Below are positions 1 to 48,098 of a stretch of 48,098 nt of DNA, piece after piece; position 1 is the first letter of the stretch, and every line of letters begins with the position of its first letter. Source of the DNA: a virus. The stretch spans positions 1 to 48,098 of the IMG/VR virus record IMGVR_UViG_3300027801_000040; one strand, given 5' to 3'. The notes below the pieces were generated by a model. That model was not told the origin of the DNA and made no database searches. It worked only from the letters and a program-made list of their open reading frames with translations. The position numbers and the translations under genes are program-made.

Positions 1-24
1 ACATGAAAACTGGGGAAGACTACA

Positions 25-762
25 GTGATTTATGATAGAACTGCTCGTGACTTTCAGGTAGGTATCTTCGCTTTTGACGTGGACGATAAGTTCTTCAGTT
101 GGTTTGGGAAAGATTGGCAAACGACACAGGGCGCCGAAGGCTGGCTTCGTCACAATAAACCAAGAGTTTACTTACGACTATGGACGTTCATAGATTCAGT
201 TCTAGAACGACACAACTCGGGGCAAAGAGGCTTCCGAGACCCAGTAATTATATACGGAGACTTAGAAAAACAACATTTTAATGTACATCCCGGCACAAAC
301 AGAATAGTACTAAAGAAACTACTTCCTGAAGTAAGATTAGTAGGTTGGGTAGTAGACCCACGATGCACTAATAGATCACAGTACAAACCATATTTCAATA
401 ACATACAGCCTATTGCTAGAGATAAGCAAGGCAATAACCAAATACTATGGCAGGCACATCACAGGTCTGGTAGGGGTAGAGGAGTGGAAGATGTTTATGA
501 CTTCTCGCTAACCTCAGATATATATTTAGGTGCAGATACGTATGATACGCCAAAAAGGAAATTAGAGTGGCAGAAAATAAGAAAGACCACAGGTTTTTCA
601 GTATATGTAAACAACAAGTACTTTTACGATATAGGTACGCCTCAGGGCAATCATGCATATGAAATTAAAACAGTAGAGGGAGTGTATCAGTTGTTTTTAC
701 ATTACTTCTTTGGTTATCCGCTAACTAAGTGGAAAACACATTATTTTAGGAAAAAGATATGA
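25..762 (+). CDS. Hypothetical phage protein, 245 aa
   Basis: I do not recognise this protein. The reading frame is closed upstream by an in-frame TGA at 4-6, so the GTG at 25 is the first usable start. A GGGGAAG stretch about eight bases before it may serve as the ribosome binding site. The product is soluble in appearance, rich in Arg, Lys and aromatic residues, with no signal peptide or membrane segment. It overlaps the cupin gene by four bases (ATGA), so the two are probably translationally coupled. The upstream part of the operon lies outside the window. The gene is supported by its length, the tight packing and the absence of a competing frame. No function is assigned. Confidence 0.7.
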   Translation: MIYDRTARDFQVGIFAFDVDDKFFSWFGKDWQTTQGAEGWLRHNKPRVYLRLWTFIDSVLERHNSGQRGFRDPVIIYGDLEKQHFNVHPGTNRIVLKKLLPEVRLVGWVVDPRCTNRSQYKPYFNNIQPIARDKQGNNQILWQAHHRSGRGRGVEDVYDFSLTSDIYLGADTYDTPKRKLEWQKIRKTTGFSVYVNNKYFYDIGTPQGNHAYEIKTVEGVYQLFLHYFFGYPLTKWKTHYFRKKI

Positions 763-1103
763 AAGCAGGTAAAGTATGGGGACAAACAGAGTTAATACAC
801 GCTAATGGAGTCTTAGAGTTCCATAGAGTAGAATTTAAAAAAGGAATGAAGTGTTCAGAGCATGAGCATGAATTTAAATGGAATGGCTTTTTCGTTGAGT
901 CAGGACAGTTGCTAGTAAGATGTTGGCAGAATGATTACGATTTAGTAGATGAAACAATCCTAAATCCAGGCGAGTTTACGCAGGTTAAGCCTGGCGTAAT
1001 ACATCAATTTGAAGGACTAAAAGATGGAGTTGCATTTGAACTCTATTGGGCAGAATTCAACCATAACGATATCAAAAGGAGAACTGTAGGTGGCACAAGC
1101 TAA
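759..1103 (+). CDS. Small cupin-domain protein
   Basis: A 114-aa single-domain cupin. The first cupin motif appears as G-x5-HEH-x3-W-N-G followed by F-V-E-S-G at about residues 30-50. The second is the P-G-V-I-H motif at about residues 79-83. The His-x-His, Glu and later His are the usual metal ligands of the family. Cupins range from sugar epimerases and dioxygenases to simple sensors, so the substrate cannot be named. The start is an ATG overlapping the previous stop (ATGA). The following gene starts inside its 3' end, so it sits within the same rightward operon. The domain call is firm and the role is unknown. Confidence 0.8.
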   Translation: MKAGKVWGQTELIHANGVLEFHRVEFKKGMKCSEHEHEFKWNGFFVESGQLLVRCWQNDYDLVDETILNPGEFTQVKPGVIHQFEGLKDGVAFELYWAEFNHNDIKRRTVGGTS

Positions 1104-1374
1104 CCCAGACCGAATGACATTTGTAGACTATAAATTCGTTCGAGAGGGCGAAGATATACAATTTGATGAAGAATTAAGTATGGAATCATTACGATTCTAT
1201 GAAGGTAAAACATTTAAAGTCCAAGTCCATGAAGGACGCATTTGGCTTAGGTTTATAGAAGATTGGGATATGATGCCTGATTTATCCTATAGAAACGGCA
1301 AGCCAATAGACTTTATAAAAGAATCTAGGGAGCTAGAATTACAATATGAACAAGACAAACAATCCAGTAGCTAA
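1090..1374 (+). CDS. Hypothetical phage protein, 94 aa
   Basis: A short acidic protein that I cannot assign to a family. The GTG at 1090 is chosen because a clear AAAAGGAGA ribosome binding site lies about eight bases upstream. The internal ATG at 1114 has no comparable site. It overlaps the end of the cupin gene by 14 bases and the start of the next gene by 29 bases. No transmembrane segment, signal peptide or metal-binding Cys/His cluster is visible. The centre has alternating aromatic and charged residues, compatible with a small beta-rich fold. Function unknown. Confidence 0.6.
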   Translation: MAQANPDRMTFVDYKFVREGEDIQFDEELSMESLRFYEGKTFKVQVHEGRIWLRFIEDWDMMPDLSYRNGKPIDFIKESRELELQYEQDKQSSS

Positions 1375-1618
1375 GCATAGCAGAAACAAATCAGGGGCAG
1401 GCCCCCATAAATCAAAGAAAGAATATGATAGAAAAGAAGGAAAAGTAGATATGGAAACCATGGAAGACGAACTTGAGAGTTGGGCTAGTAAGATTGATAG
1501 AATAGTCTTGCTGACAAAGATGCAGAAAAATTGCAACAATCCAAACGCATGGTTTGATTATGAAGAACGAATACATGAGGTCAAATTGGAGTTAGAAGCA
1601 TGGCAAACGACAGAGTAA
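1346..1618 (+). CDS. Small basic conserved phage protein (DUF7230-like N-terminus)
   Basis: A 90-aa protein whose N-terminus carries the pattern N-P-V-A-K-H followed by a Lys/Arg/His-rich stretch ending in KKEYDRKEGK. This resembles a short protein found in many unrelated tailed phages (the 'NPVAKH...KDRKK' family, recalled as DUF7230). The C-terminal half (about residues 36-90) is acidic and probably helical, so this may be the small family domain with an added tail. The ATG at 1346 lies inside the 3' end of the preceding gene. The role of the family is not established; the basic N-terminus would suit nucleic acid binding, which is inference. Confidence 0.65.
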   Translation: MNKTNNPVAKHSRNKSGAGPHKSKKEYDRKEGKVDMETMEDELESWASKIDRIVLLTKMQKNCNNPNAWFDYEERIHEVKLELEAWQTTE

Positions 1619-2139
1619 GTAGATCAACTGCTGAACTTATACCTATGCCACCTAATACGTGGTATATTAGAAAGATAAATTGGTTGCTAGAACAGCCCAA
1701 GGTAAAGGAGAATATTAAATCCGTCCCCTTGAATGAACCTCTCATGGATTCATTACTATCACATGGAATGAAAGCGCCCATCCTAACGATGCCGAACTGG
1801 TATCCAATCGCTGGCTCACAAAGACTAAGAGCATACGCAGAGATTGTAAAAGACTTTCCAGAACTAGGGGAACAAGAGATTAGAGTTTGCCGAATAGATA
1901 AGGAATACTGGCTAGTATGGTATCTATGGGGAGATAAAGATTTCAGAGACAAAGCTGTTGCAATATATTTTCAGATGGTAGAATTAGTATGGAAATCACT
2001 ATATTATGAAGACGATGCTGATCCTAGTGGTGTGAAAATGACAGAATTTGAAAAATTGGGGGACGAGCTGGAGTGGAAACACAAATCTACGCTGGGTTCA
2101 GAAAGAATTAAATCTATGGAAAGGAAAAATAATACTTGA
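1600..2139 (+). CDS. ParB/Spo0J-like N-terminal domain protein
   Basis: A 179-aa protein with a ParB-type N-terminal signature: a 'PL...LLSHGMKAPIL' segment at about residues 48-62 followed by the G-S-Q-R-L-R-A motif at residues 72-78. The latter matches the ParB box (G-x-x-R-x-x-A) that in this superfamily binds CTP or nucleotides or forms a nuclease-like active site. The usual helix-turn-helix DNA-binding domain is not evident. The remainder is a short C-terminal part rich in Lys and Glu. Phage ParB-like proteins of this size are known but mostly uncharacterised. The gene directly precedes the primase promoter, which starts three bases before its stop codon. A partitioning role is unlikely without a ParA partner. 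Confidence 0.6.
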   Translation: MANDRVSRSTAELIPMPPNTWYIRKINWLLEQPKVKENIKSVPLNEPLMDSLLSHGMKAPILTMPNWYPIAGSQRLRAYAEIVKDFPELGEQEIRVCRIDKEYWLVWYLWGDKDFRDKAVAIYFQMVELVWKSLYYEDDADPSGVKMTEFEKLGDELEWKHKSTLGSERIKSMERKNNT

Positions 2140-2164
2140 CACAAGGTCAAAATTCCTGTATAAT
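2136..2164 (+). promoter_or_regulatory. Consensus sigma70 promoter upstream of the primase
   Basis: TTGACA at 2136-2141 and TATAAT at 2159-2164 are separated by exactly 17 bp, a perfect match to the sigma70 consensus. The expected transcription start (about seven bases after the -10) is near 2171, only about four bases before the primase ATG at 2175. The mRNA would therefore be leaderless or nearly so, with no room for a Shine-Dalgarno sequence. The -35 overlaps the last bases of the ParB-like gene. Confidence 0.85.
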
Positions 2165-2174
2165 ATACTTATAA

Positions 2175-3017
2175 ATGATAGCAATAGACTTATTACAAGA
2201 CAAGAAGATGCCGTTTACTGTCAAAGGACAGGACGCACTAATATCATGCCTAAATCCTGAGCATGATGATAATAACCCAAGTCTCAGAGTAGATAAAGTA
2301 ACAGGCGTAATGCACTGTTTCGGTTGTGGTTATAAAGGTAACATATTTACATACTTCGGTGCTCCAGAGAGTCCACTAGAAGTTAAAGTACACAGAATTA
2401 AAGACAAGATTGCAAAAGCCCGTTCGCAAACCGTAGGTATTCAACTCCCAGAAGACCGGATCGAATGGAAAGGTGGTCCGTATCGCAATATCTCAGAGGA
2501 AACTTTGAAGATATGGCAAGCCTTCACTTGGAATGTTCCAAAGTTTGAAGGTCGGATTATCTTTCCAATTCGTGACTTGACAGGCAAAACTATTGCACTC
2601 TTAGGGAGAAGCATAGCAGGAGCAGTAGGCAGTGACAAGTATTATATCTACCCACACGGGGTAAAGATGCCGTTCACTCCAGCTAAGGTTAAACCAATAG
2701 CTAATAGAGTTATATTGGTAGAAGGAATTTTTGATTGTCTCAATCTTTGGGACAACGGCTTAAAGAACACAGTTTGCTGTTTCGGAACACAACAAATGGA
2801 CTGGTTCAAGCTATCCCTGCTCAAACTACAAGGAGTGCAGGGAATTGATATATTGTTTGACGGCGACGAAGCAGGCCAGAAAGCATCAGAACAGATTAGA
2901 ACATTGGCAGAGAAAATGGAACTGTCAGTACAGCAGATTAAACTAAAGGATGGACAAGACCCAGGCGGGTTCACTCCAGCCCAAATACACAAGTTGAAAG
3001 CCCGATTATATGGATAG
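2175..3017 (+). CDS. DNA primase, CHC2 zinc finger plus Toprim
   Basis: A 280-aa DnaG-type primase that makes RNA primers at the phage fork. The zinc-binding domain has C25, H30, C48 and C51. The Toprim domain shows the V-E-G-I-F-D motif (E183) and the metal-binding F-D-G-D-E-A-G motif (D229, D231, E232). It is about half the length of bacterial DnaG and has no fused helicase domain, unlike T7 gp4; no separate DnaB-type helicase is in the window. The ATG at 2175 is just downstream of a consensus promoter and lacks a ribosome binding site. An internal ATG at 2208 would keep the zinc finger and has a weak AAGAAG upstream. It opens a replication cluster with the nuclease and polymerase genes that overlap it downstream. 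Confidence 0.92.
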   Translation: MIAIDLLQDKKMPFTVKGQDALISCLNPEHDDNNPSLRVDKVTGVMHCFGCGYKGNIFTYFGAPESPLEVKVHRIKDKIAKARSQTVGIQLPEDRIEWKGGPYRNISEETLKIWQAFTWNVPKFEGRIIFPIRDLTGKTIALLGRSIAGAVGSDKYYIYPHGVKMPFTPAKVKPIANRVILVEGIFDCLNLWDNGLKNTVCCFGTQQMDWFKLSLLKLQGVQGIDILFDGDEAGQKASEQIRTLAEKMELSVQQIKLKDGQDPGGFTPAQIHKLKARLYG

Positions 3018-3543
3018 TGAACAGTTACAAAAAGCAATCTTCGGATTGCATACTCGTAGATTCGGCACAGTTGCCGAGATTATGATTAAGAAGATTATAA
3101 AGGCTACTGAAAGTGGAACTCTTAGCTACGACCTATTTGATAATATCGAGGGTAGTCGTATAGAGTGTAAATTCTCGAGAGTTCAGAAGAAAGCAGAATT
3201 GAAGATAACGGACAGGAACTTGTTTAAGGCTTTAGAATGCGAAGCTAACCGTGATATTATGTATCACCAATGGCAAGACTACGACTGGGATTGTAATATC
3301 CAGCAAGTCAAGAAAGAAGAATTTGATGTACTATTTTATGGAGTATTCTTTAAAGACATGATTCAAGTCTTTAAGGTGCAAAATAGTGACATCGGTAAAG
3401 AAATGAAATACTCTAACAAACAACATAGGGGTAATACAGGAGAAGGTCAGTTTCACTTAAACAGACAGACCTACAAATATCATCTGGATTGCAACTTATT
3501 TAAAACATTAACTTATGGAGAATTATTAGAATGGCTAAAATAG
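3010..3543 (+). CDS. Putative PD-(D/E)XK-type nuclease
   Basis: A 177-aa protein between primase and polymerase. The segment at residues 44-54 ends in I-E-C-K (E52, K54), matching the E-x-K half of a PD-(D/E)XK active site. D44 or D41 could supply the acidic residue and E23 an N-terminal glutamate. The family-level call is by motif pattern only; there is no second diagnostic motif. It overlaps the primase by eight bases and the polymerase by 13, indicating co-translation and a role in replication or repair. Alternatives are a restriction-type endonuclease fold used structurally, or an unrelated phage protein. Confidence 0.5.
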   Translation: MDSEQLQKAIFGLHTRRFGTVAEIMIKKIIKATESGTLSYDLFDNIEGSRIECKFSRVQKKAELKITDRNLFKALECEANRDIMYHQWQDYDWDCNIQQVKKEEFDVLFYGVFFKDMIQVFKVQNSDIGKEMKYSNKQHRGNTGEGQFHLNRQTYKYHLDCNLFKTLTYGELLEWLK

Positions 3544-5792
3544 CACTTATAGAAACCAAGCCAACAAGTACAAACTTCGATAAATACTTCGAGTTTGAAT
3601 TTGAACGTTTTGCGTTATGTTCTGATAGTTCAGTAACAAAAGTTCTTAAGAAAGATGTTGACCTAGAACTAAACCCTGACGACTATGATTGGCTAATCTT
3701 AGTGGGCGCAGAAGCATTTAAGCAGTACACTAGGAAAACATCAGTGACAGAATACAATGGTAAAATTATTGATGAGAAGTTTTTAGCTCTCATGAATCCA
3801 GCTATCATTAAGTTCAAACCCGAAGCTAAGAAAGCTTTTGAAGATGCTATTGAAAGCATCTCAGGGTACGTTAGCGGAGAACTAAAAATTGAAAAACTAT
3901 CGGAAGACAAATGCTATGGCATACAGGACAAAGAAACAGCAATTAAATTTATACAAGCGGCGATTGACGCCCCGCTCCCGTATATCGCACTCGACTCAGA
4001 GACAAGTGCTTTATACTGTAGGGATGGCTATATGCTTGGATTTAGTATGTCTTATGAGCCTGATCATGGTATATATTGTGATTGCGACGTAATTGATGAA
4101 GAAGTCGAAGCAAAAATGCAGGAACTTTTCAACAAGAAAACTGTAGTATTTCACAATGCGAAGTTCGATTTACAATGGTTTATTTACCATTTTAATTTCG
4201 AGTTTCCAAACTTCGAGGATACAATGCTTATGCATTATATGTTCGATGAAAACCCTGGCACACATGGTCTTAAACAACTAGCGATGAAGCATACTCCTTA
4301 TGGAGACTATGAGAAGCCGTTAGAAGATTGGGGCGTAGAGTACAGGAGAAAACATGGCATACTAAAGCAAGCCTTTAGTTATGACCTGATACCTTTTGAT
4401 GTGATGAAAGATTACGCGGCTATGGACGCAGTTGTAACCTTCTCACTATATCAGAAGATGAAGCCAGCAATCGAGCAGAACAAGAGACTCTTATGGGTCT
4501 ATGAGAATATTCTACTAGAAGGCTGTAACTTTTTAAGGCAAGTTGAGAACAATGGTGTTCCTTTCAACCGTGAGCGACTAGACTTTGCTCAGGGTGTAAT
4601 GCAGGAAGATATAACGAAAGCAGTTGCAGAGTTATACGAATTTCCTGAAGTGAGACAGTTTGAGAAAGCACAGGGTAAAGACTTTAACCCGAACTCCACA
4701 GTTCAACTTCGATCCCTTTTATTCGATTTTATAAATCTAACCCCAACGGGTAAGAAAACAGGTACAGGTGCCCATAGTACTGATGCTGAGGTTCTTAATG
4801 AACTGGCAGAAGAACACGCTGTTCCTAAACACATACTAGAAATTAGACAGAAGAACAAGATAAAGACTACATATCTTGATAAGATTATACCGAATCTTGA
4901 TAGAGATAGTAGACTCCGTACAGGTTTTAACCTGCATGGCACAACTTCCGGACGTCTTTCTTCTAGTGGTAAATTGAATATGCAACAGCTTCCTAGGGAT
5001 AACCCTACGGTAAAAGGCTGTATACAAGCAAAAGAAGGGCATAAAATCGTCTCTATGGACTTAACAACGGCAGAAGTGTATGTTGCCGCTGTTTTGGCGA
5101 AAGACGTAGGACTGCAGAACGTATTCAAGAGTGGAGGCAACTTTCACTCGACTATCGCGAAGCAAGTCTTTAAACTACCATGTGAAGCTGATCAAGTCGA
5201 TGAATTATACAAAGACAAACGTCAGCAAGCTAAGGCTGTAACATTCGGTATTATGTACGGTGCAGGCCCAGCTAAAATCTCATGGCAAGTTACGAAGGAC
5301 TCTGGAACAGAGTTCTCAATGCATGATGCTCAGACAGTTATTTCAGAATACTTCCAGTCATTCCCCAATCTGAAGAAGTGGTTAGATGATTGCGGTTCGT
5401 ATATACGAGCCAACGCATTCATTTACAGCGAATTCGGTAGGAAGCGTAGGCTTCCCAATGCCAAGAGTAAGGACAAAGGTATTGCGTCTCACGAAGTAAG
5501 AAGTGGAATTAACTTTCTAGTACAATCCGTCGCATCGGACATCAACCTATTGGGTGCGATAGATATGCAACACTACATCAATAGAACTGGAATGAAGTCC
5601 AAAATCTTCGGACTTGTGCACGATTCAATTCTTGCAGAAGTACCAGAGACTGAAATGGACGTCTATTGTAAAAACCTGAAATCTTTTGTCCAGAAGGACA
5701 GAGGCTTTTCTATACCCAATTGTCCTGTAGGATGTGACTTTGAGATAGGTCAAGACTACAGTTTCGACAAATGGGAAAAGTATTATAACTAA
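3531..5792 (+). CDS. polA: Family A DNA polymerase with 3'-5' exonuclease and UDG-like N-terminus
   Basis: A 753-aa replicative polymerase. Residues 1-120 contain I-L-V-G-x-E-A and N-P-A-(x)n-F-K-P-E stretches reminiscent of a (probably inactive) uracil-DNA glycosylase-like domain. The exonuclease has D155-x-E157, N209-x3-D213 and a Y-A-A-M-D motif. The polymerase domain has the T-S-G-R-L-S-S-S motif and motif B R564-x3-K568-x3-F572-G-x2-Y576-G. Motif A is D510-L-T-T-A-E515-V-Y rather than D-Y-S-Q-I-E-L-R, and motif C is H697-D698-S699 rather than H-D-E. The catalytic aspartates D510 and D698 are kept. The residue equivalent to E. coli F762 is Phe. The 5'-3' exonuclease is encoded separately at 17623. 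It overlaps the gene before it by 13 bases. Confidence 0.95.
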   Translation: MAKIALIETKPTSTNFDKYFEFEFERFALCSDSSVTKVLKKDVDLELNPDDYDWLILVGAEAFKQYTRKTSVTEYNGKIIDEKFLALMNPAIIKFKPEAKKAFEDAIESISGYVSGELKIEKLSEDKCYGIQDKETAIKFIQAAIDAPLPYIALDSETSALYCRDGYMLGFSMSYEPDHGIYCDCDVIDEEVEAKMQELFNKKTVVFHNAKFDLQWFIYHFNFEFPNFEDTMLMHYMFDENPGTHGLKQLAMKHTPYGDYEKPLEDWGVEYRRKHGILKQAFSYDLIPFDVMKDYAAMDAVVTFSLYQKMKPAIEQNKRLLWVYENILLEGCNFLRQVENNGVPFNRERLDFAQGVMQEDITKAVAELYEFPEVRQFEKAQGKDFNPNSTVQLRSLLFDFINLTPTGKKTGTGAHSTDAEVLNELAEEHAVPKHILEIRQKNKIKTTYLDKIIPNLDRDSRLRTGFNLHGTTSGRLSSSGKLNMQQLPRDNPTVKGCIQAKEGHKIVSMDLTTAEVYVAAVLAKDVGLQNVFKSGGNFHSTIAKQVFKLPCEADQVDELYKDKRQQAKAVTFGIMYGAGPAKISWQVTKDSGTEFSMHDAQTVISEYFQSFPNLKKWLDDCGSYIRANAFIYSEFGRKRRLPNAKSKDKGIASHEVRSGINFLVQSVASDINLLGAIDMQHYINRTGMKSKIFGLVHDSILAEVPETEMDVYCKNLKSFVQKDRGFSIPNCPVGCDFEIGQDYSFDKWEKYYN

Positions 5793-5944
5793 TGAAAAAA
5801 ATAAAAAGAACAGCTAATAGCATATACACAAACTGTTTGCGAATCAACCGTCATGACATTGACGGGCACGAAGACGATATAGCCTTCGCGATTCTAGCAG
5901 TATTTGTGTTTGGGACTATGTGGATTAGCTTAATCCAATTGTAG
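5792..5944 (+). CDS. Small single-pass membrane protein, 50 aa
   Basis: A short frame starting with ATG at 5792, sharing one base with the polymerase stop (TAATG), and ending at TAG 5942-5944. The N-terminus is basic (MKKIKR), the middle is acidic and His-rich, and the last 20 or so residues (about 29-50) form one continuous hydrophobic segment ending in I-S-L-I-Q-L. This suggests a C-terminal membrane anchor with a cytoplasmic N-terminus. No function can be named; it lacks the features of a classic holin. It fills the only gap between polA and the next gene, and the start coupling supports translation. Confidence 0.6.
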   Translation: MKKIKRTANSIYTNCLRINRHDIDGHEDDIAFAILAVFVFGTMWISLIQL

Positions 5945-5957
5945 GAGAATAAGGATC

Positions 5958-6605
5958 ATGGACATGTTAAGAGGACAAAGAGTAGCAGTAACAGGACATA
6001 CAAGCGGTATTGGTTTAGAAGTTTACCAGTACTGTTTACATCATGGAGCTGACGTAAGGGGTTACTCACGGAGTAACGGTTTTGATTTAATGAAAGGTGG
6101 GGACGACGTTCTCAACGATATATTAAAGTTTGACGCAGATATCGTGTTTAATCATGCTTGGGTACCTCGAGTACAGAACAAGATTCAGAAGATATTACAT
6201 ACACAATGGAAAAAGCATAACAATAAAGTTGTTATAAGCACTGGCTCGGCTACCAGTTATTACAGTATAGGTTCAGACATATACGAAAATGATAAAACTG
6301 AGTTACGAGAATATTCAATACAGGCTGCAGTTTCCTACCCGCATACTAATAAGTGTAGATTACACAATGTTAGCATGGGTTGGACAAATTCAGCAATCCT
6401 AGATGGAGTTGAGGATGGGGAGTACTTTATCGACCCTTATGAGGCCGCACTGATTTTAATTAACCTTGCGCAACCTCAAAATTACGTAGTGTCTGAGATA
6501 CTAGTAAACGCCAAATTCAAACCATTGAAGGATATGACTCTGTTACGGGACAAGGCAACAGCAAATGTATTGACTAGCTTGGAGAAGAGCAATGCCAACA
6601 ATTAA
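5958..6605 (+). CDS. Short-chain dehydrogenase-like protein
   Basis: A 215-aa Rossmann-fold protein of SDR type. The nucleotide-binding motif T-G-H-T-S-G-I-G is at about residues 13-20. The S-T-G-S-A-T-S segment near residue 95 matches the strand carrying the catalytic serine. The usual Y-x3-K is replaced by Y-P-H-T-N-K, with one extra residue in the spacing, so catalysis by the standard mechanism is uncertain. ATG at 5958 has an AGGAG about ten bases upstream; a second ATG at 5964 has AAGGA eight bases upstream and is an equally good start. It overlaps the QueC-like gene by 14 bases and opens a run of auxiliary metabolic genes. A second SDR-like gene lies at 23572. Confidence 0.7.
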   Translation: MDMLRGQRVAVTGHTSGIGLEVYQYCLHHGADVRGYSRSNGFDLMKGGDDVLNDILKFDADIVFNHAWVPRVQNKIQKILHTQWKKHNNKVVISTGSATSYYSIGSDIYENDKTELREYSIQAAVSYPHTNKCRLHNVSMGWTNSAILDGVEDGEYFIDPYEAALILINLAQPQNYVVSEILVNAKFKPLKDMTLLRDKATANVLTSLEKSNANN

Positions 6606-7392
6606 GGTACCAAAGCAAGAGAATCAGACTCTTAAGTCATCGGACGATATTGTTAACGCAATAAATAATGCTGATCCTCGTACTAATACCTATATGCCTC
6701 TCAGCGCAGGTGTAGAGTCCACAGCGGCTCTAATTTACACGCAAAGAGATCCTGACATGCACCCATTCTGTGTATATTGGTATGATCAACGATATGGAAT
6801 GTTTTCGGACGCCATGGCGTTTTATACACAGAAACAAGCAGAGTTTTATAACTTACCGTACGGTAACGATAAATCAATGCTATCAGTTCTACCACACACG
6901 AGGGAAGTTCCGATTATTGTATCGGGACTATCCTCCTTTATGTCAGTAGTATTAGGCGCACCTGGAGGAATCAAGTTCAAATGGTTCATGATGGGAGCTA
7001 ATGCAGAAGATGACATGAGAATGCGATTACAGTTTAGGGAGTACAGAAAGATTATGGCTCTCTATATGAGTGATTGCTTAGATGGAACAGGAGTTAAACT
7101 ATCAGCGTGTAGAGAGACCCCTGAAGTACGAAACCCATTGGAGTTCTTGACTAAATCGGAAATGTATGCACTTATTATGCGAGAAGAGCCGAAGATGTTA
7201 GAATTACTATGGACTTGTATTTTACCTAAGGGCGAAATACGAAAAAATGGAAAGTTAGTAGGATATGAGGCTTGTAATGTATGTTACAAGTGTCAAGAGT
7301 TAGAGCAAGCGAAGAAGACAGCAGCAGATGGTGTATTTCGCTACCAGGAGGGTATCAAGTATTTCAGTACGATTAGTAAGGACATGAAATGA
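6592..7392 (+). CDS. QueC-like PP-loop ATPase (7-deazaguanine synthase family)
   Basis: A 266-aa protein with the overall layout of QueC, which converts 7-carboxy-7-deazaguanine to preQ0 using ATP and ammonia. The PP-loop at about residues 38-44 reads S-A-G-V-E-S-T instead of S-G-G-x-D-S-T. A central G-A-N-A-E-D-D-M-R-M-R stretch and N-P-L-E-F-L-T-K-S-E follow the QueC order. The C-terminal zinc site is complete: C209, C228, C231 and C234. The altered loop may mean changed chemistry or substrate. QueD, QueE, FolE and the inserting enzyme DpdA are not in the window. It overlaps both neighbours (14 and four bases). Alternatives are another N-type ATP pyrophosphatase, such as a thiolation or amidation enzyme. 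Confidence 0.72.
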   Translation: MPTIKVPKQENQTLKSSDDIVNAINNADPRTNTYMPLSAGVESTAALIYTQRDPDMHPFCVYWYDQRYGMFSDAMAFYTQKQAEFYNLPYGNDKSMLSVLPHTREVPIIVSGLSSFMSVVLGAPGGIKFKWFMMGANAEDDMRMRLQFREYRKIMALYMSDCLDGTGVKLSACRETPEVRNPLEFLTKSEMYALIMREEPKMLELLWTCILPKGEIRKNGKLVGYEACNVCYKCQELEQAKKTAADGVFRYQEGIKYFSTISKDMK

Positions 7393-7997
7393 AGCCCTAC
7401 AAGCAAAACTCTTTCATGAGTCCTCATGAGTGTGATACAGTAAATAAGTATATAGACTTACGTATACTGAACAAGACTATACCTAGACGTAAACAAAAGA
7501 ATGGAGAACACTATCAACTAAGTGGAGATCCTTTATCCGATGCAATCGGACTTGTTTATAGAGACACAGTAGCACAATTATTAAAAAAAGATGTTGTTCT
7601 TAGCTACTCAATGATAAGAAGGTATGCTAAACATTCTTTTATGCCTTGGCATAGAAATAGATGGGAAGCAGAACACGCTATAGTAATACAGATTAGTGAT
7701 AATAGCTGGCCTATGGGGTTTGTTGAAGGACAGGATAACCCTCTTATTGAAGGCGAACAAAAGCCTAGTAGTATATTGAACTGTCATCAGGGAGACGCAG
7801 TAGTATTTAATGCTGCTGAGACGTATCATGGCAGACATAAATTGAAACTTGATTTAGTAACTACCTTAAATTTATACTATGTAGAAGCAGGCGGTTATCT
7901 AGATAATAAAGATAGACGAATAAATTACGGAGATAACTATAAATCACAGCACAACCCGGACAGTCACCAATGGAAAATTTCAGCAGAAAAGCAATAG
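7389..7997 (+). CDS. 2-oxoglutarate/Fe(II) oxygenase-like protein
   Basis: A 202-aa protein resembling the prolyl 4-hydroxylase branch of 2OG-Fe(II) dioxygenases. The first metal motif appears as H88-R-N90 where H-x-D/E is expected. It is followed by W-E-A-E-H-A-I-V-I-Q-I, which matches the next beta strand of the fold. The distal histidine is H147 with basic residues R149 and K151 just after it for 2OG binding. The Asp-to-Asn change could weaken iron binding or mark a halogenase-like or inactive variant. ATGA overlap with the QueC-like gene and a 28-base overlap with the next gene place it in the auxiliary operon. The substrate is unknown. Confidence 0.6.
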   Translation: MKPYKQNSFMSPHECDTVNKYIDLRILNKTIPRRKQKNGEHYQLSGDPLSDAIGLVYRDTVAQLLKKDVVLSYSMIRRYAKHSFMPWHRNRWEAEHAIVIQISDNSWPMGFVEGQDNPLIEGEQKPSSILNCHQGDAVVFNAAETYHGRHKLKLDLVTTLNLYYVEAGGYLDNKDRRINYGDNYKSQHNPDSHQWKISAEKQ

Positions 7998-8566
7998 CAA
8001 GAAGGATATACGGTAATGGGTACACTAAAGAGTTATTCCATTACGATAGCATAACAAAAGAAGAGTATGCAAAGACCTGCCAAGAACGAGTAGATATGTT
8101 CGTAGTAGGCAATCAACGAATTATGAATCCTATAGATGCGTTAGACCAAGAGTCTTACTTTCTATGGATTAAAAATAGAGATAGCGAAATAGTAGCTTGT
8201 GTAAGGATAATTCCACCACACCTGACTAAAGAGCTATATGGGAGGAGATACTCAGTCTGGGATAAGGGCTGGATTACTGACAGTAAGTGTCATTTATTTC
8301 CTGTAGATAAGAACAAAGAAGCTCCATGCTTATGGACTCCAGAATGGGGAACAAAAGTACAGGGAGTAGAACATGCCATCATGGACTTGTATGAAGCAGG
8401 TCATATGTACGTAAATTTCTTTAAGAAGCATATGCCTGGGCTAGAGTACTTAGGGTCACAGAAAGACGAGTACGGGTACGAAGGATGGCAATGGGTATGG
8501 GAACCAACCCCAAAAGAGGAAGCTGAGCCGATAATAAGGAAGTTCATTGAATCGCAGACTTCATAA
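7970..8566 (+). CDS. LuxI/acyl-homoserine lactone synthase-like protein
   Basis: A 198-aa protein whose N-terminal half follows the LuxI pattern. R40-x3-F44 matches R-x3-F of the SAM-binding region. I-D56-A-L-D59-x3-Y-F-L matches the D-x2-D-x3-Y-x-L strand. A-C-V-R79-I-I-P matches the conserved arginine strand. LuxI enzymes make N-acyl-homoserine lactone signals from SAM and acyl-ACP with a GNAT-like fold. The later E-x2-R motif is not clear; a W-T-P-E-W-G-T stretch stands there, so the substrate may differ. The phage also encodes an acyl carrier protein at 16961. It overlaps the oxygenase by 28 bases. An alternative is a general GNAT-fold acyltransferase. Confidence 0.5.
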   Translation: MENFSRKAIARRIYGNGYTKELFHYDSITKEEYAKTCQERVDMFVVGNQRIMNPIDALDQESYFLWIKNRDSEIVACVRIIPPHLTKELYGRRYSVWDKGWITDSKCHLFPVDKNKEAPCLWTPEWGTKVQGVEHAIMDLYEAGHMYVNFFKKHMPGLEYLGSQKDEYGYEGWQWVWEPTPKEEAEPIIRKFIESQTS

Positions 8567-9119
8567 AAGTATGCAGTCGAGACAAAAGTCTCAGCGAAGA
8601 ATCTGGGCTCTTAGGAATAATAAGATGCAAGATAGAGTCAATACTTGGGAAGATTTAATCTTCCCTGTTTACGTTATACATAGTGAGAATGTCGAGCTAA
8701 TAGATGGTATTCTATGGCTAGATAATCAAGTGTTGGACGACAAGAACATGCTAGGAGAGACTCTAGGAATAAGAAGAATGCAGACTCCTATGAAAAGTTT
8801 ATATTCCCTAAGGTATATGATAAGAGATATAGTAGGCATGAGTCAACATAAGGGAAAGAACTTTGTTGACAGCGATGGCAGAGTGATAGCGTATGAGAAA
8901 ACAGAGAAGTGCAAAATACACTATCACAAAATAACAAAGCGTTTCAAAAGAGGCGTAGCAACAATGATAAAGTTTAAAGGTATAGACAGGCTTATGGAAG
9001 TAGCAACTCCTCCTAGTGAGGACGCAGCATGGGCTGGTATAGTATATAGACGAGGGCTTCCTTGGGAAATCCGAGACTTTACAGTTGAAGAACAAAAAAG
9101 CACTTGGTGTATGATATGA
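8547..9119 (+). CDS. Hypothetical phage protein, 190 aa
   Basis: A basic protein that I cannot place in a named family. The TTG at 8547 is preferred as start because ATAAGGA lies six to seven bases upstream; the next in-frame ATG at 8571 has no ribosome binding site. The first 25 residues are strongly basic and the rest mixes short hydrophobic strands with charged turns. There is no membrane segment and no obvious catalytic motif. It overlaps the LuxI-like gene by 20 bases, and the following gene starts in an ATGA overlap with its stop, so it is embedded in the operon. Confidence 0.65.
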   Translation: MNRRLHKSMQSRQKSQRRIWALRNNKMQDRVNTWEDLIFPVYVIHSENVELIDGILWLDNQVLDDKNMLGETLGIRRMQTPMKSLYSLRYMIRDIVGMSQHKGKNFVDSDGRVIAYEKTEKCKIHYHKITKRFKRGVATMIKFKGIDRLMEVATPPSEDAAWAGIVYRRGLPWEIRDFTVEEQKSTWCMI

Positions 9120-9436
9120 AAACAACAAAAAACGATATTACAGGCGACCTCATAAAGACTAAGCCTAGTAGTCAAGCTTATACCACTAATTGGGATAAGA
9201 TATTTAGGAGAAAAATGCAAGTAATAATTTACGGAAAAGATAACTGTCCTTACTGCGACAAAGCAGTATTTTTATGTACACAGAAGGACGTTGAGATGAC
9301 ATACAAAAAGCTAGGAAGAGACTTTGATGCGCTAGAAATGGCAAAAGAGTTTCCCAATGCAAGAACCTTTCCTCAAATAATATTTGATGGAGAAAAAATC
9401 GGTGGATACACCGAACTGGAGAAAAAGTGGACATAG
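9116..9436 (+). CDS. Glutaredoxin with N-terminal 'DITGD' phage peptide extension
   Basis: A 106-aa frame. Residues from Met34 onward form a complete glutaredoxin: V-I-I-Y-G-K-D-N-C-P-Y-C-D-K with the redox C-P-Y-C, T-F-P-Q-I-I-F as the cis-Pro glutathione-binding segment, and I-G-G-Y-T-E-L near the end. The first 33 residues contain N-D-I-T-G-D, T-K-x-S-S-x-x-Y and N-W-D-K-I-F. I recall this from short stand-alone marine phage proteins, here joined in frame. Two starts are possible: ATG 9116, coupled by ATGA to the preceding stop, and ATG 9215, with a good AGGAG four bases upstream. Both products may be made. The glutaredoxin probably reduces the phage ribonucleotide reductase. Confidence 0.85.
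   Translation: MKTTKNDITGDLIKTKPSSQAYTTNWDKIFRRKMQVIIYGKDNCPYCDKAVFLCTQKDVEMTYKKLGRDFDALEMAKEFPNARTFPQIIFDGEKIGGYTELEKKWT
9206..9217 (+). promoter_or_regulatory. Internal ribosome binding site and start of stand-alone glutaredoxin
   Basis: AGGAG at 9206-9210 is followed by four adenines and ATG at 9215. Starting here gives a 73-aa protein beginning at the first strand of the glutaredoxin fold, the normal length for the family. This site decides between a fused and a stand-alone product. Confidence 0.65.
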
Positions 9437-9669
9437 ATAAAATTATCGAGAAGATGAAAAATCACATCTGTTTAATCGAGTATACTAGCCTTATTTCTGG
9501 CACAAAGAAAAGTCGAGAAATGACGCTTAGTTATGATGTGATACCTAAAAAGCATCAACTCTTTAAGAACCTACCTACAAGTAATAAAATGATTGCTTAT
9601 GATATAGAGTTTCAGAGGTGGGACGACATTGACCCTGATACTATTCTTAGTTGGAAAGTGATTAGCTAA
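9427..9669 (+). CDS. Small phage protein, DUF2693/SH3-like
   Basis: An 80-aa protein with the pattern of the short phage family I recall as DUF2693. A central E-Y-x-S-x-x-S-G-T-K-K-S-R-E-M-T-L strand pair leads into P-K-K-H, and the end reads D-I-E-F-Q-R-W-D-D-I-D-P-D-T-I. The family is thought to be a small beta-barrel of unknown role, often next to replication genes. The start is GTG at 9427, with GGAG about six bases upstream. It overlaps the glutaredoxin gene by ten bases and shares a base with the next start. Confidence 0.6.
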   Translation: MDIDKIIEKMKNHICLIEYTSLISGTKKSREMTLSYDVIPKKHQLFKNLPTSNKMIAYDIEFQRWDDIDPDTILSWKVIS

Positions 9670-11174
9670 TGTGTGGATTTATAGGTACAACCAATAAACA
9701 TTTAGCACACATAATGTTAAAAAAACAAGAGCATCGAGGTCCAGATGCTCTTTCTTTCTGGGGAGATGAAAAAATACATCTTGGGCACGCTTTACTTGAT
9801 ATAACAGGAGCGGGTCAAAAGCAGCCTATAGTTACTGATAATGGTAATATAGTCATGCTGAATGGAGAGATGTATGATTCTAGAATAGCTAACGATACTG
9901 TATGGCTCGGCAAAATGCTGGACAAGTATGGTACTTCCGTTTTAGAATGGACAGACTGGCATGGCAGTATTATGTACTATATGCCACAAATGGAGAAATT
10001 AGTTCTAATTAGAGATCAATTTGGAACAAAACCTCTATGGTGGGGGTTTGATGGAAAGACCTTTGAATTCAGTACAAGTTGTAAATCGTTCTTAAACAAG
10101 GAACTAAATGTAAATGAAAGAAAGTTTGGCTCTATGGGAGACGAGTGCATCTGGAAAGGGTATCACAAGGTCGAACCGGGCGGAGTACTGGAATTCAACA
10201 CTAATACTTGGAAACTTCGTAGGCATAATCTATGGAACTGGTTTATACTTAGAAAAGATAAGTTTAATCCCGAAGATTTTATACAAAAAACAAAAGACTC
10301 AATATTAAAAGTAGCAAACCACGGTAATAGTACCAATAAGCATGCTATTTTTCTAAGCGGCGGGTTCGACAGCCAATTAGTAGCATCTATATGCCGTGAA
10401 AGTACTAAGGATATCACGCTTTTCACTTGCGGTTATAGTAACGAGAAAGGAAACAGTCATGAACACATGGGTTTCCAAGAAGAAAGCAGAATGGCTATAA
10501 AGAGTGGAGAACTATGGGGCAGAGAAGTAGTAAAAGTAGACTTAGGTAGAGACCAACGAATAGCATTAGGTAAGACCTGGCTAGCAGGCACGCATTACGC
10601 ATGGTCAGATCACAATAGACAAGCCCCTAGATACTTACTAGCAAGGGCGGCAGCCGAACATGGCTGTAAAGTAGTATTAACAGGAGATAGTGGAGATGAA
10701 TTGTACTCAGGGTATTTACACCATGACAAACGTTTTGACCCAGCCTACTGCTTACAAATGCTAGAGGGTATGAAAGATAAAAGATGGTTCCCCCAAAATA
10801 TGCTAGATCAGGGAGACCCTATGGGCATGAGTCTTTTCATAGACTTGCTCACAACTTCCGAACAGAACATTCTAGCAACTGACCAAACAGTCGGATTATT
10901 TGGAATGGAAGCTAGAATACCTCTACTTACCCAGCGGTATGTTCACTACGTTCTAGGTATTCCTACAGCAACAAGATTTAAACAACTACAAGGGTACGCA
11001 CCTGGTACTACAAAGTATTTGATGAGGGAAGTTATGAAAGACTATATACCTCAACACGTTATAGAAAGAAAGCAGAAAACAGGATGGAGTTCCCCATGGG
11101 ACAATAACCACCACACTCAATCAATGCGTTGGAGAGACGAAGATCTAGAGTTACTGAAAAGGTTAGGTGAATGA
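9669..11174 (+). CDS. Asparagine synthase-type glutamine amidotransferase
   Basis: A 501-aa two-domain enzyme of the AsnB family. The N-terminal class II glutaminase has the nucleophile Cys2 (M-C-G-F-I-G), H-R-G-P-D, L-N-G-E-M-Y-D and R-D-Q-F-G-T-K-P-L. The C-terminal ATP pyrophosphatase domain has a canonical P-loop S230-G-G-F-D-S and a later L-T-G-D-S-G-D-E-L-Y-S-G-Y substrate loop. AsnB makes asparagine from aspartate, glutamine and ATP; many relatives amidate other carboxylates, so the acceptor is open. The length is slightly below E. coli AsnB (554 aa). It has a one-base TAATG overlap upstream and four-base ATGA downstream. All visible active-site residues are intact. Confidence 0.88.
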   Translation: MCGFIGTTNKHLAHIMLKKQEHRGPDALSFWGDEKIHLGHALLDITGAGQKQPIVTDNGNIVMLNGEMYDSRIANDTVWLGKMLDKYGTSVLEWTDWHGSIMYYMPQMEKLVLIRDQFGTKPLWWGFDGKTFEFSTSCKSFLNKELNVNERKFGSMGDECIWKGYHKVEPGGVLEFNTNTWKLRRHNLWNWFILRKDKFNPEDFIQKTKDSILKVANHGNSTNKHAIFLSGGFDSQLVASICRESTKDITLFTCGYSNEKGNSHEHMGFQEESRMAIKSGELWGREVVKVDLGRDQRIALGKTWLAGTHYAWSDHNRQAPRYLLARAAAEHGCKVVLTGDSGDELYSGYLHHDKRFDPAYCLQMLEGMKDKRWFPQNMLDQGDPMGMSLFIDLLTTSEQNILATDQTVGLFGMEARIPLLTQRYVHYVLGIPTATRFKQLQGYAPGTTKYLMREVMKDYIPQHVIERKQKTGWSSPWDNNHHTQSMRWRDEDLELLKRLGE

Positions 11175-12451
11175 AGGCAGTCATAAGTAACAGAATACAG
11201 TTACAAGGCGATGCTAAATTCCTTGGATTACTGGAGCAGGAACTGACTTATACGTTGCCTCCTCGTATGCCCCAAGACCCACCTATGATAATTAAAACAA
11301 TTCGCCCATTAAAAGAAGGTGTGGTTTCCATACCTGTCGGGCGCATTGATTTGATACCAGAGGACTACGAGATTATCGATAAGCGCGTAACAGCGCCAAC
11401 GGTGTTTCCTGAATTTAAGTTCAAATTACGTGCGTCCCAGCAGAGAGTTTATGACGCAGTAGAAGACAATGCTATAATTAACGCTTGGGTAAGTTGGGGA
11501 AAGACTTTTACAGGTCTTTCTATAGCCGCTAAGCTAGGTCAGAAAACATTAGTAGTAACACATACTACCAACCTACGTAATCAGTGGGAGAAAGAAGTAC
11601 AGAAATGCTTCGGAATAAAGGCAGGGAGAATCGGAAGCGGAGAGTTCAACACTTCGTCTCCGATAGTAGTGGGAAACATTCAGAGTTTATACCGCAGGAT
11701 AGACGAGATAAAACATTTGTTCGGGACAGTAATCCTAGACGAGATGCACCATGTTTCGTCTCCAACGTTTACCCGAATAGTAGATGAAATGCCATCAAGA
11801 TTCAAAGTGGGACTAACAGGAACACTAGAGAGAAAGGACGGCAGACACGTAGTATTCAGGGATTACTTTGGTCAAGACGTACATAAGCCACCCAAAGAAA
11901 ACTACATGATTCCAGAAATAGATTGTATTAAAAGTAACATACGATTCCTTGACGGATCGTTTACTCCTTGGGCAGAAAGAATCAATCATTTGACACAGAA
12001 CGAAGAATATATACATAGTGTTGCTCTGATTGCGTCAACATATGCTGCGGAAGGTCATAAGGTACTAGTAGTATCGGATAGAGTTGCATTTCTTAAAGTC
12101 TGCCAACGATTAGTTGGTGAAAATGCAGTCTGCATAACCGGAGACATGGATTTTACGGAAAGGGAAAATACCATGAGGAGAATGGGTGCTGACAGAAATA
12201 TTCTGTTTGGTACGCAGTCAATTTTCTCAGAGGGTATCTCTCTAGATGTGCTAAGTTGTTTAGTACTGGCTACACCAGTAAACAATGAACCACTCCTTAC
12301 TCAGCTAATAGGTAGAGTTATTCGTAAAAAAGAGGGTAAGATACAGCCCAAAATAGTAGATATACATTTGTTAGGAAAAACTGCCGGTAGGCAGGCCAAT
12401 GCACGAATGGGATATTATGTTAAACAAGATTATAAGGTGAACATCAAGTAA
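11171..12451 (+). CDS. SF2 DNA helicase (UvsW/RadD-like)
   Basis: A 426-aa superfamily 2 helicase. Motif I reads W-V-S-W-G-K111-T, keeping G-K-T but replacing the usual P-T-G-x-G with V-S-W-G. Motif II is D190-E191-M-H, motif III is G-L-T-G-T, and motif VI is Q-L-I-G-R-V-I-R. Two RecA-like domains are evident, with an N-terminal extension of about 85 residues. Phage proteins of this type (T4 UvsW) remodel forks and R-loops and switch replication modes. This is not a hexameric DnaB-type helicase. It overlaps the AsnB-like gene by four bases (ATGA) and ends the first operon section before the promoter at 12494. Confidence 0.88.
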   Translation: MKAVISNRIQLQGDAKFLGLLEQELTYTLPPRMPQDPPMIIKTIRPLKEGVVSIPVGRIDLIPEDYEIIDKRVTAPTVFPEFKFKLRASQQRVYDAVEDNAIINAWVSWGKTFTGLSIAAKLGQKTLVVTHTTNLRNQWEKEVQKCFGIKAGRIGSGEFNTSSPIVVGNIQSLYRRIDEIKHLFGTVILDEMHHVSSPTFTRIVDEMPSRFKVGLTGTLERKDGRHVVFRDYFGQDVHKPPKENYMIPEIDCIKSNIRFLDGSFTPWAERINHLTQNEEYIHSVALIASTYAAEGHKVLVVSDRVAFLKVCQRLVGENAVCITGDMDFTERENTMRRMGADRNILFGTQSIFSEGISLDVLSCLVLATPVNNEPLLTQLIGRVIRKKEGKIQPKIVDIHLLGKTAGRQANARMGYYVKQDYKVNIK

Positions 12452-12493
12452 TCAGAAACTTTATTTGAATTAAATACATGGAAAAAATAGTTC

Positions 12494-12522
12494 TTGACAC
12501 ACACTCTAAAAATTGGTATAAT
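12494..12522 (+). promoter_or_regulatory. Consensus sigma70 promoter before the ssDNA-binding protein section
   Basis: TTGACA at 12494-12499 and TATAAT at 12517-12522 with a 17-bp spacer, again a perfect consensus. It lies in the only noncoding gap here (12452-12524). The next ATG (12525) begins just two bases after the -10, upstream of the expected start of transcription near 12529. This promoter may thus serve the ssDNA-binding protein and later genes rather than the ORF at 12525. It shares CTTGACACA and TATAATATA with the promoter at 2136. Confidence 0.85.
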
Positions 12523-12524
12523 AT

Positions 12525-12911
12525 ATGATATATTTTGACTGGAAGAAGATTTTAGAAGCAAGCCATGGCAATGTTGGTGACATCATAACCATACTAAGGA
12601 TTGTGACTTATAAGCTGACTCCTAAAAATTATTATGATAAGACCTTTAGGTTTTATGAAAAAAGCTTTCATGGTAGTAGCTTTCTGGTTAACCCAGTTGC
12701 ACTACTTGAAAAAGGGCGTGCCTTTAGCGATAAAGAGGTTGCGGAGTATGTAGGTGTTGCTTCATTCCGTAATTCTTTCGAGTACGCAAAAACAAAAGAC
12801 ACCACACTAGATCTCATCTACTCTCAAGTAAGTGAGAACACTATTAACCAAAACAGACTGCTCGAGATTAGAGATGGAATAATCCACTTCAAATACGAGG
12901 AGACATTATAA
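12525..12911 (+). CDS. Hypothetical phage protein, 128 aa
   Basis: A conserved-looking small phage protein beginning M-I-Y-F-D-W. I recall similar F-D-W starts and N-R-L-L-E-I ends in marine phage proteins of unknown function. An in-frame TAA at 12519-12521 rules out an earlier start, and there is no Shine-Dalgarno sequence; a GTG at 12603 is the next option but would remove 26 residues. The product is soluble and mixed alpha/beta in character, with no recognised motif. It directly precedes the ssDNA-binding protein gene, which has its own strong ribosome binding site. Confidence 0.65.
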   Translation: MIYFDWKKILEASHGNVGDIITILRIVTYKLTPKNYYDKTFRFYEKSFHGSSFLVNPVALLEKGRAFSDKEVAEYVGVASFRNSFEYAKTKDTTLDLIYSQVSENTINQNRLLEIRDGIIHFKYEETL

Positions 12912-12922
12912 GGAGAATTATT

Positions 12923-13549
12923 ATGGCTATTGGCTTTAATACAACGAAGGGCTCAGCCCAAAAGACCAAAATTGAGACTTACAACTTTGGCAACAAGGAA
13001 GATCATCACATACGACTAGTAGGTGATTTACTTCCAAGATACGTTTACTGGATCAAAGGAGAGAACGCAAAGAATATTCCTATGGAATGTTTGTCTTTTG
13101 ACAGAAACTCAGAAACGTTTAACAATATCGAGCATGACCATGTTCGAGATTACTTCCCTGACTTAAAATGCGGTTGGGCTTATGCAGTCCAAGGTATCGA
13201 CTACTCTGATAAAAGTATCAAAGTGGTTAATCTAAAAAGGAAACTTTTTGACCAAATTTTAGTAGCAATGGAAGAGCTAGGAAATCCTACAGACCAGACG
13301 ACTGGTTGGGATATTTACTTCAAGAGATTGAAGACTGGCCCACAAGTGTTCAATGTTGAATATCAACTAGCAATGCTTAAGTGTAAGCCAAGAGCTTTAG
13401 AAGATTGGGAACAAGAACTTGTCGCAGACCTCAAGTCTATGGACGACGTTCTTCCAAGACCTACAGCTGACGCGCAACTTGAGTTGCTTAGAAAAGTTCA
13501 AGGTGCAGATTCTAATGAAACAGTAGACTCGGAGTTTGACGTATCATGA
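12923..13549 (+). CDS. ssb: Single-stranded DNA-binding protein
   Basis: A 208-aa protein with the layout of phage replication ssDNA-binding proteins (T4 gp32-like group). It has a beta-rich core with H-H-I-R-L-V-G and aromatic-rich segments such as R-Y-V-Y-W-I-K-G and W-D-I-Y-F-K-R. An alpha segment around W-E-Q-E-L follows, and an acidic C-terminus ends D-S-E-F-D-V-S. The acidic tail with a terminal hydrophobic residue is the usual docking site for replication partners. The start is ATG at 12923 with a strong AAGGAG eight bases upstream, the best ribosome binding site in the region, consistent with high expression. It overlaps the peroxiredoxin gene by four bases. Confidence 0.75.
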   Translation: MAIGFNTTKGSAQKTKIETYNFGNKEDHHIRLVGDLLPRYVYWIKGENAKNIPMECLSFDRNSETFNNIEHDHVRDYFPDLKCGWAYAVQGIDYSDKSIKVVNLKRKLFDQILVAMEELGNPTDQTTGWDIYFKRLKTGPQVFNVEYQLAMLKCKPRALEDWEQELVADLKSMDDVLPRPTADAQLELLRKVQGADSNETVDSEFDVS

Positions 13550-14055
13550 TTGGAATAGGACAAAAGTTTCCAGAAGTATCACTTAACGGTGTTGATCTGA
13601 ATAACGATATGAGCATGGAAGATACATGGGAAAACGGCGAAGGCTGGAGAGTATTTTACTTTTATCCCAAAGACTTTACGTTTATTTGTCCTACTGAGAT
13701 TGCAGGTATGGATATTTTAGTAGACGAAGCAGAAGTACTAGGAATTAGTGGCGATAACGAATTTTGTAAGTTGGCTTGGAAAACAGCCAACGGTGCAATA
13801 AGAAATATCAGACATTCCCTAGCGGCTGACTGCGGACTCTATCTAGCTGAAGAATTAGGTATTGTTGACAATAACAATGGAGTTGCTTACAGAGCTACGT
13901 ATATCGTAGACCCTGAAGGCTATATCCAGCATATGTCTGTCAATTCCTTAGACACAGGTAGAAACGCAAACGAAGTCTTAAGAACTCTACAAGCTTTAAA
14001 AGCTGGTGGACTAACTGGGTGCGAATGGCAACCAGGGGACGAATACGTAGTATGA
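13546..14055 (+). CDS. 2-Cys peroxiredoxin (AhpC/TSA family)
   Basis: A 169-aa peroxiredoxin that reduces hydrogen peroxide and organic peroxides. The peroxidatic cysteine C48 sits in the typical D-F-T-F-I-C-P-T-E motif, preceded by F-Y-F-Y-P-K. A C-terminal G-C159-E-W-Q-P-G motif supplies the probable resolving cysteine, as in AhpC-type enzymes, so it appears functional. It is slightly shorter than E. coli AhpC (187 aa). It lies between the ssDNA-binding protein and the SbcD-like gene, joined to both by ATGA overlaps, so it is co-expressed with replication proteins. An inferred role is protection of the cell or of the phage ribonucleotide reductase radical during infection. Its electron donor is not evident; the phage glutaredoxin is one candidate. 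Confidence 0.9.
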   Translation: MIGIGQKFPEVSLNGVDLNNDMSMEDTWENGEGWRVFYFYPKDFTFICPTEIAGMDILVDEAEVLGISGDNEFCKLAWKTANGAIRNIRHSLAADCGLYLAEELGIVDNNNGVAYRATYIVDPEGYIQHMSVNSLDTGRNANEVLRTLQALKAGGLTGCEWQPGDEYVV

Positions 14056-14999
14056 TTTTATATACAGCAGACTGGCACATTAAACTCGGGCAAAAGAACG
14101 TACCTGTAGATTGGGCAACCAATAGATACACTATGTTCTTTAACCAGATTACTGAGTTGGAAGCTGATTGTGAATTGCACATCATTGGCGGGGACTTGTT
14201 TGATCGAGTCCCCTCAATGGACGAGCTTACCCTATACTTTGATTTTATAAGAAGGGTAACTATTCCTACTATTATTTATGATGGAAATCATGAAGCTACT
14301 AGGAAGAACAAGACTTTCTTTACTAACCTAAAGAAAGCAACTTCAGATGTTAACGCATTAGTAGAGGTTATAGACTCTACTTATGTACAAGATGATTGGG
14401 CTATATTACCTTATGCTGATTTGCACCGCAAAAACAGTATAGAATCGATAGATGCCCAGATTCTTTTTACTCATGTTAGGGGTGAGATACCTCCTCATGT
14501 AATGCCTGAAGTAGAATTAGAAAGGTTTGACAAGTTTAAGACTGTCTTCGCTGGAGATTTACATGCTCACGAGAATACTCAAAGAAACATAGTATATCCC
14601 GGCAGTCCTATGACAACCAGTTTCCACAGGAACAGAGTAAAGACAGGCGCTCTACTCATAGACACGGATTGGTCATGGACATGGCACGAACTTGATTTAC
14701 CTCAGCTAATCAGAAAGACTGTATCAGACCCAGACGATATGATACAGACTGACTTTGACCACACAATTTACGAACTCGAAGGCGACGTTCAGGATTTGGC
14801 AAAGATTAAGAACTCAGACCTCTTAGACAAGAAAGTTGTAAGACGACACGTAGAAGCTAGATTGTCCCTTACTTCCGATATGTCTATGGGTGATGAACTT
14901 GTAGTATACTTACGAGATATACTAAATTTAGATGAAGAAAAGATAAAACCAATTATAGGAGTGTACAATGATTATTCTACAGAAGTTAGCTTGGGATAA
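14052..14999 (+). CDS. SbcD/Mre11-like nuclease subunit (T4 gp47-like)
   Basis: A 315-aa metallophosphoesterase, the nuclease partner of the following ATPase. Metal ligands appear in order: D7-W-H9, G-G-D-L-F-D, D-G-N-H-E, F-T-H and A-G-D-L-H-A-H. The ATG at 14052 overlaps the peroxiredoxin stop (ATGA) and starts directly at the first strand; a longer in-frame GTG at 14019 adds 11 residues with no family match. With SbcC/gp46 it forms an ATP-dependent complex that resects DNA ends for recombination-dependent replication and can help degrade host DNA. It overlaps the SbcC-like gene by 32 bases. Confidence 0.92.
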   Translation: MILYTADWHIKLGQKNVPVDWATNRYTMFFNQITELEADCELHIIGGDLFDRVPSMDELTLYFDFIRRVTIPTIIYDGNHEATRKNKTFFTNLKKATSDVNALVEVIDSTYVQDDWAILPYADLHRKNSIESIDAQILFTHVRGEIPPHVMPEVELERFDKFKTVFAGDLHAHENTQRNIVYPGSPMTTSFHRNRVKTGALLIDTDWSWTWHELDLPQLIRKTVSDPDDMIQTDFDHTIYELEGDVQDLAKIKNSDLLDKKVVRRHVEARLSLTSDMSMGDELVVYLRDILNLDEEKIKPIIGVYNDYSTEVSLG

Positions 15000-16782
15000 C
15001 TGTTTCTCCTATGGGTTAAACAATGAAATCAATCTTGCAGAAGCAACTCTAACACAGCTAGTAGGCACAAATGGAGTAGGTAAATCATCTATTCCACTTA
15101 TTCTTGAAGAAGTATTATTCAACAAGAATAGTAAGAATGTGAAGAAAGCTGATATTGCTAATAGATACGTAAATCAAGGCTATAATATTAGTCTAGATTT
15201 TACTGTTGATGATGATGTCTACAATATTACAGTTAACAGACGAGCAACTTTAAAGTGTAAGCTGACAAAAAATGGTGAAGATATAAGTAGCCATACTGCT
15301 AGTAATACTTATAAGACTTTGGGAGAGGTCTTAGGTTGTGATTTCAAAACGTTTACTCAGCTTGTTTATCAGAATACTAATACAAGTTTACAGTTCTTAA
15401 CTGCGACAGATACTAACCGTAAGAAGTTTTTAATAGATTTATTAAAGCTTGACGATTACGTCGCGTTTTTCGAGGTGTTCAAGGAAGGAGTACGGAGTGC
15501 AACACAGGAAGTAACAGCCCTGACCGCCAAAACAGATACTATTGTCAAATGGTTAACAGACAATAAATTAGAGACTACAGAGATACTATCCAAAATGGAT
15601 TTACCAAAAATCTCACAAAAAGACGAAGATACTCTCCGTCAGTTACAAGTAGACTTTGAAAATATCTCGGAAAAAAATAAAAAAATCAACGCTAACAATA
15701 ATTCGTTAGAGATGTTAAAGTCAATAGATATTACTTCTTTAAGGAATGATTATCGTCTTTACCCTCAGTCTACGGACACAGCAGGGACAATAGGCGCTAT
15801 TGGAGCGTGGAAATCAGAACTCACACATGAAACAAATATGCGTGAAAAGTATGAAGCACTGAAAAATGCAGAAGACCAAGAGTGCCCAACGTGCGCACAG
15901 GATATAGACTTAGCATTTATTGAAAGTCAGTATCTAACCCACGACAAACGGGCAATGCAATGTTCTAAGTTCTTGCGAGAAGAACAAGAGAAATTAGAGA
16001 AACTAGAAAATGAAAATGAAATACATAGGGACGCAGCCAAAGGAGTTAGAGACTGGGAACAGCTCTTCAGCTCTATTGACTCTGGACTCCCAACGAAAGT
16101 TAGCGATCCAGAAAGAATCAGAGACAGTATTACAGCGCTTAGGGCGAAAGCTCAAATGGCTCATGACGAGCTTTACGAGATAGCAAATGAAAATGAAAGA
16201 CGAGAAAGACACAATACGCGAATTGAGATTATACAAGAGCAAACTACTCAATTTGAGAAAGAGCTTGATAGTATTATCAGCAAACTCAGCGGTATTGAAG
16301 ATAAACTTTCAATTCTCGAGATACTTAAAAAGGCATTTAGTACAAACGGCTTACTCGCATACAAAATCGAGTCCCTCGTTAAAGAACTAGAGTCTTTAAC
16401 AAACGACTACTTAGCAGAGTTTAGCGATGGTAGATTTAGTATCAATTTCGTAGTAGAGAATGATAAACTAAACGTAGAAGTTACTGATACAGGCAAACTT
16501 ATTGACATTTTAGCGTTATCTAGTGGTGAGCTCGCAAGAGTAAACATTGCTACGTTAGTTGCAATACGAAAACTAATGACATCTATTAGTAGAAGTCAGA
16601 TCAATGTGCTATTCCTCGATGAGGTTAATCAGGCACTTGATGAACAGGGAAAGGAAAAGGTAGTAGAAGTACTACTCAAGGAAGAGACACTTAATACCTA
16701 TCTAGTCTCACATGGTTGGACACATCCATTACTAGAGAAGATAGAAATTATTAAAGATGACAATATAAGTCATTTGGAGTAG
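14968..16782 (+). CDS. SbcC/Rad50-like ATPase (T4 gp46-like)
   Basis: A 604-aa SMC-like ATPase. The Walker A motif is G33-T-N-G-V-G-K39-S. Long coiled coils flank a zinc hook C306-P-T-C309. The signature motif L517-S-S-G-E and Walker B motif V-L-F-L-D551-E552 lie in the C-terminal lobe. The coiled coil is short compared with bacterial SbcC (about 1000 aa), as in T4 gp46 (560 aa). It works with the SbcD-like subunit upstream in end resection. All ATPase motifs are intact. Confidence 0.93.
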   Translation: MIILQKLAWDNCFSYGLNNEINLAEATLTQLVGTNGVGKSSIPLILEEVLFNKNSKNVKKADIANRYVNQGYNISLDFTVDDDVYNITVNRRATLKCKLTKNGEDISSHTASNTYKTLGEVLGCDFKTFTQLVYQNTNTSLQFLTATDTNRKKFLIDLLKLDDYVAFFEVFKEGVRSATQEVTALTAKTDTIVKWLTDNKLETTEILSKMDLPKISQKDEDTLRQLQVDFENISEKNKKINANNNSLEMLKSIDITSLRNDYRLYPQSTDTAGTIGAIGAWKSELTHETNMREKYEALKNAEDQECPTCAQDIDLAFIESQYLTHDKRAMQCSKFLREEQEKLEKLENENEIHRDAAKGVRDWEQLFSSIDSGLPTKVSDPERIRDSITALRAKAQMAHDELYEIANENERRERHNTRIEIIQEQTTQFEKELDSIISKLSGIEDKLSILEILKKAFSTNGLLAYKIESLVKELESLTNDYLAEFSDGRFSINFVVENDKLNVEVTDTGKLIDILALSSGELARVNIATLVAIRKLMTSISRSQINVLFLDEVNQALDEQGKEKVVEVLLKEETLNTYLVSHGWTHPLLEKIEIIKDDNISHLE

Positions 16783-16785
16783 AGT

Positions 16786-16971
16786 ATGAAGGTAAGAGAG
16801 GGCGATACATTTTGGCTGCACATCTGTCCACATAAGGCTGAGTTTAGGGAGTATATCCTTACAGGAGTAACTTGCAAGACTTGTGACTGGGAAGAATTAA
16901 CAGATATGCAAAAAACCAAAATAAGACATGAAGAATATAGAGAAAGATTGGAGCAAGACGTTGATTACTGA
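16786..16971 (+). CDS. Small protein with possible zinc knuckle, 61 aa
   Basis: A short charged protein with I-C-P-H near residue 14 and C-K-T-C near residue 30, enough for a single zinc site (C/H and C-x2-C), followed by a basic and acidic helical tail. It starts with ATG three bases after the SbcC-like stop, with a weak GAGTAGAG upstream. The acyl carrier protein gene begins within its 3' end. No named family is recognised. The zinc site is inferred from spacing only. Confidence 0.55.
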   Translation: MKVREGDTFWLHICPHKAEFREYILTGVTCKTCDWEELTDMQKTKIRHEEYRERLEQDVDY

Positions 16972-17203
16972 AAATATAGAGACAATGTTTAGAATTATAG
17001 AAGAAGTATTAGACTTAGATAGGGGTACTCTCCAAGAAGGGGACGACCTCATTGAGTTAGGTGCTGATAGTCTAGATATAGTTGATATTGTTCTACAGTT
17101 GGAACACGAGCTAGAAATAGATATTCATGACGACGCAATAGTAGACTTAAAACTACACAATACCGATAATTTAATTAAATATATCGATACTTGTGGTAAA
17201 TAG
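16961..17203 (+). CDS. acpP-like: Acyl carrier protein
   Basis: An 80-aa acyl carrier protein. The phosphopantetheine site is L-G-A-D-S-L-D-I-V-D; with the TTG start at 16961 the modified serine is residue 37, the position found in E. coli AcpP counting Met. That TTG has GGAG seven bases upstream. The ATG at 16928 gives 11 extra residues, a 44-base overlap with the preceding gene and no ribosome binding site, so TTG is preferred. The acidic helix II (L-Q-L-E-H-E-L-E) is typical for partner docking. The protein carries acyl chains for fatty acid, lipid A or AHL synthesis. The phage has no ketosynthase in the window, so it must use host enzymes, or feed the LuxI-like protein at 7970. Confidence 0.88.
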   Translation: MITENIETMFRIIEEVLDLDRGTLQEGDDLIELGADSLDIVDIVLQLEHELEIDIHDDAIVDLKLHNTDNLIKYIDTCGK

Positions 17204-17666
17204 TAGACAGAAAGGCGCAAAAGCCGAGGCACTAGTTGCCAATATGTTAACAAGACATACCCAGTTACCGTTTGTGGGCACCCCTGGCTCTGGTAGTGGG
17301 AAAATAAAAGGAGATCTTTATCTTACACATAAGATAAACAAGTTCCTAATCGAGGTAAAATTTTATAGAGACGATGCAGTCACTACTAAAATATTTACCA
17401 ACAAAAGTAATAATTTTGTGCAATGGTGGGCTAAGGCAAGACAACAAGCGGAGCTTTGTAATCAAGAACCGCTTCTGTTTTTCAAAGCCAACCATGCACA
17501 ATTTTTTGTATCAACCGTTCGGAAACCTCAGAAGTTAGAACAGTATATGCATCTGCCTTGGCTTGATGCTTATATTTGTCTAGCGGAGAAGTGGCTCGAA
17601 CACGAAAAACAGGAATGGACACATGGCGATAGAATTTACGAGCCTTGGAAACCCTCCGACTCCTAA
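17193..17666 (+). CDS. Holliday junction resolvase-like PD-(D/E)XK nuclease
   Basis: A 157-aa protein resembling archaeal-type Hjc and phage resolvases: N-S-R-Q-K-G-A-K-A-E12 at the start, then G-T-P-G-S-G-S-x-x-I-K-G-D41, then I-E54-V-K56. E12, D41 and E54-x-K56 form the expected active site. The start is GTG at 17193, overlapping the acyl carrier protein stop; no clear Shine-Dalgarno is seen, so it probably relies on coupling. It likely resolves branched DNA before packaging, alongside the SbcCD-like pair. It overlaps the FEN gene by 44 bases. Confidence 0.75.
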   Translation: MVNSRQKGAKAEALVANMLTRHTQLPFVGTPGSGSGKIKGDLYLTHKINKFLIEVKFYRDDAVTTKIFTNKSNNFVQWWAKARQQAELCNQEPLLFFKANHAQFFVSTVRKPQKLEQYMHLPWLDAYICLAEKWLEHEKQEWTHGDRIYEPWKPSDS

Positions 17667-18471
17667 CGGTAATCTGTTAGTAGTTGATGGGCTTAACTTG
17701 GCGTTTAGATGGAAACATCAAAAGAAAGAGTTCTTTAAAGTAGAATATCTCAGGACTATAGAAAGTCTTGCAAAATCATACGATTGCGGAGAAATCGTAG
17801 TACTTGGAGATGGTGGTAGCGATTATAGAAAAGCTATTGACCCCGAGTATAAAGCAAACCGTAAAGAGCGGTATGCAGACCAAACAGAAGAAGAGAAGAA
17901 AGAGTTTCTGAATTTCCTAGGAGAGTTTCAGAAATGTATTGATTTATGCAAAGAAAAAGGTTATCTCACTATTAAGTATAATGGTGTAGAGGCTGATGAC
18001 ATTGCAGCAGTTATAGCTCTAAACAGAGAAGCTATAGGTGTACAGGACATTTGGATGGTGAGTTCAGATAAAGACTGGGATCTTCTAATAACCGAGAACA
18101 TATCACGGTTCTCTACCGTAACAAGAAAAGAGACAACAATGGGCAATTGGGACGAGCATTATGACTTTCACCCAGATATGTACTTAACTTTTAAGTGCTT
18201 ATGTGGAGATAAAGGTGATAACGTTCCGGGAGTAAATGGAATAGGTCCAAAACGTGCTAGTACAATGATTGCCGATTACGGCGATGTATTTGATATAATG
18301 TCAACACTTCCTATACAAAGCAAGTATAAATTTATGCAAAACTTAAACGAGTTTGGTGCAGAAAATCTTGCTAAGAATATAGAGTTGATGGATTTATCAT
18401 ACGACCCAGACGCACAAGTACTTGGACACAGCAAAGAAATAATAGGATTAGTTAAAAATTATGTCAGTTAA
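17623..18471 (+). CDS. 5'-3' exonuclease / flap endonuclease (T4 RNase H, T5 D15-like)
   Basis: A 282-aa FEN-family nuclease that removes RNA primers and flaps, supplying the activity missing from the phage polymerase. Active-site acids lie in V-V-D22-G-L-N, V-E-A-D-D-I-A and S-S-D-K-D-W-D. The DNA-binding helix-3-turn-helix follows as G-D-K-G-D-N-V-P-G-V-x-G-I-G-P-K-R-A. ATG 17623 has CAGGAA about nine bases upstream. It overlaps the resolvase by 44 bases and the reductase gene by 11. The family call is secure. Confidence 0.9.
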   Translation: MAIEFTSLGNPPTPNGNLLVVDGLNLAFRWKHQKKEFFKVEYLRTIESLAKSYDCGEIVVLGDGGSDYRKAIDPEYKANRKERYADQTEEEKKEFLNFLGEFQKCIDLCKEKGYLTIKYNGVEADDIAAVIALNREAIGVQDIWMVSSDKDWDLLITENISRFSTVTRKETTMGNWDEHYDFHPDMYLTFKCLCGDKGDNVPGVNGIGPKRASTMIADYGDVFDIMSTLPIQSKYKFMQNLNEFGAENLAKNIELMDLSYDPDAQVLGHSKEIIGLVKNYVS

Positions 18472-20227
18472 AATAGATTTTAGTAAGGATAGCCTTCTTG
18501 ACGAGTTTGCAATAGCAACTCTCAAGGACAGGTATATGATACCAGGAGAGGACTCTCCTCAAGAAGCTTTTGCAAGAGCTTGTACAGCATTTGCTGACGA
18601 TGACGCTCATGCACAGAGGTTGTATGATTACGTAAGTAACCTATGGTTTATGTTTGCTACACCAGTACTATCGAATGGTGGTACTCAACGTGGTCTTCCT
18701 ATTAGTTGTTTTCTTAATTACGTAGAAGATAGTAGGGAAGGTATAACCGACCATTACACAGAAAATGCCTACTTATCATCGTTTGGCGGTGGTATTGGTG
18801 GACATTGGAGTGATGTTCGTTCGCAAGGTACAAAAACTTCTAAAGGAAGTGAGAGTACTGGAGTGATACCTTTTCTAAAAGTAGTAGATGCGGAGATGTT
18901 AGCATTTTCACAAGGCATAACTCGAAGGGGTAGTTATGCAGCTTATCTACATATGAGTCACCCCGAAATTGAGGAATTTTTAGATGTTAGAAAACCCACT
19001 GGTGGTGATACTAATCGTAAGTCTATCAATTTACATCATGGGGTCGTGGTTCCTGATAGCTTTATGGAACTCATACACGCTGCCACAAAGTATCCTGATT
19101 TTGACGATAGCTGGGATCTTATCGATCCTCACAGCAGACAAGTAAAGAAATCAGTAAGTGCAAGAGCGCTCTGGGTCAAACTATTGCAAAATAGAATGGA
19201 AACAGGCGAGCCGTACTTAATGTTTGAAGATGCCGTACAGCAGGGTCTACCTGAGTTCCAAAAGAGGAAAGGGCTAGAAGTACACCATAGTAACTTGTGT
19301 AGTGAGATTACATTAGCCACAAACGAAGAAAGAACAGCTGTATGTTGCTTATCATCAGTTAATTTAGAAAAATATGATGAATGGAAGAAGCACCCAGCAT
19401 TTATCCCAGACCTAGTAAGAATGTTAGACAATGTTTTAGATGACTTTATTGCTAGAGCACCTGACCAACTACATAGAGCTAAATTTAGTGCTATGCGCGA
19501 AAGAAGCATTGGTCTAGGAGCTATGGGATTTCATGCGTATTTGCAAAAGAACAGCATACCTTTCGAGAGTATGCAAGCGACATCAGCCAACTTGCAGATG
19601 TTTGAGAAACTCAAGCATGATGCATTAGAAACCACTAAGAAACTAGCAGTAGATAAAGGGGCTTGCCCTGACGATGACACTTGTTCTGTAAGGAACGCGC
19701 ATCTTCTTGCAATCGCACCGAACGCTTCTTCTAGTATTATTTGTGGAAATACAAGTCCAAGTATTGAGCCTTTTAGAGCTAACGCTTTTACACAAAAGAC
19801 AAAATCAGGTAGTAACCTATTGAAGAATAAGTTCTTAACTACAGTTTTGGAAGGGCATGGACAAAATAATGACGACGTTTGGAAAAGCATCGTCATGCAA
19901 AGAGGTAGTGTACAACACCTAGACTTCTTGACACAGGACGAAAGAGATGTTTTCAAGACTGCTGTAGAGATAAATCAGGCATGGATTATAGAGCATGCGG
20001 CGGCTAGACAGGAATATATCTGTCAGAGTCAGTCGTTAAACCTATTCTTCCCACCTGATGTAAACAAAGGTGATTTACACAGCGCTCATATGTTAGCATG
20101 GGCAAAAAATTTAAAAACGCTTTATTATTTACGTAGTGAAGCCATTTCAAGAGCAGACAACGCTTCTACACAGGCAAAAAGAGAAATCATTTTTGAAGCA
20201 GAAGAATGTCTGAGTTGTGAGGGATAG
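18461..20227 (+). CDS. nrdA: Class I ribonucleotide reductase, large (alpha) subunit
   Basis: A 588-aa alpha subunit that reduces ribonucleotides to deoxyribonucleotides. Active-site cysteines are C83 (L-P-I-S-C-F) and C280 in S-N278-L-C-S-E282, the N/C/E catalytic triad. The phosphate-binding N-A-S-S-S-I-I-C-G-N-T-S-P-S-I-E-P segment is present. The C-terminal E-C-L-S-C-E-G provides the shuttle cysteine pair. It lacks the roughly 90-residue N-terminal ATP-cone that allows dATP shut-off in E. coli NrdA (761 aa), so activity should be insensitive to that feedback (inference). The beta subunit follows immediately with no gap. Confidence 0.95.
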   Translation: MSVKIDFSKDSLLDEFAIATLKDRYMIPGEDSPQEAFARACTAFADDDAHAQRLYDYVSNLWFMFATPVLSNGGTQRGLPISCFLNYVEDSREGITDHYTENAYLSSFGGGIGGHWSDVRSQGTKTSKGSESTGVIPFLKVVDAEMLAFSQGITRRGSYAAYLHMSHPEIEEFLDVRKPTGGDTNRKSINLHHGVVVPDSFMELIHAATKYPDFDDSWDLIDPHSRQVKKSVSARALWVKLLQNRMETGEPYLMFEDAVQQGLPEFQKRKGLEVHHSNLCSEITLATNEERTAVCCLSSVNLEKYDEWKKHPAFIPDLVRMLDNVLDDFIARAPDQLHRAKFSAMRERSIGLGAMGFHAYLQKNSIPFESMQATSANLQMFEKLKHDALETTKKLAVDKGACPDDDTCSVRNAHLLAIAPNASSSIICGNTSPSIEPFRANAFTQKTKSGSNLLKNKFLTTVLEGHGQNNDDVWKSIVMQRGSVQHLDFLTQDERDVFKTAVEINQAWIIEHAAARQEYICQSQSLNLFFPPDVNKGDLHSAHMLAWAKNLKTLYYLRSEAISRADNASTQAKREIIFEAEECLSCEG

Positions 20228-21187
20228 ATGAGTTTATTAGAAGAAAGAGAATACTATAAACCCTTTAAATATCCGTGGGCATTTGAGAATTATAAAAAAC
20301 AACAACAAATGCATTGGCTTCCCGAAGAAGTACCACTACAAGATGATATTAAAGATTATAAAGAAAAATTAAGTGAAGGTGAGAGAATGTTACTAGATAA
20401 TATTTTTAAGTTTTTCACTCAGGCAGATGTAGACGTGTGCGGAGGTTATGCTACGCACTATTTACCTACATTTAAACAACCAGAAGTAAGAATGATGCTA
20501 GTTGCTTATGCAGCTATGGAGGCAGTCCATCAGGAAGCATACTCCTTACTACTAGATACTTTAGGTAAATCAGAAGAGATGTACCAAGAGTTTTTCAATA
20601 TACACGCTATGATGGAGAAACATGAGTACTTACAAGACTTTAACATGAATACTCCACATGACATGGCGAAAACAATGGCGGTATATAGCGCATTTACAGA
20701 AGGAGTACAGTTATTTAGTAGCTTTGCGATTCTTCTCAACTACCCAAGACATAACTTAATGAAAGGAATGGGACAAATTGTTACATGGAGTATTCGTGAT
20801 GAATCCTTGCATGTCGAAGGTTTGTCAAAACTATTCAGAACTTTCATGCAGGAAAACCCTGAGTTGTGGACTGATAAGTTGAAATACGAAATATATTGTG
20901 CCGCTGAAAAAACAGTAGAGTTAGAAGATAACTTTATTGATATTTGCTTTGATAAAGCCGATATCCCTGATTTAACTGCAAAAGAAGTCAAGGAATATAT
21001 TAGATATATTGCAGACAGAAGGCTACTAGGAATAGGTATGAAGAAGATTTTTCATAGTACCGAAAACCCCTTGCCTTGGATTGACATGCAAGTCAACGCA
21101 GTTGAGCATACCAACTTTTTTGAAAACCGTGCTACTGAGTATGCTAAGGCTAGTACACAAGGAAATTGGCAGGATATATTCAAATGA
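20228..21187 (+). CDS. nrdB: Class I ribonucleotide reductase, small (beta) subunit
   Basis: A 319-aa R2 protein carrying the diiron-tyrosyl radical site. The M-E98-A-V-H101-Q-E-A-Y105 stretch aligns with E115-x2-H118-x3-Y122 of E. coli R2, so the radical tyrosine is kept. The second half has E-G-V-Q and R-D-E-S-L-H-V-E, supplying the remaining glutamate and histidine ligands. ATG follows the nrdA stop directly, with GAGGGA just upstream. The next gene starts in an ATGA overlap. Together with the glutaredoxin and ThyX it gives the phage its own dNTP supply. Confidence 0.95.
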   Translation: MSLLEEREYYKPFKYPWAFENYKKQQQMHWLPEEVPLQDDIKDYKEKLSEGERMLLDNIFKFFTQADVDVCGGYATHYLPTFKQPEVRMMLVAYAAMEAVHQEAYSLLLDTLGKSEEMYQEFFNIHAMMEKHEYLQDFNMNTPHDMAKTMAVYSAFTEGVQLFSSFAILLNYPRHNLMKGMGQIVTWSIRDESLHVEGLSKLFRTFMQENPELWTDKLKYEIYCAAEKTVELEDNFIDICFDKADIPDLTAKEVKEYIRYIADRRLLGIGMKKIFHSTENPLPWIDMQVNAVEHTNFFENRATEYAKASTQGNWQDIFK

Positions 21188-21426
21188 GCGAAGAAATTCA
21201 AACAATCACTATTGATGGAACTGAGTACGTAATTGACCAGTTAAGCGAAGACCACAGGTCTATAGTAAACCATATTCAAGTAGCGGACCTAGCATGTCAG
21301 CAGAAGCAGACAGAAATTGCAATCTTAACTACAGGAAGACAGGCTTACATTAACCAACTTGGGGAAGAGCTTAGCAAAGAAGACAAGGGATTCACTCCAG
21401 AAATAGTAAACAACAGCAGTACCTAA
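21184..21426 (+). CDS. Small conserved phage protein, DUF6447-like
   Basis: An 80-aa protein with I-T-I-D-G-T-E-Y-V-I-D-Q-L-S-E near the start and a helical, Gln-rich remainder ending in Y-I-N-Q-L-G-E-E-L. This matches short proteins common in marine phages that I recall as DUF6447; their role is unknown. ATG 21184 overlaps the nrdB stop (ATGA) and has CAGGA about nine bases upstream. A longer in-frame ATG at 21166 adds six residues read from inside nrdB and is less likely. Confidence 0.65.
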   Translation: MSEEIQTITIDGTEYVIDQLSEDHRSIVNHIQVADLACQQKQTEIAILTTGRQAYINQLGEELSKEDKGFTPEIVNNSST

Positions 21427-22079
21427 TGGATATTTACATTGGGTATGAAGAAGCACACCCAGAGATGTATGAAGCGTGCAAGGCGAGTATCGAAAGATTC
21501 TCTAAATTGCACGTGATACGTCCTTTAAGAAAAAGAGTTCTACAGGACTCTGGTGTGTATACTCGCGAGTACCAAGGCGAAGCAACAGACTTTGCCTTTA
21601 CTCGTTTTTTAGTACCTTACTTACAGGATTTTACAGGGTATGCCCTGTTTTGTGATGGAGACTTCTTATGGAGGTCAGACCCAGCAGAGCTAGAGCAGTA
21701 CCAAGACGAGAACATTAACGTTCATGTCGTAAAGCACCCCGAACTTATTACTAAAAAAGGGATAAAGATGGATGGTAAAGTAAATCGTCCGTATCCTTTT
21801 AAATACTGGTCATCTCTAATGTACATCAACTGTGATGAAATGGAGATAGACGCAGACTATGTAAACGAAGCCCCAGCGGGTGATTTGCATGGTTTCAAAT
21901 GGACAGGTGAGATTGGAAGCCTGCCCGCAACTTATAACAATATGATAGGGTATTACGATATTCATCAACCTAAGGCAGTTCACTTTACAGATGGTGGGCC
22001 GTGGTTGAAGGGGTATGAAGATGTACCTTATGCAGATGAATGGAGGACTGTCCTTGAAGAAGCAAGAAGACCAACATAG
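21426..22079 (+). CDS. Glycosyltransferase, GT-A/GT8-like
   Basis: A 217-aa protein with the N-terminal D-I-Y-I-G-Y-E strand and A-T-D-F-A-F-T-R-F-L-V-P segment of GT8-type transferases. It also has the metal- and sugar-nucleotide-binding motif C-D-G-D-F-L-W (D-x-D) at about residues 75-81. A late H-F-T-D-G-G-P-W-L-K-G motif resembles the family C-terminal H-x2-G-x2-K-P-W. It probably transfers a sugar from a nucleotide donor; the acceptor (glycan, protein or modified DNA base) is unknown. It starts with TAATG overlap after the small DUF6447-like gene and is overlapped by the radical SAM gene. Confidence 0.75.
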   Translation: MDIYIGYEEAHPEMYEACKASIERFSKLHVIRPLRKRVLQDSGVYTREYQGEATDFAFTRFLVPYLQDFTGYALFCDGDFLWRSDPAELEQYQDENINVHVVKHPELITKKGIKMDGKVNRPYPFKYWSSLMYINCDEMEIDADYVNEAPAGDLHGFKWTGEIGSLPATYNNMIGYYDIHQPKAVHFTDGGPWLKGYEDVPYADEWRTVLEEARRPT

Positions 22080-22953
22080 TTTCCTAGCACATAGAAAACA
22101 ACAAGAAGCAGACCATCATAAGAGGCTTTCTAACGAGGAGCTTAACCCAATAAATTCGATACTTACAGTCGAAGTAAATACTACCGAACTTTGTAATCGA
22201 ACTTGTGTGTTTTGCCCGAGACATGACCCTGAAGTTTTTGGGAACAGAAACTTGCATATGACTCCGAAAGGAGCAGCAAGAATTGCCGAAGAACTTGCAC
22301 GTAATGACTATCGTGGGAAGATCTCTCTTAGCGGTTTTGGAGAAAATTTACTCAATCCGCAGTTTCGAGAAGTAGTTAAAAGTTTTAGAACACATCTTCA
22401 TTCCAACATAATCGAGTGCAATACTAATGGGGATAGATTAACGCCTGAGTATGCAAGTGACCTTTTTGAGAATGGTTTATCCTTGCTATACATTAACCTG
22501 TATGACGGTGCGCATCAGACGTACACATTCGATAAAGTTATGAAGGATATTCCAGGAAACAGGTACAAGTACCGAATGCACTGGAGTATGAAAGATCATG
22601 GACTCATTCTTAATAATAGGAGTGGGACAATAGACTGGCTAGGTATAGACGAAAGTGATATACAGTCTTTAAAAGGAAAGCCGTGTCATTATCCGTTCTA
22701 CAAAATGTTTGTAGATTGGAATGGAGACGTTCTCTTTTGCTCCAACGACTGGGGTAGAGAACATATAGTAGGAAATCTACTAAACGACAATTTAATGAAC
22801 GTTTGGTTTGGTAAACCTATGAGAAAAATTAGACGTAAATTAGCAAAAGGAGATAGAAGCATGTCTCCGTGTAACGGGTGTTCCGTAGATGGGACACTAT
22901 TTGGAAAAGAATCATTCGAGATTATACAAACATATGAAAACAAAACTAATTAG
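22054..22953 (+). CDS. Radical SAM protein with SPASM-type C-terminal cluster site
   Basis: A 299-aa radical SAM enzyme. The 4Fe-4S motif C47-x3-C51-x2-C54 (C-N-R-T-C-V-F-C) is complete and is followed by L-S-G-F-G-E in the SAM-binding region. C-terminal cysteines in K-P-C-H-Y-P, L-F-C-S-N-D-W and P-C-N-G-C suggest a SPASM or twitch auxiliary cluster, typical of peptide- or sugar-modifying members. TTG at 22054 is the preferred start: GGAGG lies seven bases upstream, while the in-frame ATG at 22015 has no such site. It overlaps the GT8-like gene by 26 bases, hinting at a joint modification pathway. It does not look like QueE. Confidence 0.8.
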   Translation: MKKQEDQHSFLAHRKQQEADHHKRLSNEELNPINSILTVEVNTTELCNRTCVFCPRHDPEVFGNRNLHMTPKGAARIAEELARNDYRGKISLSGFGENLLNPQFREVVKSFRTHLHSNIIECNTNGDRLTPEYASDLFENGLSLLYINLYDGAHQTYTFDKVMKDIPGNRYKYRMHWSMKDHGLILNNRSGTIDWLGIDESDIQSLKGKPCHYPFYKMFVDWNGDVLFCSNDWGREHIVGNLLNDNLMNVWFGKPMRKIRRKLAKGDRSMSPCNGCSVDGTLFGKESFEIIQTYENKTN

Positions 22954-23575
22954 TTACAGCCAAGCTCCACCTTTCAGTGGTATACCACTAGATTTATTAG
23001 ATTTAGTAGCTTATTGCGCTAGAGTGAGTAACCCATCTAACCAGATGAATAAAGAAACAAATGAAAAACTTGTCAAATATCTGATTAAACACAAGCATTG
23101 GAGCCCACTAGAGATGGTCAGTGTATGTATGGAGATAGAAACAACAAGAGACATTGCTCGTCAGTTCTTACGTCATCGTAGCTTTAGCTTCCAAGAGTTT
23201 AGTCAGCGCTATGCTGACCCAACTAATGACTTGGACTTTATGACTCGCGAGGCTAGATTACAAGACCCTAAGAATAGACAAAACAGCATAAAGTCAGACA
23301 ATGATGGTCTACATATCGAATGGCACAGACGACAGAGAGAAGTTATACAAACTGCTAAAGATGCATATAACTGGGCTGTTGAAAATGGTATTGCAAAGGA
23401 ACAAGCAAGAGCAGTACTTCCAGAAGGTAATACAATGAGTCGTCTTTATGTAAACGGTACTTTAAGATCATGGATTCATTACATTGAATTACGATCTGCT
23501 AATGGGACACAACTAGAACATATTGACCTAGCTAAGGCATGTGGTCAAGTAATAAGTGAGATATTTAAGATATGA
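22934..23575 (+). CDS. thyX: Flavin-dependent thymidylate synthase ThyX
   Basis: A 213-aa ThyX that makes dTMP from dUMP using FAD and methylene-tetrahydrofolate. The ThyX motif R80-H-R82-S-F-S-F-Q-E-F-S90-Q-R92-Y matches R-H-R-x7-S. Further conserved parts include H-W-S-P-L-E, A-R-A-V-L-P and the R-S-W-I-H-Y-I-E-L-R segment. ATG 22934 begins the fold; an in-frame ATG at 22889 would add 15 residues read from the preceding gene. It overlaps the radical SAM gene by 20 bases and the next by four. It completes dNTP synthesis with NrdAB. Confidence 0.95.
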   Translation: MKTKLISYSQAPPFSGIPLDLLDLVAYCARVSNPSNQMNKETNEKLVKYLIKHKHWSPLEMVSVCMEIETTRDIARQFLRHRSFSFQEFSQRYADPTNDLDFMTREARLQDPKNRQNSIKSDNDGLHIEWHRRQREVIQTAKDAYNWAVENGIAKEQARAVLPEGNTMSRLYVNGTLRSWIHYIELRSANGTQLEHIDLAKACGQVISEIFKI

Positions 23576-24129
23576 GAGTAGCAATTACAGGCGCATCAGG
23601 ACTAGCAGCAGCCATAGCGGGTGCTTTACAGGATTGTCCTATTAGGCACGTTCGTATTGAGGACATCATGGACTGTGAGTGGGTGTGGGAAGAAAACGAT
23701 GTGTTTATCAACTGTGCTCACCTAGGTTTTGATCAAACAAAACTATTATTACAAGCTTACGAGGCTTGGAAAAAAGATAGTAATAAGTATATAATCAATA
23801 TATCTAGTAGAGCCGCAGAACCAAATATCTCACAAGGGTATATGTATGCCTCTCAAAAAGCTTCTCTCAACCACCTCTCCAATAACCTCACTTACAATAG
23901 TGACAAGTGCTGCAGAATAACTACAATCAATCTCGGTCTATTAGAGAATGTAGACGTTCCTTCCGTAACACATCAAGAAGTCGCAGATATTGTCAAATAC
24001 TTAGTAAGAATGGCGGAGTACACAGATCTTGAGGTACCCGAGATGACACTACAACACAAGACGAACTATAAAGATGTTCAATCAGACAAACAAGCAATCA
24101 GGGATTTAGAATGGCTACTGCAGAATTAG
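23572..24129 (+). CDS. SDR / NAD(P)-dependent oxidoreductase-like protein
   Basis: A 185-aa Rossmann protein: V-A-I-T-G-A-S-G-L-A-A-A at the N-terminus for dinucleotide binding, I-I-N-I-S-S-R-A at the serine strand, and a canonical Y-A-S-Q-K (Y-x3-K) catalytic pair at about residue 100. It is shorter than typical SDRs (about 250 aa) and may lack part of the substrate loop. It is better preserved at the catalytic site than the SDR-like gene at 5958. ATGA overlap with thyX. The substrate is unknown; a sugar-nucleotide or acyl substrate would fit the neighbouring glycosyltransferases. Confidence 0.7.
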   Translation: MRVAITGASGLAAAIAGALQDCPIRHVRIEDIMDCEWVWEENDVFINCAHLGFDQTKLLLQAYEAWKKDSNKYIINISSRAAEPNISQGYMYASQKASLNHLSNNLTYNSDKCCRITTINLGLLENVDVPSVTHQEVADIVKYLVRMAEYTDLEVPEMTLQHKTNYKDVQSDKQAIRDLEWLLQN

Positions 24130-24782
24130 TACTAGGATTACTAGAAAATAAAAACGTTATCTTAGTAGGAAACTCAGTAGAGATTCTAAACTACAACAAA
24201 GGAGAATTTATTGACAGTCATGACGTTGTTATACGTATGGGAAAAGGGTTGCCTCGTGAGAAACATTTGCTACAGTTGGGTGCTAAAGTGGATCTATGGG
24301 CAACTGGGTTCTTAAGAGCCTCGCAGTTAGCTGAGAGAGATAATTTAAAAAACGTACCAAAACTATTAAATCGTACCCGAATAAATCTTAATAGTGCTAA
24401 AGAGTTAGATAAAGCATTGATTGGAGAGTTCCACACAATGTTTACTGATGAAGAGTTACTTGCTATTTATGATGAGTTTGGATATGTAAACAATGCATTG
24501 TTAGGACGACCTTCTAATGGATTCATAACTTTACTATGGTTAATAAAGAAAGCATGGGTTTGGAAGAGTCTCACTCTTGTTGGATTTGACTTCTTTGCTA
24601 AGCATGCCCCTTTTAAAGTTGGAGCTGCTTACCCAAATAGTTGGCATTTGCCTAGAAATACAGTTGATGAGATTCCTCACAACGTCCCCGCAGAAAAAGA
24701 GTACGCTTTAGAAATGGCCCGCAATGGGATTATAAAGTGGGAAATTCTTTCTGACCTTGAGTATGAGATACTAGAAGATTAA
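24111..24782 (+). CDS. GT29/sialyltransferase-like glycosyltransferase
   Basis: A 223-aa protein resembling the GT29 fold. The L-motif-like segment V-I-L-V-G-N-S, then G-E-F-I-D-S-H-D-V-V-I-R-M-G, then K-V-D-L-W-A-T-G, is followed by the S-motif-like P-S-N-G-F-I-T-L-L-W and T-L-V-G-F-D-F-F. A late histidine lies in the P-H-N-V-P-A-E-K-E region. Such proteins transfer sialic acid or related sugars from CMP donors; phage members are mostly untested. It is the last rightward gene, and its stop overlaps the stop of the leftward Coq4-like gene. No signal peptide is present, so it would act in the cytoplasm. Confidence 0.7.
   Translation: MATAELVLGLLENKNVILVGNSVEILNYNKGEFIDSHDVVIRMGKGLPREKHLLQLGAKVDLWATGFLRASQLAERDNLKNVPKLLNRTRINLNSAKELDKALIGEFHTMFTDEELLAIYDEFGYVNNALLGRPSNGFITLLWLIKKAWVWKSLTLVGFDFFAKHAPFKVGAAYPNSWHLPRNTVDEIPHNVPAEKEYALEMARNGIIKWEILSDLEYEILED
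24779..24782. other. Convergent junction with overlapping stop codons
   Basis: The rightward gene ends TAA at 24780-24782 and the leftward gene ends at 24779-24781, so the two operons collide with no intergenic space. I found no hairpin with a U-tract in the flanking sequence, so any terminator must lie inside coding sequence or be absent. Confidence 0.9.
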
Positions 24783-25441
24783 AGGTCGTTATAGTTATAG
24801 AGAGTTGTTGATTTGGTGCTGAGATTTTTGCGGACTTTATTGATATGCCAACCTAACATTTCAAACCAATCTTCATATACATAGTTTATACTAAATTTTC
24901 TCATCCACCTGGCTTCCTGTGCTAGTTCATGATACCTTCGTGCTTCTTTTAATCCTTTACTCATCGCCCAAAGTCTCCCCACGAAGTCTACAACAGCCCA
25001 ACCTCTGCCCTCATATTTCTTAAAAACTTTTATACGCATTAACTCGCCAAAGGGAGTTGGTGGGTATCCTAGAATAACATGAAGGAAGTCATGAGTGTCC
25101 ATTATAAATAAGGCGTACTTTTCTTCTAGAAGGTCGGCTTTAACTCTGTCTGGTAGAACTATTAAGTCAGCTAACTTACCAAAGTAAAATTTATCCATAA
25201 ACTCTAAGTACTTTCTTCCAAGAGTATCATTATCACGTTCTCTAAAATCTTCTATGTTATCAATGATGCGTTCTCCTGCAAGGTATCTTTTACCTACAGG
25301 TGTCTCTGCCCATTTGCACATTTGGTTGAATTTAGACTTTCCATTAAAGTAAGTTACAACCCGTGCTATCATGTTAGCGTTGTCTTCGCCATCAGGACTG
25401 TAACGGAATAACCTATATACTAAAGAAATACCTTTTATCAC
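24779..25441 (-). CDS. Coq4-like ubiquinone biosynthesis protein
   Basis: A 220-aa protein with the Coq4 signature: the zinc motif H117-D118-F-L-H121 followed by exactly 11 residues and E133 (H-D-x2-H-x11-E). It is preceded by T-L-G-R-K-Y-L-E-F-M and P-D-R segments that also match the family. Coq4 organises or catalyses steps of coenzyme Q head-group modification (oxidative decarboxylation) at the membrane in mitochondria and alpha-proteobacteria. No membrane segment is evident. It is last in the leftward accessory cluster, overlapping the next upstream gene by one base. A phage copy might keep host respiration going or modify the quinone pool; that role is inference. Confidence 0.75.
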   Translation of the reverse strand: MIKGISLVYRLFRYSPDGEDNANMIARVVTYFNGKSKFNQMCKWAETPVGKRYLAGERIIDNIEDFRERDNDTLGRKYLEFMDKFYFGKLADLIVLPDRVKADLLEEKYALFIMDTHDFLHVILGYPPTPFGELMRIKVFKKYEGRGWAVVDFVGRLWAMSKGLKEARRYHELAQEARWMRKFSINYVYEDWFEMLGWHINKVRKNLSTKSTTLYNYNDL

Positions 25442-26427
25442 TATATTTTACCTAGTAAGTACCCTGCTTCCACTATTTTTCGTAAATATTTTTTCTGTTT
25501 GTCAGCTTTCTGTAAGATTCGCTCGTTGACCCCTTCTCTTCTAAGATTAAGTGGAATTTCATCAATAAGGTTACTCCACATATCCCAGGGCACGGCCATA
25601 TAAAATAGTGTCGGTAGTTCGTGATACCCTAGAAATAGTTCTGCAGTATCCATACTCAACGAAAATGCTTTTCGCATCATAATATTATGATTTATAGTGT
25701 CTTTAGGTCCAATAGACTCTTTCTTAATTAGTTCATCAACATTCATATCAAAGTACATAGGCATGTACCCATGGTTACTTTCTTTTAGATATTTAAACAT
25801 TTCATCGTTATTAGCTGAGAGAATATATGCGTCTCTATCGCTAACAAACTCGCCTGAGGCTGGTATCTGATAAGGGCTTGCTTTTCCATCCTTTAGGAAC
25901 AGCTGATGAGGGTTTATCGTTTTAAATCTTTTCCAATTTACTAACATAAAGTCTACTTCATGATCTTCCTTCTTTGCCTCTAGCCCTAGTATCTTGTAAT
26001 AATTACCATAGAATTTGTGATCAAAGTACTGGTGTTTTCTAGAGAAATAGACTACTCTATCTCCCATCTGCGAGACAGTCGGAATATTCTTTCCAATATC
26101 TCCATTAAATATCCTACAACCTTTTGTATGTACTATAACCCTTTCTATCGGGCCACCTGGTGGTTGTTTGTCTTTCCAATGTTCTCTGAATTGGGATAAG
26201 ACTCTAGCCATTCTATCTGAGTTTTTGCCCTTGAAAGAATAGGGAGTCTGATAGCTATGAACTTCTCTAAAGTTTGCCATTGCCCACTTAATAGTTGGCT
26301 CCATATTTTCGATAAGTAGACCCCTCCTATTAAATAGGTGAATTCGGAAGTTTTCGTCATTCTTCAGTAAAGAAGCAAGAGTAAACTCAGTATTTATTTC
26401 CTCTGTAAGGATTACTATATCTATCAT
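25441..26427 (-). CDS. Hypothetical protein, 328 aa
   Basis: I do not recognise this protein. The ATG at 26427 overlaps the stop of the gene upstream (ATGA) and begins M-I-D-I-V-I-L-T-E-E, a Rossmann-like first strand. A longer in-frame start at 26445 would add six residues. The sequence is rich in aromatic and charged residues, contains no transmembrane segment, and has only one cysteine. The N-terminal strand and its place next to a probable GT-B glycosyltransferase suggest a nucleotide-sugar or glycan role, but no catalytic motif is clear. It sits between the GT-B-like and Coq4-like genes. Confidence 0.65.
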   Translation of the reverse strand: MIDIVILTEEINTEFTLASLLKNDENFRIHLFNRRGLLIENMEPTIKWAMANFREVHSYQTPYSFKGKNSDRMARVLSQFREHWKDKQPPGGPIERVIVHTKGCRIFNGDIGKNIPTVSQMGDRVVYFSRKHQYFDHKFYGNYYKILGLEAKKEDHEVDFMLVNWKRFKTINPHQLFLKDGKASPYQIPASGEFVSDRDAYILSANNDEMFKYLKESNHGYMPMYFDMNVDELIKKESIGPKDTINHNIMMRKAFSLSMDTAELFLGYHELPTLFYMAVPWDMWSNLIDEIPLNLRREGVNERILQKADKQKKYLRKIVEAGYLLGKI

Positions 26428-27302
26428 TTTAATGTATATTCCCAAAATTGTTCGAGATATCTCTCGACACGTTCCTCTGCATCATCGTCATGATGAAACA
26501 CTATGCCAGATCTTTTACTAGAAAGTATCTTTAAAAGTGCAGTTCTAGAACCACAGGCTTTTCCCGCGATTCCTTGATAAATTGCCTCGTAAGTTAGATG
26601 ATTCTTTTCTCTAGCTACTCTAGGAGTTGCTATTGAATGAATATTTTTACCTAAAAGCAGCCCTTCTATGCCCATCTGACTGTTCGGGCAAAATGCTAAG
26701 TCAGTACACTTTGCAAGTATCTCTGACCCACCATACTTTTTATTTAGTACCTTGTCAGCGCCGTAGCGTTGCTTATATTTAGCAACCCATACGTGTGCCG
26801 TAATAGGGTGTGGCTTGACTATAAAACCTTCTTTAACCTTTTGATCAAGTTTCTTCCAATCCATTACATTCTTTCCACCCTGTATTAAGTTACTGCCTGG
26901 TGGAAACACTACTTTGTCATAGGTCTCGTGGTTTGCTTGTAATGAATACTTGTTTCCTAGATTATCAATAATTTTCTGTATTCTTTCTTCGTCAATCTTT
27001 TGATCCGAATCAGCAATACTATGCATTATTCTATCGTTTATCTTTATAGTGTTAACACGAATAAAGATTCCATCTCCTAGAAAATCAGTATATAAGAAGT
27101 TTCTAATAGTTCTTAATTCATTTGTATTATACCAAAGATCAAACTCAAACTTTACGTTTCTATGAGTCTTTGGTAGTACCCTTCTTTGAAACTCTAGCAT
27201 TGTGGCCAGCCTAGCTTTAGGCGGCATACAACTTCCAGATTTCATAAAGTGAGTTGGAATATCACCTAATTCTTCGTTCTGTGATAAAGCATCTAAAGCC
27301 AT
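26424..27302 (-). CDS. GT-B / capsule polysaccharide transferase-like protein
   Basis: A 292-aa protein with features of the C-terminal nucleotide-binding half of capsule-type GT-B enzymes. V-F-P-P-G-S-N-L begins the domain, F-I-V-K-P-H-P follows, and a C-P-N-S-Q-M-G-I-E-G-L-L-L-G-K-N-I segment resembles the S-x3-x-E-A-L-x-x-G-K-P donor site. It may be a Kdo or glycerophosphate transferase relative. The start at 27302 has AAAGG seven bases upstream and overlaps the previous stop (TAATG); an in-frame ATG at 27335 would add 11 residues but lies inside the previous gene. A role in glycosylating virion or host surface is inferred. Confidence 0.55.
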   Translation of the reverse strand: MALDALSQNEELGDIPTHFMKSGSCMPPKARLATMLEFQRRVLPKTHRNVKFEFDLWYNTNELRTIRNFLYTDFLGDGIFIRVNTIKINDRIMHSIADSDQKIDEERIQKIIDNLGNKYSLQANHETYDKVVFPPGSNLIQGGKNVMDWKKLDQKVKEGFIVKPHPITAHVWVAKYKQRYGADKVLNKKYGGSEILAKCTDLAFCPNSQMGIEGLLLGKNIHSIATPRVAREKNHLTYEAIYQGIAGKACGSRTALLKILSSKRSGIVFHHDDDAEERVERYLEQFWEYTLK

Positions 27303-27511
27303 TAGTTTACCTTTAGTGCTTGTGATAGTTTCCAAACTTGAGCTTCGAGATCTTTAATTCTTTCCTCGTTCTCCCCTATCGTATCAAAGAGAGCAGACAT
27401 TAAGCTCTCCATTTTATTATTAACATATTCGGGCGTAATCTCATCTTTACGATAATTCTTAGTCCAATGTTCTTCGTTCTTCTTTGGTTGTGGCTTAGCT
27501 TGTTGTGCCAT
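27302..27511 (-). CDS. Small coiled-coil protein, 69 aa
   Basis: A hydrophilic protein. The first 30 residues are rich in Lys, Gln and Pro, and the rest (about 35-65) forms a heptad-like helix with L, I and V spaced as in a coiled coil ending V-W-K-L-S-Q-A-L. A clear GGAG lies seven bases upstream of ATG. It directly follows the Thr/Asn-rich fibre gene, so a fibre chaperone or assembly factor is possible, by position only. Confidence 0.65.
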   Translation of the reverse strand: MAQQAKPQPKKNEEHWTKNYRKDEITPEYVNNKMESLMSALFDTIGENEERIKDLEAQVWKLSQALKVN

Positions 27512-27514
27512 ATT

Positions 27515-30500
27515 TTAGCTCCATGATGATCCGTCCCAATACGAGGAGCCAATATCCGAAGCGCTTGATACTTCAGTATCGAATATAGTCCCAGCTTGAG
27601 CGGCTGTTATTCTTTCAAAGATATTTGTAGCTGTTGCAGTTGCAATAGTTGTCAAATGTTCTGTGGTTATTGTTGTATCTGTCACCCTAGTAGTACCGAA
27701 CGTACTAGTAGTATCTCTAGTGGTGGAGAATACTGACCCTGTAGTACTAGAAGTTTCAAACGTTGTTGAAGTGGCTCTAGTAGTATCAAAGTTACAAGTT
27801 GTAGACTTACTTGTTGAAGTAGCTCTTGAACTTGCTGTGCTAGTTGTAGTATCGAAAGTACAAGTAGTTGCTTTACTTGTTGAAGTCGCTCTAGAACTAG
27901 CTGTTGAGGTAGTAGTATTGAAGGTAGAAGTTGTGTCCCTTGTAGTACCAGTTGCTCTTGAACTTGCAGTAGACTTAGTAGTCTCGTATGTGCAAGTAGT
28001 TGTTTTACTTGTCGATGTCGCTCTAGAACTAGATGTACTAGTCGTAGTATTAAAGGTACAAGTAGTTGATCTAGTAGTGTCTGTAGCCCTACTAGTGAGT
28101 GTTCCTAATGTTGTGGCGTATACTGTAGCTGTTGACATAGATGTCAGAGTTGCTCTTGAACTTGCAGTAGACTTAGTAGTGTTATATGTACATACGGTAG
28201 ACTTACTTGTTGAAGTAGATCTTGAACTTGCTGTAGTAGTAGTTGTGTTATACGTCGTAGAAGTAGATAAACTTGTTGAAGTTGCTCTTGAACTTGCAGT
28301 CGACGTAGTAGTGTTAAACGTACTAGTTGTAGATTTACTTGTTGAGGTAGCTCTCGAACTTGCAGTAGTCGTAGTTGTATTATACGTAGTTGTTGTAGAC
28401 CTACTAGTTGAAGTTGCTCTAGAACTTGACCTAGAAGTAGCAAAAGTCGTAGGATAAGTTGTAGTTCTAGCAGTATTAGTGTTCCATGTAGTAGTTACTA
28501 CAATATTAGTCACTCTAGAAGTACTAGTATTATAACTAGTAGATATTGAATTTACGTGTGTTACTTTACTTGTGTTAGTATTGTAACTAGTAGATATTGA
28601 ATCTACATTAGTTAGCTTACTAGTCGACGTATTATAACTAGTAGATATTGAATCTACATTAGTTATTTTACTTGTGTTAGTATTGTACGCGGTGTTATTT
28701 ACCCCAGTAGTCGAGTTTGTAAACGCGGTGTTATACGAAGTATTTGTGTTATTCGTATGTGCACCAGTATTATTTGTGAACGTACTTTGGTAACTAGTAT
28801 TTGTACTATTCGTATGGGCACCAGTATTATTTGTAAACGTAGACTGGTAACTTGTATTCGTGTTATTTGTGTGAGCACCTGTGTTATTAGTAAAACTTGT
28901 AGTATACGAAGTATTCGTATTATTAGTATGCGCTCCAGTATTGTTTGCAAACTGACAAGCATATGAGGTATTCGTACTTCTAGTAGTGTTCGTAGCGTAT
29001 GATGTATTCGTAGACCTTGTAGTATTCGTATTGTTAGTGTGTGCACCAGTATTATTTGTAAACGTACTTTGGTAACTAGTATTTGTATTGTTCGTAAAGG
29101 TACAAGAATATGATGTATTTGTACTATAACAAGTATTAGTACTGTTTGTAAAGCCAGTATTGTTTGTAAAGCCAGTAGAATAACAAGTATTAGTACTGTT
29201 AGTAAAAGTACAAGAATATGATGTATTCGTTGAGTAACAAGTATTAGTACTGTTAGTAAAAGTACAAGAATATGATGTATTCGTTGAGTAAGAAGTATTA
29301 GTACTGTTAGTAAAAGTACAAGAATATGATGTATTCGTTGAGTAACAAGTATTAGTACTGTTTGTAAAGCCAGTATTATTTGTATGCGCCCCTGTATTAT
29401 TTGTAAACGTAGACTGGTAACTCGTATTTGTAGCTACTGTTTGAGATGTTTGGTACGTAGTACTCGTATTGTCTGTATAGCTAGTAGAATAACTAACCAC
29501 ATACGTTTGGTTTGTCTGTGCAGTAGCTCTACTTGTAGATTGGTTGACGTTTGTCCAGCCGATCTCTGCATCTATGTAAACCAGGTACGAAGTTATATAC
29601 GTTGTAGTCCATGAGGTATTTGTATTAAAAGTACCCGATGTATTTCTAGCAGTGTTCGTACTGTTTGTAAAGGTACAAGCAAATGAGGTATTCGTATTGT
29701 TTGTAAAGGTACAAGCATATGATGTATTCGTTGAGTAACAAGTATTAGTAGCCCTTGTAGTATTCGTATTGTTAGTGTGTGCACCAGTATTATTTGTAAA
29801 CGTAGTTTGGTACGCAGTATTTGTATTATTAGTATGTGCGCCTGTGTTATTTGTAAACGTAGTTTGGTACGCAGTATTTGTATTATTTGTATGCGCACCT
29901 GTGTTATTTGTAAACGTAGTTTGGTACGCAGTGTTCGTATTGTTTGTATGCGCCCCTGTGTTTCTAGCAGTGTTCGTAGACCTTGTAGTATTCGTATTGT
30001 TAGTGTGTGCACCAGTATTATTTGTGAACGTACTTTGGTACGCAGTATTCGTACTATTAGTAAAGGTACAAGCATACGAAGTATTTGTAGCGTATGATGT
30101 ATTAGTACTATTTGTAAAGCCAGTATTATTTGTATGAGCACCAGTATTATTTGTAAATCCAGTATTATTTGTAAACGTAGTTTGGTAACTCGTATTCGTA
30201 GAATAACTAGTGTTAGTAGATGCTGTTTGAGCTGTTGTTCTACTAGTATTTGTAGCGTACGATGTGTTAGTAGATACTGTAAAGGCACAAGCATAAGAAG
30301 TATTTGTACTATAGCATGTATTCGTATTTGCAGTAAACTGACAAGCATACGACGTATTTGTAGCGTATGATGTATTAGTAGATACTGTTACATTATCTGT
30401 TGTTCTATTTGTATTTGTGTTCCATGCCGTATTTGTACTTCTGGTAGTAGTATTTGTAAAGGTAGTATTGTACGAAGTCGTAGTATTACGAGTAGTGCTA

Positions 30501-31651
30501 TTACTGAAATCTGTATTATACGAAGTTGACGTATTCCTAGTCGTAGCGTTCGTGAAGGTAGTATTATACGAAGTACTAGTATTACGAGTAGTAGCGTTTG
30601 TAAAACTAGTGTTAAACGAAGTATTAGTACTTTGTGAAGTAGCATTTGTAAAACCAGTAGACCTTGATGTGTTAATCGTCGTGTCATACGAAGTATTAAA
30701 GGTTGTGGTTGTATTGTAGACTGTTGTTGTTGCATGAGCAGTCTCATACGTTGTAGTAGTCGTAAAGTTAGTTGTTGTATTAAATACAGTTGTTGTCGCA
30801 CGCGTCGTGTTATACGTGGTTGTAGTTGTAAAGTTAGTAGTTGTATTAAATACAGTAGTAGTTGCCCTGCTAGTATTATATGTTGTTGTTGTAGTAAAAT
30901 TCGTAGTAGTATTAAAGACTGTAGTAGTAGGCCTTGTAGTATTATACGTAGTAGTAGTACTAAAATTTGTGGTAGTATTAAATATTGTGGTGGTTGCTCT
31001 ACTCGTGTCAAACGTAGTCGTAGTAGTATATGTTGTTGTACTATCAAACGTAGTAGTAGTCGCACGAGTAGTTGCATACGTCGTGGTAGTAGTAAAGTTT
31101 GTAGTAGTATTAAATACAGTTGTTGTATCTAACGTAGTGTTGAACGTAGTGGTAGTGGTAAAGTTTGTAGTAGTATTAAACGCTGTAGTAGTATCACGAG
31201 TAGTTGCATACGTCGTGGTAGTAGTAAAGTTTGTAGTAGTATTAAATACAGTAGTTGTAGCACGAGTAGTTGCATACGCAGTAGTAGTAGTAAAGTTAGT
31301 AGTAGTATTAAAAGTAGTTGTGGTACTTCTAGTAGTACCAAAAGTACTGGTAGTAGCTCTATTAGTATCGAAAGTAGTTGTAGTACCTACTCCTGTATTG
31401 AATACTGTTGCTGTGTTTACATTTGTTTCAAATGAGCACGTAGTACTAAACGCAGTTTCCTGTGTTCCAGATATGAAAGTAGTTTGAGTATTAGTCGATC
31501 TTGCTGTATTGTGTATAGCATCAAATGGGCCCTCTAAGGAGCCTGCATCGTTTACGTAAACGTGATTGACACGACGAATCGTGCCTGCATCGTTAACTGC
31601 TATAAAACGTATCGTCCGGAGTGTTCCGCCGTCGTTACAATAAATCGCCAT
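27515..31651 (-). CDS. Giant Thr/Asn-rich repeat protein, probable tail fibre
   Basis: A 1378-aa protein made almost entirely of low-complexity repeats. The N-terminus (residues 1-45) has three copies of a V-N-D-A-G-T/S-like strand, probably a capping or attachment domain. Residues about 95-325 and about 1070-1320 are 22-residue repeats (66 bp). The middle has 7-, 16- and 19-residue types such as N-N-T-G-A-H-T-N-N-T-N-T-x-Y. The unique C-terminus ends S-S-Y-W-D-G-S-S-W-S. Regular aromatic or basic residues every six positions within Thr/Ser/Asn suggest a beta-solenoid shaft. It lies in the fibre cluster just after a short fibre protein. Function by position: host adhesion. An ice-binding-like or decoy role is an alternative. 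Confidence 0.7.
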   Translation of the reverse strand: MAIYCNDGGTLRTIRFIAVNDAGTIRRVNHVYVNDAGSLEGPFDAIHNTARSTNTQTTFISGTQETAFSTTCSFETNVNTATVFNTGVGTTTTFDTNRATTSTFGTTRSTTTTFNTTTNFTTTTAYATTRATTTVFNTTTNFTTTTTYATTRDTTTAFNTTTNFTTTTTFNTTLDTTTVFNTTTNFTTTTTYATTRATTTTFDSTTTYTTTTTFDTSRATTTIFNTTTNFSTTTTYNTTRPTTTVFNTTTNFTTTTTYNTSRATTTVFNTTTNFTTTTTYNTTRATTTVFNTTTNFTTTTTYETAHATTTVYNTTTTFNTSYDTTINTSRSTGFTNATSQSTNTSFNTSFTNATTRNTSTSYNTTFTNATTRNTSTSYNTDFSNSTTRNTTTSYNTTFTNTTTRSTNTAWNTNTNRTTDNVTVSTNTSYATNTSYACQFTANTNTCYSTNTSYACAFTVSTNTSYATNTSRTTAQTASTNTSYSTNTSYQTTFTNNTGFTNNTGAHTNNTGFTNSTNTSYATNTSYACTFTNSTNTAYQSTFTNNTGAHTNNTNTTRSTNTARNTGAHTNNTNTAYQTTFTNNTGAHTNNTNTAYQTTFTNNTGAHTNNTNTAYQTTFTNNTGAHTNNTNTTRATNTCYSTNTSYACTFTNNTNTSFACTFTNSTNTARNTSGTFNTNTSWTTTYITSYLVYIDAEIGWTNVNQSTSRATAQTNQTYVVSYSTSYTDNTSTTYQTSQTVATNTSYQSTFTNNTGAHTNNTGFTNSTNTCYSTNTSYSCTFTNSTNTSYSTNTSYSCTFTNSTNTCYSTNTSYSCTFTNSTNTCYSTGFTNNTGFTNSTNTCYSTNTSYSCTFTNNTNTSYQSTFTNNTGAHTNNTNTTRSTNTSYATNTTRSTNTSYACQFANNTGAHTNNTNTSYTTSFTNNTGAHTNNTNTSYQSTFTNNTGAHTNSTNTSYQSTFTNNTGAHTNNTNTSYNTAFTNSTTGVNNTAYNTNTSKITNVDSISTSYNTSTSKLTNVDSISTSYNTNTSKVTHVNSISTSYNTSTSRVTNIVVTTTWNTNTARTTTYPTTFATSRSSSRATSTSRSTTTTYNTTTTTASSRATSTSKSTTSTFNTTTSTASSRATSTSLSTSTTYNTTTTTASSRSTSTSKSTVCTYNTTKSTASSRATLTSMSTATVYATTLGTLTSRATDTTRSTTCTFNTTTSTSSSRATSTSKTTTCTYETTKSTASSRATGTTRDTTSTFNTTTSTASSRATSTSKATTCTFDTTTSTASSRATSTSKSTTCNFDTTRATSTTFETSSTTGSVFSTTRDTTSTFGTTRVTDTTITTEHLTTIATATATNIFERITAAQAGTIFDTEVSSASDIGSSYWDGSSWS
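27690..28440 (-). repeat. 66-bp tandem repeats, C-terminal block of the repeat protein
   Basis: About 11 degenerate copies of a 66-bp unit (for example 27888 and 27954 begin the same GCTCT-GAAC phrase exactly 66 bp apart). Each encodes A-S-S-R-A-T-S-T-S-K followed by S-T-x-C/T-x-F-N-T-T-T-S-T. Confidence 0.85.
28700..30420 (-). repeat. Mixed 57-bp and shorter tandem repeats, central block
   Basis: Units of 57 bp encode F-T-N-N-T-G-A-H-T-N-N-T-N-T-x-Y with variable spacers, mixed with 21-bp units encoding x-T-N-T-S-Y-A. A non-repetitive island at about 29540-29620 encodes V-Y-I-D-A-E-I-G-W-T-N-V. Confidence 0.8.
30676..31366 (-). repeat. 66-bp tandem repeats, N-terminal block of the repeat protein
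   Basis: About ten copies of a 66-bp unit. The phrase AAGTTTGTAGTAGTATTAAA recurs at 31095 and 31161, 66 bp apart. Each unit encodes T-T-T-V-F-N-T-T-T-N-F-T-T-T-T-T-Y-x-T-T-R-A. Confidence 0.85.
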
Positions 31652-31659
31652 TTAATTTC

Positions 31660-31878
31660 CTATGAGTATACGTACCAAACGTGGCCGCTTGATGTTCCAC
31701 TAGTGGAAGTTGGTGCTGTAGTCGTGATAGTGTACGGCAGTCTCGCTGCTGCAATAGTTCCCGACATCTTTGTACCTGGTACGTCCAGGCCTGTAACCTG
31801 TCGGCTACTGTTAACGATTTCTGTTCCGTCTACACTGAGACCTGCGTCTTCAATGTTAAATTGTAATTTTTGTCCCAT
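31660..31878 (-). CDS. Short tail fibre-associated protein, 72 aa
   Basis: A small Thr/Ser/Gly-rich protein containing D-G-T-E-I-V-N-S-S-R-Q-V-T-G-L and M-S-G-T-I-A-A-A-R-L-P, phrases common in modular fibre tips of marine phages. It ends G-H-V-W-Y-V-Y-S. The gene sits between the two largest fibre genes with gaps of only a few bases. It is likely a minor fibre subunit or connector. The role is inferred from context and composition. Confidence 0.6.
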   Translation of the reverse strand: MGQKLQFNIEDAGLSVDGTEIVNSSRQVTGLDVPGTKMSGTIAAARLPYTITTTAPTSTSGTSSGHVWYVYS

Positions 31879-31881
31879 TTT

Positions 31882-34800
31882 TTATACCTCGATTGCTTGC
31901 CTAATGGCTTTAAATGTCATGTTGTCTGTCGATGCTGGGGTAACTCTCAATCTTAAGTTACTGCCACTTATATCTGCATCAAAAGTAGCCTGTGCTCCAT
32001 TATCAAAAATAGATGCGTACTGCGTTAGATAAGCTGTAGTTCCGTCATGGAAGCACAAAATTTCAATTGCTTGATAGTCTCCATCAGTAGTATTAGTTAC
32101 TGATACTAACCATTTACAAGTTCTGTAAGTGGCTTTAGCAACAGTATCAAGTGTTTGCTGTCCTGTAGAGTTACTAGTAAGACTGGCTACGTTTAAGTTT
32201 CCAATGTCTTGTATGTTTAGATCTCCGCTTACTTTTGCAGTATCAGTAGTTCCGTTGCCTAAGGTTACGTCCCCTTGTGTGCTAATATTACCCGTAAAGA
32301 TAACGTTGCCCGTCATGGTTTTTCCGCTTAGAGCTGCAGTATGTAATTGAAGAGCTTGTACAGCTGAACTAGCTATTTCATTACTGCCAATATTATTAGC
32401 GGCGATTTTTGCGTTTGTGATAGCATTAGCGGCTATTTTTGCAGTAGTAACCTGTAAGGCTCCTACGTGGATAGTATCTATACTACCTGTAGCTATTTCT
32501 GCACTATCAACTGCGTTAGCAGCAATTAGATCAGATGTAACTGTTCCGCTTGGTATTTGTACTGATGTAATAGCATTTTGAGCAATTTCACTACTGCCTA
32601 CTTGGTTTGCTCCTATCTTGGCTGATGTTACAGCATTAGCGGCTATCTTTCCAGCGATAACTGCGTCAGTAGCTAAAGCAGTAGAGTCTACTACTCCTGT
32701 CCCGAAGTCGGTAGACTGGCTAATAGCGCCTGCGGCTATCTTGCCTGATATTACAGAATCAGCTGCTAGTTTTGCTGATGTAACTTGTAAAGCTCCTAGA
32801 TGTATAGTATCTATACTACCAGAAACTAATTCAGAGGAGTCTATTGAGTTAGCGGCTAAATGCGAAGCATCTAAAGAACCAGCTACAATACTCTCTGCTG
32901 TTACGGAATTGGTAGCAATTTTTGCACTAGAAATAGCATTATTTGCAATATCTCCTGTGGCGATTGTACCATCTAAAATTTGGTCTGTAGTAACCTGCCC
33001 ATCATCAATGTGTCTAGTAAGAATACTATTAGAAGCTATCTTAGTGCCGTCTATAGCATTAGCTGCTACCTCTGACGTTCCTATAGCGTTCGTTTGTATC
33101 TTAGCTGCTGTTACAGAGTTACCTGCTAATTGTGCAGTGTTAACCTGTCCATCATCAATATGTTTTGTTAAGATAGAGTTCTGAGCAATAGATGCACTAA
33201 CAATTGCGTTTGTTGCAATTTCTCGTGCAGTAATGTTATTCTCTGCTATCATTGCTGATTCTACAGCGTTTGCTTGAATTGTTGCGCTACCTGTTACTGC
33301 TGCTGAGCCATTGAAAGAGGCTGATGTCCAAACGACATCTCCAGTCATTCCAATTGTTCTTCCAGTAGATAGTATAGTAGCTTCGGAAGCTGTTGCTGCG
33401 TTACCTGAAGTATCTTGATTACCTGCGGCATTAACACCTGGTAAGTTGATATCTGCTGAACCGTTAAAAGATACTCCGCCAATATTTCTAGCAGAAGCTA
33501 AAGTTGTCGCTGTATCTGCGTTACCTGTGACTGCACCTGTAACGTTACCTTCTATGTTGGCTACTAATGTAGCTACTGTATATCCTGCAGCACTTAAGTT
33601 AACTGTAGTAGTTGGTTGTGTTTGTAAATCTTTAAACAGTCTCCATTTTCCAGAAGAATCTGCGTCTCTAAAGAAACCTCCATAAAGATCTGCTGAGCCA
33701 GTAGTATCATATAATCCATAGATACCTATGTCCACTGCGTCAGAGCTATTGTTTCCAGTAGCTAACGATATGAGAGAGTCTCCAGAAGTGATTGTAGTAG
33801 CGGAAGCTATGAAACTAGAGCCTGATACTGTAACATCTCCTGAAAAGATAACATTACCGGACATGGTTTGCCCGCTTAATGCATCTGATTTAAGTTCTGC
33901 GGCAGATACAGCGTTTGCTGCTATGCTATCGGCATTGACTGCATCGGTTGCAATTTTTGCATTTGTTACGTTGTCATCTGCTATTTTAGCTGTTGTGACT
34001 TGTAGGGCGCCGATATGGATAGTATCTATACTACCAGTAATAAGTTCCGCGCTATCCACTGAGTTAGCACCTAATTGAGTGCTAGTAATACTTCCGTCTG
34101 CAATCTTGGCGGCAGTAACTGCGTTATCTGCTATCTTTGCTGTTGTTACGTTAGCGTCTAGTATTTTTGCTGTTATGACTGCATCAGTAGCTATATGAAT
34201 AGCATCAATAGAACCACTTACTATTTCTGCAGTATCTACTGTGTTAGCTGCTAGATGTCTTGATAAAATTTGGTCAGTAGCAATTTTTGCTGAAGTAACA
34301 TTGTTAGCTGCTATTTTTGCTGTTGTTACATTAGCATTTAGTATTTTTGCGGTAGTTATATTAGCATCGGCTATTTTAGCAGTTGTCACATTCGCATCGG
34401 TAAGATGCGAAGTGACGATCTGAGCATCATCAATGTGTCGGGTAAGTATCGAGTTCTGCGCGATTTTTGTGCCATCTATGGCGTTGTCTGCTATATTTCC
34501 TGTTGCAATAGTGTTCGCGGCAATATCTCCCGATACAATAGTACCGTCTGTGATATGGTCTGAAGCTATTACTCCGGAGGGTAACTTAGCTGCTGTAATA
34601 GCGTTATCTGCTATTTTAGTTGTAATAACTGAATCTGTAGATAAATGCGAGCTATCTATGCTTCCATCTACTAGTTCTGCTGAATCTACAGAGTTTGTAG
34701 ATAATTGGACTGCTGTAATACTGCCGTCTGCTATATGGTGTGCTGTAACTTGGTTTTCTGCTATCTGATTAGTAGTAACTGCGTTTGCCGCCAGTTTTCC

Positions 34801-35517
34801 AGTAGTAACATTTAAATCCGCTAGTAAGTCTGTTACGACTGTGCCTGCTGGTATTTGTGTAGCTGTGATAGAGTTATTCGCTATCTCTGACGTGCCTACT
34901 ACATTAGCCGCTATTTTTGCAGCTGTTACTGAGTTGTTTGCTAGTTTTGCTTCTGTGACTTGTAAGTTAGCAATATGAGAAGTGTCAATACTACCATCTA
35001 CTAATTCAGCGCTATCTACCGAGTCTGACGCTAACAAGTCTGCTGTGACTGTTCCGCTTGGTATTTGTACTGCTGTTACTGAGTTATTTGCTAGTGCTTG
35101 TGTTGCTATAGAGTTAGTAGCAATTTTTACTGCGGTAATAGCATTATCTGCTATTTTTGGTGTAGTTACTGAGTCAGTTGCTAATTTAGCCGATGTTACT
35201 TGAATTGCTCCAATATGAATAGTGTCTATACTACCCGATACTAGTTCTGAAGAATCTACAGAGTTAGCGGCTATTGCTGCTGCGTCTACTGAGTTATCTC
35301 CTACTGATGTTACTGCTGCGCCCTGTAATTGGGCTGCTCCAACCGCGTTAGTTGCGATTTCGGCTGTGTCTACCGCGTTTGCTGCAATTTCTGATGAGCC
35401 AACTGCGTTCCCAGCGATCTCACTCGCAGTAATAGAGTTACTTACAATTTCTGTAGTCCCTACTGCGTTTGCCTCTAGCGTGGAGACTAAGTGATTTTCT
35501 TTTCCTATGAGTGGCAT
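31882..35517 (-). CDS. Large tail fibre protein with I-A-x-N/S-x-V-T repeats
   Basis: A 1211-aa fibre protein. Two long tracts (about residues 1-540 and 740-1065) are tandem motifs like A-V-T-A-A-K-I-A-D-N and S-V-D-S-A-E-L-V-S-G-S-I-D, the repeat found in many marine phage fibres and expected to form a trimeric beta shaft. Between them is a globular part (T-M-S-G-N-V-I-F-S-G-D-V to W-R-L-F-K-D-L and S-F-N-G-S-A-D-I-N-L-P). The final 140 residues form a distinct tip beginning T-M-T-G-N-V-I-F-T-G and ending I-R-Q-A-I-E-V. The start is an ATG three bases from the upstream stop. It probably binds the host surface. Confidence 0.8.
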   Translation of the reverse strand: MPLIGKENHLVSTLEANAVGTTEIVSNSITASEIAGNAVGSSEIAANAVDTAEIATNAVGAAQLQGAAVTSVGDNSVDAAAIAANSVDSSELVSGSIDTIHIGAIQVTSAKLATDSVTTPKIADNAITAVKIATNSIATQALANNSVTAVQIPSGTVTADLLASDSVDSAELVDGSIDTSHIANLQVTEAKLANNSVTAAKIAANVVGTSEIANNSITATQIPAGTVVTDLLADLNVTTGKLAANAVTTNQIAENQVTAHHIADGSITAVQLSTNSVDSAELVDGSIDSSHLSTDSVITTKIADNAITAAKLPSGVIASDHITDGTIVSGDIAANTIATGNIADNAIDGTKIAQNSILTRHIDDAQIVTSHLTDANVTTAKIADANITTAKILNANVTTAKIAANNVTSAKIATDQILSRHLAANTVDTAEIVSGSIDAIHIATDAVITAKILDANVTTAKIADNAVTAAKIADGSITSTQLGANSVDSAELITGSIDTIHIGALQVTTAKIADDNVTNAKIATDAVNADSIAANAVSAAELKSDALSGQTMSGNVIFSGDVTVSGSSFIASATTITSGDSLISLATGNNSSDAVDIGIYGLYDTTGSADLYGGFFRDADSSGKWRLFKDLQTQPTTTVNLSAAGYTVATLVANIEGNVTGAVTGNADTATTLASARNIGGVSFNGSADINLPGVNAAGNQDTSGNAATASEATILSTGRTIGMTGDVVWTSASFNGSAAVTGSATIQANAVESAMIAENNITAREIATNAIVSASIAQNSILTKHIDDGQVNTAQLAGNSVTAAKIQTNAIGTSEVAANAIDGTKIASNSILTRHIDDGQVTTDQILDGTIATGDIANNAISSAKIATNSVTAESIVAGSLDASHLAANSIDSSELVSGSIDTIHLGALQVTSAKLAADSVISGKIAAGAISQSTDFGTGVVDSTALATDAVIAGKIAANAVTSAKIGANQVGSSEIAQNAITSVQIPSGTVTSDLIAANAVDSAEIATGSIDTIHVGALQVTTAKIAANAITNAKIAANNIGSNEIASSAVQALQLHTAALSGKTMTGNVIFTGNISTQGDVTLGNGTTDTAKVSGDLNIQDIGNLNVASLTSNSTGQQTLDTVAKATYRTCKWLVSVTNTTDGDYQAIEILCFHDGTTAYLTQYASIFDNGAQATFDADISGSNLRLRVTPASTDNMTFKAIRQAIEV

Positions 35518-35518
35518 G

Positions 35519-35851
35519 TTATGTCTGCTCCAGATACGATAGAGTTACATCTATCGAGCTTGCAACGTTTGATTGTACTTTTAATATATCACCAGCTTCT
35601 AGAACTACTTTACCATCTCCACCAATTATTACTACTGTTGAGCCACTCGGTATTGGAGTTGACTTAACTAATGTAGCATGGTGGTTAGAGCTAACGTCGA
35701 AAAACTCGGCTGTGCCTTCAATAGCTCCACCACTTTGGTTACATAAGTAGCAACCAATTATAGTCGAAGTAGTATTTGCCGGACAGGTATAAACGCTTGT
35801 TAAAGACGCGCCTATATTTACCGCAGTTTTAGTTTTAAATGCTGATGCCAT
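35519..35851 (-). CDS. Virion structural protein, 110 aa (marine phage family)
   Basis: A beta-rich protein with Y-T-C-P-A-N-T-T near residue 21 and an I-P-S-G-S-x-V-V-I-I-G-G-D-G-K-V-V-L-E-x-G-D-x-L-K-V segment. It resembles a small virion protein family I recall from cyanophages and other marine phages. It lies in the fibre operon between two fibre-related genes. It is likely a decoration or fibre-joining protein; no enzymatic motif is present. Confidence 0.65.
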   Translation of the reverse strand: MASAFKTKTAVNIGASLTSVYTCPANTTSTIIGCYLCNQSGGAIEGTAEFFDVSSNHHATLVKSTPIPSGSTVVIIGGDGKVVLEAGDILKVQSNVASSIDVTLSYLEQT

Positions 35852-35855
35852 GTTG

Positions 35856-36065
35856 CTATCCTAATGCTATACTAAGTGCTAAAATATCGTCTTCTGTTGC
35901 AATTGCCTCTGAATGTGAGGCTACAATTATAATATCTCCGTTTGCATTCTTAGTATAAATCTTTTTGTCGGTTGGATTCATAGCGAGCTCATGAGTAGCT
36001 AAATCACTACTTGTGGGGGCTGCTCCGCTTGTTTCTGACCTTTTAATTTTAATAACCTGAGCCAC
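35856..36065 (-). CDS. Short fibre protein with I-K-I-K-R-S head domain
   Basis: A 69-aa protein starting A-Q-V-I-K-I-K-R-S and continuing A-P-T-x3-L-A-x-H-E-L-A-M-N-x2-D-K-K-I-Y-T-K. This is the short N-terminal attachment domain that opens many phage fibre proteins, here present alone. The next gene (upstream on this strand) starts with the same domain, so this is probably a duplicated head domain that has lost its shaft, or a separate collar protein. It shares one base with the upstream gene's stop (TAATG-type junction). Confidence 0.65.
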   Translation of the reverse strand: MAQVIKIKRSETSGAAPTSSDLATHELAMNPTDKKIYTKNANGDIIIVASHSEAIATEDDILALSIALG

Positions 36066-37600
36066 TAGAATGTACCCCCATCTAGTGTATTAGACCACGC
36101 GACTGTAGAAGATGCTCCAACTTGAAGTATCTGCCCTACGCTATTCGTTGAATCGTATGAGCCTACTGATAATCTAGAGTATCCGCCATTAGCACCATTA
36201 GCACCATATATAAGGTCGCCATTGGCTGTTGCGGAAATACCTTTTAGACTTAGATTTGCTCCACTATTGTGTGAGATTGTCTTGTTATCTACGTCTACTG
36301 CTAGAGTGTTTCCTGTTTTGGAAAGTGCATTACCAGCGTCTATTTGCCCAGCTCCTGAGAACTGAGTAAAGGTTAAAGTTGATGTTCCTAGTGTGGCGGT
36401 TCCTGTTACAGAAGTTAATACGAATGCATTATCAGCGTTAACTGTTCCTGCTTCTACGAAACAAAACATTCCACCTGAGACTTCATCGTTAATATCCGCA
36501 TCAGTTGTTCTTGTTAGAACACCTGCTACGCCTACAGCCGGTGCTGTAGTAACAGAGTATATTCCATTCTCTGTTCCAGTTGATTGATCTTTAACGAGAA
36601 CTCTATCGTTTAATACTAGGTTGGTGCCGTCCGCTTGTTTAAGGCCCGTGGCGTCATAAGTTAGCGTACCTGCGCCGTTATTGTATGTGGCACTTAAGTC
36701 TGCTACAGTAGCGTACTTAACTGAATCTTTGATATCGAGTGCTTGTTTAACACTATCGACATATGCTTTTGTAGTTGCATCTGTACTTGCTGTTGGAGTA
36801 CCTACGTTAGTTACTCTGTTAGTACCCATATCCACAGTCTGTGAACCGGCTACTGTAAAGCCTCCGTCAAAGTCTGCTGAAGGAGTAAATGTTGCTGTAC
36901 CAGTTACTGCTATTGTATCTGCGCCTGCATTACCTAGAGTAACATTACCGTTTAAAGTTGCATTGCCATCTACATTAAGTGTAGAATCTAAGTCGACTGC
37001 GCCTTGAACATTAGCTGTTCCCTGAATTACTGTGTTACCAGTACCAGAAGCTACTGTGAATTTTGTTGAACCTACCTTAAAGTTTCCGCTGGTTACATCT
37101 ATTGTACCTGCTTCCACATCCTTTCCAATAACAACTTTCTCTCCAGAGTTAGTAGTTACGAATTTAAGGTAAGATGTGCCGCCTTCATTGAAGTCGACAG
37201 CTGCCGCTTGGTTGTCCGGCATTGTTATTGAGTTTGCTTGTCCGTCTAGGTCTATCGTTCCACCATGAGTAAGTACTAAATTACTAGTAGGTGCGATTGT
37301 TAGATTTCCAGAGGAAGTGCTTATTGTGTTGCTAGAGCCAGTTACAACTATGTTGCCTGTCTTTAATTGGTTAACCTTGCTGTTTGCATCAACTAGAATA
37401 GCTGAGCTCGCTGTAAGCGTACCGGCAGAGTGATCCATCATATTTACATATACAGCTCCACCAACGGCTGTTACAGCGTTAGTTGCAGGGTGACCAATAA
37501 ATAGCTTATTACTATTAGAAGAATACGCTAACTCACCAGCACCAAGAGAACCCGGTGCGGAAGTACTCGTACTTCTTTTGATTTTAATTGTTTGTGCCAT
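36065..37600 (-). CDS. Tail fibre protein, 511 aa
   Basis: The N-terminal A-Q-T-I-K-I-K-R-S-T head domain with G-E-L-A-Y-S-x-N-S-x-K-L-F-I-G is followed by a beta-strand-rich shaft (T-L-N-V-D-G-N-A-T-L-N-G-N-V-T-L-G-N type repeats). Next comes a T-N-V-G-T-P-x-A-S-T-D-A-T-T-K-A-Y-V-D-S motif, and then a C-terminal domain ending T-L-D-G-G-T-F. The layout is typical of fibre proteins of T4-like and marine phages. AGGAAAAAATA precedes the ATG as ribosome binding site. It is a probable baseplate or tail-tip fibre. Confidence 0.8.
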   Translation of the reverse strand: MAQTIKIKRSTSTSAPGSLGAGELAYSSNSNKLFIGHPATNAVTAVGGAVYVNMMDHSAGTLTASSAILVDANSKVNQLKTGNIVVTGSSNTISTSSGNLTIAPTSNLVLTHGGTIDLDGQANSITMPDNQAAAVDFNEGGTSYLKFVTTNSGEKVVIGKDVEAGTIDVTSGNFKVGSTKFTVASGTGNTVIQGTANVQGAVDLDSTLNVDGNATLNGNVTLGNAGADTIAVTGTATFTPSADFDGGFTVAGSQTVDMGTNRVTNVGTPTASTDATTKAYVDSVKQALDIKDSVKYATVADLSATYNNGAGTLTYDATGLKQADGTNLVLNDRVLVKDQSTGTENGIYSVTTAPAVGVAGVLTRTTDADINDEVSGGMFCFVEAGTVNADNAFVLTSVTGTATLGTSTLTFTQFSGAGQIDAGNALSKTGNTLAVDVDNKTISHNSGANLSLKGISATANGDLIYGANGANGGYSRLSVGSYDSTNSVGQILQVGASSTVAWSNTLDGGTF

Positions 37601-37619
37601 TATTTTTTCCTGTTAGAGC

Positions 37620-38030
37620 TTAAAAGCTCCCTGCGTCTATAGTGTCTGAGTCCGCTGAGTCGTTTCCTATCATTACAGGAACAAAACTAAAACTACCCGT
37701 CGACGTTTCTCTATAGATCTTTAACTGATTATCGTCAGTATCATAAAAGAAGTCACCCTCTGCAAGATTAGTTGTTCCTGCTGTTGGTGCACTTGTTTGA
37801 ACCCACAATTGATCAGCTAACTGTAAGAGTGCTTCCTCGACTGTGGTTGCCGAACTAAGTGTTCGGGCTGCGTTACTAAATGCCACCGCTTGTGCGTCTT
37901 GTGCCGCACCTGGAATTGCACTTGAAATAGTGAGAGTGGTTACTTGGTTCTGTGGTTGTACTATCGTATTACTATTAGTAACCCTAACAGTATTAGATGC
38001 TTGTGGAGTAATAGTTAATGTAGTAGACAT
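37620..38030 (-). CDS. Small fibre/structural protein, 136 aa
   Basis: A Thr/Ser/Gln-rich protein with G-D-F-F-Y-D-T-D-D-N-Q-L-K-I-Y-R near residue 95, similar to the D-x-K-I-Y segment of fibre head domains. Its last residues, D-T-I-D-A-G-S-F, mirror the end of the neighbouring 511-aa fibre (D-G-G-T-F). It overlaps the 112-aa gene by one base. A role as a fibre component is inferred from these shared ends and its position. Confidence 0.65.
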   Translation of the reverse strand: MSTTLTITPQASNTVRVTNSNTIVQPQNQVTTLTISSAIPGAAQDAQAVAFSNAARTLSSATTVEEALLQLADQLWVQTSAPTAGTTNLAEGDFFYDTDDNQLKIYRETSTGSFSFVPVMIGNDSADSDTIDAGSF

Positions 38031-38368
38031 TATCTTGTCACTTCTGGAGTTACTCTCGCTACTCCTTGTAGTAACCTAGTAACTACACTAGAACCAGTAT
38101 TAACTAATTCTATATCATAATAATATTTTCCGGCAGAGATTGCTGCCGTTTGTGAGTTTGATAAACTCATAGTTAGTTTACCACCCGCAGCGTCTGTTAT
38201 TGCGCACGTAAAATCTGCTGTCTTTGTTGAAGACGTAGGCGATGGCCGAAGTTGCGCCCTCGCTGAGTGTGTCGCTAATGCTACCACTGAATCGTTCTGT
38301 GATATCGCTATTTCTATAGAGAAATCAGATCCCTGGTCTACAACTATATCGTAAGTTCCTGCTGCCAT
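38030..38368 (-). CDS. Tail fibre/baseplate-type protein, 112 aa
   Basis: A beta-rich protein with Y-D-I-V-V-D-Q-G-S-D-F near the N-terminus, A-R-A-Q-L-R in the middle and L-L-Q-G-V-A-R-V-T-P-E-V-T-R at the C-terminus. This is a pattern I recall from small virion proteins of many marine phages, related to BppU-like N-terminal domains. AGGAG lies 13 bases before the ATG. It is the first gene after the leftward consensus promoter at 38395-38423, so it heads the fibre transcript. Confidence 0.7.
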   Translation of the reverse strand: MAAGTYDIVVDQGSDFSIEIAISQNDSVVALATHSARAQLRPSPTSSTKTADFTCAITDAAGGKLTMSLSNSQTAAISAGKYYYDIELVNTGSSVVTRLLQGVARVTPEVTR

Positions 38369-38394
38369 ATTAAATATTATACTCCTATTGTTAA

Positions 38395-38423
38395 ATTATA
38401 ACAAAAATCATAGGTCTTGTCAA
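38395..38423 (-). promoter_or_regulatory. Leftward consensus sigma70 promoter for the fibre operon
   Basis: On the minus strand TTGACA (38423-38418) and TATAAT (38400-38395) are separated by exactly 17 bp. The expected start near 38388 gives a leader of about 20 bases holding AGGAG before the ATG at 38368. It lies in the 155-bp gap 38369-38523, the largest noncoding stretch of the window. The rest of that gap holds only a short 4-bp stem (CTCC-ACC-GGAG), too weak to call a terminator. Confidence 0.85.
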
Positions 38424-38523
38424 GAACTAAATTTGGAACGTGGGTTGGTGAGCTCCGGTGGAGTCCTGTAAATACTTATCTCAGAAATACCACCAAAAAT
38501 TTATGGTTATGATTTTCCCTAGA

Positions 38524-39162
38524 TTAAGAGTATGACCAAGTTACTGAAGCCCAACCTGAGTCTGCTGCTTTTAAAGTTCTATATTGTGCTATTGTAGCTT
38601 CGTTCCATTCTAGGTCTTGGGCTTCTAAGTGAAAGTCGCCAGGACTAGTTGTAGTTGTGCTATCTATATCGAAGGATAGATTATCCCATTTTGTTCTTGT
38701 TGAAGATACCGCAGTATTGTGTCCAGCATTGCCAGGAGCTTGAAACCAGCAGTTTATATGAGTAAGGTTCCATGTTTCCATCATACCTAAACTAAGAATA
38801 TTGTGATCGGAGAAGTACCCATTACCTCTATGGGTGGGGTCAATTATTCCGAATCTTACATTCATCTTACCTGCGCTTGCTCCAAATACCCAAGTACTAA
38901 CTCCAACCCTAGTGCCGTCTTTTACAGAGACATAAGTTGCTAGTTGCAACTGTGGGTTTTCATAAGTATGAATATTAGTTTCATTAAATTTATCATTCTC
39001 CATTAAAAATCTACTAAATCTATTTAATCTTGCTATATAAGTCGTGCTACCCTGAGGGAAGTCTTTCCAACATCTCATAAAGAAGTCTTGGTCTGCCGCA
39101 GTCTCTTCGAGAGGTCTAAATACCCACCCGTTACTTGCTGTACACACTTTTGTTGCTGCCAT
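38524..39162 (-). CDS. GNAT-like acetyltransferase fold protein
   Basis: A 212-aa protein with a GNAT-type acetyl-CoA motif: I-D-P-T-H-R-G-N-G-Y-F-S around residues 106-117 after a beta strand (M-N-V-R-F-G-I). The N-terminal strand G-W-V-F-R-P-L-E-E resembles other GNAT starts. The C-terminal third is unusual and Thr/Trp-rich. It lies between the tail tip gene J and the fibres, with its stop just before the fibre promoter gap. It could acetylate a virion or host component, or be a virion protein that reuses the fold. Confidence 0.6.
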   Translation of the reverse strand: MAATKVCTASNGWVFRPLEETAADQDFFMRCWKDFPQGSTTYIARLNRFSRFLMENDKFNETNIHTYENPQLQLATYVSVKDGTRVGVSTWVFGASAGKMNVRFGIIDPTHRGNGYFSDHNILSLGMMETWNLTHINCWFQAPGNAGHNTAVSSTRTKWDNLSFDIDSTTTTSPGDFHLEAQDLEWNEATIAQYRTLKAADSGWASVTWSYS

Positions 39163-39171
39163 TGTTTTCTC

Positions 39172-42100
39172 CTATTCTTTGCTATTGTGAACTAGTATAC
39201 CGTCCACGTAATACGTATGAGTATCATCAACTGTAATATTCCATACTGTTTGTTTTTTATCTATTCTGTTAATTATGTCTACAGAGCCATTAGTAGTCAT
39301 ATCACCTATCTCTATCTGTTTAGGTTCTAGTTCAATTTTATGACCAAATAACTGATGTTCTCTATAGTACTCAGCTGGATCAATACAAGACCAGCCTTTA
39401 TCTATAATCCATACAGGGTGTCCTGCTGTAATTTTTAAATCATTTAAGTAGTACCAGTAGTCTACTTCAAAAGACTCTCTCTTTGTAATGGTACCGCCTT
39501 TTACTTCTTGTCCTGGTTCTATGGTTTCTATCTTTAATCCGAGTCCGTCTTCAAGTTCAATAACAGTACCTGGTAAGAAACAGCCACCACCGCCACCGCC
39601 ACCACCACCAGAAGAACTTGTATCAATTATATAGCAACTCATAGTTATAATAAATCCACTTGCAATATGCTTTACATATACAGTCTTAAATGTCGCAGCT
39701 GATCCGAAGGTGTTATCAGTACCTCCTGTATTTGTTCCCCAGTCCCAGCCTGATGTTGCAGTAGTACCTGAAGCACCTGCTGAAAGGGCAAAACCACTTA
39801 CGTTACCCCCAGTTCGAGACCATGTATAAGTCTGCGAAGCACTAGTAACTGCATCGAGAGGGTGAGTAGCGAGTAACTGACCAGTAATATTATTTGAAGT
39901 ATAGTTAGTTCCATCTGTAGTAGAAAAGGAAGCTGCAGTAGCACCTGCGCTTACTCCCATAGAAGTCCAACCAAAGTTACTTGTGATTGTACCCCCAACC
40001 CCAGTAATTAAACTTGCTGTTATAGGTACACCTGCCCCTACTCTAGTTCTGAATGAAGAGAAGTCAGTAATAGCTGCTTGAATAAATGTTTGGTTAACAT
40101 TAGAATTAGCATAGCCATCTACATCTCCTCCTAAGTTTGATATGTCAAAGTCACTGGCAGCATATTCAGTATTACTATTTATAGACTGTAGTATCCAACT
40201 TGTACCATTACTTATATATAACTGATTTGGTGTTACTCCCGTTCTTGTGTATTGAGAAGCCAGAGGATTTGGACTTGGAGTAGTACTGTTATTTGGTACA
40301 GCAGTACCTGTTGTAAATGTAGGTAATACTATTTGACTGTTTACGTAATCATTGTTAGTTAATCCTAGTATTCCTAATCCTGATGAACTTAAATTTAAAT
40401 TAAATTCGTTATCGAATATGCCTGGTACAGTAAAGTCGAAGTCTCCTAAATAAAATTGTGGGGCTGTCCATGTAATAGTAGAACTATTTGCGGGGGTTGT
40501 CCCATTTATATACCAGATACTCTTTCCAACAGCAGCCGTTGGAATAGTAGCTATGTACGATCCTGGGGTCGTGTCTGTTCCTGGGCTCGGCGTAGCAGGT
40601 GGATTATACCCACTCTGTAAGTAGTACGCTACGTGTGAAGAAGCTCCACTAGGCCCTGTTGGACCTGGTCCCCCATCTGTTCTTTGAGCATAAATAACTG
40701 GAGCAGTCCAATTAGCAGTTTGCGGAGAATTTCCATCACTAGTAAATATTCTGGTAATTACATAAACCTTGTCAGTATTCGATGAAAGAGTAGGAACATC
40801 ATAGTCCCAACCAGACTCTATAGCGTTTTCCCCAACGGTAGCTTTTGGATCAGCAAAAGAACCAAATGCATTATTAGATAAACTAGAATCATTTTTCTTA
40901 TATAGATTAACTTGTCTTGTTCCGACACCTACTACAGTAACACCATCTACCCTTTTTGCGTAAAGCGCAGCAGCGGGCCAAGCTGATTCGTGAGGAGAGT
41001 TCCCATCACTAGTAAATATACGACTCATAGCGTATACTTCATGACCATTTGCAGTCATACTTGGAACTGCATAGTTCCAATCTGTATTTCCAGCTCTTGG
41101 GTCTGCAAAACTTCCATTACCTGCAACACGAGTAGAACTATTTAATCTATAAAGTGTTGGGTATCTTGAGTTTACTGCTGGAGCTCCATCATCTCCAAAC
41201 CTTCCCACAACTGTACTACCAGACCAATTAGCCGATACAGCGTCTCCTACTGAAGGATTTCCAACTACATTTCTTTGAGCTCTCCAGAGAGCTTTATTAG
41301 TTGTTGTTACAGAGGGGGCTCCATCATACCAAGGGCTTTGAGGTTGATCGAATCCCCAAGAATTACTTGGAGCACTCGGACTAGTACTTGAATTAGCGGT
41401 TATTGCAAAGATATATTCAGTGCCTGCTCCATCGTCTCCGTCTCTTGCTGTTATAGGACTAGGTGTGCTCCAAGTAAAGTTACCCGTATTATTAGTTCTT
41501 GTACCGAAAGATACATAGGTTTTATAACCACTGGCGGGAGTTGAGGGAGTTGCTGTCCAGCTTCCGGGAGTTGCATCGGCAGATCCTGTTGGGGGCGCAT
41601 TGGGGGGCGAAGTAGCATTTAAGTATGCTATCGTCAAGCCGTCTCCGGCACTCCCGTCCTCACCAGTTTTTGACTTGGTTAATGATTGTACTTTTGTAAA
41701 CGAAAATGCAACATTTTTAGACGTTTTACCTGAAATAGTATAGACTAGCGAATAGTTGTCTGTATCAGTTTCAGGAGTATGATTTGCAACTACTGCAATC
41801 CTCGATGGAACACTTCCTGAGGAAGTAACGCCACCCTTTGACAAGCCTGTAGGGCTGTTTAGAACAACTTTCCATTTACCTCTAGCTGTACCTGTTCCAT
41901 CATAATCTAATCGATCACCTCCTTCATATACCTCTACGTTTGTCCCACTTCCTGTTATATCTGAAACTATCCCCGTCTTACTTGCTGGATATACATGGGC
42001 TTCATTTGTTAAATAAGGAGTTATTAGACCCTCCATCTCAGTTAGAATTTCTAAAGTAGTGAAGTCAGCTGCTCCTCCGTCTGCGGAAGCTAGTGTATAA

Positions 42101-45100
42101 GTGACGGTCATACCGTCTACTGCGTTTGCCACAGTTACTCTACAGCTTGGGTCTGTATGTGTATTTACAATATTTGTTAAGGTACCTGCGCTTGTAGACC
42201 AGACACCGTTTGCTGTTGTATTTGATGTTGCTGCTGAAATCGTTATAAACGCGGGATTAGTAATTAGACTATCGCCACCTCCAGGTCCATGACCACTTTC
42301 ACCACCTACATGACCCTCTGCAAAAGAAAACTGCACAAAGAATGGGTTACTTGGAGTAACAACAACTATTTTAGCATTTTCTCCTGCAGTTCCTTGTGCT
42401 GTTTTGGTAAACGATAATATCTTATCTGCTATAAGTAGACTTGCTCTACCTCTGTCAAATAGTCTTAGTGTTGCTGTAGCAGAAGTATGAGCGTCCATGT
42501 CGCCATTGCCAACTGTAACTACACCAGTACTGGAGATTTCTATATCGCTTTCGTTATCAAAGCCAGTTCTCGCTTGTAGGGAGATTCCAAAAGTATTGAT
42601 TGCTGTGCCACTTGCGGCAAAAGCGTATGCTTGTGTACCTTTCTGAACTGTAAAGCTACATCCAAATGCACTTTCGTTAGTTACTTCTCCATTTAAGTTT
42701 GCATCAAATGTAAAATTCTCATTACTTCCATGAACTTCAAAAGCAGATTCTCCCTGAGAGGCGCCAAACTTCTGTAGAGTATAGTTTCCACTTCCGTCTT
42801 TTACAACTTTGCCCATGATAGTATCATTATTAAAGTCTGCTAAGAAATTAGGTTTAGAAAATGCTTGATTACCACTATCAATAAGAGTGAAACGGGTTGG
42901 TTGATAAGTGTGTAGCACAGAATCGCTGTCAAAACGTTTTACCCTGTGATAGTAATCAGTTGAATTTTTCGTGAACTTGAATACATTATCTACCGCAAGT
43001 TCACCATCGAAGTTAGTAGAATCCAGTCCAGTCCACTTCTTGGGAGTTGCGCTAGTACTTGCTGTAAGAGTGCCTGTTGCAGTTGCAAAAACTGAAGCAC
43101 CAGGTACATAAAACTGGTCAGATACTTCATCATGCGAAATAGCTATAAAGGCACTTGCAGTATGGTCAAAGTATACATAACCTGTATTTGCACCATTATT
43201 ATCTGTGTTACTTCCGGTTAAACCAGTAAAGTCTAGCTGAGCTTGATTAGTAACTGCGTGTTCATTCTTTCCATCATTGTGGAATAAATTTGAAGGACTA
43301 AAGGTTACTTTCCCACTATCTAGTGAGAAGTCTCCACTAACATTACCTATCTTATTTATTGTCCAGTTAGCGTTACCTACTGTGCCTTCGCTCGGGCCTA
43401 CTGCTCTGTTAAAGTCAATAGTTATTACGCCGCTGTCTGTATAAGGACTTCTTTTTCCATTAAGGTTTATTGTATAAACTCTAAAGTAGTACTGGCCACT
43501 AACTACAGCTCCGAATTCATTGCCCATTAAGTCTATAGATGTGTTAGGAGTACTTCCTACTCCTGTCCATTTTTCGTTATCTGTAGAGTACTCAACTTGG
43601 TACTCTCTAAGTGAGGAGTATAAGCTACCATCACTATTAGTAGCGGGATCCCATTCAATACTTATTAAGTTAATGTTACTGTCGTCAACAAGCCCAGCAC
43701 GAATAATAGGTTCTGCATCTATGTTTGTTACAGCAGGAACGTCTTTGAAGCTGTCTGGTAAGTATATTGTTCTGTATTCTGTTAGAGCTTCGTTTTTATC
43801 AACTGCATCGAATTTTGATGCGTTGTACTCTAATCCAGTAACCTCAAACATATTCCTATCTGTTTCTGCTATAGACATGACTCGGAATAGCTTTGCTTCT
43901 AGTTTTGTTTTACCTGTAGCTTGTGCCGCTCTTGAAATTACCCATATTGACTCGTGTGTAGGTGCTACGCTAAAAGCGGATGCAACTGTAAGTGTTTTTC
44001 CACTGTTACTTACGCTTTGTAATGTTTCTGTTTCTGTGAATGTAAAAGGCGTCCACTGTACAAATACTAGGTCGCCACTATCATCTTGTTGTCTAGCAGC
44101 AGCTTCTTCAGTAGTTATACTAGAAAGATGTGCCCCTCTTACATACGCTGTGCTACCAATAGTAGCAGTATCTTGTGCGAGTATAGCTTTATAGCCTACA
44201 AAACTACAAGTTACTCTGTAGTCTCCAGCAGCATACCCTGACTCTACTGAGGTGTTTCCAAAAGAAGTTGGTTTTCTATCTATATTTAATGCACTAGTGG
44301 AACTGCTACTAGATACTCTTCCGCCCCATGATTTTCCTTCTTTATGTTGATCAAGTACCTGTACTATATCTCCGGGACGTAAGAAAACTGCGTTAACTGA
44401 AGTAGTAAACGCTACAGTATTAGTATTCAAACTATTTGTAAGTAGCTTCCATTTACCTAGTCTTCTTGCTTGTCCTCTAGAAGTACAACCAAATGCTGTT
44501 GTTTCATCTGGCTTTAAAAATTCTTCGTCTTTCTGTAGGTTTTCTTCTAACTCTACAATTTCTGTTCTACTTCTATAATAGTCTTGGGGGTTATTCCAAT
44601 TAACCATAATAGAATTTGTTCTTGTTTTATTTGCAGTTCCTTCGTACTTAAATTCACCATTTATTACGTTAGCGTTAGTAAACTGATACACAGGATCTTT
44701 TTCTGAGTCTTGGACTAAGTAAGCTTCTCCATTCAACCAGTAAGTCATTCCTCTGAATATACTTGTTACATCATTCAGTACTTTGTATGCTTCTTGTTTT
44801 CCACTAATAACTAAGTTTGCACTGAATCTTGGTTCATGCTGGCCGGACGCTCCGCTATCTAAATAGTTAGCATCCTCTGTACAATGTATGCTTAGTAAAT
44901 CTGCTGCTCCAACACCTGCTGGTACTAGCTCATCACAATATCTACCAATTTGAAATAACTCCCACTTGTTTACCTGTGCTTGTGTTAGGTAGTTTCCTAG
45001 TCCATAAATTTTATTAGTAACTAAGTCATTAAATACCCATGCCGGGTTATTACACCAAGATTGGTAGAATGTTCCGTCCCAGTCTTGTTCTAGTGTTGTA

Positions 45101-46521
45101 GGTTTTTCTGTACTAGCGTTTCTTCTATAGTTGGCAGGTATAAATACTTGCTCTGAGGAGGTTACTGTTCCGCTATCTTCGTCTTGATTGGTAATAGTAC
45201 CTGTCACAGCACTTGATTGTGCGGCTACATTTCTAAGATATAGTGTATTACTTACTTTTTTCTCTACTAGTCCACCACTGAACATAGCTGCGGTTTTTGT
45301 GCCACCACATACTAATCCAGATAAAGTTTTGTACTCTCCAGTAGTTTCGTTAAAAGGTTTATTAAGAGTATATGTAAATGCTGTAGTTGTTGTTGCTGTA
45401 GCAGCAAATGTACCTTCCCAGAATTCTTCATCAGTAGAAGAAGAAGTTGCAATAGTTACTTTAAAAGTTTCCCCTACTGCTACTCCATGAGCGGCTACGC
45501 TGGCAGTGGCTGTATAACCTTCTTCTGGCGTTCCTGCGGCATTTAATGCGCTTACACTTAGGGTTTGTCCTATTACATCACCAACTGCAAAAGCACTTGC
45601 GTTACTTAATACTAGTTTACGACCGTTATAGTCTAGTGGATAATGGTTGGAGGGAATTTGAATTAACTTACCATCTATCTCATATCCTCTTGCTGGAACG
45701 CTACTAAATGCTTCTGCATCTATAACTCCACCTACGTATGCAGTATAAGGGTACTCTAATTTATCAGCAATTGAAGCTTCTATAGTATCTACAAAGATAG
45801 CATTTTGTACTTCTACAGAATCGGAACTCTGAGGACTAGAAGTTAGTTTCTTTACTTTAACTGACCAATCATTTATGGTAGAAGTGGTCTTAATAGTTTC
45901 AATATTGAATCCGAAAGTATGTGCGTATTTACCACTTACTTTACCGTTAAACCCAGTATCAAACATTTGTTTAGTATGGTGAACGCCTGAATTATCTACC
46001 CAATTAAAATCAATAGTAAAGTATACAACAGTAGTTTTTATATCCCCTTTGTTATCTCCCTTTTTTGTAATCGCAGACATACCTGTAGTAGATATAGTAA
46101 CTTTTATATAGTCAGTCTCTCTCTTTTCAAATGTACCACTTGAAATAGTATGATACTGGGGTTCATTTTCTAGAAGTTCTGCGGAGCCTACGCTTTGCAT
46201 AAAGGAGGCGCTAGGATACTCTGCGAAGAAGTCTGCATCAACTACCTGTGTTGCTTCTCCGTTTTTCGTAATTACAGTAAAGTTATTAAAGTTAGTAGCA
46301 GAGCCTACACGTCCTGTAGACTGATCAACGTTTCTTAAACGTACTTCATCGACAAGAATAGACGCATCGCCATATACCAATCCCTTAATTGGACCTTCTG
46401 CGATAGCATCAATAAAAGCAGCACTTTGCCTTGCAAACATATTATCATCTGCTTCAAATGTAGATCCGCCTCCGCCTTTTCCTTTGGCTCCTCGAATTGT
46501 TATTAAGTGTTGTTTCTTCAT
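39172..46521 (-). CDS. J: Tail tip / host specificity protein J with C-terminal Hint domain
   Basis: A 2449-aa lambda gpJ homologue, about twice gpJ length (1132 aa). The N-terminus has A-F-I-D-A-I-A-E-G-P-I-K-G-L of the tail tip hub. The phage tail domain with T-S-I-F-R-G-M-T-Y-W is near residue 590, and an N-S-I-M-V-N-W segment near 640. An FnIII-like domain (Y-Q-V-E-Y-S, then Y-Y-F-R-V-Y-T-I-N) lies near 960-1030. Several Ig-like and Gly/Pro-rich segments follow, including a duplicated F-T-S-D-G-N-S-P module near 1850 and 1940. Nine glycines precede a 136-aa Hint domain at the C-terminus. It binds the receptor at the tail end. The start overlaps gene I by four bases. Confidence 0.9.
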   Translation of the reverse strand: MKKQHLITIRGAKGKGGGGSTFEADDNMFARQSAAFIDAIAEGPIKGLVYGDASILVDEVRLRNVDQSTGRVGSATNFNNFTVITKNGEATQVVDADFFAEYPSASFMQSVGSAELLENEPQYHTISSGTFEKRETDYIKVTISTTGMSAITKKGDNKGDIKTTVVYFTIDFNWVDNSGVHHTKQMFDTGFNGKVSGKYAHTFGFNIETIKTTSTINDWSVKVKKLTSSPQSSDSVEVQNAIFVDTIEASIADKLEYPYTAYVGGVIDAEAFSSVPARGYEIDGKLIQIPSNHYPLDYNGRKLVLSNASAFAVGDVIGQTLSVSALNAAGTPEEGYTATASVAAHGVAVGETFKVTIATSSSTDEEFWEGTFAATATTTTAFTYTLNKPFNETTGEYKTLSGLVCGGTKTAAMFSGGLVEKKVSNTLYLRNVAAQSSAVTGTITNQDEDSGTVTSSEQVFIPANYRRNASTEKPTTLEQDWDGTFYQSWCNNPAWVFNDLVTNKIYGLGNYLTQAQVNKWELFQIGRYCDELVPAGVGAADLLSIHCTEDANYLDSGASGQHEPRFSANLVISGKQEAYKVLNDVTSIFRGMTYWLNGEAYLVQDSEKDPVYQFTNANVINGEFKYEGTANKTRTNSIMVNWNNPQDYYRSRTEIVELEENLQKDEEFLKPDETTAFGCTSRGQARRLGKWKLLTNSLNTNTVAFTTSVNAVFLRPGDIVQVLDQHKEGKSWGGRVSSSSSTSALNIDRKPTSFGNTSVESGYAAGDYRVTCSFVGYKAILAQDTATIGSTAYVRGAHLSSITTEEAAARQQDDSGDLVFVQWTPFTFTETETLQSVSNSGKTLTVASAFSVAPTHESIWVISRAAQATGKTKLEAKLFRVMSIAETDRNMFEVTGLEYNASKFDAVDKNEALTEYRTIYLPDSFKDVPAVTNIDAEPIIRAGLVDDSNINLISIEWDPATNSDGSLYSSLREYQVEYSTDNEKWTGVGSTPNTSIDLMGNEFGAVVSGQYYFRVYTINLNGKRSPYTDSGVITIDFNRAVGPSEGTVGNANWTINKIGNVSGDFSLDSGKVTFSPSNLFHNDGKNEHAVTNQAQLDFTGLTGSNTDNNGANTGYVYFDHTASAFIAISHDEVSDQFYVPGASVFATATGTLTASTSATPKKWTGLDSTNFDGELAVDNVFKFTKNSTDYYHRVKRFDSDSVLHTYQPTRFTLIDSGNQAFSKPNFLADFNNDTIMGKVVKDGSGNYTLQKFGASQGESAFEVHGSNENFTFDANLNGEVTNESAFGCSFTVQKGTQAYAFAASGTAINTFGISLQARTGFDNESDIEISSTGVVTVGNGDMDAHTSATATLRLFDRGRASLLIADKILSFTKTAQGTAGENAKIVVVTPSNPFFVQFSFAEGHVGGESGHGPGGGDSLITNPAFITISAATSNTTANGVWSTSAGTLTNIVNTHTDPSCRVTVANAVDGMTVTYTLASADGGAADFTTLEILTEMEGLITPYLTNEAHVYPASKTGIVSDITGSGTNVEVYEGGDRLDYDGTGTARGKWKVVLNSPTGLSKGGVTSSGSVPSRIAVVANHTPETDTDNYSLVYTISGKTSKNVAFSFTKVQSLTKSKTGEDGSAGDGLTIAYLNATSPPNAPPTGSADATPGSWTATPSTPASGYKTYVSFGTRTNNTGNFTWSTPSPITARDGDDGAGTEYIFAITANSSTSPSAPSNSWGFDQPQSPWYDGAPSVTTTNKALWRAQRNVVGNPSVGDAVSANWSGSTVVGRFGDDGAPAVNSRYPTLYRLNSSTRVAGNGSFADPRAGNTDWNYAVPSMTANGHEVYAMSRIFTSDGNSPHESAWPAAALYAKRVDGVTVVGVGTRQVNLYKKNDSSLSNNAFGSFADPKATVGENAIESGWDYDVPTLSSNTDKVYVITRIFTSDGNSPQTANWTAPVIYAQRTDGGPGPTGPSGASSHVAYYLQSGYNPPATPSPGTDTTPGSYIATIPTAAVGKSIWYINGTTPANSSTITWTAPQFYLGDFDFTVPGIFDNEFNLNLSSSGLGILGLTNNDYVNSQIVLPTFTTGTAVPNNSTTPSPNPLASQYTRTGVTPNQLYISNGTSWILQSINSNTEYAASDFDISNLGGDVDGYANSNVNQTFIQAAITDFSSFRTRVGAGVPITASLITGVGGTITSNFGWTSMGVSAGATAASFSTTDGTNYTSNNITGQLLATHPLDAVTSASQTYTWSRTGGNVSGFALSAGASGTTATSGWDWGTNTGGTDNTFGSAATFKTVYVKHIASGFIITMSCYIIDTSSSGGGGGGGGGCFLPGTVIELEDGLGLKIETIEPGQEVKGGTITKRESFEVDYWYYLNDLKITAGHPVWIIDKGWSCIDPAEYYREHQLFGHKIELEPKQIEIGDMTTNGSVDIINRIDKKQTVWNITVDDTHTYYVDGILVHNSKE
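39175..39582 (-). other. Hint (intein/hedgehog-type) autoprocessing domain at the J C-terminus
   Basis: Residues 2314-2449 of J. Block A is C2314-F-L-P-G-T with E-D-G after it. Block B is L-K-I-T-A-G-H-P-V-W-I (T-x2-H). Blocks F and G are V-W-N-I-T-V-D-D-T-H-T-Y-Y-V-D-G-I-L-V-H-N-S. All catalytic residues of a class 1 Hint domain are present (Cys1, block B Thr and His, penultimate His, terminal Asn, +1 Ser). Only S-K-E follow the Asn. Confidence 0.9.
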
Positions 46522-47336
46522 CTTAGTCCTATATGTCCTATATCCATGCCTGGCGTATTAGTTGTAGTATTATTGTTTTGGCCTGATTTACTACCGTCAG
46601 TTCTAAAGTTAGGTATTCCTACCATCTTTCTTCCTGCTGTTAGTTTTTGTCTTGATGTATTAGTAAAGAGTGAAGCAGATATAGTTTTTGATCCTACAAT
46701 AGCTCTGCCGTATACTAGAGGTATAGGCTCTCCTTGTTTGACTGTATTGACTGGTCCACCGAATAAGTAGTTTTCTGCTTTTTCTGATGAGTTTCCGTCT
46801 GGTACATCTGGAGCTAGCATCATTGCTGCTCCGCCAAGTAGTAGTCCTGTTCCTAAGTATGACATAGCGGCCATACCCGTTGCTCCGAGAGTTCCAGCAA
46901 TTCCTGCCGCAGCTACTGCTGGTACTGCTGCTACTGCTGCTGTTGTTGCTGTTGCGGCTACTGCCGCACTTCCTGCTGTTCCTACTGTTCCCATAAAGGC
47001 AGGTGCAGCAACTCCTGCTATACCACCTGTCATGGCAATCAAAGCGACTCCCATTACCATCATAAGTGCAGAACTTTTTGATCCACCAATCACAGGAACA
47101 AAGGTGTACTTACCCTTTCCTGGCATATTTAGTAGTAGTTCTTCAGGTACTTCTGCGTGGGCATCTCCAATGATAATTTCATATCCTTGTACTCCTTCTC
47201 CTTGAGCTATAAACTGTCGCATACCTGGGCGTTGTGCCATAATAGCAGATAACGCTTCTGCGGGCGAGTTGACGTCAAGGTTCCATTCGTACCCAAACTT
47301 CTCTCCTAAAATTCCTTCTAATATTACTTGTTTCAT
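46518..47336 (-). CDS. I: Tail assembly protein I (lambda gpI-like)
   Basis: A 272-aa protein in the lambda order K-I-J. The N-terminus is a ubiquitin-like fold (beta-rich, with P-G-M-R-Q-F). A central glycine/alanine-rich hydrophobic stretch of about 100 residues (A-V-A-A-T-A-T type) follows. Next comes Y-L-F-G-G-P-V-N-T-V-K-Q-G-E-P-I-P-L-V-Y-G-R, a segment typical of gpI proteins. Lambda gpI acts in tail tip assembly and is not kept in the virion. It overlaps J and K by four bases each. Confidence 0.85.
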   Translation of the reverse strand: MKQVILEGILGEKFGYEWNLDVNSPAEALSAIMAQRPGMRQFIAQGEGVQGYEIIIGDAHAEVPEELLLNMPGKGKYTFVPVIGGSKSSALMMVMGVALIAMTGGIAGVAAPAFMGTVGTAGSAAVAATATTAAVAAVPAVAAAGIAGTLGATGMAAMSYLGTGLLLGGAAMMLAPDVPDGNSSEKAENYLFGGPVNTVKQGEPIPLVYGRAIVGSKTISASLFTNTSRQKLTAGRKMVGIPNFRTDGSKSGQNNNTTTNTPGMDIGHIGLR

Positions 47337-48037
47337 GTCATACTCTTATGTCTTACGGTCATTCTGGTTATCTGTTTCCATATGCCGTTATAGTTGTCTC
47401 TGCACGATAATCTGTTAGGTGCATGATGAAGCATTTTACCACGTCCTACATATATTCCTGCGTGGTTGGTAATCTCACTATTCAGAGCCATTAAAATGAG
47501 GTCATTTGTCTGTAGAGTACCATCTGTTACTTTTATAAATCCTTCTTTTTCAAAGTTCTCCAAATAGAGGTTTTTTCCCTTTTCCCAAAATTCCCACTCG
47601 TACGAGTATGGGAATATATTTATATCGTAGTCTTCATAATAGTCTTTTACGATTGTAAAGCAATCATAGACGCCATAGACGAATGGTCTTCCCAGCAATC
47701 CATAAGTGCTTTCTTTTGGTTCCAATTTTATCCATTTGTCATTTACTCCAAATATATACCAAGGAATACCTAATCTGTCGCACGCAGCTCGGTCTAACTG
47801 ACTCGGCTCTGGTGTTGTTCCAGGGTGACTGTGTATGACACCTACTACATCTCCTTTATCCGCTACTGCTTTATAATCTAAGGGATCGATAATAAAATCG
47901 TTCTTTGGATTCTCTGCTTTATTCTCGCAAGGATTCCACTTGATTCTACCTCGTTCAAGACTTAGTAGTCCACAGGCTTCTATATGTTCGTTCTCGTAAA
48001 CGTATTGTTTAATATCTTCTAGTACTGGTTCTATCAT
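47333..48037 (-). CDS. K: Tail tip protein K: JAMM peptidase plus NlpC/P60 hydrolase
   Basis: A 234-aa two-domain protein like lambda gpK. The N-terminal JAMM/MPN domain has E20 and the full H69-S-H71-P-x6-S79-x2-D82 metal motif. The C-terminal NlpC/P60 domain has Cys126 in V-Y-D-C-F and H192 in N-H-A-G-I-Y-V. Both sites look intact. The NlpC/P60 part probably cuts peptidoglycan during DNA entry; the JAMM part may process a tail protein. It overlaps gene I by four bases. The ATG shares one base with the upstream stop. Confidence 0.92.
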   Translation of the reverse strand: MIEPVLEDIKQYVYENEHIEACGLLSLERGRIKWNPCENKAENPKNDFIIDPLDYKAVADKGDVVGVIHSHPGTTPEPSQLDRAACDRLGIPWYIFGVNDKWIKLEPKESTYGLLGRPFVYGVYDCFTIVKDYYEDYDINIFPYSYEWEFWEKGKNLYLENFEKEGFIKVTDGTLQTNDLILMALNSEITNHAGIYVGRGKMLHHAPNRLSCRDNYNGIWKQITRMTVRHKSMT

Positions 48038-48098
48038 TAGTAAAGTGCTGCCCCTGGGAAGCCTCCAAATGGTAGAGATACATTACGTGTACCTCTAT
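48037..48098 (-). CDS. C-terminal end of the upstream minor tail protein (partial, L-like)
   Basis: The last 19 residues of a leftward gene run into the window edge and end G-G-F-P-G-A-A-L-Y-stop. Its stop TAA (48039-48037) shares one base with the K start (TAATG). By the lambda order L-K-I-J this would be the minor tail protein L, but the fragment is too short to confirm it. Confidence 0.5.
   Translation of the reverse strand, partial: RGTRNVSLPFGGFPGAALY

Follow-up and report, generated by a model that had tools for sequence, protein, structure and literature searches.

A Hint domain at the C-terminal end of a phage tail-tip protein J, and the exchange of J endings among close relatives

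Introduction

The closest described relatives of the domain studied here are the type A BIL domains (2LWY; 6Y75), which span about 135-150 residues, carry no endonuclease, and combine the Hint fold with Cys1, a T-x-x-H motif, a V-[YW]-N...H-T-Y stretch and a terminal His-Asn. Those with the terminal His-Asn mainly cleave and sometimes splice, and in splicing the amine set free on the C-side attacks the thioester on the N-side (PMC4031507, PMC7664689). Mini-inteins (Ssp DnaB 1MI8, gp41-1 6QAZ, Pho RadA) present the same fold and reaction motifs. The Hedgehog C-terminal autoprocessing domain (1AT0) is also a C-terminal Hint that could pass the protein on its N-terminal side to a nucleophile, and a further named relative is Vint (PF14623; Tetrahymena 8R2C). 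Among phage tail proteins, the Peptidase_S74 intramolecular chaperone is a self-removing C-terminal domain of unrelated fold and chemistry. In the open-licence literature, as covered by an incomplete library, inteins were found for phage terminase or replication genes and no paper was found that deals with Hint domains at the C-terminus of tail proteins.

The Hint domain described here ends the tail-tip protein J of a phage, whereas type A BILs, which give its best profile and structure matches and share its size, motifs and lack of endonuclease, reside in secreted bacterial or ciliate proteins. It also differs from them in having three residues after it, a polyglycine run before it, and Ser at the +1 position in its own clade (Gly in sister loci). 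Unlike mini-inteins, it has no useful C-extein and no empty-site homologue for the J analysed here; unlike the Hedgehog domain, which is a weaker structural match, it keeps His-Asn and comes without a sterol-recognition region; and unlike Vint, it keeps the His-Asn of block G.

Results

Tail-tip protein J and its terminal domain

The window, i.e. the whole viral contig of 48,098 bases analysed here, comes from a phage record derived from environmental DNA, and all features given below lie on its minus strand. The gene at 39172-46521 encodes a protein of 2449 residues, which matches phrog_31 (central tail fiber J) with E=2.6e-136 in the profile search and PF13550 with E=2e-22 in Pfam, together with a partial match to lambda_TipJ NF049904. 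Directly upstream are tail genes of phrog_30 (minor tail) and phrog_32 (tail assembly), the same order as in lambda-like phages, where tail genes of these types are followed by J. The sequence-only reading of this DNA had named the product tail tip protein J, and both profile matches and neighbourhood agree with it. Elsewhere in the window (31882-35517) lies a fibre-like protein of 1211 residues with many short repeats (AANAVDTAEIA.. type), which matches several tail-fibre PHROGs.

The last 136 residues of J (2314-2449; 39175-39582) read CFLPGT...ITAGHPVW...VWNITVDDTHTYYVDGILVHNSKE-stop, and are preceded by nine glycines (2305-2313; 39583-39609), a run of which only about 2e-6 would be expected from composition. 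Across the window clade the run has 6 to 13 Gly, a length variation expected for a flexible linker. The hallmarks of the Hint superfamily, Cys/Ser1 and the T-x-x-H of block B, are present and conserved in relatives, as Cys1 (C2314; 39580-39582), the predicted nucleophile of the N-S acyl shift, and as T-A-G-H (T2365, H2368; 39418-39429). Blocks F and G (VWNITVDDTHTYYVDGILVHN; 39184-39246) contain V-W-N2428...H2435-T-Y, with Asn at position 4 of block F where inteins usually have Asp, and the terminal H2445-N2446 of type A BILs, N2446 being the predicted cyclizing Asn. Only S-K-E (39175-39183) stands between this Asn and the stop. Cys1, block B, block F, the terminal H-N and S-K-E behind Gly9 had all been pointed out from the letters alone, and coordinates and residues proved exact.

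Profile searches bear out the earlier assignment to a Hint or intein-like domain. The TIGR01443 intein_Cterm model scores the window copy at 27.2 bits, above its cut-off of 15.6, and is matched by 11 of the 13 family members at E<=0.01, while PF07591 PT-HINT and PF14890 Intein_splicing are matched by all 13 at E<=0.01 (best 4e-9), the window copy itself scoring under the Pfam gathering score for both. The family profile covers the whole of the C. thermocellum BIL domain 2LWY with E=9e-8, and this match and 6TMM/6Y75 (E=1e-4) outrank inteins. A Pfam match to AXH (ataxin), below its cut-off, was taken as incidental. A polymorphic-toxin PT-HINT (PF07591) was rejected, given 22.3 bits against a gathering score of 27.7, 3 residues downstream and no toxin domain.

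Predicted structure and conservation

Structure prediction had been proposed as a check on the Hint assignment. The AlphaFold2 model of the domain (mean pLDDT 85.7, pTM 0.81) adopts the horseshoe beta Hint fold and is nearest to the BIL domains, with Tetrahymena BUBL1 BIL2 6Y75 as the best Foldseek match (E=8e-9, TM 0.73), followed by 2LWY and then by mini-inteins. E-values against BILs and inteins range from 8e-9 to 1e-5, and the Hedgehog C-terminal domain 1AT0 ranks lower (E=3e-3). Judged from motifs, profiles and model, J ends in a real Hint domain with complete active-site motifs.

The family compared has 13 members, whose identity with the window copy is 39-82%. Invariant in all of them are the block B His (together with its Thr and Gly), the block F His and the terminal His-Asn, as well as the stretches V-W-N-I, H-T-Y and L-V-H-N, and Cys1 is kept in all 12 members whose sequence reaches the N-terminus of the domain. 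With respect to relatives, pN is 0.11-0.19 for the Hint (0.23 for L012) and 0.30-0.33 for the preceding Ig-like domain, i.e. about 2-3 times lower for the Hint. The dN/dS ratios are rough, as dS is near saturation; the Hint has 0.11-0.16 among closer relatives and 0.24-0.29 in L014 and L012, and the domain preceding it has 0.30-0.41. These sequence comparisons indicate that the Hint is under stronger purifying selection than that domain.

The C-terminal flank

The residue following the terminal Asn distinguishes the window clade from its sisters. The clade has Ser (S-K-[EDQN]; Ser2447 in the window copy), thus the +1 Cys, Ser or Thr of inteins is present here, whereas the sister loci L013, L014, L015, L074 and L078 have Gly, within flanks reading G-A-K-E, G-G-K-E.. 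or G7, and so share with type A BILs the lack of a nucleophilic +1 residue. The sequences retrieved contain 50 distinct C-terminal Hints with His-Asn; their tails measure 2-18 residues and show no fixed +1 residue (Cys, Ser or Thr in 18 of the 50), so that conservation concerns the scissile machinery and not a downstream extein. No J homologue shows joined flanks, the Hint-free ones ending in FKFNGE or otherwise, without an S-K-E tail, and no endonuclease was found in the J Hint domain. The early suggestion that splicing would join nothing useful is in keeping with these tails and Hint-free endings.

A mobile intein was rejected given the three-residue C-extein, the flanks never joined in homologues and the lack of an endonuclease, and a Hedgehog-type sterol domain given the presence of Asn2446, the three residues after the Hint and the lack of a sterol-recognition region.

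Exchange of the J ending and the following gene

J homologues were collected through the N-terminal region; most are contig fragments, and several loci overlap on the same contigs. The core is common to all of them, and the endings are of five kinds. The first is the Hint described above behind a Gly-rich linker (window, L004, L006, L008-L010, L012 and L014). The second (L022, L079-L083) is a shorter Hint, hereafter Hint2, which has lost the terminal His-Asn (...ITNDHPIL...TVGGKY) and whose closest named relative is Vint. The third is a tandem of Hint and Hint2 with Gly7 in between (L015/L050, L074, L078). In the fourth (L027, L028, L029, L039, L100-L104), free of Hint, J has a conserved F[ST]FKFNGE end and a gene for a RimK-type ATP-grasp ligase (PF08443 at 110.9 bits, cut-off 21) starts no more than 3 nt past the stop, an arrangement seen in 7 of the 7 contigs found with that ligase; two GNAT-like genes come after the ligase where the contig extends far enough. 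The fifth has neither Hint nor RimK (L051, L055). One further J homologue, L061, carries Peptidase_S74 at its C-terminal end (32.3 bits, cut-off 22), in the position of the Hint.

The gene after the window J (38524-39162) encodes a GNAT-family protein of 212 residues, whose homologues come immediately after J in each of the 13 loci tested that have a Hint-bearing J; the GNAT start codon often overlaps the J stop. The homologue in L015 matches PF00583 with 27.8 bits (cut-off 20.7). Compared with the GNATs of the RimK version, the GNAT family of the Hint versions gave no match.

In the tree of J cores the kinds of ending are interleaved. L039 (RimK) and L041 (Hint) have cores 96% identical and are sisters with full support, and the window (Hint) and L022 (Hint2), with cores 90% identical, are likewise sisters. 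Such interleaving among near-identical cores indicates that the last J module and the following gene are swapped between close relatives. RimK extends the C-terminus of ribosomal protein S6, and for this reason the C-terminal Glu of the Hint-free J is a candidate substrate of the ligase. As the modules exchanged are of self-processing or protein-modifying types, their swapping suggests that the J end is chemically processed during virus assembly.

Hint domains in other proteins

A scan of viral contigs for a Gly4-Cys-Hint start, a short pattern of the kind that misses distant relatives, gave at least 65 distinct Hint domains in at least 63 loci. The 65 among the matches listed comprise 34 C-terminal domains with His-Asn and 2-18 residues after it, 16 internal ones and 15 without the Asn. 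Gly at -1 in these is there by selection and the association with polyglycine is only partly independent, since the scan demanded four Gly before Cys; no such demand was made when the window family was found. The large Hint2 family of phage proteins (L084-L098, L106-L181; C[LI]..M...ITNDHP...V[HS]G.Y), gathered through its ITNDHP motif, retains Cys1 in all 59 distinct copies (59 of 59), whereas none of them (0 of 59) has the Asn; the domain is always the last part of its protein, and some members lie next to scaffold-like genes. Its model shows a compact Hint fold (pLDDT 95.7) with borderline Foldseek matches to BILs, gp41-1 and Vint (E about 1e-3).

Among the matches listed, seven other J proteins (L216, L234, L236, L241, L244, L255, L281) carry a Hint inside an N-terminal polyglycine (..GAGGGGG, Hint, GGGGKGG..), with +1 mostly Gly or Lys; excision of the Hint and joining of its two sides would give back the usual polyglycine start of a J protein. 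A Hint between polyglycines is found as well, among the matches listed, in a tail-assembly protein (phrog_32/phrog_4554; L199:8812-9378, L211:4010-4576, L233, L274). Another C-terminal Hint-like family (L210, L237, L243, L250, L263, L265) has the polyglycine-Cys1 start and an end ..DKNVNILNA in which the usual block G is absent, and a Thermoplasmata MAG contig (L182:1982-3361) encodes three tandem Hints, each with a C-F-x-x-G-T start and an H-N end.

Against an incomplete collection of named phages, the window copy as query gave one weak match and the Asn-less Hints none, while the L015 copy reached Hints of cultured phages (Erwinia Yoloswag gp103, Alexandra gp112, Dickeya AD1 gp108, Alcaligenes Afa-NA1, Salmonella Sen-NF). 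Like the J Hint, these are terminal domains of a tail or fibre protein in which Cys1, the block B His and the terminal His-Asn are intact, and they have tails of 10-12 residues; unlike it, they end a collagen-like tail fibre protein, have Thr or Met at +1 and show no long polyglycine run. The genome scan yielded only two remote matches, in a bacterial and an archaeal MAG, and no prophage.

Discussion

What is new here is that J homologues, with cores up to 96% identical, swap their ending together with the next gene: Hint with GNAT, Asn-less Hint with GNAT, the tandem with GNAT, or FKFNGE with RimK. As to what the Hint does, the reading that we favour, at middling confidence, is that of an autoprocessing type A BIL-like domain acting as a removable C-terminal maturation cap, which would leave J with a polyglycine end. 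Its support lies in the fold, the motifs, purifying selection on the domain and its place at the terminus, after polyglycine. By analogy with type A BILs, the Gly2313-Cys2314 bond would become a thioester after folding, and cyclization of Asn2446 would release the Ser-Lys-Glu tail. Most likely the thioester would then be hydrolysed, so that the Hint of about 15 kDa would leave and mature J would end in polyglycine; the main alternative outcome would be that another amine takes over the J C-terminus. The cap would be placed where L061 has its self-cleaving Peptidase_S74 chaperone, which gives a removable C-terminal domain on J a precedent, though of a different kind. Three observations count against the cap: Ser at +1 in the window clade makes canonical splicing chemistry possible too, the Asn-less C-terminal phage Hints, a sister group, indicate that N-side chemistry or a non-cleaving role can suffice, and block F has Asn instead of Asp at position 4.

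It is possible, though we consider it rather improbable, that the outcome is ligation: a nucleophile would attack the Cys2314 thioester and the polyglycine J end would become covalently attached, as in Hedgehog-type transfer, to a protein (a further J subunit or a tail protein), a small molecule or a group on the host surface. The Asn-less Hints of the second ending and of many other phage proteins fit this well, as they keep Cys1 and block B, which leaves only N-side chemistry open to them, and in a relative whose J has no Hint but a core 96% identical, the gene after J is that of a RimK-type ligase. The Hint-specific GNAT family after J could assist, a link to the Hint chemistry that we infer from gene association; GNAT genes, however, belong to the RimK cassette as well as to the Hint one and may have nothing to do with the chemistry, and the J Hint has no sterol-recognition region.

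A broader proposal, which we put forward tentatively and regard as unlikely, is that the exposed J C-terminus is a dedicated site of covalent modification, at which interchangeable cassettes (Hint thioester with GNAT, or F[ST]FKFNGE with RimK and two GNATs) attach something. Hint, through a thioester, and RimK, through an acyl phosphate, would then be two chemical routes to the tail-tip end.

We find it improbable that the Hint stays in the virion uncleaved and serves as a folded cap or in receptor binding, its active site being conserved for stability or slow chemistry. Receptor-binding modules vary in the C-terminal part of J, which is where the Hint lies, and exchange of modules is typical of receptor-binding regions; both are consistent with such a role, but the invariant set of Cys1, His and His-Asn and the short tails would be unexpected for a mere binding domain.

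A mini-intein inserted near the J end, splicing out or decaying, is very unlikely: His-Asn-Ser with Cys1 would permit canonical splicing, and Hints between two polyglycines (the tandems of L015, L074 and L078; the N-terminal polyglycine of other J proteins) do give a splice-like context, but the flank evidence given above speaks against it, and a degenerate remnant was rejected on the rough dN/dS among closer relatives, which argues against decay, so in functional terms the J Hint is no intein.

Because Hint and RimK behave as allelic alternatives, mass spectrometry could show directly what becomes of the J end. Should polyglycine sites support splicing that needs no nucleophile at +1, this would be of use for protein ligation. 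To our knowledge, tail-tip maturation by a built-in Hint is not known for lambda-like J proteins. If the maturation proposed here is true, it would give a natural role to many unexplained Hints that end phage structural proteins, in a setting accessible in cultured phages, and would add a new step of assembly or host attachment for lambda-like J proteins.
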